Shown in pieces: positions 1 to 64,000 of a DNA stretch of 64,000 nucleotides; position 1 is the stretch's first letter, and each line of letters begins with the position of its first letter. Source of the DNA: Chryseobacterium nakagawai (GTDB lineage: Bacteria; Bacteroidota; Bacteroidia; Flavobacteriales; Weeksellaceae); assembly GCF_900637665.1 (NCBI RefSeq), contig NZ_LR134386.1, forward strand, positions 4,704,501 through 4,768,500, in the 5' to 3' direction. The translations under genes were made by a program, and so were the position numbers. The notes beneath the pieces were generated by a model. That model was not told the origin of the DNA. It ran no database searches and saw nothing but the letters and a program-made list of their open reading frames with translations.

Positions 1-580
1 ATTCCTTATCTTCTCCTAAGAATGCTTTGTCTTCTTCTCCTGAGATCATTTTATTCTTTTGGGAAAGGTACAAGGCCACTTTCATAGCGATATCAGGGTG
101 AAGCCATTTGAAAAACCATTTTGCCACCGGATTGGTAAAAACTTTTTTCATTCTCTTATATCCTTTATCACCAGGTCCGAGACCATCTCCATGAGCCAGT
201 AAAAACTGTTTTCCACCCATTTCAAAATATTGTTTCTGGTAAAAAACCGTGCATCCAATTTCCTCTTCGAGATAATCTTTCATCCAAAGATCATGATTTC
301 CCACAAAAAAATAAATATGGATTCCTCTGTCTTTCAGTTCTGCAATTTTCCCCAGAACACGGATATATCCTTTAGGTACCACATGCTTCCACTCATACCA
401 GAAGTCAAAAAGATCACCCATTAAAAATAAAACCTGAGCATCTTCTTTGATCTGATCCATCCATCGTATAAATTTTTCTTCACGTACCTTACTTTCTTTA
501 GGAGTAGGTGCACCGAAATGCTGATCTGAAGCAAAATATACTTTTTTTCCAGGTTCTAAATTAATTGTTGTCTTTAACAC
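1..580 (-). CDS. lpxH: UDP-2,3-diacylglucosamine diphosphatase LpxH (3' end cut by the window)
   Basis: This is a calcineurin-like metallophosphoesterase that removes UMP from UDP-2,3-diacylglucosamine in lipid A synthesis, peripherally at the inner membrane. About 193 codons are visible. The di-metal motifs appear in order: DQHFG near residue 20, GDLFDFW near 56, GNHD near 96 and HGDGLGPGD near 137. I place the start at a GTG (580-578), which gives MLKTTINLEPGKK. No ATG lies between it and the in-frame stop that coincides with the queD stop. The queD stop is 24 bp upstream, so queD-lpxH is probably an operon. The C-terminus lies outside the window. The family assignment is firm, and the GTG start is inferred. 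Confidence 0.9.
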   Translation of the reverse strand, partial: MLKTTINLEPGKKVYFASDQHFGAPTPKESKVREEKFIRWMDQIKEDAQVLFLMGDLFDFWYEWKHVVPKGYIRVLGKIAELKDRGIHIYFFVGNHDLWMKDYLEEEIGCTVFYQKQYFEMGGKQFLLAHGDGLGPGDKGYKRMKKVFTNPVAKWFFKWLHPDIAMKVALYLSQKNKMISGEEDKAFLGEDKE

Positions 581-604
581 CTTCTGAGCTTTATAGGATA
601 ATAA

Positions 605-1051
605 TTATTGATTGTCTTCTGCAAACCATTCTCCATAAGAATTTTCTGTCTCATGAAGTTTAAGATAAGCCAAGGAAATTCCTTCTGGAAGTCTTGATTT
701 TATTTTGGCTGCAATAGCATACAGCATATTTTCACAGGTGGGTTGGAAGCTGCAATAGATTACTTTATGGCCTTTTTGCTCAAGATCATCACCCAATTCT
801 TTATGAGGAGTCAGGGCATTTAAAAGCACTGCATGATCCCAAACGTCTACGATCTCAGATTTTACGATACTTTTGATATCTCCGAAATCAACTACCATCC
901 CATTCTTAGGGTTATCAATATCATTAATCGGTTTTCCTTTCACTGTTACAAACAGTTTATAAGAATGTCCATGCATATTTTTACATTTTCCATCGTAATT
1001 GTATAGTACGTGGGCTGTTTCGAATGTAAAAATTTTTGTAATACGTATCAT
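605..1051 (-). CDS. queD: 6-carboxytetrahydropterin synthase QueD
   Basis: QueD converts dihydroneopterin triphosphate to 6-carboxytetrahydropterin, the second step of queuosine/7-deazaguanine synthesis, in the cytosol. The protein has 148 residues, normal for the PTPS/QueD fold. Zinc ligands H14, H27 and H29 lie in ETAH and NMHGHS, and the catalytic Cys23 precedes MHGH. The D72-H73 pair (WDHAVLL) and a C-terminal HETENSYGEW complete the active site. It is the first visible gene of a minus-strand pair with lpxH. A catalytic Cys together with this His pattern favours QueD over mammalian-type PTPS. No other queuosine gene is in the window. Confidence 0.92.
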   Translation of the reverse strand: MIRITKIFTFETAHVLYNYDGKCKNMHGHSYKLFVTVKGKPINDIDNPKNGMVVDFGDIKSIVKSEIVDVWDHAVLLNALTPHKELGDDLEQKGHKVIYCSFQPTCENMLYAIAAKIKSRLPEGISLAYLKLHETENSYGEWFAEDNQ

Positions 1052-1326
1052 ATTGCAAAGATAAGGAATTTGAGGTGAGTGTAAAATGATGTCCGGAAAA
1101 GAAAAATACTTATATTTTACCTGATCATACCTTTAATCCGGGACCTTTCATTTTAAAATACATATTTCACTACAATGCCAAGGAAAGGATTGATTATTAT
1201 TTTTTAAATAATTAACTTTGAAATATATAATAAATCTTGATCAAAATTTATTTCTTTAAAGTATTTTAATTACCGGTTCCCCAAAGACTATTGGTTTATT
1301 TATTGAATATTTAAATTATTAATACA

Positions 1327-2793
1327 ATGAAAAACCGGGTGTATAAAATAATATTCGTTTTTTTTCTTTTTTTCCTGTGCGTTGTAAAAGCATATCAGTC
1401 TGAAAATATAATACCTGATAAAAAAGAGCAGTATGAAAAAGAACTGATTCAGTATGCCAAAGATTTTGGTGATGACCCCAAGAAATATATTGACAAGTTT
1501 AAAACTTTACGCAGGAAAGCAATACAAGGAAACATCAGAGAGGTCGCTACTGAATCCCTATATTATCAGGCTTATTGTTTTTATTTTACCAATAAAAATG
1601 ACAGTTCCAGCATCTATTCTCAAAGGGCTATTGAAGAAGCTGAAAAATATAATAATGACAGGATCAAAGCAAAGGCTATGGGATTGCTTGCCATGGTATA
1701 TTCCAGACGTGGATTTACCCATCGTGCATTCAGCTTACTGGATGAGGCCATAAAAGAAATGGACCAGAATGACCACAAGACCAAAGCCCAGCTCTATGCA
1801 CAAGGGCTACAGATTTCAATGTATGCCAGCAACCATGATAAAGAAGATAGTTATTCTATACAGTCTCTTAGAGAGGCTGAACTTTCCGGGGACAAAGGGA
1901 CACTTCGGATGGCATACATAGGCCGGAGCCGCATCGAAAACTACAAAGGAAATGGTGAACAGGCAAAAAAGCTACTGAGAAAAGCAATGGCAACGCTCAA
2001 TGGAGCCGAGGATAATTATATCAGTGCTCATATCAATCTAGGATTTGGAGAAATTTACCACAATCAAAAGATGCCGGACAGTGCAATACTCTATCAACTG
2101 AAAGCTTTAAAATCTGCTATGGCAATAGGAGATAAAAAATTTTTAGCAGATATTTATAATGGGTTAAAAGCATCTTATAAAGCAAAAAATGACTTTGAGA
2201 ATTATAAGATTGCTGATGAAAATGCCGAAAAATTAAATGATAGCCTGAGAGTAATAAATATTACAGAACAGGAAACAGTATTGAATTCCCTTGAGAAAGA
2301 TACGAGGGACAAGCAAATCAAAGAAAAAAGAAAGTATCTTATTATTACTGGTATCTCGATTCTTTTATTACTGTTCTTTCTTTTTATACTGATAAGATAT
2401 TACAGACGTTTATATAAGCTGAAGCTTACTACCAGGGAAAAAGAAAAAATAATCCAAGAAAAACAAAACAAGATCAATACATTGGAGGATGAGATCCAAA
2501 AAGATTCTATAGATGATATTTTACGTTATGCCAAGGAAGATCAGCCCGTTTTCTTAAAAAAATACAGAGAGCTTTATCCTGATTTTTTCAAAAAACTGGA
2601 AACAATAACCCCGGAACTGACTCCCGATGATCTTAAATGCTGTGCTATGATGCATCTTAACTTTACTGCAAAAGAAATAGCATTCTACACCCATGCTTCC
2701 ATTCGTACAGTGGAAAATAGAAAATACCGTATCCGTAAAAAACTGAACCTGGAATCCTCTGTGGACTTAAATGAATTTTTAATAAACTTATAA
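1327..2793 (+). CDS. TPR-repeat membrane protein with C-terminal HTH domain (transcriptional regulator)
   Basis: The protein has 488 residues. An N-terminal signal or anchor (residues 1-22, ending VKA) leads into several TPR-like helical repeats (about 30-310). One membrane helix follows at about 336-357, then a coiled coil (about 365-400), then a LuxR/GerE-like helix-turn-helix at about 431-480 (FTAKEIAFYTHASIRTVENR). This layout, with TPRs outside and HTH inside, is common in Flavobacteriia and is thought to transmit envelope signals directly to DNA. No ligand or target can be read from the sequence. It is divergent from queD (275 bp apart) and converges on the Ere-like gene. Domain calls are firm; the biological role is unknown. 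Confidence 0.8.
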   Translation: MKNRVYKIIFVFFLFFLCVVKAYQSENIIPDKKEQYEKELIQYAKDFGDDPKKYIDKFKTLRRKAIQGNIREVATESLYYQAYCFYFTNKNDSSSIYSQRAIEEAEKYNNDRIKAKAMGLLAMVYSRRGFTHRAFSLLDEAIKEMDQNDHKTKAQLYAQGLQISMYASNHDKEDSYSIQSLREAELSGDKGTLRMAYIGRSRIENYKGNGEQAKKLLRKAMATLNGAEDNYISAHINLGFGEIYHNQKMPDSAILYQLKALKSAMAIGDKKFLADIYNGLKASYKAKNDFENYKIADENAEKLNDSLRVINITEQETVLNSLEKDTRDKQIKEKRKYLIITGISILLLLFFLFILIRYYRRLYKLKLTTREKEKIIQEKQNKINTLEDEIQKDSIDDILRYAKEDQPVFLKKYRELYPDFFKKLETITPELTPDDLKCCAMMHLNFTAKEIAFYTHASIRTVENRKYRIRKKLNLESSVDLNEFLINL

Positions 2794-2820
2794 AAAATCT
2801 TTAAAATCAGTAAAACTTAA

Positions 2821-4080
2821 TTAATACTCTAAATGCTCTGACGCATTAGTCTGTTTAATGAAAACGATCCCATCAAAACATTCATTAAGCTTTAACGGCT
2901 CTGTAATCGTAAATTTTTCTGTTGCAACAGTGATAGGACCATAGCCTACAAATCTCATTTTAAAAGCCTCTCCGTACCCTTTTTCTGAACTATTATCAAA
3001 ATTCACAAAATAATTTTCATAATTATGATTCCCTAGTTTCACCTCCCAACTGTTTTCCAATGGATTCGGGAGTTGATATGATGTATATTTATTACTTTTC
3101 ACTGCACGTGGATCAGTGGTAGCGCTGTAGCTTCCAAAAGAGGTAGAAGTTGCTAATGCATAATACTTTTTTCCATATTTTTCTTTAATGTATCCCCCCA
3201 TTCCATCTACCAGAATCGGTTTGAGAGCAATATGACCGTTATGGGCAAAAAGAATCATTTTTTTATTATAGGTAGCTTGAATTTTCCCAATCATTTCAGC
3301 CATAATAAGGTCTCTCGAAACATCGTAATTTTTTTTACTTGCCTCATAAGGAATCTTAAACCCTTGTTCAAGATTGTATAAAGCAAGTTTTGAACTCAGA
3401 TCCATTTTTTGTCCATACAAACTGTCTGCTTTCTTAGCTAATAAAAATCCTTCTGTACCATTTTTTATGACAGCTTTCATGTCTAGTTTGAAAGACGGAT
3501 CATTCTGTTTTTCCCACATTTCATCCTGTAATCCAGCTTTTATGCGAATCTCATTTGCAATCTCAGTATATTCTTTTCCTAAGCTAACAGGCTTTTTCAG
3601 AACTTCTGCACTCTTTGTAATAACGTCTGTATCGAACCCGGAAATAATTACTTTGTCTGTATGATTACTATTATATTCTCTGATCCACATCAACAGATTA
3701 TAGATTTCTTTGGTCTGCCAGATAGAAGTCATATATTTCTTTAAGGCAATATTCAAATCAATCCCTGAGTTAACAGCCTCATTAAGAAAAGAAGCATCAC
3801 CATACGCACTTTCAAATGCTATAATTTTAAAATCATTTTTACTAATTAATTGTTTAGAAATCTCAGCTCTGATTTCATTAAATTCTTTGGTTCCATGTGT
3901 TCCTTCTCCCAACCCTACTATCGTATGATCTTTCAATTGTTCACTGATGTTTTTTACCGCTTTAACCCTATTCTTTTGGCCAGCAAACTGCTTTGGAATT
4001 TGAATCTCATTTTTGGTATTTTGTGAAAAACCAATTAAAAAACATGATAGAAAGGCAAGAGTTAAGTATCTATTTAACAT
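2821..4080 (-). CDS. Erythromycin esterase (EreA/EreB)-like exported hydrolase
   Basis: The protein has 419 residues with a Sec signal peptide (1-19, ending GFSQ). It carries the Ere family signatures: GLGEGTHGTKEF with E59 and H62, FESAYG with E90, and LFAHNGH around residue 280. In EreB the corresponding Glu and His residues form the active site that opens macrolactone rings. Many environmental Bacteroidota homologues are untested, so macrolide resistance is a family-level possibility rather than a demonstrated trait. It starts 15 bp after the stop of the serine hydrolase gene, and the two probably form one transcript. The signal peptide would put it in the periplasm or make it secreted, unlike cytosolic EreA/B. 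Confidence 0.82.
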   Translation of the reverse strand: MLNRYLTLAFLSCFLIGFSQNTKNEIQIPKQFAGQKNRVKAVKNISEQLKDHTIVGLGEGTHGTKEFNEIRAEISKQLISKNDFKIIAFESAYGDASFLNEAVNSGIDLNIALKKYMTSIWQTKEIYNLLMWIREYNSNHTDKVIISGFDTDVITKSAEVLKKPVSLGKEYTEIANEIRIKAGLQDEMWEKQNDPSFKLDMKAVIKNGTEGFLLAKKADSLYGQKMDLSSKLALYNLEQGFKIPYEASKKNYDVSRDLIMAEMIGKIQATYNKKMILFAHNGHIALKPILVDGMGGYIKEKYGKKYYALATSTSFGSYSATTDPRAVKSNKYTSYQLPNPLENSWEVKLGNHNYENYFVNFDNSSEKGYGEAFKMRFVGYGPITVATEKFTITEPLKLNECFDGIVFIKQTNASEHLEY

Positions 4081-4095
4081 TGTATATTTAATTTT

Positions 4096-5538
4096 TTAGT
4101 TAATTTTCAGGGCTAAATTATTATCCGAAGTTCCATCGGTATTGGCTGTATTGTAAGGAATGGTTAACCATCCGCTCTTATTCATCACAAACTTAAAGCC
4201 ATAGCTTTTTCCCTTTTCAAATTGAGACTTGGGAACGGCAACCTCAAAGAGATTATTCTTTTTAGGAACCATCTGATATGATGGATCATTCATATTCCAA
4301 TTATTAAATGCACCTGCTACTGAAACATTTTTAATGAATTCTGTACTTGAATTCTTAGGATATTGATAGGAAAAAACCACCTTGTCATTTTCTATTCTGT
4401 ATCCATAAATTTCCTTCTTCAGATTGGGATGAGCAAAAGGCTCTGCAATTGTGATTTCTTCAGCCAGCATATAAGGATTCATTAAGTTTTTATCTATAAT
4501 TCCTGCAATATGATTTATCATTTGATACATTACCGGAAAACCTTTATTTCCATTATACATGACAACAATCGCCATATCATGATCTGGAAAAATGCTGTAG
4601 GCATTTACATTTCCTCCCGAAAAACCATATGACTTCGTATTATTGTTATCTGTAATTTCCCAACCATACCCGAATTCCCAGTCATTATTTTTATAGTGGA
4701 ACGGTTTCCACATCATCTTTTTTGTTTCTGGTTTCACAAAATTATTTTTATTGAAATGGATACTCCACTGTAAAAAAGCAGGAAGTGTAACCGCCAAACC
4801 ATTGGCTGAATGGGATCTCACTCCATCAATAGAAGTTAATTTCTCATACTGTTTCTTCTCCGGATTATAATTATATTTCCCTACTCTGTTAGGGATTTCT
4901 TCAATAGAATTAGATGAAAAAACCACCTGATTTCTAGAGTCCGGAAATTGTTTTTCATAAATATACTCTTCAAAACTTTTTCCTGTTATTTTTTCAATAA
5001 TCATAGCAATCAAAAGATAATTTGTCTGATTATACCGGTAATGATCCCCAGCTTCAAATTCATTTTTTTCCTTAGACAAACGGCTAATGATTTCACTATG
5101 GGTTGCTTTTTCTGAGAAATCTTTAATATCAGCCATATCCGGAAGTCCCGAAGAATGGGAAAGAAGATTTTTAATTTGGATATTTTGCCAGTCTTTGGGC
5201 AAGTTCTCTATATACTTTGAAATTTTATCTTCTACTGATAATTTTCCATCCTCTACAAGTTTAAAAAGGCCAACATTGGCAATTAGCTTTGTAGTGGAGT
5301 ATATCCTAAACTTAGAATTGGAATCTACTTTTTTATCACTTTCCAGGTTTTCACGCCCATAGTATTGTTGAAATGTTATCTTATCATTTTTTACAATTCC
5401 TACGGCCATTCCGGGAATTTCATTGATTTGGATAACATTTTTTATATAGCTATCAATTGCTTTTGACTGTTCTGCTGTCTGGCTAAATCCTAAAATGGAT
5501 ATGTTAAAAAATAGAGCTGTTAAAATGGATTGTTTCAT
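4096..5538 (-). CDS. Serine hydrolase, beta-lactamase class C/PBP-like fold, with C-terminal carbohydrate-binding-like domain
   Basis: The protein has 480 residues with a signal peptide (1-20, ending GFSQ). The nucleophile motif STTK is at 81-84. The second motif is YNQ (169-171, in YRYNQTNY) where beta-lactamases have YxN. The KTG position reads SGG (YGFSGGN). These variants are usual in esterase/peptidase members, so beta-lactam hydrolysis should not be assumed. After about residue 400 lies a beta-sandwich resembling the AMPK/CBM48 glycogen-binding fold (VAGAFNNWN motif). It is the upstream gene of a pair with the Ere-like hydrolase. The substrate is unknown. Confidence 0.82.
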   Translation of the reverse strand: MKQSILTALFFNISILGFSQTAEQSKAIDSYIKNVIQINEIPGMAVGIVKNDKITFQQYYGRENLESDKKVDSNSKFRIYSTTKLIANVGLFKLVEDGKLSVEDKISKYIENLPKDWQNIQIKNLLSHSSGLPDMADIKDFSEKATHSEIISRLSKEKNEFEAGDHYRYNQTNYLLIAMIIEKITGKSFEEYIYEKQFPDSRNQVVFSSNSIEEIPNRVGKYNYNPEKKQYEKLTSIDGVRSHSANGLAVTLPAFLQWSIHFNKNNFVKPETKKMMWKPFHYKNNDWEFGYGWEITDNNNTKSYGFSGGNVNAYSIFPDHDMAIVVMYNGNKGFPVMYQMINHIAGIIDKNLMNPYMLAEEITIAEPFAHPNLKKEIYGYRIENDKVVFSYQYPKNSSTEFIKNVSVAGAFNNWNMNDPSYQMVPKKNNLFEVAVPKSQFEKGKSYGFKFVMNKSGWLTIPYNTANTDGTSDNNLALKIN

Positions 5539-5626
5539 TGTTTGTTGATCTATTATTCATAAGACAACAAAAAACTTTATTATGTTACAAAAATTTTTAT
5601 TTTTTTGATAAATGACCCAGCAAATT

Positions 5627-6010
5627 TCAATTGGGCTGTAATTGTTCAACTTTGTACCCTAACTCAGCTAAATAATTCAATCCATTTTGTTTCTTTATTT
5701 TATTCTTTCTGCTCCAACCCTTTTCTATTCCCTGTAAAATAAATTGATGTATATATTTGGGTTCATTGATATTGATCACTTCCATGGAATTTGTTTTGAT
5801 ATTCATCAAACTGATTCCCGATTTCAGAGGCTGCCCCATAATATAATCATCAAAGGTTAGAAAATCAATGATTAATGGAGTCTGTTTTTCACCATTTAAA
5901 AATATCTTTACAGTAAGCGTATTGGTTTCCGTTTCGGCATGAAATTGATCGGTAACAGAATATAAATACGTTCTCTGATTTGTAATTATTTTTCTTAATT
6001 TATTCTTCAC
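5627..6010 (-). CDS. Hypothetical protein in a thioesterase operon
   Basis: The protein has 127 residues. I do not recognise a family. It is soluble, without signal peptide or membrane helix, basic at the N-terminus (MKNKLRKIITNQ) and predicted mixed alpha/beta. Its start overlaps the end of the upstream thioesterase gene by 11 bp, so the two are translationally coupled. Codon use and base composition match the neighbours. Co-translation suggests a related role, but none can be assigned. Confidence 0.65.
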   Translation of the reverse strand: MKNKLRKIITNQRTYLYSVTDQFHAETETNTLTVKIFLNGEKQTPLIIDFLTFDDYIMGQPLKSGISLMNIKTNSMEVININEPKYIHQFILQGIEKGWSRKNKIKKQNGLNYLAELGYKVEQLQPN

Positions 6011-6401
6011 TGTGCTTTTTTAATTTTTCAAGCCAATTGTTTTCCAGCCTCTTAATCTTCTTTGCATTTGTATCAAATAGTACCCAAAGTGTACTTGAAT
6101 CCACTACCAGTTCGTCATTACAATAGAATTCTACTTTCCTTGGCTGCTTAGCTCCTTCCGGGTTTTGCGGATAAGTTTTTACTGTAATTATATCATTGAG
6201 ATATGCTTGTTTTTTGTAACGAATATGATGATCCAGAAGCATCCAGGCATCATTCTCATATTCAGTTTTCTGTTTTAAAAGATTCCAGTGTTCTGCTGCT
6301 ACTTCTTCTACCCAATGTACATATTGTACGTTATTGACGTGGTTATTCTGATCGATATGTTGTTCTGTCACTTTAATCTGTTTTTCATATACTAAATCCA
6401 T
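6000..6401 (-). CDS. Acyl-CoA thioesterase, 4-hydroxybenzoyl-CoA thioesterase-like hotdog fold
   Basis: A single hotdog domain of 133 residues carrying the 4HBT active-site region DQNNHVNNVQYVHWVEE, with Asp and Asn-His-Val-Asn as in YbgC/FatM-like enzymes. It probably hydrolyses an acyl-CoA or acyl-ACP in the cytosol; chain length is not predictable. A longer frame begins at a TTG (6422), but the best -7 box (TAAATTTG on the minus strand, 6420-6427) covers that codon. The ATG at 6401 (MDLVYEK) is therefore the likely start. The gene overlaps the downstream hypothetical gene by 11 bp. Confidence 0.85.
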   Translation of the reverse strand: MDLVYEKQIKVTEQHIDQNNHVNNVQYVHWVEEVAAEHWNLLKQKTEYENDAWMLLDHHIRYKKQAYLNDIITVKTYPQNPEGAKQPRKVEFYCNDELVVDSSTLWVLFDTNAKKIKRLENNWLEKLKKHSEE

Positions 6402-6419
6402 CTTGTTGAAATATTTACC

Positions 6420-6427
6420 CAAATTTA
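6420..6427 (-). promoter_or_regulatory. Bacteroidota -7 promoter box of the thioesterase operon
   Basis: TAAATTTG on the minus strand matches TAnnTTTG, with a TTG about 21 bases upstream in a -33-like position. Its place decides the thioesterase start in favour of the ATG at 6401. Confidence 0.5.
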
Positions 6428-6487
6428 TGATTTAAAATAAAAGATTTCCAATGCTTTCCGTGTAAAAACAACTATGTAGGGTAAAGA

Positions 6488-6519
6488 AAAACGGAACCAG
6501 ATAAATCTGATTCCGTTTT
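6488..6519 (-). terminator. Rho-independent terminator after the OmpH-like gene
   Basis: A 14-position stem with one mismatch and a TAAA loop (AAACGGAACCAGA arm and its complement) is followed on the minus strand by TTTTTCTTT. It lies 22 bp beyond the stop of the OmpH-family gene. Confidence 0.75.
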
Positions 6520-6540
6520 ATAGTATTCAATACATTGAAA

Positions 6541-7113
6541 TTATTTTTTAGCTTTTCCTGCTGCAGGTTTAGAAGTTGTTGTAGCTCCTAGTTTTGCTTT
6601 TACCTGTGCAGTAATATCTTCACTCTCATCTGTGTAAACAAGGTTACTTCCCTGCGTGGCAATATCAAATACAAAGCTTAAGTTTCTTTCTTTTGACACT
6701 GTAAAAATAGCTGTTTTTATTTTTTGTTGTATTGGAGTAAACAGTTCGCCCTGCTTAGCAGAAATTTCTTTAGCTGCCTGTGCTCTTGCCTCTTCAATTT
6801 TTTTACCCAAATTGTCTAATTCCGTCTGTGCTGCAATCAGTTCTTTAGTTAAGGCTTCTTTATTAGTATCGTTGAATGTTTTTTCTTTATCCTGTGCTAC
6901 TTTCAGCTTTGTCTGATATTCATTAATCAGTTTGTCAATTTCAGACTGTTTTGTTTTAGTCAAATTATCAATAGATTCACCAGCTGTTTTTACTTCAGTC
7001 ATATTGTCAAAAATATCTGCAGTATTTACACTTCCGATCTTCTGTTGAGCATTTACAGTATTAGCAGTTAAAGTTAATCCTGCTGCAATAAAAAATAATT
7101 TAATTAGTTTCAT
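6541..7113 (-). CDS. OmpH/Skp family periplasmic outer-membrane protein chaperone
   Basis: The protein has 190 residues from the ATG at 7113. A signal peptide (MKLIKLFFIAAG to VNAQ) is followed by the Skp-like KIGSVNTADIFDNM segment and a long charged coiled coil (about 45-120). A second beta segment (FVFDIATQGSNLVYTDES) and an Ala/Lys-rich tail follow. Skp proteins hold unfolded beta-barrel proteins in the periplasm. The frame stays open to 7191, but the -7 box at 7154-7161 lies inside that extension, so the shorter start is preferred. It is monocistronic, with its own terminator at 6488-6519. Confidence 0.88.
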   Translation of the reverse strand: MKLIKLFFIAAGLTLTANTVNAQQKIGSVNTADIFDNMTEVKTAGESIDNLTKTKQSEIDKLINEYQTKLKVAQDKEKTFNDTNKEALTKELIAAQTELDNLGKKIEEARAQAAKEISAKQGELFTPIQQKIKTAIFTVSKERNLSFVFDIATQGSNLVYTDESEDITAQVKAKLGATTTSKPAAGKAKK

Positions 7114-7153
7114 TATAATATATACTTTTTCGAAAATTCTTTTTTTCCGTGTC

Positions 7154-7161
7154 CAAATATA
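7154..7161 (-). promoter_or_regulatory. -7 promoter box of the OmpH-like gene
   Basis: TATATTTG on the minus strand fits TAnnTTTG and lies 41 bp upstream of the chosen ATG. No clear TTG at -33 is seen. It excludes the longer reading frame as the translated form. Confidence 0.5.
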
Positions 7162-7280
7162 GTATAATTTTTCATTTAAGATCATCTTCATTTTTTAGCC
7201 TTACTTAAAGTATAAAAACTATTCAAAAACAGTGTAAAAATCATACAAAAGCTTTCATCATAAAAGTTTTTTCAACATAA

Positions 7281-7307
7281 AGCCCTCCCCAAAAATTGAG
7301 GAGAGCT
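7281..7307 (-). terminator. Possible terminator after aceA
   Basis: On the minus strand a 10-bp stem (AGCTCTCCTC paired with GGGGAGGGCT, including G-U pairs) encloses a T-rich loop. The tail after it is only weakly T-rich, so this is a modest call. Confidence 0.4.
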
Positions 7308-7339
7308 TCGATAATATGTATAATGCAAAAAACTGAGCT

Positions 7340-8620
7340 TTAGTGAAACTGAGCCGTCTCTGTAGAATCTTTCATCGCTACGGTAGCTGAAGACCCGTTG
7401 GTAACAATGTTCTGAACCTCATCAAAATATCCTGTTCCTACAAAGGACTGATGTTTTACAGCCCTGAATCCTTTCTGTTGTAAAGCAAATTCACGTTCCT
7501 GAAGTTCTGAATACCCAGCCATTCCCTTCTCTTTATAGGCTAAAGCCAATTCAAACATCGCCGTATTCAAAGCATGGAATCCTGCCAATGTAATAAACTG
7601 GAATTTATATCCCATTTTAGCTAACTCTTCACGGAAAGTAGACATTTCTTCAACACTTAGTTTAGCCGCCCAATTGAATGAAGGCGAACAGTTATATGCA
7701 AGCATTTTTCCTGGAAACTTTGCGTGAATTCCATCAGCAAATCTTTTAGCCTGCTCCAAATCTGGATTTGAAGTTTCCATCCAGATCAAGTCAGCGTAAG
7801 GTGCATAAGACAATCCTCGGTCTATCCCCTGTTCTACTCCATTTCTTACTACATAAAATCCTTCGGAAGTTCTTTCTCCTGTTACAAATTTTTTATCTCT
7901 ATCATCAATATCTGAAGTGAGTAAGTCTGCAGCATCTGCATCTGTTCTTGCAATAATAAGACTCGGAACCCCCAATACATCAGCAGCCAAGCGTGCTGCA
8001 ATCAATTTATTAATAGCTTCCTGAGTAGGAACCAGTACTTTTCCACCTAAATGTCCACATTTCTTTGCAGAGGAAAGCTGATCTTCAAAGTGCACACCGG
8101 CAGCTCCTGCTTCAATCATTTGCTTCATCAGTTCAAATGCATTCAGGTTTCCTCCAAAACCGGCTTCAGCATCTGCGATAATGGGAACAAGATATTCTTT
8201 ATCTCCGGCTCCACTTACTGACTGAACCTGATCTGCTCTTAGTAAAGCATTATTGATTTTTTTCACTACAGATGGTACTGAATTCGCTGGATACAAAGAC
8301 TGATCGGGATACATTTCCCCAGAGAGATTTGCATCTGCTGCTACCTGCCATCCTGAAAGATAAATTGCTTCTAAACCGGCATCCACTTCCTGCACAGCCT
8401 GATTACCTGTTAATGCTCCCAATCCTGCCACATAATCCTGAGTATTTAATTTCTCCCAGAATTTCTTAGACATTTCTGTTGCAATCGTATAATCAATAGT
8501 ATAAGAGCCCCGAAGTTTTAAAACTTCTTCTGCGGCATAAGGTCTTTTTACACCATTCCAGCGTGGGTTTGTCAGCCAATCTTGCTCTAGAGCCTGGTTT
8601 TGTTCTTGTCTTGTTTTCAT
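7340..8620 (-). CDS. aceA: Isocitrate lyase
   Basis: AceA cleaves isocitrate to glyoxylate and succinate, the first step of the glyoxylate shunt, in the cytosol. The protein has 426 residues, the usual bacterial size. The signature KKCGH with catalytic Cys188 is at 186-190, [10 protein letters not shown] is at 89-98, and the metal-binding [10 protein letters not shown] follows at 148-157. It lies 118 bp downstream of malate synthase on the same strand, so the pair is probably co-transcribed. The operon is divergent from a RamB/ScfR-type regulator, which would let the cell grow on acetate or fatty acids. The gap upstream of aceA contains degenerate intergenic repeat sequence rather than an obvious promoter. 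Confidence 0.97.
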
Positions 8621-8738
8621 AATATTTGGATTTTGTTTGTTGAGTTATAGGGTTCGAGATTCGGGATACGAGGTTTAGAATGATTATCAACAGATGTAGG
8701 ATTAAAACTCTTAAACACTCAAGTCTTCGACTCTCAAA

Positions 8739-10313
8739 CTAAATAAAAGGATATGCTTTCAGGGTTAAAAATTCTTCAAAATTTTCTGAGAAGATCAACT
8801 CATTAAATAATTCTTTGGCAAGGTTGAATTTTCCGTTTTTAAAACGGGCTTCGCCCACATATTTTTCAATATTGTCCATTTCTTCGGATTCCCATTGAAG
8901 AACCATATTTCTGGTTAATGTTCTGTCGTCGCTTAATACTGCTTCATTTTTCAGCCATTGCCAGATTTGTGTTCTTGAAATTTCAGCAGTAGCGGCATCT
9001 TCCATCAGATTATAAATTGCGGCGGCTCCTGTTCCCATCAACCAGCTTTCGAGATAGAGAATTCCTACATTGACATTCTTTCTTACTCCTTTCTCTGTAA
9101 TTTCACCTTTCGGGATTTCCAGCAGATTACTTTCCTGTATGTTGTATTCAAATTTTTTATCGATCTGATTTTTGGAAGGCATATATTCATCAAAAATATC
9201 TTTAGCTACTGAAACTAATGCAGGATGTGCTACCCAGGTTCCATCATGGCCATTCTTTACTTCCCTTTCTTTATCGCTTCTTACTTTTTCGAACGCAATA
9301 TTATTGGCTTCATCATCATTTTTTACAGGAATTTGCGCTGCCATCCCACCCATCGCATGAACATTTCTTTTGTGGCAGCCTTCAATCACTCTTTTTGAAT
9401 ACGCACTCATAAAAGGCGAGGTCATTGTTACCTGATCTCTGTCCGGAACAATAAATTCCGGAAGGTTTCTAAACTTTTTAATATATGAGAAAATGTAGTC
9501 CCATCTTCCGCAGTTCAAACCGGAACTGTGTTCTTTTAATTCATATAAAATTTCATCAATCTGAAATGAGGCTGTAATGGTTTCAATTAAAACCGTTGCT
9601 TTGATAGTTCCTTGTGGAATTCCCAAATATTCCTGAGCAAAGACAAATACTTCATTCCACCACCTTGCTTCTTTATAATGTTCCAATTTCGGAAGATAAA
9701 AGTATGGACCACTTCCCTTTTCCAAAAGCTTTTTTGCATTTCTGAAGAAGTAAATTCCAAAATCTATCAGGGATCCTGATGTTTCTTCATTATTAATCTT
9801 AATATGTTTTTCAGGAAGATGCAGTCCTCTCGGACGGACTAACAAAACGGCTGTCTTTTCATTCAGCTGATAAGCTTTTCCTGCTTCGTTGGTAAAATCA
9901 ATGGTTCTATTAATAGCATCGGAAAGATTAATTTGTCCCTCCATTCCATTTTTCCAAGTGGGTGAGCTACTATCTTCAAAATCTGCCATGAAGGTAAAGG
10001 CTCCTGAATTCAGCGCATTAATAATCATTTTACGGTCAACCGGACCTGTAATTTCTACTCTTCGGTCTAATAAATCATCCGGCAATGGTGCGCAAACCCA
10101 ATTTCCATTTCTGATCTCTTCTGTTTCCTTCAAAAATTTCGGAAGGATTCCCTGATCGAATTCTTTCTGCGTTTTTTTTCGTTCTTCCAGAAGTGCTATT
10201 CTTTTATGATTGAAATTCTGGTGTAATGCGATTAAGAAATCTATCAAATCGGGAGTGAAAATTTCTTCAAACTGCTCTTGAGCCGTAATTTTTAATTGAG
10301 TCTTAGTTTCCAT
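8739..10313 (-). CDS. aceB: Malate synthase A
   Basis: AceB condenses glyoxylate with acetyl-CoA to malate, the second glyoxylate-shunt step. The protein has 524 residues, matching the isoform A length. Visible signatures are TGPVDRKMIINALNSGA, FMADFEDSSSPTW (substrate/Mg region), the long LVRPRGLHLPEKH segment and the TIKATVLIETITA strand. It is the first gene of the aceB-aceA operon. Its -7 box (TATGTTTG, 10342-10349 on the minus strand) is preceded by a perfect 16-bp palindrome where the -33 box would be, so repression or activation at that site is likely. Confidence 0.96.
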   Translation of the reverse strand: METKTQLKITAQEQFEEIFTPDLIDFLIALHQNFNHKRIALLEERKKTQKEFDQGILPKFLKETEEIRNGNWVCAPLPDDLLDRRVEITGPVDRKMIINALNSGAFTFMADFEDSSSPTWKNGMEGQINLSDAINRTIDFTNEAGKAYQLNEKTAVLLVRPRGLHLPEKHIKINNEETSGSLIDFGIYFFRNAKKLLEKGSGPYFYLPKLEHYKEARWWNEVFVFAQEYLGIPQGTIKATVLIETITASFQIDEILYELKEHSSGLNCGRWDYIFSYIKKFRNLPEFIVPDRDQVTMTSPFMSAYSKRVIEGCHKRNVHAMGGMAAQIPVKNDDEANNIAFEKVRSDKEREVKNGHDGTWVAHPALVSVAKDIFDEYMPSKNQIDKKFEYNIQESNLLEIPKGEITEKGVRKNVNVGILYLESWLMGTGAAAIYNLMEDAATAEISRTQIWQWLKNEAVLSDDRTLTRNMVLQWESEEMDNIEKYVGEARFKNGKFNLAKELFNELIFSENFEEFLTLKAYPFI

Positions 10314-10341
10314 AACATGTTGATTTTGTGATTTGATACTA

Positions 10342-10349
10342 CAAACATA
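10342..10349 (-). promoter_or_regulatory. -7 promoter box of aceBA
   Basis: TATGTTTG on the minus strand matches TAnnTTTG, 28 bp before the aceB ATG. A TTG -33 box is missing; the palindrome at 10369-10384 occupies that position. Confidence 0.55.
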
Positions 10350-10368
10350 AACAAAAACTTTTATAAAA

Positions 10369-10384
10369 TAGCGAACGTTCGCTA
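10369..10384. promoter_or_regulatory. Operator palindrome 1 at the aceB promoter
   Basis: A perfect 16-bp palindrome, TAGCGAACGTTCGCTA, sits 20-35 bp upstream of the aceB -7 box. Its 12-bp core GCGAACGTTCGC matches the core of the second palindrome (GCGAATAATCGC) at 10 of 12 positions. It is the probable binding site of the adjacent RamB/ScfR-like regulator, a role inferred from position and from the shared core. Confidence 0.65.
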
Positions 10385-10403
10385 AATTTATTTAAAAATT
10401 ATT

Positions 10404-10419
10404 ATGCGAATAATCGCAT
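10404..10419. promoter_or_regulatory. Operator palindrome 2 in the regulator's own promoter
   Basis: The inverted repeat ATGCGA-ATAA-TCGCAT lies where the -33 box and spacer of the regulator's promoter would be, 21 bp before its ATG. It shares the GCGAAnnWTCGC core with palindrome 1, which suggests autoregulation. Confidence 0.6.
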
Positions 10420-10428
10420 CTAATTATT

Positions 10429-10436
10429 TATATTTG
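10429..10436 (+). promoter_or_regulatory. -7 box giving a near-leaderless transcript of the regulator
   Basis: TATATTTG matches TAnnTTTG and ends only 4 bp before the ATG at 10441, so the transcript should begin at or next to the start codon. Confidence 0.5.
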
Positions 10437-10440
10437 AGTA

Positions 10441-11913
10441 ATGAATTCAGAAAGCGACTTTATCAAAACAGTCTTCGGACTAAAACTGAAACAACAGAGA
10501 CAAAAGAAAAACTGGTCTCTACAGGATCTTGCAGTAAAGACCGGATTATCAAAATCTTATCTTAATGAGATTGAAAACGGAAAGAAATACCCAAAACATG
10601 ATAAGATCATCCAGCTTTCTGATGCACTGAACTGTACTTTTGATGATTTAGTTTCTACAAAACTGGATAAAAGCCTTGCTCCTTTTAATGAAATTTTACA
10701 ATCTGATTTCTTCAAGGAAGTTCCTTTGGAATTATTTGGAATCAACAAAAATAATCTCATCAGTATCATTAGTGATGCTCCTAAAAAAGTCACCGCTTTT
10801 ATTAATGCTCTGATAGAGATTTCCCAGAATTATAATCTTGGAAAGGAAAGGTTTTATTTTGCTGTTTTGAGATCTTTTCAGGAATTGTATGATAATTATT
10901 TTCCAGAAATTGAAGATAAAGTAAGCCTGTTCACGGAAGAAAATCATCTTCAAATTGATAAAGATTTAAAGTCTGATATTCTGGAGACTATTCTTACTGA
11001 AAAATTTAGTTATACGATTCAATGGGAAGATTTTGAAAAATATGGAACACTGGATAATTTACGATCCTTATTTTTTCCGGATAAAAAATTATTGCTTCTG
11101 AATAAAAAGCTTGAAAAGGATCAGAAAACATTTATTCTGGCAAAGGAAATAGGGTTTAATGTTTTGGAATTGAAAGTTCGTCCTACCACTTATTCATGGC
11201 TTGATTTTGGGAGTTTTGAAGAAATCCTTAATAATTTTTATGCTTCTTACTTTGCAGGAGCCTTATTAATTTCTAAAGAACCAGTTATTGAAAAAGCCTC
11301 TGAATTTTTCCAACAAAATTCCTGGGAACCGGAGAACTTTGCCAACCTCATTAACAGTTTTACCCATTCACCTGAAACTTTTTATTACCGACTCACCAAT
11401 ATTCTTTCTGCGGAAATGGGAATTAAGGATCTGTTTTATTTATGCCTGGTTAAAAAGAAAGGCTCTGAAAAGATTCAAATTCTAAAAGAACTTCATCTCA
11501 ATCATCAACAGGCTCCTCATGCCAATGCAATGAATGAACATTATTGCAGAAGATGGATCGCTGTAAAAAACCTACATCATTTAAAGGAAAATGAAACTCT
11601 TACGGATGCTCAGATCTCTCATTATAAAGACCAGGGAATAAGCTATCTGGTTATTTCTACTTCTCAGAAAAATCCTTTTTCTGATGGCAGCAACAGAAGT
11701 TATTGTCTTGGGATCTTACTAAACTCACAAACGATCAAAAAAATCAGCTTCATAAAATCTCCATCATTAAAGACCATTAATGTAGGAGTCACCTGTGAAG
11801 CCTGCAGTATCCCAGATTGTGAAGTAAGACAAGCTTCACCGGTTCGATTGGAAAAAGAACATTTTAATCTTAGTATGAAGAATGCGATTGAGAAAATAAA
11901 GAAAGAATTTTAA
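10441..11913 (+). CDS. XRE-family regulator of the RamB/ScfR (short-chain fatty acyl-CoA regulator) type
   Basis: The protein has 490 residues. An N-terminal XRE helix-turn-helix (about 12-72, GLSKSYLNEIENGKKYP) is followed by a middle region related to the IrrE/ImmA peptidase. There the HExxH zinc site is degenerate: residues 235-239 read KEIGF, so it is probably not a protease. A C-terminal ScfR/DUF2083-like region carries the Cys cluster C452, C455, C460 (CEACSIPDC). Known relatives (RamB, PrpQ/MccR) control the glyoxylate shunt or the methylcitrate cycle in response to acyl-CoA. Divergence from aceBA and two shared palindromes support the same job here. Confidence 0.87.
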   Translation: MNSESDFIKTVFGLKLKQQRQKKNWSLQDLAVKTGLSKSYLNEIENGKKYPKHDKIIQLSDALNCTFDDLVSTKLDKSLAPFNEILQSDFFKEVPLELFGINKNNLISIISDAPKKVTAFINALIEISQNYNLGKERFYFAVLRSFQELYDNYFPEIEDKVSLFTEENHLQIDKDLKSDILETILTEKFSYTIQWEDFEKYGTLDNLRSLFFPDKKLLLLNKKLEKDQKTFILAKEIGFNVLELKVRPTTYSWLDFGSFEEILNNFYASYFAGALLISKEPVIEKASEFFQQNSWEPENFANLINSFTHSPETFYYRLTNILSAEMGIKDLFYLCLVKKKGSEKIQILKELHLNHQQAPHANAMNEHYCRRWIAVKNLHHLKENETLTDAQISHYKDQGISYLVISTSQKNPFSDGSNRSYCLGILLNSQTIKKISFIKSPSLKTINVGVTCEACSIPDCEVRQASPVRLEKEHFNLSMKNAIEKIKKEF

Positions 11914-11980
11914 ACAAAAGAGTCTGAGAGTTTTAGAGTAGAGACTCAAAACTATTTTATATCTTAGTAAAAACACACTT

Positions 11981-12634
11981 ATGATATTGGACTTACTCTT
12001 TCCTAACCGATGCCTTCATTGTAACAGAATTATTGAAGCAGATCTTTTGGTTTGTGACCTATGCTTTGGTCAAATTCATTTTACCCATTATGACTACACC
12101 AAAAATAATCCAGTTAAAGAACAGTGCCAACTATTTTTTCCTGTGGAGAATACGTATGCGCTTATACAGTTTGAGGAGGAAAACTTAAGTCGGAAAATCA
12201 TTCATGAATTAAAATACAGAAACAGGGAAATCACCGGAAAAATTTTAGCAGAATGGACGTGTGAACGATTGGATTTTAAAGATCGGAAACCTGATCTTTT
12301 CGTAAGTGTTCCTCTTCACCCTAAAAAACAGAGAGAAAGAGGTTACAATCAGCTTCATTTATATACAGAAACTCTTTCAAAATATTTTGAAATACCATTT
12401 GACCATGAATTAATCAAGAGAAACTATTATTCCAAAGCCCAAGCTCTAAAGAATAAAAAAGGCAGATTGGAAACGATCAATACATTTTCAGCTACCCAAC
12501 CTATAACTGGAAAAAATATTCTGCTCATTGATGATGTTTTTACAACAGGAACTACGATTTCTTCTATTGCCTGGGAAGTACTCAATGCTGGTGATAATAC
12601 GGTTAGTGTATTGGTGATAGCAATGGATGTATAG
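11981..12634 (+). CDS. comF: ComF family phosphoribosyltransferase-like protein
   Basis: The protein has 217 residues. A short N-terminal zinc-finger-like region with C11, C14, C25 and C28 (CLHC and CDLC) precedes a type I phosphoribosyltransferase domain with the PRPP loop LIDDVFTTGTT near 185-195. ComF proteins take part in DNA uptake during natural transformation and in single-strand DNA handling; the enzymatic substrate is unsettled. Zinc finger and PRPP loop are both intact. The gene stands alone between the glyoxylate regulator and an alpha/beta hydrolase on the same strand. Confidence 0.85.
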   Translation: MILDLLFPNRCLHCNRIIEADLLVCDLCFGQIHFTHYDYTKNNPVKEQCQLFFPVENTYALIQFEEENLSRKIIHELKYRNREITGKILAEWTCERLDFKDRKPDLFVSVPLHPKKQRERGYNQLHLYTETLSKYFEIPFDHELIKRNYYSKAQALKNKKGRLETINTFSATQPITGKNILLIDDVFTTGTTISSIAWEVLNAGDNTVSVLVIAMDV

Positions 12635-12770
12635 AAGAGTGTGATGTAAGGTATAAAGTTTACAGATTGCTGTTTTACATCTACCACCCGTTTATGACTA
12701 AACTTCTAGAATAATTCCTTCGTTTTCGTGTTCCGAATCTTTTGCTTAATTTTCCGAAAAACAAATAATC

Positions 12771-13457
12771 ATGCCGAATTTGGTTTTATTGCATGGAGCC
12801 TTAGGTCACTCCGAAATATTCACCCCTTATCTGGATGACCTTTCATCCTATTTTACAATTCATACCCCTTTATTTTCAGGACATGGAAACAGTGAACTTC
12901 CTTCAGATGGAATTAATATAGAGAAATATACCCAGGAGTTAGCAGAATATTGTACAGAAAACAATCTAACGGATGTGCATATCCTGGGACACAGCATGGG
13001 TGGTTATGCTGCACTTTGCTATGCCATGAAACATCCTGAAAATGTACATTCGATTATGACTTTGGGTACAAAATTCGATTGGACTGAGGAGCAAGCTTTA
13101 AAAGAAAGTAAAATGCTTAATCCGGATGCTATTCTTGAAAAAATTCCTCACTATGCTCAGACTTTAGAGAAGCAACATGGTTCAAAGTGGAAACAGTTAC
13201 TTCCGGCTATCGCTGATTTAATGATTGATTTGGGTAAAAATCCACCACTGAAAAACAATCTAGCCACGATTAATATCCCTGTTCAGATTATGGTTGGAGA
13301 TAAAGATAATATGGTCACTATTGATGAAAGTATAACCGTTTATAAAGAACTTCCCAATGCAAAATTGGCCGTACTTCCTGAGACAAAGCATCCCATGGAT
13401 AAAGTACGACCCCATTTATTATTGAATTTAATAAAAGATTTCTGGAATCTTTCTTAA
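12771..13457 (+). CDS. Alpha/beta-hydrolase fold protein
   Basis: The protein has 228 residues, cytosolic, with no signal peptide. It contains the oxyanion segment LLHGALGH (6-13) and the nucleophile elbow GHSMGGYA with Ser75. An acid residue follows in MVGDKDNMV (about 181-189), and the His is in ETKHPMD near 206. All triad members are present. The substrate is not predictable; esterase, lipase-like or C-C hydrolase roles are possible. It converges on upp with a gap of only 2 bp. Confidence 0.8.
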   Translation: MPNLVLLHGALGHSEIFTPYLDDLSSYFTIHTPLFSGHGNSELPSDGINIEKYTQELAEYCTENNLTDVHILGHSMGGYAALCYAMKHPENVHSIMTLGTKFDWTEEQALKESKMLNPDAILEKIPHYAQTLEKQHGSKWKQLLPAIADLMIDLGKNPPLKNNLATINIPVQIMVGDKDNMVTIDESITVYKELPNAKLAVLPETKHPMDKVRPHLLLNLIKDFWNLS

Positions 13458-13459
13458 AA

Positions 13460-14110
13460 TTACCTTTGAAGTTTTTCGCCGTAGCTTAAATCTCCGGCAT
13501 CGCCCAATCCTGGTGTAATATAGCCTTTGGATGTCAGTTCTTCATCAATGGCTCCTACCCAAATGTGAGCTTCAGGATAAGCATTTTGAACTGTTTCAAC
13601 ACCTTGTCTTGAAGCAATAGCCGCTACAATGTGAAGTTGAGTTGGGGTTCCGTTAGTCAATAGATCTTTGATGGCTTCAATCAGGGAAGCTCCAGTCGCC
13701 AACATAGGATCTGCTACAATTAAAGGCCTTCCTTCAATGTTTGGACAAGTCAAATAATCCTGTTTAATAGAAAAATAATCGTTCGCATCATGCTTTCTGT
13801 AAGCTGCTACAAAACCACAATCGGCTCTGTCAAGATAATTAAGAATCCCTTCGAATAATGGGACACCCGCTCTTAAAATGGTTGTAATCACTGGTTGTAC
13901 TGCAATTTCCCTGGTTTTAATGGTATCTAAAGGAGTTTGGATTTCAACATCTCTTACTTCTAATCCTTTACTGATTTCAAATGCCGCAATTTCTCCGATT
14001 CTTTCCATATTTCTTCGGAATCTCATTCGGTCATCCTGAACTTGAACGTTTCGAAGTTCATTAATCCATTCATTAACAAGGGAAAAATTTTGCGATAAAA
14101 TAGTAAGCAT
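13460..14110 (-). CDS. upp: Uracil phosphoribosyltransferase
   Basis: Upp makes UMP from uracil and PRPP in pyrimidine salvage. The protein has 216 residues, the standard length. The PRPP-binding loop VADPMLATGASL and the C-terminal uracil-binding GLGDAGDLSYG are intact, and TTILRAGVPL is also typical. It is monocistronic and convergent with the hydrolase gene. Confidence 0.95.
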   Translation of the reverse strand: MLTILSQNFSLVNEWINELRNVQVQDDRMRFRRNMERIGEIAAFEISKGLEVRDVEIQTPLDTIKTREIAVQPVITTILRAGVPLFEGILNYLDRADCGFVAAYRKHDANDYFSIKQDYLTCPNIEGRPLIVADPMLATGASLIEAIKDLLTNGTPTQLHIVAAIASRQGVETVQNAYPEAHIWVGAIDEELTSKGYITPGLGDAGDLSYGEKLQR

Positions 14111-14251
14111 GAAGATTTTAGGTTTTAATTACAGTTAGTAAAACATTAATTGCTGCAAAATTACAACTAAAAAACGAATTTGCAGATTGGATATGAGTAG
14201 AAATAAACTACATTTATATAATTTTCCCAACACATATATATTATATTTTTA

Positions 14252-17200
14252 ATGATGAAAAGTCTGATTTTAGGAAAAATCAGTCCAGAGTTTATAAAAG
14301 ACGAAACTCTGCCTGAATTACTGGTTCCCACTTTTGAAAAATATGAAGACAAAACGGCCTTTATATTTAAAGATAAAAAAATATCTTACGCCGAACTGGA
14401 TAGTTGGAGTAATGCGATTGCTCTACAATTGCAAAGCCAGGGTGTACAACCCGGTGACTGTGTAGGGGTCTGGTATCCAAGAAGTCTAGAACTTCCAGTA
14501 GCTATACTTGGAATTTTAAAAGCAGGTGCTTCTTACATCCCGCTAGACAGGGAAATGCCTGAAGACAGAATCAAGAAGGTTTTTACTGATATTAATGTCA
14601 AAACTTATTTTTCAGATACGGATGCACACATCCACTGTCGGCCATTGTCAATTGCTTCTCAACCGCAAGAGATCGTTCCACCTCCTGCAATCCGTTCTAA
14701 TCCGGATAGCTGGGCGTATGTATTATTTACTTCCGGAAGTACTGGAAATCCTAAAGGAATTCCCATTTCCCACCGAAACATATGCCATCTGATACGTTCC
14801 GAGCAGGATTTTATAGAGATAAGAGATACAGATATTGTCTATCAGGGGTTCTCCGTTTCTTTTGATATGTGGTGTGAAGAGGTATGGATCAGCCTTTTTG
14901 CCGGAGCCACCATTTGGATTGCCGATGCTACTACTGTAAAAGCTATTGATGAACTCAGCTATGTCTTAACAGAAAATAATATCACGGTACTTCATGCAGT
15001 TCCAAGTATTCTGGCTATTATAGATGAGGTTCCAGCCATCAGATTTATTAATACTGGTGGAGAAGCCTGTACTAAGCAGGTTCAGGAAAAGTGGGCCAAA
15101 CCTTACAGAATATTTATTAACAGCTATGGCCCAACGGAAACCACAGTTTCATCTAATATGGTAAAGCTGAACAGTCAGGAAGATCTTACAATTGGCCCTC
15201 CGCTTCCCAATTATCACATTGCTATTGTTGATGAGAATATGAATATTCTTCCAAGAGGAGAGCGTGGTGAAATGATTATTTCCGGACCAGGAGTAAGCAA
15301 TGGTTATTTTAACCTTCCGGAACTTACTGAACAAAAATTTCTGTTCAACCCCTTTCCGGAGCTTCCCGGAGACAAGATTTATAAAACAGGAGATGCTGTT
15401 ATCATAAGAGAGGATGGATTTATTGATTTCCAGGGAAGAATAGATGACCAAATTAAACTCCGTGGCTATAGAATTGAGCTTGGAGAGATAGAGACCCGCC
15501 TAAATCAGCTTCAACATGTCTCTTCTGCAGCAGTAGCAGTAAAAGAAGATTCCAACGGACAGGGCCAACTTGTGGGATATGCCGTTATGAGTAATGATGA
15601 CTCATTTGATGAGAATGAAATGAGAAAAGAGTTAGCCAAATTCCTGGCTCCTTATATGGTTCCTATTTCCATTGTTCGGATGAAGGAAATGCCAAGGATG
15701 CCGAGTGGTAAGATCGACCGGAAGCGCCTTCCTATTCCGGAAAGCTTTACCGTTCATGAAAAAAGTGATACCCTTAAGGTTGATACCGATGCTCCTGTCG
15801 AAGAAAGATTATTACAAACACTGAAATGGGTGTTCCCTGGAAAAGAAATTAATCTGAATCAGGATTTTTTCACCGATCTTGGAGGGCATTCTCTGCTTGC
15901 GGCTACTTTAGTCTCACATTTACGTCAGAAAGCAGGAATTCCGACTGCTTCATTAAAGGAAATTTATGAAAACCGCCCACTATCTGCCTATTCGGAATGC
16001 CTTAAAAATAAACAAACACAAAAATTATCCCATCAGGAACCTTTTCACAGGGTTTCAACTTTGCAGTATATCGCCTGTAATATTGCCCAGACCATAAGTC
16101 TTCTGGTTGTATTTGCCCTGTTGAGTATCCAGATATTTTTTCCTTATTTAAGCTATTATTATTTTCAGCTTAATGGATATGGGTTACATTATGCTTTATT
16201 AAGCGCATTTTTACTGTATACTTTAATTCCCCCTGTCTATTCACTTATTATTGTTTTAACCAAATGGCTGGTGATCGGAAAAATTAAGGAAGGAGATTAT
16301 CCGCTTTGGGGTTGGTATTATTTCAGGTGGTGGTTATGGAAAACCATCAAAAGATTAATGCCTTCTGAATTTATCGTAGAAACACCATTATATCCAAAAT
16401 ATTTAAGATTATTGGGAGTAAAAGTACATCCGAGTGCTCAGCTAAGTTTATTACCTATTGCTGCTGAAGACCTTGTTACTATTGATGAAAATGTAAATAC
16501 CAGTTCAGGTTGCAGTATCGATAACGCTTCTGTTGAAAATGGTATTTTAAGAATAAGAAAAGTACATATTAAGGCTCATGCTTATCTTGGATCTTCTGTC
16601 ATTGTATGTGGAGATACAGTGATTGAAGAATTTGGAGAACTTCAAGACTTGAGCTGTCTGAATGAAGGAGGAAAAATCGGATTTGGTGAAGTATGGAATG
16701 GGAGTCCTGCTGAAAAAGTAAGGGTAAAAACAGGAGAAGAAGTTGAAGTTCCTAAGCTTTCTTCAGCGGCTAAAAGAAACCGGTATGCTTTGTTATATTC
16801 ATGTTCTTTATTTTTCTTTCCGCTTCTGATTGTTTTACCATTGGCTCCTACGCTTTACACCTTGTATTATCTGGATGACCGTTCTTCTGATTATAGTTTT
16901 TATTATTTATGGCAGGCTCCCATACTTTCCACAGTATACATCTTATTATTTATGGCTGTCGTAAGTATTCTTACAAGGATTTTACAATACAATATGAAGC
17001 CCGGGATCTATCCTGTATATAGTTTTACCTATTATAGAAAATGGATCAAGGATCAGATCTTTAATTTATCACTTATTATCATTCATCCTCTTTTTGCTTC
17101 AATTTATATCAGCAAATTTTACCGAATGATGGGTGCAAAAGTGGGTAAAAATTCAGAAATATCAACAGCCAGCGATGTTTCTCACCATCTTTTGGAAATT

Positions 17201-18172
17201 GGAGAAGGTTCTTTTATTGCAGATGCGGTTATTCTGGGAGAGCATGATGTAAGAAATGAAAAATTAATTTTATCTAAAACAACAATTGGAAATAACAGCT
17301 TCGTAGGAAACAGCGGACTTATTCCACAAGGGTATGAACTAGGTGACAATATGCTGATTGGCGTATTGAGTAAAGCTCCTTCCGAAGAACAACTTCAAAA
17401 CTCATCTGAAAGAGACTGGTTCGGATCTCCTCCAATTGGTCTTCCTTCGAGACAGAAATCTGATGGGTTCCAGGATAACCTTACCTACAATCCTTCTTTC
17501 AGTCTTAAACTGGCCAGAGCAATTGTTGAAGGAATCAGAATTATTCTTCCACAAACGGTAGTTATCATATGCAGTGTATTATTTATTGCCTATACCAGTA
17601 CTTATTTAGAAGGGAAAATCTTTTATCTGTTGTTATTTGCTCCTTTTTATTATTTAGGAATCGTTGCTTTACCTTCTTTTTTCTTCACAGTATTACTGAA
17701 ATGGATATGCGTGGGAAAATACAAGAAAACCGAAATGCCGATGTACAGTCTGAAAGTATGGCTGAGTGAGGGAATTACTACAATCTATGAAGCACTTCCT
17801 GTACAGTTTTTCCTTGATTTTCTTCGTGGTACATGGTGGCTCCCTTTCTTCATGCGTTTTCTGGGAGTAAAAATCGGTAAAAAAGTGTGGCTAAACACTA
17901 CTGATATTACAGAGTTTGATATGGTATCCATTGGTGACGAATCTATGCTGAATGAAGACTGCGGACCTCAAACCCATCTTTTTGAAGACAGAATTATGAA
18001 AGTGGGCGGGGTAAAAATCGGAAGTCAGACAACCATCAACTCCAGAACAATTATTCTATATGATACTGAAATTGGAAATAATGTAAACATTGATGCTCTT
18101 TCATTAGTCATGAAAGGAGAAGTTCTTTCAGATAATACTTCGTGGTATGGAAGCCCATTGAGAGGAAAATAA
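14252..18172 (+). CDS. Pls/PosA-family single-module non-ribosomal peptide synthetase
   Basis: The protein has 1306 residues. An adenylation domain (about 20-510) carries LFTSGSTGNPKG, NSYGPTETTV, YKTGD, GRIDDQIKLRGYRIELGE and PSGKIDRKRL. A carrier domain has the phosphopantetheine site LGGHSLL with Ser547. No condensation or thioesterase domain follows. The C-terminal half has about six membrane segments between left-handed beta-helix hexapeptide stretches. This is the layout of epsilon-poly-lysine synthetase (Pls) and PosA, which polymerise or release an amino acid at the membrane. The core-4 region FDMWCEEVW holds the conserved Asp, with acidic residues that could favour a basic amino acid. 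A GNAT gene follows 31 bp downstream. The product is unknown. Confidence 0.88.
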   Translation: MMKSLILGKISPEFIKDETLPELLVPTFEKYEDKTAFIFKDKKISYAELDSWSNAIALQLQSQGVQPGDCVGVWYPRSLELPVAILGILKAGASYIPLDREMPEDRIKKVFTDINVKTYFSDTDAHIHCRPLSIASQPQEIVPPPAIRSNPDSWAYVLFTSGSTGNPKGIPISHRNICHLIRSEQDFIEIRDTDIVYQGFSVSFDMWCEEVWISLFAGATIWIADATTVKAIDELSYVLTENNITVLHAVPSILAIIDEVPAIRFINTGGEACTKQVQEKWAKPYRIFINSYGPTETTVSSNMVKLNSQEDLTIGPPLPNYHIAIVDENMNILPRGERGEMIISGPGVSNGYFNLPELTEQKFLFNPFPELPGDKIYKTGDAVIIREDGFIDFQGRIDDQIKLRGYRIELGEIETRLNQLQHVSSAAVAVKEDSNGQGQLVGYAVMSNDDSFDENEMRKELAKFLAPYMVPISIVRMKEMPRMPSGKIDRKRLPIPESFTVHEKSDTLKVDTDAPVEERLLQTLKWVFPGKEINLNQDFFTDLGGHSLLAATLVSHLRQKAGIPTASLKEIYENRPLSAYSECLKNKQTQKLSHQEPFHRVSTLQYIACNIAQTISLLVVFALLSIQIFFPYLSYYYFQLNGYGLHYALLSAFLLYTLIPPVYSLIIVLTKWLVIGKIKEGDYPLWGWYYFRWWLWKTIKRLMPSEFIVETPLYPKYLRLLGVKVHPSAQLSLLPIAAEDLVTIDENVNTSSGCSIDNASVENGILRIRKVHIKAHAYLGSSVIVCGDTVIEEFGELQDLSCLNEGGKIGFGEVWNGSPAEKVRVKTGEEVEVPKLSSAAKRNRYALLYSCSLFFFPLLIVLPLAPTLYTLYYLDDRSSDYSFYYLWQAPILSTVYILLFMAVVSILTRILQYNMKPGIYPVYSFTYYRKWIKDQIFNLSLIIIHPLFASIYISKFYRMMGAKVGKNSEISTASDVSHHLLEIGEGSFIADAVILGEHDVRNEKLILSKTTIGNNSFVGNSGLIPQGYELGDNMLIGVLSKAPSEEQLQNSSERDWFGSPPIGLPSRQKSDGFQDNLTYNPSFSLKLARAIVEGIRIILPQTVVIICSVLFIAYTSTYLEGKIFYLLLFAPFYYLGIVALPSFFFTVLLKWICVGKYKKTEMPMYSLKVWLSEGITTIYEALPVQFFLDFLRGTWWLPFFMRFLGVKIGKKVWLNTTDITEFDMVSIGDESMLNEDCGPQTHLFEDRIMKVGGVKIGSQTTINSRTIILYDTEIGNNVNIDALSLVMKGEVLSDNTSWYGSPLRGK

Positions 18173-18203
18173 TTAAGCCGGAATTTGGTAAAAAAATATC
18201 ATT

Positions 18204-18686
18204 ATGAACTATTCCATCAAAAAAATTAAAATTACTGAAAATTTGCCTATCGTAGATGAATTGGTAGGAGAACTTCATATTTCTGAAAAAGAGATGAATA
18301 ATAACACTGCCGACTGGAGTCAGATCAGGGACAATTATCTCCGGTTTATGGCAGAATGCGAGGAAGAAAATGAGGGTACTTTTCTCATTGCAGAAACTGA
18401 TGGAAAGGTCATAGGTTTCCTGTTTGGATATGTTGATGAAAAAGATGACAGTAATTTTGAACTGGGAGAAGGCGATGATCTCTATGTTTCTGAAGGATAT
18501 GTAAAAAAGGAATACAGAAAGCAAGGTATTTATTCAGCTCTTAATAAAGCATTTGAAGAGATGTATTCTGATCATACCATCCGAAAAATATATCGCTTTA
18601 CACTTTGTAACAATGATACGATGCAGCGTTGGCTGGCTTCGCAGGGGTATCGTCCGGTAAGGATCGTTTATGAAAAATGGCTATAA
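18204..18686 (+). CDS. GNAT family N-acetyltransferase
   Basis: The protein has 160 residues forming a single GNAT domain. The acetyl-CoA-binding motif A is the strand LYVSEGYVKKEYRKQGIYSAL (split as SEGYV and RKQGIYSAL, about 94-115). The end of the fold, LCNNDTMQRWLASQGYRPV, is also typical. It acetylates an unknown amine in the cytosol. The 31-bp gap after the Pls-like synthetase, on the same strand, suggests co-transcription. Modification of the synthetase product or precursor is possible but inferred. Confidence 0.8.
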   Translation: MNYSIKKIKITENLPIVDELVGELHISEKEMNNNTADWSQIRDNYLRFMAECEEENEGTFLIAETDGKVIGFLFGYVDEKDDSNFELGEGDDLYVSEGYVKKEYRKQGIYSALNKAFEEMYSDHTIRKIYRFTLCNNDTMQRWLASQGYRPVRIVYEKWL

Positions 18687-18752
18687 TAAAAGGCTGAAAG
18701 TTGTGCTTTGTAGAAAGTATTGCGGACAATCATATTAAGTGTTATTTAAAAT

Positions 18753-18783
18753 AAAAATCTGGTAGGAAACCTACCAGATTTTT
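18753..18783. terminator. Bidirectional terminator between the GNAT gene and der
   Basis: A perfect 14-bp stem (AAAAATCTGGTAGG and its complement) with an AAA loop has A/T tracts on both sides. It serves the two convergent genes. Confidence 0.85.
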
Positions 18784-18799
18784 TATGAACACTGTTCTT

Positions 18800-20110
18800 T
18801 TATTTTTGTCTGAAATATACTTCAATCGGAACTCCGGTAAAACCAAATTGTTTTCTCAACTGGTTTTCAGTAAATCTCTTGTATGGTTCCTTTACATACT
18901 GCGGCAGGTTGCAGAAAAATACAAACTGCGGTGATGGTGTAGGAAGCTGAACGCAATATTTAATTTTAATATACTTCCCTTTCAATGCAGGTGGTGGTGT
19001 ATTTTCGAAAATAGGAAGCATCACTTCATTCAATTTTGAAGTTTTAATCTTCTTCTTACGGTCTTCATAAACCTCCATTGCTAATTCTACAGCTTTTAAG
19101 ATTCTTTGCTTCGTTAAAGCTGATACGAATAGAATGGGAATATCCTGGAACTGACCAATTTTATCTTTGATTGATTTTTCGAAATCACGCATTGTATTGG
19201 TTTGCTTGTCTTCGATCAAATCCCACTTGTTCACAAGAATAACAATTCCTTTTCTGTTTTTCTGTGCTAATCCGAAGATATTCATATCCTGAGATTCCCA
19301 TCCCTGAGTAGCATCTACCATGATGATAACAACATCAGAATATTCAATAGATCGGATTGACCTCATTACGGAATAGAATTCCAAGTCTTCATTTACTTTA
19401 GACTTTCTTCTCATTCCGGCTGTATCTACCAATACAAACTCGTGACCAAATTTATTATATAAAGTTTGGATACTGTCTCTTGTAGTTCCTGCAATATCGG
19501 TTACAATATTTCTTTCAACATCCAATAAAGCGTTGGTCATTGTAGACTTTCCTACATTTGGACGACCTGCGATCGTGATTTTAGGTAACCCTTCAAAAGG
19601 ATCTTTATATTCTGTAGTTGGGAAATCCTTTACAATATCATCCAATAGATCTCCTGTTCCTGAACCTGTAGCAGAAGAAAGCGTATAGTATTTATCAATT
19701 CCTAATTGGTAGAATTCTGTTGCAGGAAGTTCTTCTTTCGATGAATCTACTTTATTGATAACGATATAAATTGGCTTGTTGGATCTTCTAAGTAGTCTGT
19801 AAATTTCGTAATCAGTATCTGTAAGCCCTTCTTCCACATTCATCATAAAGATAATAGAAGTAGCTTCATCTACTGCTAATTGTACCTGTTTACGGATCTC
19901 TTCTTCGAAGATATCATCGGTGCCTACATCATATCCTCCGGTATCAATTACCGTAAAGTCTACTCCATTCCAGTCAGATTTTCCGTAGTGACGGTCTCTG
20001 GTTACACCGGCTGTAGAATCTACAATAGCCTCTCTTCTCTCTAATAAACGGTTAAAAAGCGTGGATTTCCCTACATTGGGACGTCCAACGATTGCGACAA
20101 TATTTGACAT
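18800..20110 (-). CDS. der: Ribosome biogenesis GTPase Der (EngA)
   Basis: Der is an essential tandem GTPase for 50S subunit assembly. The protein has 436 residues, the full family length. Two G domains are present, each with GRPNVGKST (8-16 and near 181), a DTxG motif (DTGG and DTAGMRR) and an NKxD motif (NKVD and NKWD). A C-terminal KH-like domain follows (KIKYCVQLP, and the FRQK end). It appears monocistronic. Confidence 0.97.
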   Translation of the reverse strand: MSNIVAIVGRPNVGKSTLFNRLLERREAIVDSTAGVTRDRHYGKSDWNGVDFTVIDTGGYDVGTDDIFEEEIRKQVQLAVDEATSIIFMMNVEEGLTDTDYEIYRLLRRSNKPIYIVINKVDSSKEELPATEFYQLGIDKYYTLSSATGSGTGDLLDDIVKDFPTTEYKDPFEGLPKITIAGRPNVGKSTMTNALLDVERNIVTDIAGTTRDSIQTLYNKFGHEFVLVDTAGMRRKSKVNEDLEFYSVMRSIRSIEYSDVVIIMVDATQGWESQDMNIFGLAQKNRKGIVILVNKWDLIEDKQTNTMRDFEKSIKDKIGQFQDIPILFVSALTKQRILKAVELAMEVYEDRKKKIKTSKLNEVMLPIFENTPPPALKGKYIKIKYCVQLPTPSPQFVFFCNLPQYVKEPYKRFTENQLRKQFGFTGVPIEVYFRQK

Positions 20111-20367
20111 AAAAAATGTTTAATAATCCTTTTGCTGCGCTAAGGATAAGTTATTAATGGGTTACTCCAACTTTTGGAGCCCAATTTTTTGCAAAGATAA
20201 GATTTTATTATTTAGTATTAGAAACCTTCCTGATTCTGTAAAATTTCCACAAAAAATAATTCTTTGGCTATCAACGAATAAGCCTGCTACTCCCCTATTA
20301 TGTTCATAATTTTTTAATTTTGATTTTCGTATTTAAAATAAATTCTATAATTTCGCAGCATCGAAAC

Positions 20368-20438
20368 AGACCTATAGTGTAACGGTAGCACTCCGGTTTT
20401 TGGTACCGTCAGTCGGGGTTCGAATCCCTGTGGGTCTA
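20368..20438 (+). tRNA. tRNA-Gln (anticodon TTG)
   Basis: The cloverleaf folds by eye. The acceptor stem is AGACCTA with TGGGTCT (one G-T pair), and the D stem is GTGT with GCAC. The anticodon stem CCGGT/ACCGT encloses the loop TTTTGGT, with anticodon TTG at 20400-20402. The T stem is CGGGG/CCCTG with loop TTCGAAT. The discriminator base is A at 20438. The 3' CCA is not encoded. Confidence 0.95.
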
Positions 20439-20439
20439 C

Positions 20440-20476
20440 AAACCATCCTTTTTTAAGGATGGTTTTTGTTTTTTAT
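20440..20476 (+). terminator. Rho-independent terminator after tRNA-Gln
   Basis: An 11-bp stem (AAACCATCCTT/AAGGATGGTTT) with a TTTT loop is followed by a T-rich run. It starts two bases after the tRNA. Confidence 0.85.
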
Positions 20477-20559
20477 AGATTTAAAAAAATTACAAAGCCC
20501 AATCTGGTTATATTAATTTTTATATTAGTGTTGTTTCTAAATTGAAAAATGAATAAAAA

Positions 20560-20583
20560 AGCACCTACATTTCTGTAAGTGCT
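20560..20583 (-). terminator. Terminator of the RHS operon
   Basis: On the minus strand the stem AGCACTTACA pairs with TGTAGGTGCT around a GAAA loop, followed by TTTTTTA. It lies 33 bp beyond the stop of the small lipoprotein gene, so the operon ends there. Confidence 0.8.
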
Positions 20584-20615
20584 TCGTTACTGTTATTTTA
20601 CTAAAATATTAAATG

Positions 20616-21047
20616 CTAATTTCCATCATAGGTTATTACCCAATTCATATTTTTCAAATCCTGTAATGTAAGATCGTATCGTTTCAAAACAAGATTATTT
20701 GCTTTAACATAATCCCATCCCTTCGTCTCTAAAGTAGATCCATCAAAAACGTAGACCATCATAACACCGGATGGTATTAAAGAATGATACAGATTTTCAT
20801 ACGATGTTTTGGATGATAATACATTTTGGGTGGCCTGATTTGCTTCAACCTTATTATATCCTCCCAGTTTAGGATCGGGACTTTGCTTATAAACGTCTGT
20901 ATCAGGATATTCATAGGAACTTAATACATACAAAGTTTTATGAGTTTTGTTTACAAACGTTATTACCTGGTGGCTATTTTCAGTGTTGCTGTATACACAA
21001 GAAACAAGCATCATCATTGTACTTAGCAGAAGAATAACATTTTTCAT
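20616..21047 (-). CDS. Small lipoprotein after the RHS gene; candidate immunity protein
   Basis: The protein has 143 residues. A lipoprotein signal ends in the lipobox LVSC (Cys17), so the mature protein is probably membrane-anchored and exposed to the periplasm. I do not recognise the mature domain, which is predicted mainly beta. The gene begins 8 bp after the stop of the 2055-residue RHS protein and is the last gene before a strong terminator. In polymorphic toxin loci this position usually belongs to the immunity gene. That role is inferred from position only; it may instead be an accessory lipoprotein. Confidence 0.6.
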   Translation of the reverse strand: MKNVILLLSTMMMLVSCVYSNTENSHQVITFVNKTHKTLYVLSSYEYPDTDVYKQSPDPKLGGYNKVEANQATQNVLSSKTSYENLYHSLIPSGVMMVYVFDGSTLETKGWDYVKANNLVLKRYDLTLQDLKNMNWVITYDGN

Positions 21048-21055
21048 AAAGTTTA

Positions 21056-24000
21056 TTATTTATTAATAAAATAATTAGAAATTCCTGAAATCGCATACCC
21101 TGAAGTTGCAAATAATACAGCATCATACCACTTCAGATGAGTAAGATTATTGGACAGGGCCATTTGATTTGCAATATCGTTATACGATTTAGTCCAATCA
21201 TATCCTACGATTACATTTCTTCTATCCCAGCCGTTATAATTCTCAACATGCTTATTAAAATAGGTAAAAGCCCTTGAATTCGCATCCTGCTCTGCAAAGT
21301 GTAAAGTATGATTATTTTTGCTTAATGTATCAAAAAAGCTTGGTATCGCAAACTTTTGCATATAGAACAGACCAAATTTCTGGCTTTGTAAATAATGACC
21401 ATACTCATGCTGGAATAAACTATTGTTGGGATCTGCCTGTAAACCTCTATCACCAATTATAAAGTTTCCAAGTGTAAACCCACCCCAATTTGGTTTATAA
21501 GATTCTACTGCTGTTGCACCATCATAGTAAGTAACACTTTTTACTCCTCCGAAGAGATTATAGAATCCTGAGGAAAGGTATCCCAACATTGACTGATCAG
21601 ACTCCCATGTAAATCTGCTCAGGATCTGTCCGAAATTACCTTTAAATAGGCCCATATCAATTTTCCAGGCTTTTGAAGTTCTACTGTAGTCATAATCACT
21701 AAAATTGACACCATGAGTGAAAATATTTTTAAATGTATCAAAAATAGCAGTAATAAATGAAAACAGTTCTCCACTTGGATCTGTATATGCTAACGGATTA
21801 TTCAGTACATATCCATATCGATTATAATTCTGGGTATTAAAAGGATCCTGAATATAGTTATCTACAGAAAGGAAAGTGTGCAGTCTAGGATCGTACATTC
21901 TTCCATTCATATGTATCAACCCAACCTGAAAGAAATGCTCATGTCCTGTATAACCACGCTCAATCATTAAATCAGGAGCTACTTTGTTTAAATTAATTAT
22001 CTTTCCGTTCTTTTCTAAATACACAAGATTTCCCCATGGATCAAAATGTCTTCGTTCTTCAACATTACCCTTTTGATCTGAAATTGCTAAAATGGTCGAC
22101 TGGTAATCTCTATGAAGATAATGTATTCCTTCACTCAATACATCCATATTAACATTAAAATCTTTGATATAAACAGCTGGAGCAGTGTAAGGATCATAAG
22201 CAATATAAGTGATAATCCGGGTCCCCAATGCATTAACATTTGGCTTTCCTAAATAATTATAATTAATGATCTCAACAGAGCTATCATCAGAATAGATTTT
22301 TCCTTTTCCATATACAGAAAAATCAGTATAAAAATCTTGATCTGCAGCCGATCTCTTTTGATGAATATTATAATTAAAGTGAGCCATTTCGTATCCTTCC
22401 TGTTTTATTACAGTCGGCATTCTGTACGAATTATATTCGACCTCCTGCAGAGTGTTTACACTGTAATATGAATCACCAACAGGATTCAGATTAATGGTTT
22501 CTTTTTTATATCTGTTAACGCCATCGTATTTGTAGTCGCCCACATTGCTATTGTTGTCTATTCTTCCGTAGGCATCATAGGTCTGTGATTGCGATCCGTT
22601 GGGATTAGTCCAAGCTACAAGTCTTTGTTGATTATCATATTCGAAATTTTCTAACCATCCTCCCTGAATTACTGTATTGTTTCTGTTTTGCAAAGTACCG
22701 GTCATAGCAGAAAAATTATAAATATTCTCAATAATATTTGCACTGGTGCTATTATAGTGTTTTATAGAATGAAGATAAAAATTACCATCATATTCATTAT
22801 TTATTTCTGTTCCATTACCCAACTGAGCATTTAAAGCGTCTTCTTTTTCATTTGTTTTGTTAAGCTGCCATATTAATTTATCTCCATCATCTGTAATTCT
22901 ATATAAAACTCCACAAGATGCATAAAAATTCTTATGCTTAAATTCGCTGGATACAGAATTAACCAGGGTCTGAGTAAATTCTTCGCTTATTCTTCCAAAA
23001 TTATCATATGAATAATTTTTCTTAAATGTCGCAAAACCGTTGTCTTCTTCTTTTTCTGCAAACCTATAGTAATTATCATATTGGTAATTGAATGTGTTTG
23101 GAATACCATTTGAAGTTCCCAGCTCGGACTCTAAAAGCCCTAACGAATTGTAATTATAATCTGTTTCTATATCTGTAGCATCCCCTTCAATTTTCTTATG
23201 AACAAGCCTTCCAAACTGATCATAAGTGAAAAATGTTTTTCCTTTAGGATTTTCTTCTTTTAAAAGTTGTCCTAAAATATCATATTCATAAGTATAATAC
23301 CCCCCTACAGCCGGATCATACATTTTTGTTTTTCTTCCCCATCCATCCTGTTCAAATTTTATGACATATCCGCCATAATCTGAATTTTTTAATGCTCCAT
23401 TGGCAAAATATGAATAATTAACCGTTCCGCCATTATCACTGGATTTGATCTTATTTCCCCAGGCGTCACTTGTTGTGGTCTGTGTTTTTGTTCCTTCAAC
23501 TACTGTAACATTTAAGCCATTATAGCTAGTGGTTATTATCTTCCCTGTTGGGAAAATCATTTTTTTGATTCTATTATATTCATCAAATTCACTCACCATC
23601 CATTGAGATGGTGTTACGGTAGAAAAATATGGATTACTAACTCTATATGGTTTATCAAAAATGTTATAGTCTGTCCGTATGTCAATCCACTTATTATTTA
23701 AACTCAACTTTCTTTCCACTCGTTTTCTTCCCCATACATCATTATAGGTTTCACTAGTTGCACCAGTAGGTTCAGTAACTTTAATTTTTATTCCATTAGT
23801 AAAATCCCCGGATGTGATCCAGTCATAAGTAAAGTTGGTTTCGTTATTATAAATATCTCTTTCTTTTATTTTCTTTTGCCAACCATCATGCTCATAAGAT
23901 ACTGTCTGATTAAGATGATTGGTTTTCGATAGTAAAAATCCGAAAGCAGAATTATAGTTGAATTTATCTTCAAAACCTAAAATATTGGTAGACTTTACGA

Positions 24001-27000
24001 TGAATCGTCCAGAGGCATCATACTGCATTTTTTCAACTCTCGCAGTCATATTAGGTGCAGACATTGTTTTCTGAATTAAATTTCCATAATTATCATATTG
24101 ATAATCTTCTGTTATAAAATCTGTAGCATTTCCTTTTTTCTTGAATTGAGAAACCAGATTATTAGCATAAGAAAGCAATTGCTCGGTTGAAAATGTTTCA
24201 GAGCCTAACGTTTGAGTTTCTGTCTTTTTAGTTTGTCTTCCAATAAAATACTGGTTTGAGATTCCTAATGGGTTATTATCAAATTCAAGAAGGGTTGTTT
24301 TTTCGCCACCTGGAGCGACATCTCTGGTCTTTGTAGCGTTATTATAAACATCATAGACATCAAAATATGTATACTTTGTAACTCCTGTCAGATTGTCAAT
24401 CTGCTGTATCTCTGTTGGTAAATTGACAAATACTTTGTTAGATAGCAATGTTGAAGAAAATGTCTTCCGTGTTTTTGTTACAAAACTTGCTGGAGAATCA
24501 AAATTAGGACTTCCATTAATAAGATAAGATTCAATATTAGCTCCACGTTTTTGAGGGCTTTGTTTTGACACGGTCCACAATTTCTGAGTTACCGTTCCTC
24601 CATACACAGATGAAGTAGCAACTCCTTTAAATCCTAAAAAGCCAATTCCTTCAAAATTTACAACCGCTCCTTTGTACTTATAATCCTGAATTTTGCTTTC
24701 CCCATTGAAACTTTTCGTAACCTGTGCTACCAATTGGGTAGAAAGGGAGTTATTGATGTTGGCATAAGGATAAAGTTCTTCCTGATCTTCTGCATATACT
24801 CCGTTTCCATTATCCAGAAGGGGACTGTAGTTTATTGTCGTTAGGATATCATTTTCTTTTATCCTCTTTAAAGCAACATCTACCCTGTTATCTTTTTTGA
24901 AAGACACATATTTAATTTTATCTCCTCCAAAGAAAGCATAATCTAAGTTCTGATTGGTAGCAGTCGGATTATTTAAAAAGATCGGAGTTCCTTTATTGGT
25001 AGCTCCTCCATTTGTAAAGTTATTTTGCCAGTTATCAATATAAGCGGAGAATGCAGGAAACCCGTTTGCATCATTACCCATATTATATCTGATACTTCCT
25101 TTATCTCTCACGGTAAAATTATCTCCATACTGATTGTAAGGATAATTCCATTGTCCTCCCTGTGGATAATTATAAGGAGTAAGCACATCATGTACAATAG
25201 CATCTGCTTTACCATCGCCATTAATATCTGAAAATATATAATAAAATGCCTGCTGCATATAACCACATAACTGACCTCCGGATCCATTTGGATAACATGT
25301 ATTGATAACCTGAGGAGCATAGTAGGTAATTCCTGTATTAATATATCCAGGCTGGAAAGTTTTTCCGTTGGAAACCAAAATGATCCAATTTGAGCTTCCG
25401 TTAGCATCAGGAGTAATTAAGTCCGTTTTACCATCACCATTAAAATCAGTTAAGTAAATAGGCTTACTTAGTGTATAGAAAGAATTACTGGTTTCATGCA
25501 GCAAAGTAAAACTATTGTTTTCAAAACTGAAAACAGAAATTTTCAAATTGTTCACTACATAAAGATCAGATTTCCCATCCCCATTAAAATCAGCAACATA
25601 CAACCTAGATGAAGAAGTAATTATATTATTTGATCCGATAAATAATGGATCTTGAGTGCCTGTATTATTAGCATCAGATTTAAGGAAATAAAAATTAGAA
25701 ATATTATTATAATTATTCTGTGTACAACACGGATTGCTTCCATCTCCGGGATCAATAACCGGTCCGTTGCCACAGTTACTCGTTGTATAAGAAGTATAAT
25801 AAGGAAAAGATATCGCTAAGATATCAGATACCCCATCGCCATCAAAATCTCCTGAAATATATTTTTTCGGAATTCGCGAATAGGTAGGATTATCCATGAA
25901 GCATCCATAATTTTCCGCAGTCGGAAAAGTATAAGAATTTGAGAATGTTAAATCTAAAGAATTATATGTTGTATTAGAAATATAGTTATTAACCTTAACA
26001 ATCTCATCAGGTAACATCATAGATCCATTGCTGCTAACAGTTGACAATGCATCAAGACCGTAGAATTTATTATTAGCCAAAACAAGTTTTGTTGAGAAAA
26101 TATCAGTGAATTTTTCAACATTTATTAAACTACCCGAAATGTTTGACGAAGAATTTAATAAAGTACTCGAATTAAATCGATACAATTTATCTTTAGACCC
26201 TGGATAGGTCATAAAATCAAGGGCACCATCTTTATCAAAATAGCCAGAAACATAGTTCCAGCTTGAATTGTCAAAAGCAGGAGATACATTTGTCACTGTT
26301 CTGGAATTATTAGTAAGCCCATTGACTGTTGTATCATATTCAAAAATAATAGGAACAACAGATTCCCCTGCTGAATTAAATTCTTTAATCTGTGTTAACC
26401 TTTCGTAATTTAGAGAGGTTACATCATAAGTCAATCCATATTTTCTATATAATTGACCGTTACCCTTAACCTCAATTCTTTCCAATTTTTTAGTTAAGTA
26501 GACAAATTTTGAATCATATACATAATTCTGCTCATTGCGGGAACTATTCTGATAATAAAAATTGATTTCGTTAACTGGAGTATATTGCCCTACAGACGGA
26601 TTTCCTCCATATTTAACAGTTGATAAATAAATGGTATTCGCTCCTTCCTTACTATAACCATATTCAATTCTGTTATACTTAACATCATCAATCTGGCTGA
26701 TCTTCCATTCGAATGAATTTTTGGAATTCGCATCATTTCCATAAATAGCAACATTTCCATTTGGATAATAAACAATAAAATAGGAAGGTCCATCAGGAGT
26801 AGCGCCTTTGGAAACAATTTTCAAATTTGAATAATTTTCTGTTTGATATTCAGCATTATCTCCCCCATAAGTTCCTGTCTTTAAAATAAGTCTTTGACCA
26901 TCCAAAGCAAATCTATCATTGCCATCATAGTCAATAGGATCAATAACTCCGTCATGAAATTTTGTTGAGGATACTCTTGTAATAGAAGATATACCTTGAA

Positions 27001-27223
27001 TATTCCAGCCCCAGCCTGCAACCCCGTTGCCCGACTGATTTGAATAATCCAATGAGATGCTTGGCACCATGTCCTTTATGCCCGGTAAATTTTTAATAGG
27101 GACAGAATAGCTTGCCCCTCCGGCCAACGAAACTGAAAAGTTGCCATCTGTTTTTCCAACGCTTTGTGATCTCAGAAGCGAAGTAAGAAATAAAAATATT
27201 AAGAAAACAAATCTTCTTTTCAT
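21056..27223 (-). CDS. Secreted SpvB/RHS-repeat protein with C-terminal HEYGH metallopeptidase-like domain (candidate polymorphic toxin)
   Basis: The protein has 2055 residues. A signal peptide (1-19) is followed by an SpvB/TcB-like N-terminal region (LDYSNQSGNGVAGWGWNI). Four FG-GAP/VCBS calcium-binding-like repeats follow (DFDGDGVSD near 458, then NGDGKSD, NGDGKTD and NGDGKAD up to about 670). A long run of YD/RHS repeats ends in the RHS core end, YGYVLNNPLAYTDPSGE, at about 1819. The remaining 236 residues are a separate tip domain with HEYGH (H1939, E1940, H1943) and EQDAN (E1978), a gluzincin-like zinc site. RHS shells enclose toxic C-termini in Tc and polymorphic toxins. It shares an operon with a T9SS-tail protein (6-bp gap) and a lipoprotein (8-bp gap). 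Toxin activity is inferred. Confidence 0.82.
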   Translation of the reverse strand: MKRRFVFLIFLFLTSLLRSQSVGKTDGNFSVSLAGGASYSVPIKNLPGIKDMVPSISLDYSNQSGNGVAGWGWNIQGISSITRVSSTKFHDGVIDPIDYDGNDRFALDGQRLILKTGTYGGDNAEYQTENYSNLKIVSKGATPDGPSYFIVYYPNGNVAIYGNDANSKNSFEWKISQIDDVKYNRIEYGYSKEGANTIYLSTVKYGGNPSVGQYTPVNEINFYYQNSSRNEQNYVYDSKFVYLTKKLERIEVKGNGQLYRKYGLTYDVTSLNYERLTQIKEFNSAGESVVPIIFEYDTTVNGLTNNSRTVTNVSPAFDNSSWNYVSGYFDKDGALDFMTYPGSKDKLYRFNSSTLLNSSSNISGSLINVEKFTDIFSTKLVLANNKFYGLDALSTVSSNGSMMLPDEIVKVNNYISNTTYNSLDLTFSNSYTFPTAENYGCFMDNPTYSRIPKKYISGDFDGDGVSDILAISFPYYTSYTTSNCGNGPVIDPGDGSNPCCTQNNYNNISNFYFLKSDANNTGTQDPLFIGSNNIITSSSRLYVADFNGDGKSDLYVVNNLKISVFSFENNSFTLLHETSNSFYTLSKPIYLTDFNGDGKTDLITPDANGSSNWIILVSNGKTFQPGYINTGITYYAPQVINTCYPNGSGGQLCGYMQQAFYYIFSDINGDGKADAIVHDVLTPYNYPQGGQWNYPYNQYGDNFTVRDKGSIRYNMGNDANGFPAFSAYIDNWQNNFTNGGATNKGTPIFLNNPTATNQNLDYAFFGGDKIKYVSFKKDNRVDVALKRIKENDILTTINYSPLLDNGNGVYAEDQEELYPYANINNSLSTQLVAQVTKSFNGESKIQDYKYKGAVVNFEGIGFLGFKGVATSSVYGGTVTQKLWTVSKQSPQKRGANIESYLINGSPNFDSPASFVTKTRKTFSSTLLSNKVFVNLPTEIQQIDNLTGVTKYTYFDVYDVYNNATKTRDVAPGGEKTTLLEFDNNPLGISNQYFIGRQTKKTETQTLGSETFSTEQLLSYANNLVSQFKKKGNATDFITEDYQYDNYGNLIQKTMSAPNMTARVEKMQYDASGRFIVKSTNILGFEDKFNYNSAFGFLLSKTNHLNQTVSYEHDGWQKKIKERDIYNNETNFTYDWITSGDFTNGIKIKVTEPTGATSETYNDVWGRKRVERKLSLNNKWIDIRTDYNIFDKPYRVSNPYFSTVTPSQWMVSEFDEYNRIKKMIFPTGKIITTSYNGLNVTVVEGTKTQTTTSDAWGNKIKSSDNGGTVNYSYFANGALKNSDYGGYVIKFEQDGWGRKTKMYDPAVGGYYTYEYDILGQLLKEENPKGKTFFTYDQFGRLVHKKIEGDATDIETDYNYNSLGLLESELGTSNGIPNTFNYQYDNYYRFAEKEEDNGFATFKKNYSYDNFGRISEEFTQTLVNSVSSEFKHKNFYASCGVLYRITDDGDKLIWQLNKTNEKEDALNAQLGNGTEINNEYDGNFYLHSIKHYNSTSANIIENIYNFSAMTGTLQNRNNTVIQGGWLENFEYDNQQRLVAWTNPNGSQSQTYDAYGRIDNNSNVGDYKYDGVNRYKKETINLNPVGDSYYSVNTLQEVEYNSYRMPTVIKQEGYEMAHFNYNIHQKRSAADQDFYTDFSVYGKGKIYSDDSSVEIINYNYLGKPNVNALGTRIITYIAYDPYTAPAVYIKDFNVNMDVLSEGIHYLHRDYQSTILAISDQKGNVEERRHFDPWGNLVYLEKNGKIINLNKVAPDLMIERGYTGHEHFFQVGLIHMNGRMYDPRLHTFLSVDNYIQDPFNTQNYNRYGYVLNNPLAYTDPSGELFSFITAIFDTFKNIFTHGVNFSDYDYSRTSKAWKIDMGLFKGNFGQILSRFTWESDQSMLGYLSSGFYNLFGGVKSVTYYDGATAVESYKPNWGGFTLGNFIIGDRGLQADPNNSLFQHEYGHYLQSQKFGLFYMQKFAIPSFFDTLSKNNHTLHFAEQDANSRAFTYFNKHVENYNGWDRRNVIVGYDWTKSYNDIANQMALSNNLTHLKWYDAVLFATSGYAISGISNYFINK

Positions 27224-27229
27224 ATTGTA

Positions 27230-27667
27230 TTAGTTTTTTAATATTTTATAAGTTAACTTTTCTCCGTTTGTCAGATGAAATACGACAACATACATTCCTA
27301 TAGGCTCTTTTGACAAATCAATCATCGCCTTCATCTCACCCCTTTTAAATTCTAAAGGTCTGATTTGTGTAAAATTATACGCAACATATTCTATCTTTTG
27401 AATTAACAGATCTGTCTCTTCAGACCAAATAAGCGTTACTTTATCCCTCGTAGGATTGGGATATATTTTAATTTCTGATGGCTTTTTAGGAACTTCTGCA
27501 ATAGAACTGTTTTTAATTGCCGAGGACTTTGCTACGTGAGTACATCCATCACAGTATTTTCTGACGACCTGATTCCCTCCTGAATCATATTTGAATGTTA
27601 AAGTTTGAGAATAGGAAAACTGAAATGCCAGAACAGTAAAACTGATCAAAAATTTAGTTTTTTTCAT
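27230..27667 (-). CDS. Small secreted protein with T9SS type A sorting domain, first gene of the RHS operon
   Basis: The protein has 145 residues from the ATG at 27667. A signal peptide ends near YSQ. A short Cys-containing stretch follows (YDSGGNQVVRKYCDGC), then a T9SS type A C-terminal sorting domain beginning KIYPNPTRDKVTL and ending YKILKN. Almost the whole mature protein is therefore a sorting tail. The frame is open to 27703, but the promoter (-7 box 27692-27699) lies inside that extension. The stop is 6 bp before the RHS start. It may help export or surface-anchor the RHS protein, which has no sorting tail of its own; this is inferred. Confidence 0.78.
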   Translation of the reverse strand: MKKTKFLISFTVLAFQFSYSQTLTFKYDSGGNQVVRKYCDGCTHVAKSSAIKNSSIAEVPKKPSEIKIYPNPTRDKVTLIWSEETDLLIQKIEYVAYNFTQIRPLEFKRGEMKAMIDLSKEPIGMYVVVFHLTNGEKLTYKILKN

Positions 27668-27691
27668 GATTATTAGTATTATGGTTAATCC

Positions 27692-27721
27692 CAAAATTAA
27701 CAAATATTATGAATCAAACAA
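27692..27721 (-). promoter_or_regulatory. Promoter of the T9SS-RHS-lipoprotein operon
   Basis: On the minus strand TTG (27721-27719), 19 bases and TAATTTTG (27699-27692) form a full-consensus Bacteroidota promoter, 25 bp upstream of the ATG at 27667. Confidence 0.65.
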
Positions 27722-28215
27722 CATTTTATTAATATTCTTTAACATCAACCTCTATTTTCATAATGATTCCTCACTTTAACAATAAAATGAAATAGAATAT
27801 GTAAAAGCATATAAAAGGTTTCAACACTCAGAAAGCAGCGACTCAGCTTGGGGAAAAAATTGAATTGCGGGATTAATTCGTAAACAAATTGGAGCTGTTT
27901 CGTTTGGTCGGATGTATTCTTTTTTATAAAAAATAAATAAGAAATTGAATGTCTTGCTCATGGTATAGTAACTTTAGTTGTTTAGTAATTAGTAATTCAG
28001 TTTTGTTACCACTTTTTGCAAGATGTTTATTCTTTAAACTAGCTGTTGGTTAGGTTTTGCTTAGTTTTTAGTTTTTTGATACTATCATACCCCCCGCCGG
28101 CGCGAGCCTCTGGCTCGTGACCAATACAAAACAACTTCTTGTTATTAAAAATTGGTATATTTATTATGATACTAGCCTGACGCTCGCACCAATAAGGAGA
28201 GTTGGTAAACAAAGA
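27722..28215. other. Intergenic region between the RHS operon and katG
   Basis: About 500 bp contain no convincing gene. A 62-codon frame at 28039-28227 spans repeat and terminator sequence and is rejected. At 27826-27880 one + frame reads QKAATQLGEKIELRD before a stop, vaguely like the start of a small regulator, but it is too short to call. A G+C-rich hairpin block lies at 28085-28120. Confidence 0.5.
28085..28195. repeat. G+C-rich hairpin block, REP-like
   Basis: The stem CGAGCC-TCT-GGCTCG (28103-28117) follows a G+C-rich stretch unlike the surrounding DNA. A related stretch, AGCCTGACGCTCGCACCAATA, lies about 70 bp further on near 28170-28190. The shared pattern is AGCCT, a short gap, GCTCG and CCAATA. 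It resembles short mobile palindromes (REP elements), but no transposase is nearby. Confidence 0.4.
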
Positions 28216-28241
28216 AGGCTGCCTCAAAAATGAGACAGCCT
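28216..28241. terminator. Terminator after katG
   Basis: The arms AGGCTGCCTC and TGAGACAGCCT pair around a short A-rich loop. The + side runs into ATTTTTT, the minus side into TCTTTGTTT. It lies 25 bp beyond the katG stop. Confidence 0.65.
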
Positions 28242-28265
28242 ATTTTTTATTATATGATTAAAAAA

Positions 28266-30548
<2,283 letters not shown>

Positions 30549-30608
30549 TTATTTATTTTTTATATTGATTAATACAGCTTAAGTAACTCCTTTATTGTAA
30601 GGACATGA

Positions 30609-30639
30609 CAAACTTACAACGTTCATTCAATAAATACAA
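30609..30639 (-). promoter_or_regulatory. katG promoter
   Basis: On the minus strand TTG (30639-30637), 20 bases and TAAGTTTG (30616-30609) fit the Bacteroidota consensus. The predicted 5' leader is about 60 bases. Confidence 0.65.
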
Positions 30640-30661
30640 TCTATTAATAATTATTTCAATG

Positions 30662-30676
30662 ATAGTTAAAAACTAT
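30662..30676. promoter_or_regulatory. OxyR-like binding site upstream of katG
   Basis: ATAGTTAAAAACTAT matches the OxyR half-site consensus ATAGnTnnnAnCTAT at every fixed position. On the katG side, seven bases away, lies a poorer half-match. The site is just upstream of the -33 box, the right place for an activator. Confidence 0.65.
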
Positions 30677-31045
30677 AACAAAACAGCTCCGACAGCATCT
30701 GAACTATAGACACAATTGTGGTATTAAGTTAGTCATTTTTTAAATCCATTGGGTTACCTCTACTCTATTTAGAATAACTCAACGTAAGAGAAAAAAACAG
30801 GAAGGGGGAAGCTAAACATTGAAAGTTTCCTGTAGTAAGAAAACAAACTTTATAAATTCATTTTGATGATTCTATTTTTTTCCAGTAACAAAAACTTCAC
30901 TTGTTCAGCTCTGGCATCAACCTAAAACCTTCTCACTAAAGAACATCTAAGCCTAGTCTTCAAGTACCTCCCGATCCCATCTTCCAACTTCCAGCCTCAC
31001 CATTAAAAAATTAACTATCTTTATAATCCACAAACATAAATCCTA
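30677..31045. other. Intergenic region between katG and the haem-binding protein gene
   Basis: No gene is seen. The stretch 30959-31005 (CCCATCTTCCAACTTCCAGC) belongs to a family of degenerate CTTCCA-rich intergenic repeats found at several places in the window. Confidence 0.5.
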
Positions 31046-31513
31046 ATGAAAAAAGTACTCATTATTCTCCTTGTAGCTTTCGTTATCATTCAGTTTTTTC
31101 CTATTGATAAAACCAATCCGCGCCCTACACCAGGCATGGACTTTTTGAAAATAAAAAATACTCCTGAAAAAGTAGCTAAGCTCATCAGAACATCCTGTTA
31201 TGACTGTCATTCCAATGAGACTAAATATCCGTGGTATGCTGATATTTCACCCGTCTCATGGTATGTAAAAAATCATATTAATGAAGGCAGAAAGCATCTT
31301 AATTTTTCTACCTTTGCAGTATATGAACCTCAAAGACAGCTTCGTAAGCTTGAAGAGTGTATGGAAATGGTGGAGAAAAAAGAAATGCCACTTGAATCTT
31401 ATTATATTGGACATCAGGATGCCAAACTAACCGATGAACAGCGTGCAGATCTTGTGAAGTATTTCAAACAAGCCAAAGAAGACACAGAAAGAAGGATCAT
31501 GTTTAATAAATAA
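31046..31513 (+). CDS. Exported haem-binding domain protein
   Basis: The protein has 155 residues. One N-terminal hydrophobic helix (about 3-20) could be a signal or anchor. A single c-type haem motif CYDCH (C51-H55) is followed by the signature SNETKYPWYADISPVSWYV of the Bacteroidota haem-binding domain family (Haem_bd). It is probably an anchored periplasmic electron carrier or haem sensor, often found near peroxidases. The DCC gene follows 5 bp downstream. The redox partner is unknown; proximity to katG may be chance, since the genes are divergent and 500 bp apart. Confidence 0.82.
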   Translation: MKKVLIILLVAFVIIQFFPIDKTNPRPTPGMDFLKIKNTPEKVAKLIRTSCYDCHSNETKYPWYADISPVSWYVKNHINEGRKHLNFSTFAVYEPQRQLRKLEECMEMVEKKEMPLESYYIGHQDAKLTDEQRADLVKYFKQAKEDTERRIMFNK

Positions 31514-31518
31514 AAGTT

Positions 31519-31929
31519 GTGGAAAACTGGGAAAACAAACATATTGTATTTTTTGACGGAGATTGTGGCGTCTGCAATTTCTGGGTGCAATGGATTCTGG
31601 AAAGAGATACCAAAGACCAATTTATGTTTGCTTCACTTCAATCCGAATTCGGACAGCAGTTCTTATCAGAAAGAGGTTTAGAATCAAAATTTTTCAACAC
31701 TTTATACCTTTGGAAACCCAAACAGTATTACTTCATAAAATCCAGAGCTGTCCTCCAAATTGCCAATATTTTAGGCGGAATTTATAAACTTTCAGCTATT
31801 GGCAAAATAATGCCAGCCTTTCTGAGTGACAAGGCTTATGATGTTATTTCTAGAAACAGAATGAAACTGGCCAATCAAAAATGTTTTCTTCCGGATCAGC
31901 ATCAGAAGAAAAAGTTTATTCAGGTGTAA
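31519..31929 (+). CDS. DCC-family thiol-disulfide oxidoreductase-like protein
   Basis: The protein has 136 residues. It begins at a GTG (31519) 5 bp after the haem-binding gene and contains the defining DGDCGVC motif (D13-C19) of the DUF393/DCC family. This is a thioredoxin-like fold with a CxxC pair, C16 and C19. The LQSEFGQQFL and RAVLQIANILGG segments are typical. No membrane helix or signal is seen. The substrate is unknown. Coupling to a c-type haem protein hints at redox handling of that protein, by inference. Confidence 0.82.
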   Translation: MENWENKHIVFFDGDCGVCNFWVQWILERDTKDQFMFASLQSEFGQQFLSERGLESKFFNTLYLWKPKQYYFIKSRAVLQIANILGGIYKLSAIGKIMPAFLSDKAYDVISRNRMKLANQKCFLPDQHQKKKFIQV

Positions 31930-31978
31930 TTTCCCACAGATTTCACATCTACACAGATGTTTATATTATTCATAAAGA

Positions 31979-32020
31979 ATCTGTTTAATCAGCAAAATCT
32001 GCGAGAGATTATATTATTAC
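31979..32020 (+). repeat. Degenerate AATCTGTGTAATCTG-type intergenic repeat, copy 1
   Basis: The sequence runs AATCTGTTTAATCAGC, then AAAATCTGCGAGAGATTA. It resembles 35991-36030 and 39670-39707, which share ATCTGTGTAATC, GTT, ATCTGCGAGA and an A/T-rich end. Confidence 0.5.
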
Positions 32021-32064
32021 TTATCCAATTTTGAGTTCAGAATCCAACATTCATTACTCATTAC

Positions 32065-33504
32065 TTATAAATTAAGCGACCACACAGAATAACTATTCGG
32101 AGGGCATTGAATTTTTACCCGCTTGTCTCCTTGCGTTGTCGGATACCAGCTTGAATTTCCGGTAAAGTCCTTAATCTGCTGATTAGTCCAATTTGTATCG
32201 ATCCATCTTTCCTGCCAGCTTGATGAGGTGTTAATATAAACCACAAGTCCCGGATTTCCATTGTAACCGTTACGTCTCGCGATATATTCATCATTATCTG
32301 TATATAGAATAGAAGTGGTTCCTGTAGCTTTATTGTTGTGAATCCAGATCAGGTTGTTCAGTCTTTCCTTATTCAGCCATTCTTCATAGTCTCTGTAAAA
32401 AATAGTAGGATATCCTTCATGAGTCAGAATATAAGCATAGGCTGGCATTTTATTATAAATGATATCCGTATCATGATTGGCAACAAAGGTTACCGCTTTG
32501 TATGGGTTTCTTTTCCACATCATATCATCATTCAGTACATTCAGGTTTCCGTTATCAAAGGCTTCATCCATTTTATAATAAGCAGCAAAATCAAAGACGG
32601 AGCTATTGGCATTATTAGCCCACCATTCTAAGGTATTCACATTTGAATCCCAGAGTTCACCAACAGAAAAGCCTCCTACTTTAGAATTCCAGGTATTCAC
32701 CACCCAAGGGCCGAATCCTTTCACATAATCGAATCTCCAGCCATCAAATTTCATTACATTTTTATAATATTTCGCGACGGAATCATCTCTTCCCCACAAC
32801 CAATCCTGTACATGTGGATTGGCATGACACAAATCCGGAAATCCGCCAAAAGCACCTTCATCATTATTTCCATAAGCGTTTTTATAAAAGTCATTGTAAT
32901 TTCTTTGAAATTTTCCGGAAGCAACTCCAGAGAAATTAGTCCAGGTATTAGTTCCTGTAAATGGATTGGCTTCAGACTGACCGCCACTGTTATGATTAAT
33001 GACAATATCAGCATAGACCTGCATATTTTCTGCATGGGCCTTTGTAATCAATGCTTCCAGTTCTGTTCTTGAACCAAATCGGGTTTCTGTGCTTCCGTTC
33101 TGATTAAAATTCCCAAAATCATAATAATCGGTTGGGTCATATCCCATGGAATAAGCTCCGTTTTGAGCTTTTGAAGCTGGAGGAAGCCATACAGCTCCCA
33201 CCCCTGCATTAGACCATGCTGTTAATTTGTCTTTAACGGTATTCCACCAGTTTCCCCCATCAGGAACATCCCAATAGAACCCCTGCATGAGAACGCTGCC
33301 ACCAGGACCTGCCACAAACTTTGCCTGCGATGATCCAGATCCAGCCCCTGTACTGAAAGGTCTTCCATCATGATGGGTTACATTTACTATTTTATTATGT
33401 ACCTCTTCCTTCTTGGAGGATTCTGTACTTAATTCATCGTTGTTCTGGCAGGAGCCAACAAGCGCTAAAGCCAGTAGGGAAAGAATAAAATGTGTTTTTT
33501 TCAT
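32065..33504 (-). CDS. Lipoprotein alpha-amylase (GH13)
   Basis: The protein has 479 residues. The lipobox VGSC (Cys19) anchors it in a membrane, probably the outer one. The GH13 motifs are present: DIVINH (region I), GWRFDYV with nucleophile D259, GELWD with acid/base E283, and ANHDTD with D345. The fold and length fit liquefying-type alpha-amylases (GH13_5-like) with a C-terminal beta domain. It hydrolyses internal alpha-1,4 bonds in starch or glycogen. It stands alone, with no SusCD genes nearby, so it is not part of a classical starch utilisation locus. Confidence 0.92.
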   Translation of the reverse strand: MKKTHFILSLLALALVGSCQNNDELSTESSKKEEVHNKIVNVTHHDGRPFSTGAGSGSSQAKFVAGPGGSVLMQGFYWDVPDGGNWWNTVKDKLTAWSNAGVGAVWLPPASKAQNGAYSMGYDPTDYYDFGNFNQNGSTETRFGSRTELEALITKAHAENMQVYADIVINHNSGGQSEANPFTGTNTWTNFSGVASGKFQRNYNDFYKNAYGNNDEGAFGGFPDLCHANPHVQDWLWGRDDSVAKYYKNVMKFDGWRFDYVKGFGPWVVNTWNSKVGGFSVGELWDSNVNTLEWWANNANSSVFDFAAYYKMDEAFDNGNLNVLNDDMMWKRNPYKAVTFVANHDTDIIYNKMPAYAYILTHEGYPTIFYRDYEEWLNKERLNNLIWIHNNKATGTTSILYTDNDEYIARRNGYNGNPGLVVYINTSSSWQERWIDTNWTNQQIKDFTGNSSWYPTTQGDKRVKIQCPPNSYSVWSLNL

Positions 33505-33677
33505 TGGAATATTTAATTATGAATATATCAACCAAGTTACATTTTTATTGAAAACAAATTCAAAACAGTGAGAAATATTTTCATTTTAAATAATATTTCA
33601 AAGAGAATTAGATCTGAAATTTTCATTAAAAAATCATAAATTTTTAAGATTCTCGAAACAATTTTTCTTTTAATCCA

Positions 33678-33685
33678 TATATTTG
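33678..33685 (+). promoter_or_regulatory. -7 box of the DUF4290-murA operon
   Basis: TATATTTG matches TAnnTTTG and ends 6 bp before the ATG at 33692, so the mRNA is expected to be leaderless or nearly so. Confidence 0.45.
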
Positions 33686-33691
33686 CATACT

Positions 33692-34363
33692 ATGGAATAC
33701 AATACCCAAAAAACTCAGCTTCATATGCCGGAATACGGCAGAATTATACAACAGTTGGTTGAGCGCTGCAAAGAACTTCCTACCAAAGAGGAAAGGAACG
33801 AAATGGCTATGGCAATCATCGATTTTATGGGTCAGAGAAACCCACAACTTCGTGACGAAGAAAATTATAAACATAAACTTTGGGATCATCTTTATATTCT
33901 GGCAGATTATGATTTGGATGTAGACGCTCCTTATCCGTTCCCTACCCCGGAACAATTGGCAGAAAAACCTAAAAGAATGGAGTACCCAAAACTTCAGGGA
34001 GACTTTAAATTTTACGGAAAAAGTATTCTTCAATTAATAGAAAAAGCAATTGAACTGGAAACAGGGGATGAAAAAGAAGCCCTTATTGAGGTTATTGCCA
34101 ACAATATGAAGAAATCCTACAATGTTTACAATAAAGAACACGTAACGGATGATGTTATCTTCAGACACTTGAAAGAATTGTCTGAGAACAGGTTAGATCT
34201 TACAGGAATTGATTCTCTTGAAAAAAGTAAAATCTACTATACCAGCAATAACAACAACCGAAATAATAACAATAACAACAATAGGAATAATAACAATAAT
34301 AAAAACAACAACAACCAACCTAACAAGAGAAGGCATAATAACAATCATAAAAACAGAAAATAA
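33692..34363 (+). CDS. DUF4290 domain protein with Asn-rich tail
   Basis: The protein has 223 residues from the ATG at 33692; an upstream TTG at 33683 overlaps the -7 box. Residues 1-170 match the DUF4290 family, restricted to Bacteroidota (MPEYGRIIQQLVERC, ERNEMAMAIIDFMGQRNPQLRD). The last 40 residues are a low-complexity Asn run with scattered Arg and Lys, probably disordered. The stop codon shares one base with the murA start, so translation is coupled. Conserved linkage with murA suggests a role in envelope growth, but no function is known. Confidence 0.85.
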   Translation: MEYNTQKTQLHMPEYGRIIQQLVERCKELPTKEERNEMAMAIIDFMGQRNPQLRDEENYKHKLWDHLYILADYDLDVDAPYPFPTPEQLAEKPKRMEYPKLQGDFKFYGKSILQLIEKAIELETGDEKEALIEVIANNMKKSYNVYNKEHVTDDVIFRHLKELSENRLDLTGIDSLEKSKIYYTSNNNNRNNNNNNNRNNNNNKNNNNQPNKRRHNNNHKNRK

Positions 34364-35670
34364 TGAGTGGAACATTTCAAATAAGAGGAGGGAAAAGACT
34401 GCAGGGTGAAATAACTCCACAAGGAGCCAAAAATGAGGCTCTACAAATTTTATGTGCAGTGCTGTTGACTGATGAGGAAGTAAGGATTAAAAATATTCCG
34501 GATATCCACGATGTAAACAGACTGATTGAAATTCTTGGAGACTTCGGTGTAAAGGTTACTAAAAATGGTCATGGAGATTACACTTTCCAGGCTGATAAAG
34601 TAAACTTCGACTATATAAAATCCAATGAATTTAAAAAAGACGGAGCCAAACTTCGTGGATCAATTATGTTGATGGGTCCTATGTTGGCACGTTATGGAGA
34701 AGCTTATATGCCAACTCCCGGAGGAGACAAAATCGGAAGAAGAAGACTGGATACTCATTTCCAGGGATTGGTTGAACTTGGTGCTGAATTTCATTACGAC
34801 GAAGAAGAATATTTCTATTCTTTAAAAGCGAAAGAACTTACAGGAAAATTCATCTTATTGGAAGAAGCTTCTGTGACCGGAACGGCTAATATTGTAATGG
34901 CTGCTGCTTTAGCAAAAGGCAAAACAAGAATTTATAACGCTGCCTGCGAACCTTATCTTCAGCAATTATGTAAAATGCTGAACAGAATGGGAGCTAATAT
35001 TTCAGGGATCGGATCTAACCTTCTTACCATTGAAGGAGTAGATTATTTAAGAGGTACGGAACATACCATGCTTCCTGATATGGTGGAAATCGGATCATGG
35101 ATTGGTCTTGCTGCCATGACGAAATCTGAAATCACCATCAAAAATGTAAACTGGAACCAATTAGGAGTTATTCCTAACACCTTCAGAAAACTGGGAATTG
35201 AGCTTGAGCAAAGTGGTGATGATATTTATATTCCTGCTCAGGAACATTATAAAATTCAGAAATTTATTGACGGATCTATTCTTACCATTTCTGATGCTCC
35301 ATGGCCTGGATTCACCCCGGATTTATTATCCATCATCTTAGTTGTAGCTACACAGGCAAAAGGAAGTATCCTGGTTCACCAGAAAATGTTTGAATCCAGA
35401 TTATTCTTCGTAGATAAATTAATTGATATGGGAGCTCAGATCATATTATGTGATCCACACAGAGCGACCGTAATCGGATTAAACCAGGAAGCTCCGTTAA
35501 GAGGAACAACAATGGTTTCCCCGGATATCAGAGCCGGAAATGCCCTTCTTATCGCTGCTCTTTCTGCAGAAGGAAAATCTATTATCCACAACATCGAGCA
35601 AATCGACAGAGGATATGAAAACATCGATGGAAGACTAAAAGCACTTGGTGCCGATATCGAAAGAATTTAA
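34363..35670 (+). CDS. murA: UDP-N-acetylglucosamine 1-carboxyvinyltransferase MurA (Asp variant)
   Basis: MurA transfers enolpyruvate from PEP to UDP-GlcNAc, the first committed step of peptidoglycan synthesis, in the cytosol. The protein has 435 residues, of family length, with GAKNEALQIL at the start (K23, N24). In the catalytic loop the residue equivalent to E. coli Cys115 is Asp122 (PTPGGDKIGRRRLDTH). The Cys is the covalent target of fosfomycin, and Asp-type MurA enzymes (for example in mycobacteria and chlamydiae) are active but fosfomycin-insensitive. The gene overlaps the DUF4290 stop by one base and ends at a strong terminator. Confidence 0.96.
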   Translation: MSGTFQIRGGKRLQGEITPQGAKNEALQILCAVLLTDEEVRIKNIPDIHDVNRLIEILGDFGVKVTKNGHGDYTFQADKVNFDYIKSNEFKKDGAKLRGSIMLMGPMLARYGEAYMPTPGGDKIGRRRLDTHFQGLVELGAEFHYDEEEYFYSLKAKELTGKFILLEEASVTGTANIVMAAALAKGKTRIYNAACEPYLQQLCKMLNRMGANISGIGSNLLTIEGVDYLRGTEHTMLPDMVEIGSWIGLAAMTKSEITIKNVNWNQLGVIPNTFRKLGIELEQSGDDIYIPAQEHYKIQKFIDGSILTISDAPWPGFTPDLLSIILVVATQAKGSILVHQKMFESRLFFVDKLIDMGAQIILCDPHRATVIGLNQEAPLRGTTMVSPDIRAGNALLIAALSAEGKSIIHNIEQIDRGYENIDGRLKALGADIERI

Positions 35671-35689
35671 ACTTATTTTTATTACATAG

Positions 35690-35717
35690 AGCGTTCAGAA
35701 AAATCTGAGCGCTTTTT
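35690..35717 (+). terminator. Terminator of DUF4290-murA
   Basis: The arms AGCGTTCAGA and TCTGAGCGCT pair with one mismatch around AAAA and are followed by TTTT. It lies 20 bp after the murA stop. Confidence 0.85.
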
Positions 35718-35850
35718 TATGACTATATCTCACCATTCTAACATAAGCTTCGTTAAATCAATTTTAATTGATTATTACTTTGCTTCCTTAGAATATAAGG
35801 TTTGGAAATAAAACTTTGCGTTTACAAAATAATACAAGTTCTTTTTAGAA

Positions 35851-35905
35851 CCACCCCGTCAAAAATTCAAAGAATTTTTGACACCCCTCCGGAGGAGGGG
35901 AATTT
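35851..35905. repeat. Double inverted-repeat element
   Basis: Two perfect hairpins lie next to each other: GTCAAAAATTC-AAA-GAATTTTTGAC (35858-35882) and CCCCTCC-GGA-GGAGGGG (35884-35900). The second arm set is G+C-rich in an A+T-rich gap. The layout suggests a short dispersed element rather than a terminator, as no T run follows. Confidence 0.55.
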
Positions 35906-35990
35906 TCGCTCCTTCAATTGTAATCTTTGACAGCATTGAAAATTTACCCTGGAAAATTTATTCTTTATTTCATCTTTTTTCATATTAAAA

Positions 35991-36030
35991 TATCTGTGTA
36001 ATCTGTTTGATCTGCGAGATAATAAAAAAT
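35991..36030 (+). repeat. Degenerate AATCTGTGTAATCTG-type intergenic repeat, copy 2
   Basis: The sequence starts TATCTGTGTAATCTGTTTG and continues ATCTGCGAGATAATAA. It is the clearest copy of the family also seen at 31979 and 39670. Confidence 0.5.
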
Positions 36031-36103
36031 TATTCAGAATAAATAAAAAGTGCCCGGTAAAAGAACCAGACACTTTGAGTAATTAAAACTATATGAATCT
36101 CCC

Positions 36104-36415
36104 TTAAAAATACTTTCGGCAGAGATATTCTACCGTTGTATTCAAAAGTTTATTTTTATTCAGATAGACTTCCAGCTTTTGATAGTCTTCTGAATTGACA
36201 TTAATATACAACTGTACCGAACCAAAACTATATCCATTCACATACTCCACATTCGCTGACAACACTCTATGACATATCCCCATTTGATTATAGATGGTAT
36301 TCATTAAATGCTCAAATTTCATTTTGCCATTCAATTCTATTTCCAATAATAATTCTTTTTTAGGCAGGTTCAGTTTATTTTGAAAAACCTGCAGGCTTGG
36401 GTTAGGTGTAATCAT
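36104..36415 (-). CDS. Stand-alone NIL-domain protein
   Basis: The protein has 103 residues, nearly all one ferredoxin-like NIL domain (LLLEIELNG strand, MGICHRVLSANVEYVNGYSFGSVQLYI, NKNKLLNTTVEYL). NIL domains normally sit at the C-terminus of the methionine ABC transporter ATPase MetN, where they bind methionine and inhibit the transporter. No ATPase frame precedes it and it has its own consensus promoter, so it is a gene in its own right rather than a fragment. A 41-bp palindrome covers its -33 box. A role in sulfur amino acid sensing is inferred from the domain. Confidence 0.72.
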   Translation of the reverse strand: MITPNPSLQVFQNKLNLPKKELLLEIELNGKMKFEHLMNTIYNQMGICHRVLSANVEYVNGYSFGSVQLYINVNSEDYQKLEVYLNKNKLLNTTVEYLCRKYF

Positions 36416-36473
36416 TGCTAAACATTTTGGGTTAGTACTCAGATCATATTGCGCTCTGCATTTAAATCTGTCA

Positions 36474-36503
36474 CAAAAATATAAAAAAATATTAGTCCAC
36501 CAA
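36474..36503 (-). promoter_or_regulatory. Promoter of the NIL-domain gene
   Basis: On the minus strand TTG (36503-36501), exactly 19 bases, then TATTTTTG (36481-36474). This is full consensus, with a leader of about 60 bases. Confidence 0.7.
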
Positions 36504-36524
36504 ATTAGTAGACTAATATTTTTT
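36484..36524. promoter_or_regulatory. 41-bp near-perfect palindrome (operator) over the NIL gene promoter
   Basis: The palindrome centres on 36504, and 18 of 20 base pairs match; both mismatches become G-U pairs in minus-strand RNA. The core is AGTCCACCAAATTAGTAGACT with A/T-rich flanks. It covers the -33 TTG, so a bound protein would control initiation. The binding protein is unknown. Confidence 0.7.
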
Positions 36525-36727
36525 AAAAATTAACATAAAAAAAGAAGCCATTAAGCTTCTCTATATTTTACTCAGATTCGGTATGCAAGGAATTCGGAGA
36601 CTGGAAGTCATGAAATGACAAACATCAATAACACTCTTTTCTATCATTCCTGATACGACCTAATTCCGGCCTTCATAAGTAATATCAACAATAATAGCTT
36701 CCGGCATCTCTCCTCCAGCATCCAGCC
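36525..36727. other. Intergenic region upstream of the NIL gene
   Basis: No gene is seen. AAGAAGCCATTAAGCTTCT near 36542-36560 is a short hairpin, possibly a weak terminator. The end, near 36700-36727, has CTCCTCCAGCATCCAGCC repeat-like sequence. Confidence 0.45.
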
Positions 36728-37390
36728 TTAAAGGTCTCCTACTCTTTCTATTTTTTCAGATCCGGCCAATCCGTTCGGATTACAACCAGGCTCTCCTTCA
36801 GGAACTTTAAGGTTCTTCTTAGTATAGAATCCTTCCCAGAATGCATTTGTTTTTCCTGTCTTAGGATCAATGAATGTCATAGGTTCTAATTTAAAAATGT
36901 GATCATTCCGAAAAGCTCTTTCTACAAAATCTGAACAGTAATAAGAACTTTCATCCAAAATATAGTTGAAATTATAAGGCTTTCCCAACATAAAATGAGC
37001 CTTTTCAATAGCAACAGGAATTGATTTCTGATATTCGGGTTTCAGGCGATAGACTACAACATTTTGCTGATCCCTTTTTTGATCTTTAACAAAATCCTTG
37101 AGAGTTTGCTTTTGGGAACCCCCTTTTGGAGCAGCATGCAAAACAAACAACTTCTTTCCTTCTTTTTCAAGAATACCGATGTGATCGAAAGAAGCTATTT
37201 TCTGCTTTTGGGTAACATTATTAATGGCTCCGGAAAGTCCTGTTTCTTTAGCTGTAACAAAAAGTAAATCTCCGTTTTGCAGCTGGATAGTATTTTGCTG
37301 GGTAGTACATTGAGTCAAAAACAGCACTAATAAACATACAATGCCCGCAATTCTACTCATATTACACATTTTTTTCTTAAGTTCTAACAT
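36728..37390 (-). CDS. YiiX/YaeF-like permuted papain-fold (NlpC/P60-like) lipoprotein
   Basis: The protein has 220 residues. A lipobox FLTQC (Cys28, counted from the first ATG) marks a lipoprotein. The circularly permuted cysteine peptidase or amidase motifs are present: GDLLFV, FDHIGI with His70, and SSYYCSDFVERAF with Cys152. Relatives include YiiX and related C92 family enzymes, thought to cleave amide bonds in lipids or peptides. In-frame ATGs at 37369 and 37360 are equally plausible starts, the latter giving a compact 18-residue signal. It is divergent from the two-component system. Confidence 0.8.
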   Translation of the reverse strand: MLELKKKMCNMSRIAGIVCLLVLFLTQCTTQQNTIQLQNGDLLFVTAKETGLSGAINNVTQKQKIASFDHIGILEKEGKKLFVLHAAPKGGSQKQTLKDFVKDQKRDQQNVVVYRLKPEYQKSIPVAIEKAHFMLGKPYNFNYILDESSYYCSDFVERAFRNDHIFKLEPMTFIDPKTGKTNAFWEGFYTKKNLKVPEGEPGCNPNGLAGSEKIERVGDL

Positions 37391-37434
37391 TCAATTATAT
37401 CTCTATTCCGCCAAAATTACAAAATAGAATTCAT

Positions 37435-37442
37435 TACATTTG
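37435..37442 (+). promoter_or_regulatory. -7 box of the two-component operon, with TTCAC-rich leader
   Basis: TACATTTG lies 49 bp before the start codon. Just downstream are GTGAAG-N7-CTTCAC (37442-37460) and two copies of CACTTCACCT at 37453 and 37476, a 23-bp spacing. They could be an operator for self-control. They differ from the TTCTAA arrays of the mgt and czc promoters. Confidence 0.45.
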
Positions 37443-37491
37443 TGAAGAATATCACTTCACCTTTTCACTCACAAACACTTCACCTATTCTT

Positions 37492-38193
37492 ATGCCTCAT
37501 ATTTTATTAGTAGAAGACGATGACAGACTTTCCAAGCTTATCACAAAAGGACTTCAGGAAGCTGAATTTGAAGTAAGTACAGCATATGATGGATCAACAG
37601 GACTAAAACTGGCATTGCAGAAAAATTATGACCTTGTAGTCACTGATATTGTTTTGCCTAAAAAAAGTGGTCTGGAGTTTTGTAATGAAATAAAAGCTCT
37701 GAAACCTAATCTTCCTGTCATAATGCTTACAGCTTTGGGCACTACGGACGACAAATTGGAAGGATTTGATGCCGGTGCCGACGATTATATGACCAAGCCT
37801 TTTGAAATGCGTGAATTGGTGGCGAGAATTAATGTCCTTCTAAAGCGTTTTTCACAACAGAGACAGCAAAAAGTTTTTGTCCTTAAATATGAAGGGATTG
37901 AAATGAATCTGGAACAGAAAACGGTAAGCAGAGATCATGTTCCTATCAAACTGACCCCTAAAGAATTCAATCTTCTCAAATTTATGATGGAAAACTCAGA
38001 GAAAGTACTTTCCAGAAGTGAAATTGCAGAAAAAGTATGGGAAACCCATTTTGATACCGGCACTAATTTTATTGATGTATACATCAACTATATCCGAAAA
38101 AAAATTGACAAAGATTTTGAGAATAAGCTGATCCATACCAAAGCAGGAATGGGTTTTATTCTTAAAAAAGGATATGAAGAACATCAACAATAA
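37492..38193 (+). CDS. OmpR/PhoB-family response regulator
   Basis: The protein has 233 residues. The receiver domain (1-120) has the acidic pocket EDDD (8-11), phosphoacceptor Asp52 (TDIVLP), a conserved Thr (MLTALG) and Lys (TKPFEMRELVARI). The winged-helix DNA-binding domain (about 130-228) has LTPKEFNLLKFM and FIDVYINYIRKKI. The kinase gene starts 10 bp downstream. OmpR-family proteins bind direct repeats at about 11-bp spacing. Arrays of that kind occur at the mgt and czc promoters 3.4 and 7 kb downstream, which makes this the nearest candidate regulator; that link is inferred. Confidence 0.93.
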   Translation: MPHILLVEDDDRLSKLITKGLQEAEFEVSTAYDGSTGLKLALQKNYDLVVTDIVLPKKSGLEFCNEIKALKPNLPVIMLTALGTTDDKLEGFDAGADDYMTKPFEMRELVARINVLLKRFSQQRQQKVFVLKYEGIEMNLEQKTVSRDHVPIKLTPKEFNLLKFMMENSEKVLSRSEIAEKVWETHFDTGTNFIDVYINYIRKKIDKDFENKLIHTKAGMGFILKKGYEEHQQ

Positions 38194-38203
38194 CTTATAA
38201 GGC

Positions 38204-39571
38204 ATGAAAATAAGAACCCGGCTTACCCTACTCTTTACCTTTGTCACGGCTATGTTGATGATATTTTACGGTATTGCAGTATACTATTCTTCGAGTGAAG
38301 CCAGGGAAGTTTCATTTTATGCCCAACTCAGAAACGAAGCGGTAGCGAAAGCCAATCTTTTTTTTCAAAGTACATTAAGTGAAAAGGAAATGCACCGTGT
38401 TTACAAGAATAACACAAAAACAATTAATGAAGTTCAGGTAGCCATCTATGATCCTGAGTTCAATCTGGTCTATCATGATGATTCAAAGGTAGACTTTGTT
38501 AAGGAAGATCCGAAAATGCTTTCCAGTATTCTAAAAAAGAAAGACATCAGTTTTTTCATTGATGATCTGCAGGCTATAGGAACTATCTATTCTCACAATG
38601 GAAAGGAATATTTGGTAACCGCTGCGGGGTACGATCAATATGGTTATAAATCAATCAGTCATCTTCTTACCATCAGTATTATTGCCTTCATTAGTATTTT
38701 AATATTAATTTATTTAGCCGGAATATTTCTTTCAAAAAAAGCATTGAACCCGCTAAGTGAAATGGTTCATCAAATAAAGAATATCACTGCCGGGAAATTA
38801 CAGTTACGCTTAAAAGCCACGGGTGAGAAAGATGAACTTAATGAACTGGCTGAAAATTTCAACGGAATGCTTGAGCGCCTGGAAAATTCGTTTGATGCTC
38901 AAAAACATTTTGTATCCAATATTTCACATGAACTGCGTACCCCACTATCTGCTATTATTACAGAACTGGAATTCTCTTCTGAAAAGGAACAGACCCAGGA
39001 AGAATATCAACAGACTATTCAATACGCTTTGGATGATGCCCGTAATATGGTAAAGTTATCCAATAGCCTGATGGACCTTGCCAAAGCCAGCTATGATCCT
39101 AATGAAATCAGTTTTTCAGAAGTACGATTGGATGAAATTTTATTAGAATCTTATTCGAAAATAATAAAGGAAAATACAGAATATAAAGTTTCATTGAATA
39201 TTGATAACGCTATAGAAGAACATCAGCTTATTGTGCAGGGAAATGAATATTTATTACAGGTCGCTTTTAATAACCTCATCGATAATGCCTGTAAATATTC
39301 GCCGTTCCATACCTGTCTCATTGATGTAAAAGTAAATACCGAAAATCTTCTGATCCGCTTTATCAATACAGGAATTACCATTTCACAGGAAGACTTACTC
39401 CATATTTTTGAACCTTTTTACAGAAGTGAAACCTCCAAACAGGAAAAGGGCCATGGAATTGGACTTTTCCTCACTGAGAAAATTATTCATCTTCATCACG
39501 CAATCCTCAAAGTAGCGTCTGAGAATAATGAGACTGTTTTCACAGTGATATTTGATATTAAAACAGCTTAA
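38204..39571 (+). CDS. Membrane sensor histidine kinase (HAMP-HisKA-HATPase)
   Basis: The protein has 455 residues. Two membrane helices (about 7-27 and 155-177) flank a periplasmic sensor of about 125 residues containing acidic patches (HDDSKVDFVKEDP). A HAMP domain follows, then the dimerisation/phosphoacceptor helix with His242 (SNISHELRTPLSAI). The ATPase domain has NLIDNACKYSP, LLHIFEPFY and GHGIGLFL. It is the cognate kinase of the upstream regulator. The signal is unknown; an acidic sensor surface would fit divalent cations as in PhoQ, but this is speculative. Confidence 0.92.
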   Translation: MKIRTRLTLLFTFVTAMLMIFYGIAVYYSSSEAREVSFYAQLRNEAVAKANLFFQSTLSEKEMHRVYKNNTKTINEVQVAIYDPEFNLVYHDDSKVDFVKEDPKMLSSILKKKDISFFIDDLQAIGTIYSHNGKEYLVTAAGYDQYGYKSISHLLTISIIAFISILILIYLAGIFLSKKALNPLSEMVHQIKNITAGKLQLRLKATGEKDELNELAENFNGMLERLENSFDAQKHFVSNISHELRTPLSAIITELEFSSEKEQTQEEYQQTIQYALDDARNMVKLSNSLMDLAKASYDPNEISFSEVRLDEILLESYSKIIKENTEYKVSLNIDNAIEEHQLIVQGNEYLLQVAFNNLIDNACKYSPFHTCLIDVKVNTENLLIRFINTGITISQEDLLHIFEPFYRSETSKQEKGHGIGLFLTEKIIHLHHAILKVASENNETVFTVIFDIKTA

Positions 39572-39669
39572 TTTTTTTATCTGACGATATTTTGAACCGC
39601 AAAAGACACAGAAGTTTAGAAATTATTGATTTTTTTGTGTTCGCAAATATCCGTGTACCAACAATCAAG

Positions 39670-39707
39670 AAATCTGTGTAATCCGTTCAATCTGCGAGAC
39701 TAAAATA
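39670..39707 (+). repeat. Degenerate AATCTGTGTAATCTG-type intergenic repeat, copy 3
   Basis: The sequence begins AAATCTGTGTAATCCGTTC and continues AATCTGCGAGACTAAAA. A second, weaker partial copy (ATCCGTGTAATCTGTGGGA) lies at about 39741-39760. Confidence 0.5.
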
Positions 39708-39782
39708 TTTTTACCAGATTTCATGCAATCATCTCTGAAAATCCGTGTAATCTGTGGGAAATAAAATTAACCTTCTTAGAAA

Positions 39783-40634
39783 TTAATTATGAGAGGTAGC
39801 CGTTTTATTGAACATTGTCGTTCCTATACTGGCAGCAATTACACAGCTAATAGAAATCCACTGTAAAAAAGATAACTCTTCAGCAAGGAAAACTAATCCT
39901 GACAGGGCTGCAAATGCAGGCTCCAGGCTCATCAGGATACTGAACGTCTTTGCAGGAAGCTTTTTTAAAGCCATCATTTCTAAAGAAAACGGTAAAGCAC
40001 TTGATAAAATAGCGACTCCCAATCCTTTGACAAAAATAGTTGGTGTAATATTAAAGACCGCTCCATCCCATATTGTGAAAGGTATAATTACCAGACTGGC
40101 AAATAACATTCCTGTGGTTACGGCATCTTTTCCATCCATTATTTTAGAAACTTTTCCGCCCATTACAATATAAAGAGCCCAGAATATTCCAGCGAGAAAA
40201 GCTAATCCCAGCCCTAACAAATCTATATGATCGCTCTTCCAGGGAACAATAAGCAATATTCCTGCACAGGCTAATAGTGCCCAAACTACATCCAATAACT
40301 TACGGGATAATGCCAATGCTAGAAACAAAGGACCTGCAAACTCTACGGTTACGGCCAATCCTAGTGGAATTCTTTGAATCGCCATATAAAAAATAAGATT
40401 CATCGCAGCCAATCCCACCCCATACATTGCACAATACTTCCATTTTTGTGGAGTAAACTGTAAAAATTTAGGACGATTGATGATAGTAAGCAAAATAGCA
40501 GAAAGTACAATCCTCAAAGTAACGGTTCCAATAGCTCCAATTGCCGGAAAAAGCTGCTTGGCAATAGATGCTCCACCCTGTACACAGATAATGGCTAACA
40601 ATGTGGCAGGAATCGCTAAGTTTGAATTTTTCAT
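39783..40634 (-). CDS. EamA/DMT-superfamily transporter (RhtA-like)
   Basis: The protein has 283 residues with about ten hydrophobic helices in two EamA repeats. The LGLAVTVEFAGPLFLAL stretch and the KLPAKTFSILMSLEPAFAAL motif of the second repeat are typical of RhtA-like exporters of threonine or homoserine and other amino acids. It sits in the inner membrane. The substrate is not determined by sequence. It is monocistronic and divergent from the magnesium operon. Confidence 0.88.
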   Translation of the reverse strand: MKNSNLAIPATLLAIICVQGGASIAKQLFPAIGAIGTVTLRIVLSAILLTIINRPKFLQFTPQKWKYCAMYGVGLAAMNLIFYMAIQRIPLGLAVTVEFAGPLFLALALSRKLLDVVWALLACAGILLIVPWKSDHIDLLGLGLAFLAGIFWALYIVMGGKVSKIMDGKDAVTTGMLFASLVIIPFTIWDGAVFNITPTIFVKGLGVAILSSALPFSLEMMALKKLPAKTFSILMSLEPAFAALSGLVFLAEELSFLQWISISCVIAASIGTTMFNKTATSHN

Positions 40635-40883
40635 TTCTAAAATATATAATTTATAAAGACAACTTTTGGTTTGAAACCGGGAGATAAAACAAACTTTATT
40701 GTATAAAGCTGAATTATTGCCAAATGTATTGAAATTTTATCTTAAAAAATGGTTACAGATTCGAATTAAAGCTCTCATCTGTAACCATTGATAAACCTAC
40801 GAACAGTATCAATCTTAAATAGAACTCATTAAAAACATGATTCTGCTTATATTTTTTATTTTAAAAAGTACCATCATAATTTT
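40635..40883. other. Intergenic region between the EamA gene and the mgt promoter
   Basis: No gene is seen. ATGGTTACAGAT (40749-40760) and ATCTGTAACCAT (40777-40788) form a perfect 12-bp inverted repeat with a 16-base loop. It is a possible terminator or operator of unknown use. Confidence 0.5.
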
Positions 40884-40922
40884 CTCTAATATAATTCTAA
40901 TAACATTCTAAAGCTTTTCTAA
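40884..40922 (+). promoter_or_regulatory. Four-hexamer activator array of the mgtC-mgtA operon
   Basis: (C/T)TCTAA hexamers start at 40884 (CTCTAA), 40895, 40906 and 40917 (all TTCTAA), an exact 11-bp period, hence one helical face. The last lies 29 bp before the -7 box, start to start. The czc promoter has the same array at the same distance. The six-plus-five spacing equals that of enterobacterial PhoP boxes. Confidence 0.8.
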
Positions 40923-40945
40923 CAGGTGAAAAAAGCCAGTTCTAC

Positions 40946-40953
40946 TACTTTTG
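40946..40953 (+). promoter_or_regulatory. -7 box of the mgtC-mgtA operon
   Basis: TACTTTTG matches TAnnTTTG, with no TTG at -33; the hexamer array ends there instead. This suggests activator-dependent initiation. The transcript should start near 40958. Confidence 0.65.
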
Positions 40954-40973
40954 CAGTGTAAAAAATAAAGCAC

Positions 40974-41009
40974 ATGGACGCAGATCCTTACAGTTATTAT
41001 CAATCTTAA
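40974..41009 (+). CDS. Putative leader peptide MDADPYSYYQS upstream of mgtC
   Basis: An 11-codon frame runs from the first ATG of the predicted transcript to TAA at 41007-41009, 63 bp before mgtC. The peptide starts with acidic residues and a proline (MDADP) and then has three Tyr. Enterobacterial mgtA is preceded by the MgtL leader, whose acidic/proline N-terminus (EPDPTP) destabilises ribosomes at low magnesium. The resemblance is in position, size and composition only. Translation is unproven, and chance occurrence of such a short frame is possible. Confidence 0.4.
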   Translation: MDADPYSYYQS

Positions 41010-41053
41010 AAGCTTTAGTTGTACTCACTTTTCCCGTACAGCTTTATAAGCTT
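41007..41053 (+). promoter_or_regulatory. Possible attenuator hairpins between leader ORF and mgtC
   Basis: AAAGCT and GTAC (41008-41023) pair with GTAC and AGCTTT (about 41035-41046), with a 6-base bulge. A further AAGCTTT copy near 41049-41055 offers a competing partner. Such alternative pairing would suit ribosome-controlled attenuation; the fold has not been computed. Confidence 0.35.
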
Positions 41054-41072
41054 TATAAAAAAAGGAAAAGTT

Positions 41073-41771
41073 ATGAATACATTCGAATTTACTCTTCGTC
41101 TTTTCACGGCATTTGCTTTGGGTGCCAGCATAGGTTTTGAAAGACAATGGCGTCAAAAAAGCGCCGGTCTCCGAACCAATACTCTGGTATGCCTTGGCTC
41201 CGCAGCATTTGTTCTTCTCTCTATCCGGATCGGTGGTGATGCCACAGGCAGAATAGCTTCTTATATCGTCAGTGGTATTGGCTTTTTAGGAGGTGGAGTT
41301 ATCATGAAAGATGGACTTACCGTAAGAGGTCTTAATACCGCTGCCACCATCTGGTGCTCTGCATCAGTAGGAGCACTCTCCGCATTAGGACTTCCTTTGG
41401 AAGCTGCTATTACCAGTGGTTTTATTATCCTCACCCATCTTATTCTCCGACCATTGGGAGTACAATTAGGGAACAATATCAGCAGCAGAAATCACTACAC
41501 CGAATATCTACTCAGCATCAAATGCAAAAGTGAGGTAGAAAATCATATCCGGGTACAACTCATGCAATCATTAAGTGGAAATGATAAAGTACTACTGAAA
41601 TCTCTTACCAGCGATGATAACGGTGTCCCTGAAAATGCCATTATCACGGCAGAAGTTCATTCTTCTACACCACAAGACAGTTTTATGGAAAAAACCGCCA
41701 GCAGACTTACCATTGAAGATAAAGTCATCAAGGTAAGCTGGGAAATTATAGGTACTGAAAATGATTTATAA
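41073..41771 (+). CDS. mgtC: MgtC/SapB family membrane protein
   Basis: The protein has 232 residues from the ATG at 41073, preceded by AAAGGAAAAG. The frame extends upstream to 41019, but those residues are atypical. An N-terminal MgtC domain has four to five helices (ASIGFERQWRQKSAGLRTNTLV split across helices, then GIGFLGGGVIMKDG). A soluble C-terminal ACT-like domain follows. MgtC proteins aid survival at low magnesium and inhibit F-ATPase in Salmonella. It is the first main gene of an operon with mgtA (11 bp), the same pairing as the enterobacterial mgtCB operon. Confidence 0.88.
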   Translation: MNTFEFTLRLFTAFALGASIGFERQWRQKSAGLRTNTLVCLGSAAFVLLSIRIGGDATGRIASYIVSGIGFLGGGVIMKDGLTVRGLNTAATIWCSASVGALSALGLPLEAAITSGFIILTHLILRPLGVQLGNNISSRNHYTEYLLSIKCKSEVENHIRVQLMQSLSGNDKVLLKSLTSDDNGVPENAIITAEVHSSTPQDSFMEKTASRLTIEDKVIKVSWEIIGTENDL

Positions 41772-41782
41772 AAATTAAAGCC

Positions 41783-44455
41783 ATGTTAAAAAAATCTTCC
41801 AATAAAAATATCAACTCAGCCGCTCTTGTTAAATTGAAAGAAGCCGCTTCAGAGAACGAAAAAATGGTTTACGCTATGCTGGAAACTTCAGAAGAAGGCC
41901 TTAGCGAAAACACAGTGAAAGACCGTTTGAAAATTTACGGTAAAAATGAAATTGCTACTCAAAAAGCCCCCTCATGGCTGAAGCAGTTTGCTCATTCTTT
42001 CTTTAATCCCTTTAATTATATATTGGCGTGTATTGCTGTAATTTCTTTATTTATTGATGTAATTCTCATTCCTGAAGGAGAGAAAGATCTAAGTACAAGT
42101 ATTATTATTTCAGTAATGTTGTTGTTCAGTACTGTTTTAAGATTTATTCAGGAATTTCGGAGTAATAAGGCAGCAGAAGCATTGAAAAAAATGGTAAAAA
42201 CCAGCTGTCTTACCAAAAGGAAATTCAAAGAAAGTGAAGAAATAGAAATCACTGAAATAGTTCCCGGAGATATCGTGATTCTTTCTGCCGGAGATATGGT
42301 TCCTGCCGATTGCAGAATTTTGAAAAGCAAAGATCTTTTCATCAGTGAGTCTATTCTCACAGGGGAAGCATTACCTGTTGAAAAAAATGCATTTCCTATC
42401 CGTGATGCCAAAAACAGGAACCCACTTACCCTTCAAAACATATGTTTCATGGGAACCAATGTAGTTAGTGGATCAGCTACGGTTGTGGTTGTTAACACCA
42501 GTATTTTCACTTATTTCGGAAGCATCAGCAGAAGCCTTGTTTCCAAAAGGCCTGAAACCGCATTTGATATCGGAGTCAACAAAGTAAGCTTTTTACTGAT
42601 TCGGTTTATGCTGGTCATGACTCCTGTCATTTTCCTTATCAATGGATTCGTGAAAGGAGACTGGATGCAGGCACTCTTATTCGCCATTGCAGTGGCAGTA
42701 GGACTTACTCCTGAAATGCTGCCTATGATTGTTACCGCTAACCTTGCCAAAGGTGCTGTAAATATGAGTAAGAAAAAAGTAATCGTTAAAAGATTGAATG
42801 CCATCCAGAATATCGGCGCTATGGATATTCTCTGTACGGATAAAACAGGAACCCTTACCCTTGATAAAATCGTTCTGGAAACTCACCTCAACGTGCGTGG
42901 TCTTGATGATGATGAGGTTTTGAAATGGGCTTACCTCAACAGTTTTCATCAAACCGGCTTAAAAAACCTGCTGGATCAGGCTGTTCTGGATCATGCAGAA
43001 GTCCACAATCTCATGAAAGCTGATGAACTCTATCTGAAAGTAGACGAAATTCCTTTTGATTTCGAAAGAAGAAGAATGTCTGTCATTCTGAATACCTCAA
43101 AAGGAAAACACCTTATGATCTCAAAAGGAGCGGTAGAGGAAATGCTGTCTTTGTGTACATATGCTTTAGATCCGGGTGATGACCACAGCCTTCATATAGA
43201 GAATGACAATATTATTCCGTTAGATGACCTTATGAAGGAAAAAATCATCAGAATGTCTGAAAAGCTCAATGCAGAAGGGCTTCGTGTCTTACTGGTTGCC
43301 ATCAGAGAATTTGAAGGAGATCATCCACTCAATTATTCTGTTGCAGATGAAAGTCACCTCATCCTTACCGGTTTTATTGGATTTCTTGATCCCGCTAAAC
43401 CTTCTGCAGAGCCAAGTATCAAAGCCCTGCATAAATTAGGGGTTGAAGTAAAAGTAATCACCGGAGATAATGATATTGTTGCGAAAAAAATATGTCATGA
43501 TGTAGGAATTCCCATCAACACCATCATGCTTGGTGATGAACTGGAGAATATGAGTGATGAAGAACTCAGCAAGGACATGGATTTATATTCCGTTTTTGCC
43601 AAGGTAAGCCCATTACAAAAGCAACGCATTGTAAAAATATTAAGATCCAAAGGTCATACTGTAGGATTTATGGGTGACGGAATCAATGATGCAGCAGCCA
43701 TTAAAGAAGCAGACGTTGGAATTTCTGTCGATACCGGAGCTGATATAGCCAAAGAAAGTGCAGATATCATTTTGCTCGAAAAAGACTTAATGGTACTCAG
43801 AAGTGGAGTTATTTATGGCAGAAGAACATTCGGGAATATTATTAAATATATAAAAATGACGGCCAGCAGTAATTTTGGAAATATGTTCAGTATGATTGGT
43901 GCCAGTGCATTCCTGCCATTTCTGCCAATGCTGCCGCTGCAAATTCTGACTCAAAATCTGTTGTATGATATTTCACAATCCTCTATTCCCTGGGATACGA
44001 TGGATAAAGATTTTCTGGAACAACCCAAAAAATGGGAAGCTGACAGTATTAAAAAATTCATGCTTTATATTGGTCCTTTGAGTTCCATTTTTGATTATAT
44101 GACGTTTGCTGTAATGTTTTTTATTTTTAAAGCCAATACACCAGAGCATCAGAGTTTATTCCAGACCGGATGGTTTGTAGAAGGACTGTTGTCCCAAACT
44201 TTGATTGTTCATATTATCAGAACCAAAAAGATTCCATTTATCCAAAGCTGGGCTGCTGCACCGGTTGTTGCCCTAACGAGCTTAATCATGTTGATTGGAA
44301 TCCTTATTCCTTTCACCCCATTGGCAGGATATCTGAAAATGCAGCCATTGCCTTTAAGCTATTTCCCTTATCTGATAGGAATTCTTACAGGATATTGTAT
44401 CCTTACCCAATTTGTGAAACAATGGTTCATTAAAAAATTCGGACAATGGCTATAA
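41783..44455 (+). CDS. mgtA: Magnesium-translocating P-type ATPase MgtA (P3B)
   Basis: The protein has 890 residues, full length. The phosphorylation site DKTGT has Asp353. The subgroup signature GLTPEMLPMIVTANLA lies in the membrane segment before it; TGEALPVEK, KVITGDN and GDGINDAAAIKEADVGISV complete the P-type set. P3B ATPases import magnesium when it is scarce, at the cost of ATP. It lies 11 bp after mgtC, and both are controlled by the upstream hexamer array and perhaps by the leader peptide. The downstream gap holds a small hairpin and then the czc promoter. Confidence 0.95.
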   Translation: MLKKSSNKNINSAALVKLKEAASENEKMVYAMLETSEEGLSENTVKDRLKIYGKNEIATQKAPSWLKQFAHSFFNPFNYILACIAVISLFIDVILIPEGEKDLSTSIIISVMLLFSTVLRFIQEFRSNKAAEALKKMVKTSCLTKRKFKESEEIEITEIVPGDIVILSAGDMVPADCRILKSKDLFISESILTGEALPVEKNAFPIRDAKNRNPLTLQNICFMGTNVVSGSATVVVVNTSIFTYFGSISRSLVSKRPETAFDIGVNKVSFLLIRFMLVMTPVIFLINGFVKGDWMQALLFAIAVAVGLTPEMLPMIVTANLAKGAVNMSKKKVIVKRLNAIQNIGAMDILCTDKTGTLTLDKIVLETHLNVRGLDDDEVLKWAYLNSFHQTGLKNLLDQAVLDHAEVHNLMKADELYLKVDEIPFDFERRRMSVILNTSKGKHLMISKGAVEEMLSLCTYALDPGDDHSLHIENDNIIPLDDLMKEKIIRMSEKLNAEGLRVLLVAIREFEGDHPLNYSVADESHLILTGFIGFLDPAKPSAEPSIKALHKLGVEVKVITGDNDIVAKKICHDVGIPINTIMLGDELENMSDEELSKDMDLYSVFAKVSPLQKQRIVKILRSKGHTVGFMGDGINDAAAIKEADVGISVDTGADIAKESADIILLEKDLMVLRSGVIYGRRTFGNIIKYIKMTASSNFGNMFSMIGASAFLPFLPMLPLQILTQNLLYDISQSSIPWDTMDKDFLEQPKKWEADSIKKFMLYIGPLSSIFDYMTFAVMFFIFKANTPEHQSLFQTGWFVEGLLSQTLIVHIIRTKKIPFIQSWAAAPVVALTSLIMLIGILIPFTPLAGYLKMQPLPLSYFPYLIGILTGYCILTQFVKQWFIKKFGQWL

Positions 44456-44475
44456 TTCCTCAGAAATACCATCCT

Positions 44476-44514
44476 TTCTAATGGTATTCTAATAGCATTC
44501 TAAAGGTTCTCTAA
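44476..44514 (+). promoter_or_regulatory. Four-hexamer activator array of the czc-like operon
   Basis: Hexamers start at 44476, 44487, 44498 (TTCTAA) and 44509 (CTCTAA), again an exact 11-bp period. The array lies 29 bp from the -7 box as in the mgt promoter. The linkers are similar too: ATTCTAATA-CATTCTAAAG is shared with one base changed. It lies 21 bp after the mgtA stop. Confidence 0.8.
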
Positions 44515-44537
44515 CCGGCTATCAGAAAGGATAGAAA

Positions 44538-44545
44538 TACTTTTG
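44538..44545 (+). promoter_or_regulatory. -7 box of the czc-like operon
   Basis: TACTTTTG is identical to the mgt operon -7 box, again without a TTG -33. The 5' leader is about 95 bases and contains no ATG. Confidence 0.65.
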
Positions 44546-44646
44546 CAACGGCAAAAAACAAGCATTTAAGGTATTTTAAATAAATATCACACTGTATTGA
44601 TATAAAAAGAAAATTAGAATTAAATTAGTGGTTATAAACATCTTAT

Positions 44647-45750
44647 ATGAGAAAAGCAGTATTCACAATAGTACTTTTGACATTTATTACCTCTTGTAAA
44701 AATCCCAAAAGTGAAGATTCTCAGGATCAGGATCTTCTGGTAAAAGGAGAAAATGTAATCGTCCCTGAAAACAACCCAGTATTCAAAAAAATAAAAACAG
44801 AAATCGTTTCTGAGCAGGAACATAGCGACGGAATCGTTTCAGCAGGAACCATTCAGGCTATTCCCAACCATTATGCTGAAATTGCCAGCCCCTTTTCCGG
44901 AAGAATTACAAAATCATTCATTCAGCTTGGACAAAATGTTTCAGCAAACAGCCCTCTCTTTGAAATCCTTTCCTCTGATTATTTTTCAGTTCAGAAAGAT
45001 TATACAGATGCCCTGAATGATGTACAGCTCGCAGAGAAAAATTACAGACGTCAGCAGGATCTGGTAAAACATGGAGTCGGGATTCAGAAAGAACTTGACG
45101 AGGCAGAAACTGATTTCAAAAATAAAAAAACATCCCTTTCCAATGCTTCTTCTGCATTGAAAGTTTATAACAGCAAAGGCGGAGGTATCGGTAGCCCCCT
45201 TATTGTAAGAGCCCCAATTAACGGAGAAATTATTTCCAATAAAATTGTCAACGGCCAATTTCTAAAAAGTGATGCAGACCCTGTCATCATCATTGCAGAA
45301 TTATCCAAAGTTTGGATTTCCGGAGATGTAAAGGAAAAAGATATCCGTTTTGTCAATATCGGAGATCATGTTTCGGTAAAAGTAAGTGCTTATCCGGACA
45401 GAAATATCACTGGAAAAGTGTATCACATCAATGAAGTCGTAGATGAAAATACCCGAAGTATAAAAGTCCTTATCGAATGTGATAATCCGGACAGAAAACT
45501 CAAACCCGGTATGTATGCGACTGTCAATTTCGCTACGACTCCTCAAAAAACAGTTATGATTCCGATCAGTGCCCTGATGCAGCAGGACAGTTCTCAATAT
45601 GTGTGGATCAAAACAGGCAAGAATCAATTTGCCAAACGTTCGGTAACCACCGGAGAAGCGGATCAGAAAATGATCAGAATTACCTCCGGATTAAAAGTGG
45701 GAGACACCATCATGACCGAGGGTGGAATTTATATGCTGGATGCGAAATAA
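44647..45750 (+). CDS. RND efflux periplasmic adaptor (CzcB/CusB type), lipoprotein
   Basis: The protein has 367 residues. The lipobox ITSC (Cys17) anchors it in the inner membrane. The membrane-fusion layout is barrel-sandwich halves (EIASPFSGRITK and IVRAPINGEIISN), a short alpha hairpin (about 115-170) and beta-barrel (VWISGDVKEKDI). A C-terminal domain follows, with the VKVGDTIMTEGG end. No His/Met-rich metal-binding N-terminus is visible. It links the RND pump to the TolC-like channel; the operon order is adaptor, pump, channel. Confidence 0.9.
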   Translation: MRKAVFTIVLLTFITSCKNPKSEDSQDQDLLVKGENVIVPENNPVFKKIKTEIVSEQEHSDGIVSAGTIQAIPNHYAEIASPFSGRITKSFIQLGQNVSANSPLFEILSSDYFSVQKDYTDALNDVQLAEKNYRRQQDLVKHGVGIQKELDEAETDFKNKKTSLSNASSALKVYNSKGGGIGSPLIVRAPINGEIISNKIVNGQFLKSDADPVIIIAELSKVWISGDVKEKDIRFVNIGDHVSVKVSAYPDRNITGKVYHINEVVDENTRSIKVLIECDNPDRKLKPGMYATVNFATTPQKTVMIPISALMQQDSSQYVWIKTGKNQFAKRSVTTGEADQKMIRITSGLKVGDTIMTEGGIYMLDAK

Positions 45751-45815
45751 TGTAAAATGAACTGATGTAAAAAGTACAATACACATCTGTACTGTACATA
45801 ATATCGATTAAGAAC

Positions 45816-48800
45816 ATGAAAAAACTTTTGACAATCTCTATACAGAAGAGGTGGCTGATGTTGGCACTCTTCCTTTTACTGGGGTTCTTTGGTTATTATT
45901 CCTGGACCAAATTATCCGTAGAAGCTTATCCTGACATCGCTGATGTAACGTCGCAGGTGGTTACCCAGGTTCCCGGGCTGGCTGCTGAAGAAGTAGAACA
46001 ACAAATTACCATTCCTTTGGAAAGGGCTCTTAATGGGCTGCCTGGAATGCATGTTATGCGAAGCAAAAGTACCTTTGGACTCTCCATAATTACCATGGTT
46101 TTTGATGATGGGATAGACGACTATTGGGCGAGACAACGTATTCAGGAGAGGCTTACAGATGTTACTCTTCCTTATGGCGCACAGCCTGGTCTTGATCCTC
46201 TTACCTCTCCTGTTGGCGAAGTGTACCGTTATATTATTGAAAGTAATAATCATAGTTTGCGCGAACTTACAGATTTACAAAAATTTGTAATCATTCCACG
46301 TATCAAGCAGGTTTCCGGGATTGCAGATGTGACCAATTTTGGTGGAATTACTACCCAATTTCAGGTGGAATTAGACCCTCATAAACTTGAACAGTATGGT
46401 CTTTCATTATCAGAAGTTACCGAAACCATTTCAAAAAATAATGTGAGCGCCGGAGGAAGTATGCTTCCCCGTGGAAACTTAGCGTATGTGATTCGGGGAA
46501 TAGGTCTTGTAAAAGATTTAAATGACCTTGGAAAAATTGTAGTAAAAACTGAAAACGGGGTTCCGGTATTTCTGAATGATGTAGGAACATTGAAATACGG
46601 AAATCTGGAACGAAAAGGAATTCTGGGATATACAGACAGAAAACGAAACTATCCTGAAAGTGTAGAAGGAATTGTTCTCTTATTAAGAGGTCAAAACCCA
46701 TCGCAAGTATTGGAAGGTGTTCATGAGGCGATTGATGAATTAAACAATGAAACGCTTCCTCCCGGTGTAAAAATTCACCCTTTCCTTGACAGAACAGACC
46801 TTGTAAGTACTACTCTTCACACGGTTTCCCATACCCTTACTGAAGGAATTGTACTCGTTATTATTGTCCTGATTGTATTCCTGGGAAGCTGGCGAGGTGC
46901 TTTATTGGTCGCTATTACCATTCCGCTTTCTTTATTATTTGCATTTATTTTAATGCATTTTACCAATATTCCTGCTAACCTTCTTTCGCTGGGAGCTATT
47001 GACTTCGGGATTATTGTAGACGGAGCCATTGTAATGCTTGAAACTATTCTGAAAAAAAGGGAAGAGAATCCTGAAGAAGCATTAGAAGAGAAAACGATTA
47101 CCCAAAGAGTAATTGAAGTAGCAAAACCTATCTTCTTTTCTACCATCATTATTATCACAGCCTATCTTCCACTATTCGCCTTCGAAAGAGTAGAGAAAAA
47201 GCTGTTTACTCCGATGGCATTTACAGTAGGATATGCTTTACTGGGGGCTCTTGCTGTTGCATTACTCCTTATTCCAGGTCTGGCTTATGTGATCTATCGG
47301 AAACCACAAAAAATATATCACAACAAATGGCTGGAAAAAATAAGTGCAGCCTATGGAAAAAGAATCGAAAAAATAATGCTAACCCCTAAAAAAGTAATGA
47401 TCCCTGTAACCATCGTCTTATTATCAGCAGGAGTGCTTTCTTATACTGTAGGAAAAGACTTCCTTCCGGAGCTGGATGAAGGTTCTATTTGGCTACAGGT
47501 ACAGTTACCTCCGGGTATTTCCCTCGCCAAAGCAAAAGAAATGAGCGATACCTTACGTGCCAGAACATTAAAACATTCGGAAATTACTTATATGATGGTT
47601 CAGGCTGGACGGAATGATGACGGAACCGATCCATGGACCGCTTCTCACTTTGAAGTTTCTGTAGGAATAAAACCTTACGATCAATGGCCATCCGGGAAAA
47701 CCAAAGCAGACCTCATTAAAGAATTAGCTGCTGATTACAAAGAAATGCCAGGGTTTACAGTAGGTTTCTCACAACCGATGATTGACGGGGTAATGGATAA
47801 AATTTCCGGGGCACACAGTGAACTTGTTGTAAAAGTATATGGAGAAGATTTCAAAGAAACCAGAAGAATCGCAGAAAATATATTATCTACCTTAAACAAA
47901 ATTCCGGGATCTGCTGACCTTGCTATTGACCAGGAACCTCCTCTACCTCAGTTGCAGATTATTGCAGACAGAGATAAGATTGCTCAATATGGATTAAACG
48001 TGGCTGATGTGGCTGATCTTATTGAAGTCGCTTTAGGTGGAAAAGCCATCTCGCAAATCTTTATCGGTAATAAAGTGTATGATATTTCCTGCCGTTACAC
48101 AGAAGACAGCCGTGATACTCCTGATAAAATAGGAAACCTGATGCTCACCTCAGCTTCAGGGGCAAAAATTCCATTATCTCAGGTTGCTGAAGTAAAATTA
48201 AGTACCGGGGAAAGTACCATCACCCGGGAAATGAACAAGAGGCATCTTACCGTTAAACTGAATTTAAGAGGAACAGATCTTTCTTCTTTCCTGAAAAAGG
48301 CTCAGGACAAGATTGAAAAAGACATCAAATATGACCATGAAAAGTATCAGATCAAATGGGGCGGACAGTTTGAAAATCAAAACAGGGCTTATTCCAGATT
48401 GGCATTTATTGTTCCTTTGGCATTGGCTATTATGTTCTTGTTATTGTATGGAGCGTTTGGAGATTTCAAACAGGCATTGGTATTGATGTCTATTGTTCCG
48501 CTGGCATTATTTGGAGGAATGCTTGCTCTTAATATACGTGGAATGTCTTTGAACGTATCCTCTGCTGTAGGATTCATTGCCCTTTTCGGAGTCGCTATTC
48601 AGAATGGTGTGATTATGATTTCCCATATCAATGACCTCCGTAAAAAAGGATACGATTTGAAACTTGCTGTCATTAAAGGTGCAAAGGATCGTTTCAGACC
48701 GGTATTGATGACCGCAACAGTAGCAGTAATCGGATTATTCCCCGCCTCACTGGCAACCGGAATCGGTTCGGATGTACAACGACCGTTGGCTACTGTCATT

Positions 48801-48926
48801 GTCTATGGATTAATGTTCTCTACTATTTTAACACTATTCGTACTTCCTGCTATCTATTTTATGGCAGAACGTCGCAACGAAAAACAAAATTTAGAATCAG
48901 ATGAAGCACTTATATATGAAAATTAG
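45816..48926 (+). CDS. Heavy-metal RND efflux pump (CzcA/CusA family)
   Basis: The protein has 1036 residues with twelve membrane helices and two large periplasmic loops, as in HME-RND pumps. The fourth helix carries DFGIIVDGAIVMLE with D396, D402 and E409. These correspond by spacing to the proton-relay residues of CzcA (Asp, Asp, Glu) rather than to the CusA pattern. This favours Zn/Co/Cd/Ni over Cu/Ag export. The usual EN at the end of the motif reads ET. Its stop overlaps the TolC-like gene. Specificity is inferred. Confidence 0.93.
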   Translation: MKKLLTISIQKRWLMLALFLLLGFFGYYSWTKLSVEAYPDIADVTSQVVTQVPGLAAEEVEQQITIPLERALNGLPGMHVMRSKSTFGLSIITMVFDDGIDDYWARQRIQERLTDVTLPYGAQPGLDPLTSPVGEVYRYIIESNNHSLRELTDLQKFVIIPRIKQVSGIADVTNFGGITTQFQVELDPHKLEQYGLSLSEVTETISKNNVSAGGSMLPRGNLAYVIRGIGLVKDLNDLGKIVVKTENGVPVFLNDVGTLKYGNLERKGILGYTDRKRNYPESVEGIVLLLRGQNPSQVLEGVHEAIDELNNETLPPGVKIHPFLDRTDLVSTTLHTVSHTLTEGIVLVIIVLIVFLGSWRGALLVAITIPLSLLFAFILMHFTNIPANLLSLGAIDFGIIVDGAIVMLETILKKREENPEEALEEKTITQRVIEVAKPIFFSTIIIITAYLPLFAFERVEKKLFTPMAFTVGYALLGALAVALLLIPGLAYVIYRKPQKIYHNKWLEKISAAYGKRIEKIMLTPKKVMIPVTIVLLSAGVLSYTVGKDFLPELDEGSIWLQVQLPPGISLAKAKEMSDTLRARTLKHSEITYMMVQAGRNDDGTDPWTASHFEVSVGIKPYDQWPSGKTKADLIKELAADYKEMPGFTVGFSQPMIDGVMDKISGAHSELVVKVYGEDFKETRRIAENILSTLNKIPGSADLAIDQEPPLPQLQIIADRDKIAQYGLNVADVADLIEVALGGKAISQIFIGNKVYDISCRYTEDSRDTPDKIGNLMLTSASGAKIPLSQVAEVKLSTGESTITREMNKRHLTVKLNLRGTDLSSFLKKAQDKIEKDIKYDHEKYQIKWGGQFENQNRAYSRLAFIVPLALAIMFLLLYGAFGDFKQALVLMSIVPLALFGGMLALNIRGMSLNVSSAVGFIALFGVAIQNGVIMISHINDLRKKGYDLKLAVIKGAKDRFRPVLMTATVAVIGLFPASLATGIGSDVQRPLATVIVYGLMFSTILTLFVLPAIYFMAERRNEKQNLESDEALIYEN

Positions 48927-50184
48927 AGTATACTTTATCATAGGAGTGACCTTATTACTCAGTATGACGAATAAGGTACAGGCACAGGAAAAAGAAGTTC
49001 TGAATTTTGAAGAATATCTAAGCCTTGTCGGAAAGAAAAATCTGGGATATGCCGCTCAAAAGTACAATATAGGCATGGCAGAAGCTTCCATTCAGACAGC
49101 AAGTATGTTTCCGGATCCGCAATTGGATCTAGAAACGACCAATAATGGGATTAAAGAAAATATGGGACACGTATATGGAGCTTCCCTTGGCTGGACCCTT
49201 GAACTGGGAGGCAAAAGAAAAGCAAGAGTAAACCTAGCTAAGGATCAGTCTGAATTAAGCAAAATTCAATTACAGGATTTTTTCAGAAATCTTCGTGCTG
49301 ATGCTACTTTAGGTTATTTGGAAGCATTAAAATCTAAAGCGATCCTCGAAGTACAGCAGGATTCTTATAAAAATATTCTACAGCTTGCTAAATCTGACAG
49401 CATACGTTATCGCCTGGGAACAATATCTCTGGTCACTTCAAAACAGAGTAAATTGGAGGCTGCTTCCCTTCTCAATGAGATATATCAGGCAGAAAGTGCA
49501 GAGCAACAAGCAATCACAGGATTAGCTGTATTTCTCAGCGATGGCAAAATAACAGATAGAGATGTTGCCGGGGACTTTAATGCTTTCAATAGAGATTTTA
49601 ATATTGATGATCTGATCATTCAGGCATTAAATACAAGAGCAGACCTACTGGCTGCCAAACAGAATACGCAAGTAGCCAAAAGCCAAATCAATCTTGAAAA
49701 AGCAAACCGAAAAATAGATCTTGGTATCAATGCCGGGGCAGAACGTCACACTGAAGCTACGAATGAAATAGCTCCCTCTCCAACTGTAAATGCAGTAAAA
49801 TTAGGGCTCAGTATTCCTTTGAAGTTTTCCAACAGAAGAAATGCAGGCGTAAAAATAGCAGAAATGGCTCACTCTCAGGCAGCACTTGAATATCATCAGA
49901 TTGAACAGGGAATACAGGCAGAAGTCATGCAGGCTTATCAACAATATATGGCCACCCAGAAACAGGTAAAACAATTTCATAACGGAATGCTTACTGAAGC
50001 GAAAAGTATACTGGATGGCATCACCTACAGTTACAAAAGGGGAGAAAGCTCTATTCTCGAAGTACTGAATGCTCAAAGAACCTACAATGGAGTAAGAAAA
50101 GATTATTATCAGGCCCTTGCAGATAATGCAACAGCTTTGATCGAGCTGGAACGCAGAGCTGGAATCTGGGATATTAATTTTTAA
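48901..50184 (+). CDS. TolC/CzcC-family outer-membrane efflux channel
   Basis: The protein has 427 residues. A signal peptide (to about 29, KVQAQ) is followed by two OEP repeats with long coiled-coil helices, ending in SILEVLNAQRTYNGVRKDYYQALAD and ELERRAGIW. It forms the outer-membrane duct of the tripartite metal pump. The start at 48901 overlaps the pump gene by 26 bp; a second ATG at 48916 would overlap by 11 bp and gives a cleaner signal. It is the last gene of the operon; the terminator is about 200 bp downstream. Confidence 0.9.
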   Translation: MKHLYMKIRVYFIIGVTLLLSMTNKVQAQEKEVLNFEEYLSLVGKKNLGYAAQKYNIGMAEASIQTASMFPDPQLDLETTNNGIKENMGHVYGASLGWTLELGGKRKARVNLAKDQSELSKIQLQDFFRNLRADATLGYLEALKSKAILEVQQDSYKNILQLAKSDSIRYRLGTISLVTSKQSKLEAASLLNEIYQAESAEQQAITGLAVFLSDGKITDRDVAGDFNAFNRDFNIDDLIIQALNTRADLLAAKQNTQVAKSQINLEKANRKIDLGINAGAERHTEATNEIAPSPTVNAVKLGLSIPLKFSNRRNAGVKIAEMAHSQAALEYHQIEQGIQAEVMQAYQQYMATQKQVKQFHNGMLTEAKSILDGITYSYKRGESSILEVLNAQRTYNGVRKDYYQALADNATALIELERRAGIWDINF

Positions 50185-50274
50185 AAGAAAGGAAGTTGGA
50201 AGATGGAAGCTTATTCAGTCGGAAAATAACTCAAACTCCTATTAATTAACCTTTTAAAAATTGAGAATTGATTC

Positions 50275-50345
50275 CATTAAAAGGCTGAAAGAAAGTCAGT
50301 AGCACGACAAGTACTTCCTAACTTCCTTCCTCTAACTCCCAGTTT
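50275..50345 (+). repeat. Degenerate CTGAAAGAA/CTTCC intergenic repeat pair
   Basis: ATTAAAAGGCTGAAAGAAAG followed by a CTTCCT-rich end recurs about 360 bp later (50637-50700) as ATCAAAAGACTGAAAGAAGC with a similar CTCC/TTCC-rich end. Related CTTCCA-rich pieces occur at 30959-31005, 50186-50215 (inverted), 51195-51235 (inverted) and 63012-63045. Confidence 0.45.
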
Positions 50346-50386
50346 TCAACAATATAAACCAAATGACATCAGTCTTCCTCATTCAA

Positions 50387-50422
50387 AAAAAGCCCTGAAT
50401 CTTATAGATCTCGGGGCTTTTT
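50387..50422 (+). terminator. Terminator of the czc-like operon
   Basis: AAAAAGCCCTGA pairs with TCGGGGCTTTTT (two G-T wobbles at most), with a 12-base loop and a T run at the end of the 3' arm. It is the only strong hairpin after the operon. Confidence 0.7.
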
Positions 50423-50696
50423 GAAATAAAATTTGACAATTATATCTCATTTATTTATACCTCTTGTCATTCTGACGTAGGAAGAATCCCATAAATAGTT
50501 AGATTCTTCATTTCACTTTATTACATTCAGAATGACATTGCCAAATAACAAGTTTTTAAATTAGCATCGAACTTTATCCAATTAACAAACAACAGAGGTC
50601 TCAATTTTAATGTCTTAAAATTGAAATTATTTTTCATCAAAAGACTGAAAGAAGCCAATAATACTACAACTACCTCCGGATTCCAACTTTCTCCCT

Positions 50697-51152
50697 CTAC
50701 TTTTTATACTGAGATTCATAAATACCAATCCAGTCTTCTACTGTCATTTTTCCACTCAACTCTGCTATTAAATCAAAAGGAATATCTTCCGGCTTTTTAA
50801 AGCGTACACAGGATTTTCCCATATCCAGCTTTTTCTTGGAATGTTTAGGATATTCAGCAACAAACCAATCCAAAAGTTCGGGACGGGAATACAATCCCAT
50901 GTGGTACAATGCTATAAAATTCTTTTGTGAAGCCAGATTGATAAAGGGTAAAGGACTTCCTGGTGTACAATGATACCCCGCAGGGTAAGTTTTCAAAGGA
51001 ACAACCCAGCCTAACATTCCATAATTGGTTGCTTCTTCAAAACCTTTTGGAAGATTGTCATTAATCACATCAAAAAGTTTTTTAAAGGATTCCTGTCTTT
51101 CCTCTGGAATCTTTGAAAGATAGTCTTCCAGAGAGTTTGATATAATTTGCAT
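50697..51152 (-). CDS. DUF1801 domain protein
   Basis: The protein has 151 residues with the DUF1801/YdhG-like fold: IPEERQESFKKLFDVI near the start, ATNYGMLGW, FINLASQKNFIALYHMGLY, and KSCVRFKKPEDIP near the end. The family is widespread and of unknown function; it has been compared with iron chaperone folds (frataxin/YdhG). It is cytosolic and monocistronic. Confidence 0.8.
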   Translation of the reverse strand: MQIISNSLEDYLSKIPEERQESFKKLFDVINDNLPKGFEEATNYGMLGWVVPLKTYPAGYHCTPGSPLPFINLASQKNFIALYHMGLYSRPELLDWFVAEYPKHSKKKLDMGKSCVRFKKPEDIPFDLIAELSGKMTVEDWIGIYESQYKK

Positions 51153-51394
51153 TTTCAGTGAGTTTTAGAGGTTTAAATTAAGAAAAAATATTGATTATTA
51201 GGCAAGAAGCTGGAAGAGGGAGATTGGAACTTCCAGTTCGGCATATCATTGCTGAAAAGTGTCATAAATCAATATGGGTTACATGATTTTAAAACTTTGA
51301 TGACTTTCCTTCTTCCAACACCATGATTCCTCATATTATAAAAAAGCAGCGGTACAACAATGCACCGCCGCTCAACTTTATTTACACTAAAAAA

Positions 51395-53188
51395 TTATTT
51401 CTTGATTGCTTTTACAGTAGAATGAGATCCGTCCTTAAAGTAAAGAGTCACAAAATACAGTCCCGAATTTAAGCTGTTTAGATCAAGTTCTTTCGCAGAA
51501 CCTTCAACCGTTTTCACTGTTCTTCCTGTAGTATCTGTTACGGTTACAGACTTAATATCTCTTGTGTCTGATATATACAGGATATCCTTAAACGGATTCG
51601 GATGAACGGCTACTTTTTTCTCCTGACGGCTTACTTCCGAGGTACTTAGTTGAGCATTTTCAATGGTGAAATTCTTCACATAGAAATTATAATCTAAGCC
51701 TTCATCTTGTGATCCTGTACTTCCATAAAAAGCAAATATAGTATTTGCATTAGTAAAGTTAGCCAGATCGAAGGTATATTCATTTGATGTGTTAGATGGA
51801 GAATTACTTGCATCCCAGGTTTGCAGAGTCATCCATGTAGTTCCACCATCATTGGAAGCCAGGAAATGAACAACATCATCACTATCCATTGAAGAAGAAG
51901 CAGTCCCTGAATAGGCAGTGACTCCATAATTAAACTTCACTTTATAGCCACCTGCTGAGAGGTTAAAAGCTACCGTTTTCAGCCACCCTGTTCTATTAGA
52001 TGAATATAAATTCATAGATGCTGACGGCCCATTAGCTGAAGTATTTAAAAAGCTACGTGATCCCCAATAAGAACTACCTGTACCTGATGGCCCAGTAGCC
52101 GGATCTCCTCCTACTAAATTGTTAGCCCAGCATAATCCCGGAAAACTACTAAAGTTATTAGTATAGGAAGGTACTAATGCACCACATTGTGTTGTGAATG
52201 ATTTAGCAAGAGACCATGCACTTTTACTTGTTGCTGTACTGCAATTGGCTCTTACCCAATAATAATAAGTTGAACTTGGAGATAAGTTATTCAGGGTATA
52301 AGAAGTTCCTGTAACATTGGAATGATTAGGATTGGCATTACTCGCAGGTGTAGTTGAACTTGTGCTATAATAAATATCATACCCCGTAGTCTGATTGCTT
52401 GCCGGAACTGTCCATGAGATTTGTGCAGTATTTGAAGTTATTCCTGTTGCAGCATCTGTAACAGGTGCCATACAATCTGAAAAAGCATCTGCTGAGAAAG
52501 CAAATATATTAGGAATACCGGTTCCTGAACTTTTAGTAACTGTAATACTTTGTACTGGCTTAGCCTGATTGGCGGCATCAATATTCAAAACAGACTGATA
52601 CAGTCTTGGATTATTACTGCTAGGGTCCAGATTATCGTTATCCCTATTAATCCTTCCAATTCCCTGAATGGCAAAATTAGAACCGTTGTACCAATCTGAA
52701 AGACTGATATTGGAAAATGTTTGAGTTGTATTATCTGTGAAAGTCACTGTAGCACTTACAACTGACGTTCCACTACCACTCGTGGCAAGCATATACAGTT
52801 TAACAGCAGCTTTTGGAGTAGTCAGCACCAAAGTTCCGTTCTGCCCGCTTGAAGCTAGCTTTAAAGAGTTATTAGCACTTAAATCTCCCAATTGATAGGA
52901 AAGTCCGGGAGTAGAAGCTACAACTGAATTGATGATTCCGTCTACAGGAAGACCATACGTGAGAGGAGTACTGGTAGAAGTCAGTTTAAAATCTTTCGCC
53001 ACAAAAGCAAAAGACACCCCGTCTACATCAGACGTTGTAGAAACCGATGCCGATCCTATTCCATTAGCAATTACATCAGCTGTAAATCCGGATGCAATGG
53101 GCATCGTTTGAAAATTTTGAGCCATCATGGCCGTTGCTGAAAAAAGAGCTATAGCAGGAAAAGCTCTAAAAAATAAATTTATTGTCAT
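51395..53188 (-). CDS. Secreted fibronectin type III protein with T9SS type A sorting domain
   Basis: The protein has 597 residues from the ATG at 53188. A signal peptide (to about 23, MMAQ) is followed by an unassigned Ser/Thr-rich beta region (to about 245). One Fn3 domain follows (about 250-335, ISWTVPAS, SPSSTYYYWVRANC), then a MAM/jelly-roll-like domain. A T9SS tail comes last (VHPNPFKDILYISD, ending VKAIKK). The protein should be secreted by type 9 and attached to the surface or released. The -7 box at 53216-53223 rules out the longer frame from 53227. No enzyme motif is seen; adhesin or binding protein is possible. Confidence 0.82.
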   Translation of the reverse strand: MTINLFFRAFPAIALFSATAMMAQNFQTMPIASGFTADVIANGIGSASVSTTSDVDGVSFAFVAKDFKLTSTSTPLTYGLPVDGIINSVVASTPGLSYQLGDLSANNSLKLASSGQNGTLVLTTPKAAVKLYMLATSGSGTSVVSATVTFTDNTTQTFSNISLSDWYNGSNFAIQGIGRINRDNDNLDPSSNNPRLYQSVLNIDAANQAKPVQSITVTKSSGTGIPNIFAFSADAFSDCMAPVTDAATGITSNTAQISWTVPASNQTTGYDIYYSTSSTTPASNANPNHSNVTGTSYTLNNLSPSSTYYYWVRANCSTATSKSAWSLAKSFTTQCGALVPSYTNNFSSFPGLCWANNLVGGDPATGPSGTGSSYWGSRSFLNTSANGPSASMNLYSSNRTGWLKTVAFNLSAGGYKVKFNYGVTAYSGTASSSMDSDDVVHFLASNDGGTTWMTLQTWDASNSPSNTSNEYTFDLANFTNANTIFAFYGSTGSQDEGLDYNFYVKNFTIENAQLSTSEVSRQEKKVAVHPNPFKDILYISDTRDIKSVTVTDTTGRTVKTVEGSAKELDLNSLNSGLYFVTLYFKDGSHSTVKAIKK

Positions 53189-53215
53189 TTTATTCACATT
53201 TGGATGGTAATTTAA

Positions 53216-53223
53216 CAAAAATA
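53216..53223 (-). promoter_or_regulatory. -7 box of the T9SS Fn3 protein gene
   Basis: TATTTTTG on the minus strand fits TAnnTTTG and lies 28 bp upstream of the chosen ATG. Confidence 0.45.
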
Positions 53224-53374
53224 TCAATATAAAAGCATTATTTTTAATAAATAATCAAAAACAAATCAAAATAATCTTAAGATCAATAGTAAAATCAATA
53301 AAATTACCCATCCTGGAAGTAGATGATAAGCAGTTTCTTCTTGCGCTTAATTTTATTATTGGGAAATTAAATCC

Positions 53375-53382
53375 TATTTTTG
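53375..53382 (+). promoter_or_regulatory. -7 box of the aminotransferase operon
   Basis: TATTTTTG lies 20 bp before the ATG at 53403. No TTG is at the usual -33 spacing. Confidence 0.4.
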
Positions 53383-53402
53383 TCATACAAATTTTTTGAA
53401 CA

Positions 53403-54608
53403 ATGCCGAATATTTCAAACAGAGCACTGCATATGCCGCCATCGCCGGTAAGAAAACTGGTTCCCTTTGCGTTACAAGCAAAACAGAAAGGAATAAAAGT
53501 ATATCACCTTAATATCGGACAGCCTGATATTGAAACTCCGGAAACAGCATTAAATGCTTTAAAGAACATTGATCTTAAAGTATTAGAATATGCACTTTCT
53601 GAAGGGAACTTAGACTATAGAAACGCCCTTACCGAATATTACCATTCTTTAGGTTTTTCAGATCTTACTCCTGATAACTTTATTGTTACCAACGGTGGTT
53701 CTGAAGCACTCAACTTTGCCATTTCAACGTTGTGTGACGATGGAGATGAGGTGATTATTCCTGAACCTTACTATGCTAACTACAATGGATTCACCAGTAC
53801 ATTTGATGTGAATGTAGTAGCCGTTTCATCTACCATTGATACAGGTTTTGCCCTGCCTCCAATTGAAGAATTTGAAAAAAAGATCACAGAAAAAACAAGA
53901 GCAATCATCATTTGTAACCCAGGTAACCCAACAGGATACCTTTATACTCGTGAAGAACTTCAGCAACTTGCTGAAATTGCTTTAAAATATGACATTGTAA
54001 TCATCTCTGATGAGGTATACAGAGAATATGTATATGATGGAAAACAACAGATATCTATCCTTGATTTTCCTGAACTGAAAGAAAACTGCATCGTTATTGA
54101 TTCGGAATCCAAGCGTTATTCTATGTGTGGGGTAAGAATCGGATGTATGGTTACCCGTTCTCAAAAAATCCGTAATGCAGCTATACTTTTTGCACAGGCA
54201 AGATTAAGCCCTGTTCTTTTGGGACAGATCGCAGCAACAGCGGCTCATCAAAATGACGGAGCTTATATCAGAGCGGTAAGAGAAGAATATACTCACAGAA
54301 GAAACGTTTTAGTAGACCTTTTAAATGCTATTCCAGGGGTAATCTGCCCTAAACCAAGAGGTGCTTTCTACTGTGTTGCTGAGCTTCCGGTAGATGATAC
54401 TGAAAAATTTGCACAGTGGTTGCTTGAATCTTATTCTAACAACAAAGAAACGATTATGGTAGCTCCCGCCGGAGGTTTCTATAGTGATCCTGAATTAGGT
54501 AAAAAACAGGTAAGAATTGCTTACGTACTGAAAGAAGAAGATCTTAAAAGAAGTGTTGAAATTCTGAAAGATGCTTTAAAACAGTATAGAGCAGAATTCA
54601 GCCTATAA
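53403..54608 (+). CDS. PLP-dependent aminotransferase, class I (AspC/AlaT-like)
   Basis: The protein has 401 residues, fold type I. Substrate and cofactor motifs are visible: NIGQPDIETPE, TNGGSEALNFA, CNPGNPTG and SDEVYREYVYDG. The PLP-binding Lys237 is in DSESKRYSMCGVRIG. It transfers an amino group between amino acids and 2-oxo acids; aspartate, alanine or aromatic donors are possible. It is followed after 10 bp by a lipoprotein gene and then murB, so the three may share a transcript. Confidence 0.9.
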   Translation: MPNISNRALHMPPSPVRKLVPFALQAKQKGIKVYHLNIGQPDIETPETALNALKNIDLKVLEYALSEGNLDYRNALTEYYHSLGFSDLTPDNFIVTNGGSEALNFAISTLCDDGDEVIIPEPYYANYNGFTSTFDVNVVAVSSTIDTGFALPPIEEFEKKITEKTRAIIICNPGNPTGYLYTREELQQLAEIALKYDIVIISDEVYREYVYDGKQQISILDFPELKENCIVIDSESKRYSMCGVRIGCMVTRSQKIRNAAILFAQARLSPVLLGQIAATAAHQNDGAYIRAVREEYTHRRNVLVDLLNAIPGVICPKPRGAFYCVAELPVDDTEKFAQWLLESYSNNKETIMVAPAGGFYSDPELGKKQVRIAYVLKEEDLKRSVEILKDALKQYRAEFSL

Positions 54609-54618
54609 ATCATACAGG

Positions 54619-55104
54619 ATGCCGACAACAAAAAATAGATATCTGAAGCTCATATTTCCGATCTTTTTGCTGTCGGCATTTTTTTCCTGTGATTCCAAAA
54701 AATCGGAACAGCCGGCAGTTTCTAAAAACTCAAATGAGATCACACTCATTAGATTATCTCATATAGGAGGAACTATGGGTGAGTACAGGATTATTAAAGT
54801 GACCAAAGACTCTGTTTTTGCAGAAAAGGGAGCTACAGCCAACAAAACTCATCAGGAATGGGCTTCAGCAATCACTATTGATACCTGGAAGCAGCTCATC
54901 TCCTCAATCAATGTTAAAGATCTTGATCAAATAAAAAGTTCACCCAGCCAACAATCTGTAGATGGTATTGATGAAACTTTTCAGATACGCACTCCTAAGA
55001 AAGCCCATTTCTATGTCAATTCTTTTGCCGATCAGGAACATTACAAACAACTTCAACTGCTTAAAGAACAACTAGACAACATTCTTCCCAAAGAATACAA
55101 ATAA
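54619..55104 (+). CDS. Hypothetical lipoprotein between aminotransferase and murB
   Basis: The protein has 161 residues. A lipobox FFSC (Cys24) follows a hydrophobic signal. The mature part has no family I recognise; it contains LIRLSHIGGTMGEYRIIKV and looks like a small mixed alpha/beta domain. It lies 10 bp after the aminotransferase and 3 bp before murB, so it is co-transcribed with murB. Similar small lipoproteins next to murB are plausible in Flavobacteriia, but the function is unknown. Confidence 0.7.
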   Translation: MPTTKNRYLKLIFPIFLLSAFFSCDSKKSEQPAVSKNSNEITLIRLSHIGGTMGEYRIIKVTKDSVFAEKGATANKTHQEWASAITIDTWKQLISSINVKDLDQIKSSPSQQSVDGIDETFQIRTPKKAHFYVNSFADQEHYKQLQLLKEQLDNILPKEYK

Positions 55105-55107
55105 AAC

Positions 55108-56121
55108 ATGCAAGAAAATTTTTCCTTACAACCTTACAATACATTTGGTGTGAATGCCCAAGCAAAATACTTTGTTGAAATAAACAGCATCGAAGAATTA
55201 AAAGATGCACTTACTTTCTCAAAAGAAAACACCCTGCCGATTTTATTTTTAGGTGGTGGAAGTAATATTCTGCTGACAAAAGATTTTGACGGCCTTGCTA
55301 TTAAACTTAATTTAAAAGGAATTACTGAAAAAGAAGTCAGTGAAAATGAAATTCTGGTTACCGCCAAAGCAGGTGAGAACTGGCATGAATTCGTCATGTA
55401 CTGTCTGAACAAAAATTATGGCGGATTAGAAAACCTTTCTTTAATTCCCGGGAATGTAGGAACTTCTCCTATGCAAAATATCGGCGCTTATGGAACGGAA
55501 ATAAAAGATGTATTTGTCAACTGCCAGGTATTGGATTTGGAAAATCTTGAGCTTACCACTTTCGACCTTGAAAAATGCAGATTTGGGTACAGAGATTCTA
55601 TCTTCAAACAGGAAGGAAAAGGAAGATTTATTATTCTGGAAGTGACTTTTAAGCTTACCCAAAAAGACCATCACATCAAAACAGCCTATGGTGCTATTAT
55701 TTCTGAACTGGAGCATCTGGGAATTACAAATCCTACCATTCAGGATGTCTCCAAAGTTGTTATTAATATCAGACAAAGTAAATTACCAGATCCTAAAGTG
55801 ATTGGAAATGCCGGAAGCTTTTTCAAAAACCCAACGATTCCTTTAGCCCAGTTTGAAGAGTTAAAACAGAAGTTTGAAAACATCCAAGGATATCCTAATG
55901 GCAATACGGTAAAAGTACCTGCCGGATGGCTGATTGAACAATGCGGATGGAAAGGTAAACAAATTGGAAATGTAGCTTCACACAAACTTCAATCATTGGT
56001 TATCATCAATGCAACCGGAGAAGCAACCGGAAAGGAAATTTTTGATTTTTCCACTGAAATCATCCACTCTGTGCAAGAAAGATTCGGGATAGAATTGGAA
56101 CGGGAAGTGAATATTATATAA
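55108..56121 (+). CDS. murB: UDP-N-acetylenolpyruvoylglucosamine reductase MurB
   Basis: MurB reduces the MurA product with NADPH and FAD to UDP-MurNAc. The protein has 337 residues, the long (type I) form. The FAD-binding GGGSNILLTKDFDG is present, with LIPGNVGTSPMQNIGAYG, the catalytic Ser region NAGSFFKNP, and PAGWLIEQCGWKG. The second half of the murA-murB pair of steps thus also lies in this window, 20 kb from murA. Confidence 0.96.
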   Translation: MQENFSLQPYNTFGVNAQAKYFVEINSIEELKDALTFSKENTLPILFLGGGSNILLTKDFDGLAIKLNLKGITEKEVSENEILVTAKAGENWHEFVMYCLNKNYGGLENLSLIPGNVGTSPMQNIGAYGTEIKDVFVNCQVLDLENLELTTFDLEKCRFGYRDSIFKQEGKGRFIILEVTFKLTQKDHHIKTAYGAIISELEHLGITNPTIQDVSKVVINIRQSKLPDPKVIGNAGSFFKNPTIPLAQFEELKQKFENIQGYPNGNTVKVPAGWLIEQCGWKGKQIGNVASHKLQSLVIINATGEATGKEIFDFSTEIIHSVQERFGIELEREVNII

Positions 56122-56176
56122 CATTCACTTTAGATTATATAACAAAGTTCCGGGTATTTTCCAGAATTTTGCTTTC

Positions 56177-56199
56177 TTATTTTAAATTATTCTAAATAA
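56177..56199. promoter_or_regulatory. Imperfect palindrome upstream of the TonB receptor operon (Fur-box-like)
   Basis: A 23-bp A/T-rich palindrome (arms TTATTT and AAATAA, inner TTCTAAATAA) ends 3 bp before the -33 TTG. Its TTATTCTAAATAA segment recurs inverted at 56242-56254. Metal-dependent control, for example by Fur, is inferred. Confidence 0.45.
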
Positions 56200-56202
56200 T
56201 CA

Positions 56203-56233
56203 TTGGTCAGCATCATTATATTTTATAATTTTG
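56203..56233 (+). promoter_or_regulatory. Promoter of the TonB receptor operon
   Basis: TTG (56203-56205), 20 bases and TAATTTTG (56226-56233) fit the Bacteroidota consensus. The leader is about 25 bases. Confidence 0.65.
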
Positions 56234-56241
56234 CAGCCTGC

Positions 56242-56258
56242 TTATTTAGAATAAATAA
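56242..56258. promoter_or_regulatory. 7-3-7 palindrome downstream of the TonB operon start site
   Basis: TTATTTA-GAA-TAAATAA is a perfect inverted repeat between the -7 box and the ATG. With 56177-56199 it brackets the promoter, as expected for a repressor such as Fur. Confidence 0.45.
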
Positions 56259-56260
56259 AA

Positions 56261-59014
56261 ATGAAAAGATCTTTATTTTTTGTTTTCTTTTTTATTTTCA
56301 GTCTACAGTTTATACAGGCTCAAAATGAAAAATTGCAACTGAACATTACTGTTTTTGATGAAAACAATAAAGAATTAAAAGGGGCTTCCGTTACCATCAA
56401 TCAAACCTCTTTGACTACTGATAAAAATGGAAATACAGATATTTCTATTCCCAATGGTAAATATCACCTAAAAGTTCTTCATCCTGATTTCCAGGAAAAA
56501 GAGCTTAACATTACACTTACTTCCGCTCAAAACATTACCATTAAGCTTCAGCCCATTAATAAACTGGAAGAAGTGGTTGTATTTTCAAAAGAGGGAAAAG
56601 GATTAACCACTAAGTCTGTTATTGACAGACAGGCTATGCAACATTTACAGCCTTCAAGTTTCACGGACCTTATGGAACTTCTTCCCGGCGGGCTTTCGAA
56701 AGCTCCCGTCTTAAACTATAATAATAGAGCGACTCTTAGAGAAAATACAGCAGGCTATAGCGGAAATGAATACAATACTTCATCTCTTGGAGTACAATTC
56801 ATGATTGATGATAACATCATCAATTCCAACGCAGATATGCAGATTTCGGTAGATAACAGGCAATTTGCAGAAGGCCCAAAAGGTAGAGAAACATCTACTT
56901 CCGGAGTTGATATGAGAACTATTTCGACCAATGATATTGAGAAGGTAGAAATAATCCGTGGTATTCCCTCAGCTGCTTATGGAGATCTTACTTCAGGGCT
57001 GATCAAAATTGAACGAAGAATAAAGGCCTCTCCCCTTCAGGCAAGATTTAAAGCAGACGGTTTTAGTAAGCAGTATTATCTGAGCAAGGGTTTTAAAATT
57101 ACCGATAAGTGGCAACTGAGCGCAAGTGCAGATTACCTAGACTCAAAGGCAAATCCTACTGATGATTTTGAAACCTACCAGCGTATCACCGCTTCCATCC
57201 GTTCAAAGAAAATTTCAACGCTATGGTCGAGACCATTGGAATGGAAATCTGCTATTGACTTTTCCACTAATATTGATAATAAAAAATATGATCCAGACAA
57301 CGGCTATCCTTCAACGGACAAGTATGAATCCAATAATAAAAGAATCAGCGTAACGAATAATTTTATTTATCAACTGGATAAAAGTTCATTTTTCAACAAG
57401 TTAACTTTAAATACAGCCATTCGTCAGGGATTTGAAAAGATAGAACAGGTAAAACTGGTTCAGCTATCCGGTCCCCGTTCTTTTTCTCTGGCTACAGAAC
57501 AAGGAGAGAATGTAGGATATTATCCGAATCTACGTTATATCACTGAATTTTCTACTGAAGGTAAACCATTGGATATGACAGCTTTTTTCCAGGCAAACGG
57601 AACAAAGAAAACATTCGGAATAACACACCAATACGAAGCTGGACTTGACTGGAGATATTCAAAAAATAATGGTAAGGGGATGCAGTACGATATGAAAACA
57701 CCTCCTTCTGCCAGCTCAGGAATAGCAAGACCAAGACCTTACAATGATATTCCTGCTTCCAACCTATTAGCTGCTTTTTTAGGCGATCAAATGAGCTACG
57801 CTCTCAATCAACATAAATTTACATTGTATGCAGGACTGAGATTGTCCAAAAACCTGGGAATTGATAATTCTTATTCTATCAGTAAAAAAGTTTTTGCTGA
57901 ACCAAGATTAAATTTCCAATACAGCCTGCCTCATCTCATGATTAATGATTATCCATTAAAAACAGACGTTACCTTAGGATATGGTCTTTTCTACAAACAG
58001 CCTACGCTGTTGATGCTTTATCCAAACAAAGAATATTGGGATTACACTCAGCTGAATCACTACCATAATGATGAACAGTATCGATATGTAAATTTTATGA
58101 CCTATGTACAGCCAAGGGAAAATAAAGAACTTCATGCAGCAAAAAGTATTAAAAAAGAAATTCGTTTAGACCTGGCATACAGAAATCATGAGTTCTTTAT
58201 GACTTATTTTAAAGAAAACATGAACAATGGTTTCCGGAATATGGATCAGACTACTGTTCAACGTTATAAACAATATGACAACACAAAAGTAGATTTAACC
58301 CAATGGACCCCTAACGGACCGGATCTAACCAATGTCCCTTATGAAGTTAAAACTGTTTTTGGGGAATATGTCACTACTGAAAACGGAAGCGAAACTTTAA
58401 AGCAAGGAATTGAATTTGGGTATACCTCACCAAGAATCAAAGCCATCAATACAAGATTTACTTTCACCGGTGCATGGTTCAAAACCCAATACAGAAATTC
58501 AGCACCTGTTATTAAAAGGCCTAGCGTATCTATCGGAACAGAAGCCTATCCTTATTATGGAATCTATAAATCCGATTATGGTTATGTTAATTCAAACCTC
58601 AACTACAATCTGCTTATAGACACGTATCTCCCGAGTCTGGATATGATTATTTCAGCTTCTATACAAGGAAGCTTATATGACTATAGCAGAAATGACAGAA
58701 GAATTGCTGAGCCTATTTCTTATTATGGAGTAGATGGAGTAATACATCCTTTTACAGATGCAGACAGAACAGATACTTATAAACAATGGCTGGTAAGAAA
58801 CGTTTCAGTTTCTGATAATCTGGATAGACTTTACACTTTTACTATGGTAGGAAATATTAAAGTCACTAAAAGTATTTATAAGGCGCTTCGGACCTCATTA
58901 TTTGTCAACAGGCTTTTTAACTATAGTGCCCCCTATACTTTCAACAATGTAAAAGTTTACAGAAAAGGAGGTAACAGCCCTTACTTTGGGATGGAATTAA
59001 ACTACAATTTTTAA
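56261..59014 (+). CDS. TonB-dependent outer-membrane receptor
   Basis: The protein has 917 residues. A signal peptide (to about 20, FIQAQ) is followed by a carboxypeptidase-regulatory-like beta domain (about 25-105, VFDENNKELKGASVTI). A plug domain follows (to about 260, IEKVEIIRGIPSAAYGDLTSGLI), then a barrel of about 650 residues ending in the usual aromatic, FGMELNYNF. It imports a scarce ligand with energy from TonB. It heads an operon with DUF4876, DUF6850 and a dihaem peroxidase. Palindromes around the promoter hint at iron or other metal control. The ligand is unknown; there is no SusD partner. Confidence 0.9.
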   Translation: MKRSLFFVFFFIFSLQFIQAQNEKLQLNITVFDENNKELKGASVTINQTSLTTDKNGNTDISIPNGKYHLKVLHPDFQEKELNITLTSAQNITIKLQPINKLEEVVVFSKEGKGLTTKSVIDRQAMQHLQPSSFTDLMELLPGGLSKAPVLNYNNRATLRENTAGYSGNEYNTSSLGVQFMIDDNIINSNADMQISVDNRQFAEGPKGRETSTSGVDMRTISTNDIEKVEIIRGIPSAAYGDLTSGLIKIERRIKASPLQARFKADGFSKQYYLSKGFKITDKWQLSASADYLDSKANPTDDFETYQRITASIRSKKISTLWSRPLEWKSAIDFSTNIDNKKYDPDNGYPSTDKYESNNKRISVTNNFIYQLDKSSFFNKLTLNTAIRQGFEKIEQVKLVQLSGPRSFSLATEQGENVGYYPNLRYITEFSTEGKPLDMTAFFQANGTKKTFGITHQYEAGLDWRYSKNNGKGMQYDMKTPPSASSGIARPRPYNDIPASNLLAAFLGDQMSYALNQHKFTLYAGLRLSKNLGIDNSYSISKKVFAEPRLNFQYSLPHLMINDYPLKTDVTLGYGLFYKQPTLLMLYPNKEYWDYTQLNHYHNDEQYRYVNFMTYVQPRENKELHAAKSIKKEIRLDLAYRNHEFFMTYFKENMNNGFRNMDQTTVQRYKQYDNTKVDLTQWTPNGPDLTNVPYEVKTVFGEYVTTENGSETLKQGIEFGYTSPRIKAINTRFTFTGAWFKTQYRNSAPVIKRPSVSIGTEAYPYYGIYKSDYGYVNSNLNYNLLIDTYLPSLDMIISASIQGSLYDYSRNDRRIAEPISYYGVDGVIHPFTDADRTDTYKQWLVRNVSVSDNLDRLYTFTMVGNIKVTKSIYKALRTSLFVNRLFNYSAPYTFNNVKVYRKGGNSPYFGMELNYNF

Positions 59015-59033
59015 TATATATCAAAAAAATAAC

Positions 59034-60257
59034 ATGAAAAAAAGAGTTTTACTACTAAGTTTAGCCGCTATGATGGCTACGACATTTACAGTAACATCAT
59101 GTACAAGTGATGATTTCGGAGCAACAACTACGCAAAATGGAGTTTTAACATTAAATTTTTCAGGTGAAAATATTTCGTCTTACAAAAGCTTGGATCTTGA
59201 AATCAGAGAAGTAAATACAGGTGCGGTAAGAAGAGAAACCATTAAGAATGTGAATACGTATTCTTTACCTTTACCTTATGGATCTTATAAAATTACAGTA
59301 AACGGTGGTGTAATTTCCGGTAATGAAGAAGTATCAGTTGGAGCGATGGCTCAAACCGATATTGCTCTGGCGGCCACTAACCTTACTATTCCAATTATTA
59401 TTAAGAAATTTCATGATGACTTTATCATTGAAGAAGTTTTCTTTACAGGAATCAAAACAGTAGAAGGTAAAAACTACAACTCAGGGCGTTATTTTAAATT
59501 AACGAATAATACCAAGGAAGTATTATTTGCAGACAGACTAATCATTGGGCAGTCTGAGTTCCTGACTGTAGAAGATAAAAACCCTACTCCATACAATGCT
59601 AACCTGTCATTCCCGGTAAAAGCAGTGATGGTACTTCCAGGTTCCGGTACTGAGTATCCTGTACAACCAGGAGATTTCATCGTTATTGCAGACAACGCGA
59701 TCAACCATAAAGCTCAGACAAGTACAGCATATGACCTTCACAATGCGAACTTTGAATATCCTTCAAACAATCCGGCATTAGGACAGGTAGACAATCCTTC
59801 TGTTCCGAATGCAAAAGTGATCTATTCACAAATGAACTTTAACATGTTCTTTTTACACGATCGTGGTTTTGAAAGTTATGTAATCGCCCGTTTTCCATTC
59901 GATGAAAATGAAGAAAGCTTCCTGAATAAAAACAAATATGATTATACTTACATCAACAGTGCAGGTGGAGTTACATCGAAAAGTGCTTATTCTATTCCTA
60001 ACTCATGGATTATTGATGGAGTAAACAACAGCATCTCTTCAAAATTTGCTCATACTCTTACTTCTGCAAGTATTGATGGTGGATGGACCTCCGTAGGAAC
60101 TATTGATAAAGATCCTACCCGTTTCGGAAAATCCGTAAGACGTAAGGTAAACGGACAGATGACTAATGGTAAAAACCTTTATCTGGATACCAACAACTCA
60201 TCTAATGACTTTGTAAAAGATGCTCAACCAAGTTTAAAAGATGGTATCGTTCACTAA
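59034..60257 (+). CDS. DUF4876 family lipoprotein
   Basis: The protein has 407 residues. A lipoprotein signal ends VTSC (Cys23). The mature protein starts with a beta-sandwich (LTLNFSGENISSYKSLDLEIRE and YSLPLPYGSYKITVNG). The long C-terminal part (EEVFFTGIKTVEGKNYNSGRYFKLTN, FIVIADNAINH) resembles a lamin-tail-like fold and matches DUF4876. It follows the TonB receptor by 19 bp, so it may act as its surface or periplasmic ligand-binding partner in place of SusD. The last 17 bases overlap the upstream part of the next frame. Confidence 0.78.
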   Translation: MKKRVLLLSLAAMMATTFTVTSCTSDDFGATTTQNGVLTLNFSGENISSYKSLDLEIREVNTGAVRRETIKNVNTYSLPLPYGSYKITVNGGVISGNEEVSVGAMAQTDIALAATNLTIPIIIKKFHDDFIIEEVFFTGIKTVEGKNYNSGRYFKLTNNTKEVLFADRLIIGQSEFLTVEDKNPTPYNANLSFPVKAVMVLPGSGTEYPVQPGDFIVIADNAINHKAQTSTAYDLHNANFEYPSNNPALGQVDNPSVPNAKVIYSQMNFNMFFLHDRGFESYVIARFPFDENEESFLNKNKYDYTYINSAGGVTSKSAYSIPNSWIIDGVNNSISSKFAHTLTSASIDGGWTSVGTIDKDPTRFGKSVRRKVNGQMTNGKNLYLDTNNSSNDFVKDAQPSLKDGIVH

Positions 60258-60285
60258 AATACAGTTCGATATTCAACAGCAAATT

Positions 60286-61809
60286 ATGTTACATACAAAA
60301 ACATTTTTCTGCCTGTTATTGATTGTCGTTTCTTTTAATATAAAAGCTCAGGATAGTCTAAAACTATTCAAAACGCTCAATAATCAATACAATCAGGAAA
60401 GAGATTTTAAAAATAACTTTTACTATAACCCGGCATCCATGTCGGGTTATAGTACTTCTTCATTTTCAGAATTCAGTGTCGGTTATCAGGACAATAAAGA
60501 AAATGCTTACCGTCAGCAATTAGGAAATGGCAGCAAAGGACTAATGATAAAAGCCCAGTCTTTTCAAAAGCTGAAACCTAACCGATCTGTATGGGGAAGT
60601 GCAAGCTATCAGAACTTAAAAATGAGCTCTGTAAAGTGGAACGAAACATTAGATTATGAACGTATAGCTCCTTACATCACCTCAGATTCTGTTGGAGGGA
60701 AATTAAATCTGGAGCGTTATCAGTTTGCCGGAGGATACCTTGAGAAAATGGGCCGATGGACTGTTGCCGGACAGATAAGTTATTCTGCACAGATGGGCTA
60801 TCGTTCAAAAGATCCCAGACTGGAAAGTAAAACTTCAGACCTGAGAATAAATGCCGGTGTGAATTACAGAGCCTTTAGAGAATATGAAGTCGGAGTTTTT
60901 GGTGAATTTAACAAATACACCCAAAATAATTCGATTCAGTTTCAAAGTCTTCTGGGAAGACCTTATGTATACCTCATGTCTGGACTTGGTTTTTCTAACT
61001 ATCTGTTTAACGGAGGAACACGTCCTACCAATACTTTTGAAGAATTTGCTTATAAAGGAGGAATCCAGATCTCCAACAAACAAGGAAGAGATTTCTACCT
61101 TCAGGCTGTTATAGGAAAAGCGAACAACATTAAAAGCTACAATGATGGCTCCAATACCTACAATAACATTTCTGACTTGAAAAATGAAGAATTTAAATTG
61201 GAAGGAGCTAAATTTTTTAATATTAACGAAAAACACCGTATCGGATTATTAGCAGGATATACTTCTTCCCGAAAAACTGGCTCTGAATATGGGTATTCAA
61301 TGAATACTTCCATCATGACTCAAATCTTCAAAAGAGAAGCTTACCGCAGAGATAATTACATTGCAACCGTCAAAGGTTTTTACCAGTATAATCAGGAAAG
61401 GTTCTCCATTACAGCAGTTCCGTTTTTTGGATATGAAGAAATCAAGGAACGCAGGCTTTACCCAAATTCAGGACAGAAATTTGTATATTCTTATTTAGGA
61501 CTTAATGCTGATTACAAACAACAGATTAATAATAATCAGATGCTTACATTCCAGCCGTATTTTTATAAAAGAATGGTCAACCAGTCTATCAATGCTTTAA
61601 GCACAACAGCAAATCTGGCGGTTGATGAATGGGTATTACAGGACTACATGTTCCAGGCCAGTGATATTAATGCTTTTGGAGCAGTTCTGAGATATGACTT
61701 TAAGTTAGATAAACTACCGGCATTCTTTGTAAGTGCACAATACCAGACACAAAAAATCCAGGAAAAAAACAATAATTTTGCAGCGGCAAGCATAGGGATA
61801 ACATTTTAG
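60286..61809 (+). CDS. DUF6850-type outer-membrane beta-barrel protein
   Basis: The protein has 507 residues from the ATG at 60286, giving the signal peptide MLHTKTFFCLLLIVV ending IKAQ. A longer frame reaches 60241 within the previous gene, but its N-terminus is not a signal. Alternating hydrophobic beta strands and the final aromatic (ASIGITF) indicate an outer-membrane barrel. I assign the family from its size and its place in the TonB-DUF4876 operon. Function unknown; a second pore or assembly factor for the uptake system is possible. Confidence 0.7.
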   Translation: MLHTKTFFCLLLIVVSFNIKAQDSLKLFKTLNNQYNQERDFKNNFYYNPASMSGYSTSSFSEFSVGYQDNKENAYRQQLGNGSKGLMIKAQSFQKLKPNRSVWGSASYQNLKMSSVKWNETLDYERIAPYITSDSVGGKLNLERYQFAGGYLEKMGRWTVAGQISYSAQMGYRSKDPRLESKTSDLRINAGVNYRAFREYEVGVFGEFNKYTQNNSIQFQSLLGRPYVYLMSGLGFSNYLFNGGTRPTNTFEEFAYKGGIQISNKQGRDFYLQAVIGKANNIKSYNDGSNTYNNISDLKNEEFKLEGAKFFNINEKHRIGLLAGYTSSRKTGSEYGYSMNTSIMTQIFKREAYRRDNYIATVKGFYQYNQERFSITAVPFFGYEEIKERRLYPNSGQKFVYSYLGLNADYKQQINNNQMLTFQPYFYKRMVNQSINALSTTANLAVDEWVLQDYMFQASDINAFGAVLRYDFKLDKLPAFFVSAQYQTQKIQEKNNNFAAASIGITF

Positions 61810-61811
61810 AC

Positions 61812-62960
61812 ATGAAAAAATTAATATATTGGGGATTAGGGGGTATTGTATTGACTTTATTAAGCTTTACACCTAAGGTAAATCGGGATTTACTGGAACT
61901 TCAGGACCCTACCATCGAAGATATTGTAAAAAGTTATAAAAAAGCAATCTCAGAATGGCCCAAACCGGATATTGATCATGGTGTAAAATGGAAAGAATTT
62001 TCCCCTATTAAAAGAGACTCCACATTTTTTGTAGAACAGGATAAGCCTGGTGTTATTCTGGGGAAAATGCTATTCTTTGATCCAAAATTATCCCAATCTA
62101 GTCAGATTTCGTGCAGCTCCTGTCACGATCCTGAAATGGGTTGGTCAGACCGAAGACAGGTAGCATTAGGGAACAATCACCTTCTTGGAAACAGAAATAC
62201 AATATCTTTGTATAATATAGCAGAAAGACAGTCATTTTTCTGGGATGGCAGAGCAAAAACGCTTGAAGAACAGGCAGCAGGCCCACTCGGAGCCCATCAT
62301 GAAATGGCAATGGATGTGAAAACATTACCTGCAAAAATCCAGGCTATAAAGGGATATAAACCTCTTTTCAAAAATGCCTATGGTGATGAGAAAGTAACCT
62401 ATGACAGAATTGTAAAGGCAATAGCTGATTTCCAGAAAACCATTAAAAGCCAGCCAAGCCGTTTTGATAAATTCCTGGAGGGAAAATACAATGCATTGTC
62501 TGATGAAGAAATCTATGGAATGCATGTTTTCAGAACAAAAGCACGCTGTATGAACTGCCACAGCGGCCAAAATCTTACAGACGAATCTTTCCACAATATT
62601 GGCCTTACCTATTACAAAAGAAAATACGAAGATCTCGGATTGTATAATATTACCAAAAAACCTGAAGATGTAGGAAAATTCAGAACCCCTCAGCTAAGAG
62701 ATCTAATGCTTACTCAACCATGGATGCATAATGGCTTTTTCGGAGAATTGGAAGGGATCGTAAATATATACAACAGTGGAATGCACATGATAGATCCTTC
62801 TCCTGAAGCAAAAGAGAAAGATCCGCTGTATCCCGTAACTGATCCTTTATTAAAACCTTTAAAGCTCACCAAAGAAGAGAAAAAAGCTTTGGTTTCCTTC
62901 CTTGAAGCTCTTTCAGGCACAAAATATAAAATGAGACGACCGGAATTTCCGGTAGAATAA
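61812..62960 (+). CDS. Dihaem cytochrome c peroxidase (MauG/CcpA family)
   Basis: The protein has 382 residues. A signal peptide or anchor (about 5-22) is followed by two c-type haem sites, CSSCH (C101-H105) and CMNCH (C246-H250). The family stretches GKMLFFDPKLS, NRNTISLYNIA, FFWDGRAKTLEEQA and FRTPQLRDLMLTQPWMHNG are present. It reduces peroxide or, as in MauG relatives, oxidises another substrate in the periplasm. It starts 2 bp after the barrel gene and closes the operon. Its partnership with a TonB receptor suggests processing of the imported ligand, for example a haem or metal complex; this is inferred. Confidence 0.9.
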   Translation: MKKLIYWGLGGIVLTLLSFTPKVNRDLLELQDPTIEDIVKSYKKAISEWPKPDIDHGVKWKEFSPIKRDSTFFVEQDKPGVILGKMLFFDPKLSQSSQISCSSCHDPEMGWSDRRQVALGNNHLLGNRNTISLYNIAERQSFFWDGRAKTLEEQAAGPLGAHHEMAMDVKTLPAKIQAIKGYKPLFKNAYGDEKVTYDRIVKAIADFQKTIKSQPSRFDKFLEGKYNALSDEEIYGMHVFRTKARCMNCHSGQNLTDESFHNIGLTYYKRKYEDLGLYNITKKPEDVGKFRTPQLRDLMLTQPWMHNGFFGELEGIVNIYNSGMHMIDPSPEAKEKDPLYPVTDPLLKPLKLTKEEKKALVSFLEALSGTKYKMRRPEFPVE

Positions 62961-62962
62961 AC

Positions 62963-62992
62963 AAAAAGGTTCGGCATTCGCCGGACCTTTTT
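62963..62992 (+). terminator. Terminator of the TonB-peroxidase operon
   Basis: A 13-bp stem (AAAAAGGTTCGGC with GCCGGACCTTTTT, one G-T pair) with an ATTC loop lies directly after the peroxidase stop. Confidence 0.9.
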
Positions 62993-63083
62993 GTTGCTGA
63001 AAATACTGTAATACCTCCCAGCTTCCCACCTCTTCCTCATCCCGATAAAAAACATTAATTTCGTTAGAAATAAACACGCCAAT

Positions 63084-63887
63084 ATGAAAATAGCTATTTT
63101 GGGAGCCGGAAACATGGGACTATCATTTTCAAAATCATTTTTGAAATATGAACTGATTAAGCCGGAAAACCTTCACCTGATTACCCGAAGCCATACTAAA
63201 ATTTTTAAAATAACAGGTGAATTTCCCAAATCAAAAACATCCACCTTTGATGAAGTTACAGAGCTGGATGCAGACTTAATTATCATTGCCGTAAAACCAC
63301 AGGATTTCCAGACAGTTGCTCAGAATTTTAAGTTTACCTTAAAGGATAATCAAATGGTTCTATCCATTATGGCTGGAATTAATATTGAGAAAATTCAAAA
63401 ATCATTAAACCATCCACTCGTTGTAAGAGCAATGCCCAACTCTCCTACCCTTCTGGGAATGGGAATTACAGGTTATACGGCTGCAGATGGTATTTCCTTT
63501 AGCCAGCTTATCAACATTGAAAGATTATTAAACAGTACCGGGAGGTCTGTGTATTTAGAAGATGAAAATCTTTTGGATGGCGTTACCGCGCTTTCTGGAA
63601 GTGGGCCTGCTTATTTTTACTATATTATTGATGCTATGATTAAAGCAGGAATCGAAATGGGAATTGAAGAAAACCTTTCTAAATTATTTGTAAAACAAAC
63701 CATGCTGGGAGCTTATCATCTCATTAATAATTCAGAAAAGAACCTTGAAGAACTGATCAAAGATGTAGCCTCCAAAGGTGGAACCACAGAAGCCGCTTTG
63801 AAAACTTTTGAAGAAAACAACTTTAAGGAAATTCTAAAACTGGGAATTTTAAATGCTGAAAAAAGAGCAAAAGAACTCAATAGCTAA
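63084..63887 (+). CDS. proC: Pyrroline-5-carboxylate reductase
   Basis: ProC reduces 1-pyrroline-5-carboxylate to proline with NAD(P)H. The protein has 267 residues, of family length. It starts with the Rossmann motif AILGAGNMG, contains AVKPQDF, and has the C-terminal dimer/substrate signature ALSGSGPAYFYYIIDAM with DVASKGGTTEAAL. It overlaps the convergent VanZ-like gene by 11 bp. Confidence 0.96.
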   Translation: MKIAILGAGNMGLSFSKSFLKYELIKPENLHLITRSHTKIFKITGEFPKSKTSTFDEVTELDADLIIIAVKPQDFQTVAQNFKFTLKDNQMVLSIMAGINIEKIQKSLNHPLVVRAMPNSPTLLGMGITGYTAADGISFSQLINIERLLNSTGRSVYLEDENLLDGVTALSGSGPAYFYYIIDAMIKAGIEMGIEENLSKLFVKQTMLGAYHLINNSEKNLEELIKDVASKGGTTEAALKTFEENNFKEILKLGILNAEKRAKELNS

Positions 63888-64000
63888 ATCTTTTTTCAAT
63901 ACACCTACACACCAGCCATCCTAAATACACACCGAACGTGTTCAGGAGGATATCATCTACCTCAAATATTCCCATTCTTGTAAAATATTGAAGTCCTTCC
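63877..64000 (-). CDS. VanZ-like family protein (5' part outside the window)
   Basis: Only the last 40 codons are present (63999-63877). They read EGLQYFTRMGIFEVDDILLN and then a membrane helix (TFGVYLGWLVCRCIE), the typical end of VanZ-like proteins, which have an acidic FDxxDxxxN motif before the last helix. VanZ in enterococci affects teicoplanin susceptibility, but most VanZ-like proteins have no known role. The stop lies inside the convergent proC end. Confidence 0.75.
   Translation of the reverse strand, partial: EGLQYFTRMGIFEVDDILLNTFGVYLGWLVCRCIEKRFSY

Follow-up and report, generated by a model that had tools for sequence, protein, structure and literature searches.

Hexamer arrays, a response regulator and a short leader ORF at the mgtC-mgtA and czcBAC operons of Chryseobacterium nakagawai: a candidate two-layer magnesium circuit

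Results

Organization of the locus

The window, a 64,000-nucleotide stretch of the Chryseobacterium nakagawai genome, carries the operons mgtC-mgtA (Mg2+ import) and czcBAC (metal efflux), each preceded by an array of hexamers and a -7 box (Table 1). A regulator-kinase gene pair (37492-39571), on which the original prediction was silent, is encoded upstream of array 1.

Table 1. Features of the locus, with positions counted from the first nucleotide of the window.
Feature	Position	Strand	Evidence or remark
Response regulator (receiver and OmpR/PhoB-type winged helix), proposed array reader	37492..38193	+	Pfam, NCBIfam, co-occurrence
Sensor histidine kinase paired with the regulator; putative PAS-like (PDC-like) sensor domain outside the cytoplasm	38204..39571	+
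Array 1, CTCTAA-N5-TTCTAA-N5-TTCTAA-N5-TTCTAA	40884..40922	+	Kept in relatives
TACTTTTG, mgtC promoter -7 box	40946..40953	+	Spacing 29 in 81/90 arrays
Leader ORF MDADPYSYYQS-stop; its peptide is proposed to destabilise ribosomes as MgtL does	40974..41009	+
Stem A, hairpin that begins with the stop codon of the leader ORF	41009..41054	+	RNAalifold, clade A; covariation, clade B
ACTTTTCC, loop of stem A and 5' strand of the competing stem B	41027..41034	+	Complementary to 41064-41071
GGAAAAGT, just 5' of the mgtC ATG, 3' strand of stem B	41064..41071	+
mgtC (MgtC/SapB family, with C-terminal domain)	41073..41771	+	Pfam MgtC 123.5 bits, MgtC_SapB_C
mgtA, Mg2+ P-type ATPase	41783..44455	+	TIGR01524 1249 bits (cut-off 610.75)
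Array 2, TTCTAA-N5-TTCTAA-N5-TTCTAA-N5-CTCTAA	44476..44514	+
TACTTTTG, czcB promoter -7 box	44538..44545	+
czcB-like adaptor	44647..45750	+	Pfam HlyD_D23; TIGR01730 above cut-off
czcA-like RND pump with DFGIIVDGAIVMLE	45816..48926	+	TIGR00914 (CusA/CzcA family) 942.4 bits (cut-off 701.45)
czcC-like outer-membrane factor	48901..50184	+	Pfam OEP

The hexamer arrays and their spacing to the -7 box

As originally predicted, four (C/T)TCTAA hexamers follow each other with an exact 11-bp period in both promoters, starting at 40884, 40895, 40906 and 40917 in array 1, and at 44476, 44487, 44498 and 44509 in array 2. The identical -7 boxes, beginning at 40946 and 44538, each lie 29 bp from the start of the last hexamer, neither promoter has a TTG -33 box, and the linkers of the two arrays, which had been called similar, are alike without being identical. 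Three consecutive hexamers are matched exactly only four times in the window, and all four matches belong to arrays 1 and 2. With up to three mismatches allowed the window contains nine matches, against a mean of 2.15 in shuffled sequences, and nine was reached by 1 of 100 shuffles.

The spacing is kept well beyond the window. Among 90 distinct arrays, found by their hexamers alone in the scanned loci, TAnnTTTG lies exactly 29 bp from the last-hexamer start in 81 and at another distance in six, and three have no such box within 60 bp. TTG was found 17-23 bp 5' of the box in none of the 86 promoters with spacing 29. The mean information over 45 mgtC promoters was 1.88 bits in the hexamers, 1.04 in the linkers and 0.42 in both the spacer and the upstream region (the promoter records cover promoters with the box at 27-31 bp). 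At this fixed spacing, and at the site of an absent -35/-33 element, the last hexamer stands where a class II activator of the OmpR family would stand, and activation is predicted as the best reading of the promoter sequences.

The arrays share with the enterobacterial PhoP box, (T/G)GTTTA-N5-(T/G)GTTTA (PMC3335776), the direct repetition of hexamers at intervals of five bases, here with YTCTAA-N5 repeated four times. Neither array contains the PhoP hexamer; both consist of YTCTAA.

Occurrence of the array in other genomes

Genomes were searched for three hexamers followed by TAnnTTTG at N22-24, with the reversed pattern as control. The own genome, a single contig of 5.6 Mb, contains the pattern three times, twice in the window and once at G000:C1:428881. 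In the family it has 35 occurrences, spread over 29 of 148 genomes, and in a phylum sample 17, spread over 14 of 392 genomes. The control gave no match in any of the three sets, and since 35 family occurrences stand against none, the array is not a product of chance. In agreement with what had been anticipated for relatives, the matches across Bacteroidota are mostly situated 5' of Mg2+ or metal-efflux genes.

An array was present in 78 of 120 loci scanned, many of the 78 being close relatives. Both Mg (mgtC/mgtA) and czc genes follow the array in 43 of these, czc without mgt in 13, Mg genes only in nine, a porin-like gene together with a paralogous regulator in nine, and other genes in four. 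When mgtA and czcB occur together (19 loci, the window counted), a second array separates them in five loci and is absent from 14. In most loci one array thus serves both genes, and the second array, before czcB, is not a general feature.

The third array of the own genome adjoins a paralogous regulator (51%), and its hexamers and spacing equal those of arrays 1 and 2. The own genome also holds a YTTTAA-type array with three mismatches at G000:C1:228107, and at G000:C1:3986700 an array with the box 17 bp from the last hexamer.

The regulator and its kinase

The regulator belongs to the OmpR family, with Pfam scores above the cut-offs for both Response_reg (102.5 bits) and Trans_reg_C (84 bits). 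Its nearest NCBIfam model is cztR_silR_copR, at 217.7 bits below the cut-off of 279.2, and the kinase likewise falls short of the CzcS/SilS/CopS cut-off (207.3 vs 292.55 bits). PhoP and PhoQ models are absent from the best 25 of 96 NCBIfam families for the regulator and of 76 for the kinase. A fold search with the whole kinase gave kinase cores only, among the matches listed, and the sensor domain was therefore modelled by itself. With VIA its top match was PhoQ, level with WalK; with Foldseek the CusS and CzcS sensor domains were among the weak matches, and CzcS (5gpo), present in the Foldseek list, was not among the best 50 VIA rows, which does not count against it.

Regulator and array go together. 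In the 148 family genomes both were found in 26, the regulator only in 10, the array only in three and neither in 109 (Fisher p 1.1e-17, a value that is too small since the genomes are related). Six of the 10 genomes with the regulator and no exact array have an array with one or two mismatches and the box at 29, two have a weaker one and two have none. Among 80 named loci, array and box lie in the flank of 43 of the 51 that match either own regulator at 55% or more, the remaining eight having no array in the flank, and of none of the 29 that fall below 55%. The best reading of these comparisons is that the array is a class II activator site of the regulator at 37492-38193. The OmpR-type activator of the original prediction would thus have a likely candidate, common to Mg2+ import and metal efflux.

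Alternatively, all three arrays might be read by a different member of the OmpR family, such as the 51% paralogue beside the third array, and the local regulator would have some other target. The recognition helix of the paralogue hardly differs from that of the local regulator, so that cross-binding is possible, and the paralogue's own array shares hexamers and spacing with the other two. In relatives, however, mgt and czc arrays go with the first regulator and porin arrays with the second, and the porin arrays differ in a diverged first hexamer and in their box, TAATTTTG. We consider this alternative quite improbable.

A second alternative concerns the signal. In a heavy-metal (Zn/Cd/Co/Ni or Cu) system of the CzcRS/CusRS type, excess metal would activate the kinase and hence efflux, and mgtC-mgtA would be carried along to refill displaced Mg2+. 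The nearest NCBIfam models of both proteins are heavy-metal subfamilies, the pump belongs to the CusA/CzcA family, the 13 loci with czc and without mgt would suit such a system, and so would the weak Foldseek matches to CusS and CzcS. On the other hand, both proteins score below the model cut-offs, mgtC is usually the first gene and nine loci have mgt only, the leader described below resembles Mg2+-sensing leaders, and the top VIA match is PhoQ, though level with WalK. We regard a heavy-metal system as unlikely, though not far-fetched.

A conserved short ORF in the mgtC leader

The stretch from the promoter to mgtC contains a short, conserved ORF that begins M-[DE]-x-D-[PS] and as a rule has 10-11 codons; neither this leader ORF nor the predicted two-state RNA structure of the leader was part of the original prediction. 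E. coli MgtL, likewise the leader ORF of a Mg2+-transport operon, also has acidic residues 2 and 4, and Glu2 and Asp4 of its EPDP motif are required for regulation (PMC11282234). The corresponding motif, M[DE]x[DE], was found in 41 of 46 mgtC-first promoters vs none of 21 czcB-first promoters. It was also absent from the porin (0/10), mgtA-first (0/4) and czcC-first (0/1) promoters, and present in one of seven unassigned ones; its background is 126 of 22244 short ATG ORFs. No such leader precedes mgtA where it is array-first, in Phocaeicola-type loci. The mgtC-first leaders without the motif are L042 (MDTGP), L083 (MDKPP), L156, L199 and L205 (MDAGP).

Codon 2 is GAC, GAT, GAA or GAG, and codon 5 is CCT, CCG, CCC, TCC or TCA, so that residues are kept while third positions vary; the ORF lengths differ by whole codons. 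Proline occupies position 5 in 32 of 42 leaders, a codon count from which L165, with the motif, and L083, L199 and L205, without it, were omitted. An independent search of the order, which itself required ATGGANNNNGA, gave 11 codons with Pro or Ser at position 5 in all 20 loci read. Of 393 genomes sampled from the order, 26 had array and leader, all in the window's own genus, and outside that sample they occur in Elizabethkingia and one further genus. Box plus ATGGANNNNGA occurs at 12 places in the own genome (control, 3), one of which, besides the mgtC leader, gives an ORF of 7-25 codons, MEPELEY (L211).

RNA structure of the mgtC leader

Two helices, stems A and B, are predicted to compete in the leader RNA. 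The equivalent of stem A in clade B has 10 cells changed on both sides, and its covariation score was reached by none of 500 shuffles. For stem B covariation gave no support: its core is near-invariant, 92 of 500 shuffles reach the score, and a slide by one column scores higher. The structure alignments used 13, 13 and 20 of the 32 leaders listed, the list omitting L083, L199, L205, L165, L172 and L052.

A folding model was applied to 39 leaders (L083, L199, L205, L165 and L052 omitted). The probability that the 14 nt before mgtC are unpaired was 0.57 when no ribosome was placed on the leader, 0.63 when one stood at codon 4-5 and 0.38 when one had reached the stop. The free minus stop difference was 0.194 vs -0.017 (sd 0.123) when the middle was shuffled, and the contrast is small in L042, L069, L072 and L074 and also in the more distant genera. 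The model thus predicts that stem B would mask the mgtC start region once a ribosome is at the end of the ORF.

Bacteroidota start sites often function without a Shine-Dalgarno sequence, and masking may therefore matter less. It could be that the leader ORF is no sensor and merely couples translation, or is neutral, its conservation stemming from the RNA fold; part of the ORF adjoins stem A, and its translation is a prediction. Against this stand the Asp/Glu-x-Asp-Pro/Ser residues kept despite third-position variation, the whole-codon length changes and the uniform order-search loci (with their required ATGGANNNNGA), and we regard a leader without a sensory role as unlikely.

A known Mg2+ riboswitch in the leader was rejected, as Rfam gave no such match in 40700-44700; the four matches up to E 5 were all to snoRNA families and below gathering scores. 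An intrinsic terminator in the promoter spacer was also dropped, spacers close behind an upstream gene being not clearly more stable (28 vs 55, p 0.12). Several spacers (L083, L204, L205, L199) hold an inverted repeat followed by a T run.

Discussion

A two-layer model for low magnesium

We favour, with moderate confidence, a two-layer low-Mg2+ circuit in which the regulator-array pair is combined with a leader peptide and RNA switch. The array, its spacing, the co-occurrence of the regulator, the conservation of the leader and the covariation of the hairpin are features of the sequences themselves; from them we infer DNA binding, activation, the signals, leader translation, drop-off and why import is paired with export.

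In the first layer the array would be the operator of the regulator. Once the kinase is active, regulator molecules would occupy the four hexamers in a head-to-tail row, on one face of the DNA in 11-bp steps, and the start-proximal copy, lying against the position where the -33 element is missing, would recruit RNA polymerase (class II) to both mgtC-mgtA and czcBAC. The second layer would be translational and involve the 11-codon leader ORF of the mgtC transcript, beginning M-D-x-D-P. When cytoplasmic Mg2+ is ample, a ribosome would read the leader to its stop and cover the 5' arm of stem A, so that stem B masks the mgtC start region; when Mg2+ is scarce, ribosomes would drop off at the acidic and Pro codons, stem A would form and the mgtC start region would be free. 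The czcB promoter, which has no leader, would be subject to the first layer only. The likely signals are low Mg2+ outside for the kinase and low Mg2+ inside for the leader. Efflux is probably part of the programme because Mg2+ importers admit transition metals, which would be more harmful when Mg2+ is scarce. The nearness of regulator and kinase to copper/silver/zinc-type models would fit a metal signal and counts against a Mg2+ circuit.

Comparison with known systems

The arrays resemble PhoP boxes in their hexamer direct repeats with N5, in the OmpR-family regulator and the mgtA and mgtC targets, in a box over or beside the -35 region with class II activation, predicted here and as at PhoP's mgtA, and in long 5' leaders (PMC3335776). 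They differ in the unrelated YTCTAA, in having four repeats vs two, in the Bacteroidota -7 box, and in the distance from the end of the last repeat to that box, which is 23 bp here and for PhoP 12 bp at mgtA and 21-23 bp at ompX and rstA (PMC3335776). Furthermore, czc efflux is here in the same regulon and the regulator is nearest to heavy-metal models. Of the PhoP-like regulon with an unrelated hexamer that had been proposed, the difference in hexamer holds, and the overall reading is partly supported. The likeness to CusRS/CzcRS lies in the nearest NCBIfam subfamilies and the nearby efflux genes; scores below the curated cut-offs, Mg2+ transporters as first genes and a direct-repeat operator set the present system apart.

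The leader shares with the MgtL ORF of the E. coli mgtA leader its position in a Mg2+-transport operon, its shortness, acidic residues 2 and 4 and, in most cases, proline 5 (PMC11282234, PMC11552253). Unlike MgtL it usually has 10-11 codons and a Tyr/Gln/Asn/Ser-rich end and precedes mgtC, and its proposed output is start-site masking vs Rho termination for MgtL (PMC11282234, PMC11552253). In Salmonella MgtQ, Asp2 and Glu5 free a masked start site, and there too a tiny ORF with acidic codons goes with alternative hairpins, by which the ribosome-binding site of the next gene is either hidden or exposed; MgtQ, however, is intergenic (mgtC-mgtB), has its acidic codons at 2 and 5, and differs in sequence and hairpins (PMC8092293). 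M-box Mg2+ riboswitches, among them the Mycobacterium tuberculosis pe20 leader with its upstream ORF and start-site masking, are also Mg2+-related but work through an aptamer, whereas the leader here has no Rfam match and would act through a peptide ORF (PMC12810186).

More tentatively, and with some doubt, Bacteroidota may have evolved a complete two-layer Mg2+ circuit independently of PhoPQ-MgtL-MgtQ. It would consist of an unrelated two-component system on a four-hexamer operator and a leader peptide with acidic and Pro residues, which would respond to cytoplasmic Mg2+ by ribosome drop-off and thereby set an RNA switch that controls mgtC, with Mg2+ import joined to transition-metal export. 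If so, the combination of an activator box of direct repeats with a ribosome-destabilising leader peptide for Mg2+ control would have arisen at least twice, in distant phyla and from different parts, and nascent-peptide drop-off sensing would be a general solution, more than an enterobacterial curiosity. Bacteroidota would also gain a testable Mg2+ regulator, and a physiological reason for the joint control of Mg2+ import and transition-metal export would suggest itself. We found no report of a YTCTAA array or an mgt leader peptide in Bacteroidota in the accessible portions of the open-access literature. The mgtA and czc genes of Bacteroides do appear in iron tables (PMC10434189).

Conservation of the promoter arrays

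Both YTCTAA arrays (11-bp period) and both -7 boxes (TAnnTTTG) lie where the original prediction had placed them, with the same 29 bp in each between the start of the last hexamer and that of the box. The 5.6-Mb genome of C. nakagawai itself contains three such promoters. The combined pattern occurs at 35 places in 29 of 148 family genomes and at 17 places in 14 of 392 phylum genomes, while the reversed pattern matched nowhere in either set. When arrays were located by their hexamers alone, the box was exactly 29 bp away in 81 of 90 distinct arrays, and a TTG at the -33 distance was absent from all 86 promoters. Mean information per base across 45 mgtC promoters is 1.88 bits in the hexamers and 1.04 in the linkers, compared with 0.42 in the spacer and 0.42 in the 22 bases upstream. 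Together these values show arrays that are conserved while their flanks drift, the opposite of the drifting hexamers in preserved flanks that had been named as refuting evidence.

Coordinates of arrays and associated features (G000:C1, contig of the C. nakagawai genome; L-numbers, fetched loci)
Feature	Coordinates	Strand	Context
Two-component system	window 37492-39571	+	upstream of array 1
EamA-type transporter	window 39783-40634	-	between kinase and array 1
Array 1	window 40884-40922		before mgtC-mgtA
Leader ORF	window 40974-41009		between promoter and mgtC
Array 2	window 44476-44514		before czcBAC
Third array, paralogous regulator-kinase pair, porin-like gene	L038:8870-10304 = G000:C1:428870-430304		third promoter at G000:C1:428881
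Three perfect hexamers	L039, G000:C1:3986681-3986726	-	upstream of membrane-protein ORF
YTTTAA-like array	G000:C1:228107-228165 (L154, L175)		upstream of a gene, then ExbD/TonB-like ORFs (by eye)
Regulator-kinase pair and array	L198:7989-9633		immediately 5' of gene with DUF5982 and Omp85 domains

In the promoters of L083, L199, L204 and L205, the spacer from last hexamer to box contains an inverted repeat followed by T-rich sequence, resembling a terminator within the promoter; such repeats in promoter spacers are not significant overall. At the three perfect hexamers of L039 the box is just 17 bp from the last. The three YTTTAA-like hexamers share the period and box spacing of the YTCTAA arrays and are perhaps the operator of another regulator.

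The likely regulator of the arrays

The regulator encoded in the window is of the OmpR type, its closest NCBIfam model being a heavy-metal subfamily with a score under the cut-off. Counting regulator matches at E 1e-70 or better and exact arrays only, 26 of the 148 family genomes have both, 109 have neither, 10 have a regulator but no array and 3 an array but no regulator (Fisher p 1.1e-17, a guide only since the genomes are related). Of the 10 genomes with a regulator but no exact array, six still carry one that deviates slightly, its box at 29; two carry a weaker array and two none. A flank comparison covered 80 named loci, split at 55% identity to the window regulator or its paralogue: an array with box was present in 43 of 51 loci with a best match of at least 55%, and in 0 of 29 below it. 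Three of the eight arrayless loci with a close regulator are from Elizabethkingia, and arrays were found farther off in other Elizabethkingia stretches. In an alignment of 18 chosen regulators the recognition helix reads N-[FY]-IDVYI in 13 of 14 array-linked proteins (the exception is L117) and N-V in all four without an array link. The array very likely serves the local regulator as its operator.

Flanking the third array are a divergently transcribed paralogue, 51% identical to the window regulator, and a gene for a 442-residue porin-like protein, which had no match in a Pfam search and scored 46 bits against the ExtI porin model (cut-off 150). This trio, kinase included, recurs in several relatives. 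The EamA-type transporter (RhtA-like, below cut-off) occupies the same position in most Chryseobacterium loci and is outside the regulon as far as seen.

A leader ORF before mgtC

A short ORF starts 24-34 bases downstream of the box start (28 in the window). Among 42 mgtC leaders from Chryseobacterium, Elizabethkingia and two further genera (four other leaders were left out), position 2 is always acidic (Asp or Glu), position 4 is Asp in 41, and position 5 is occupied by Pro (32 leaders) or Ser (10); lengths are 11 codons (30 leaders), 10 (9), 12 (2) and 9 (1). Third codon positions vary, with GAC, GAT, GAA and GAG all used at codon 2. Of 46 distinct mgtC-first promoters, 41 have the motif M[DE]x[DE], as does 1 of 7 promoters without an assigned first gene; it was found in none of the czcB-first (21), porin (10), mgtA-first (4) or czcC-first (1) promoters, and its background frequency among short ATG ORFs of the fetched loci is 126 in 22244. 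In the order, 26 of 393 genomes, all Chryseobacterium, combine two hexamers, box and ATGGANNNNGA (control, 0); the leader was readable at 20 of 26 places, and each of these 20 is 11 codons long and has Pro or Ser as its fifth residue. The ORF is probably translated and regulatory.

RNA structure after the leader

A hairpin, stem A, starts right at the leader stop codon. In 13 clade-B leaders its pairs include 10 cells with changes in both strands, whereas shuffles give 3.0 and none of 500 reached this value; 86% of cells are paired versus 23-45% in slid versions. The loop of stem A and the sequence ahead of the mgtC ATG are complementary and make up the proposed stem B. Its strands are ACTTTTCC/GGAAAAGT in clade A; clade B has ACCTTTCTGT/ACAGAAAGGT and variants of these. 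The best such pairing exceeds 95% of shuffles in 36 of 46 leaders, the helix not being the same in all. Covariation gave no support for stem B in clade B, where it hardly varies; support for this putative helix comes from conservation and the differing sequences of the two clades. Folding predictions for 39 leaders give the 14 nt ahead of mgtC an unpaired fraction of 38% when a ribosome sits at the leader stop, 57% with none and 63% with one at codon 4-5. The free-minus-stop difference is 0.194, and -0.017 with the middle shuffled (sd 0.123, 123 shuffles). Little or no contrast is seen in L042, L069, L072, L074 and distant genera.

Proposed mechanism and signal

The regulator would activate both promoters. 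At mgtC-mgtA, complete translation of the leader would then mask the mgtC start, and ribosome drop-off at the acidic/Pro codons would free it. The destabilising EPDP of E. coli MgtL includes Glu2 and Asp4, both required, with drop-off favoured at low Mg2+ (PMC11282234); Asp2 and Glu5 of Salmonella MgtQ help to release a masked ribosome-binding site (PMC8092293). The Chryseobacterium leader resembles MgtL in its acidic residues at 2 and 4, and MgtQ in its proposed masking output. Protein models taken alone would favour heavy metals as the signal, but the likeness to both leaders argues for low Mg2+, which we therefore prefer and which may well be the main signal. We hold the picture as a whole to be rather likely.

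PhoP boxes are hexamers with a five-base separation, and their distance to the -10 is 12 nt for mgtA but 21-23 nt for ompX and rstA (PMC3335776); the gap from last YTCTAA hexamer to -7 box is 23. The separation is common to both and the hexamer is different, in keeping with the predicted PhoP-like regulon with an unrelated hexamer. The array is not a PhoP box, because the hexamer differs, and appears to work like one. The system combines putative OmpR-type direct-repeat activation with a putative ribosome-destabilising leader in Bacteroidota, a combination for which no case was found in the open literature searched.

Genes downstream of arrays in relatives

Arrays occur in Chryseobacterium, Elizabethkingia, Pedobacter, Sphingobacterium, Chitinophagaceae and Phocaeicola. 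An array with box was present in 78 of 120 scanned loci. As anticipated, most precede mgt and/or czc genes: mgtC/mgtA with czc (43), czc only (13) or mgt only (9); the others precede a porin-like gene (9) or other genes (4). A second array between mgtA and czcB is present in 5 of 19 loci having both genes, the window included, and absent in 14. Other operons pair different importers and exporters, such as L080 (OprB porin, MntP-type manganese exporter and mgtA) and L205 (mgtC and mgtE pieces). At L077 czc genes and mgtE come after the same two-component system, but an array was not found at that locus. The regulator-kinase pair and array of L198 were also observed. Eleven Chryseobacterium loci (L053, L055, L056, L057, L060, L061, L066, L069-L072) are without mgtA and retain the leader ORF, with a shorter mgtC ORF (~160 codons) immediately 5' of czcB.
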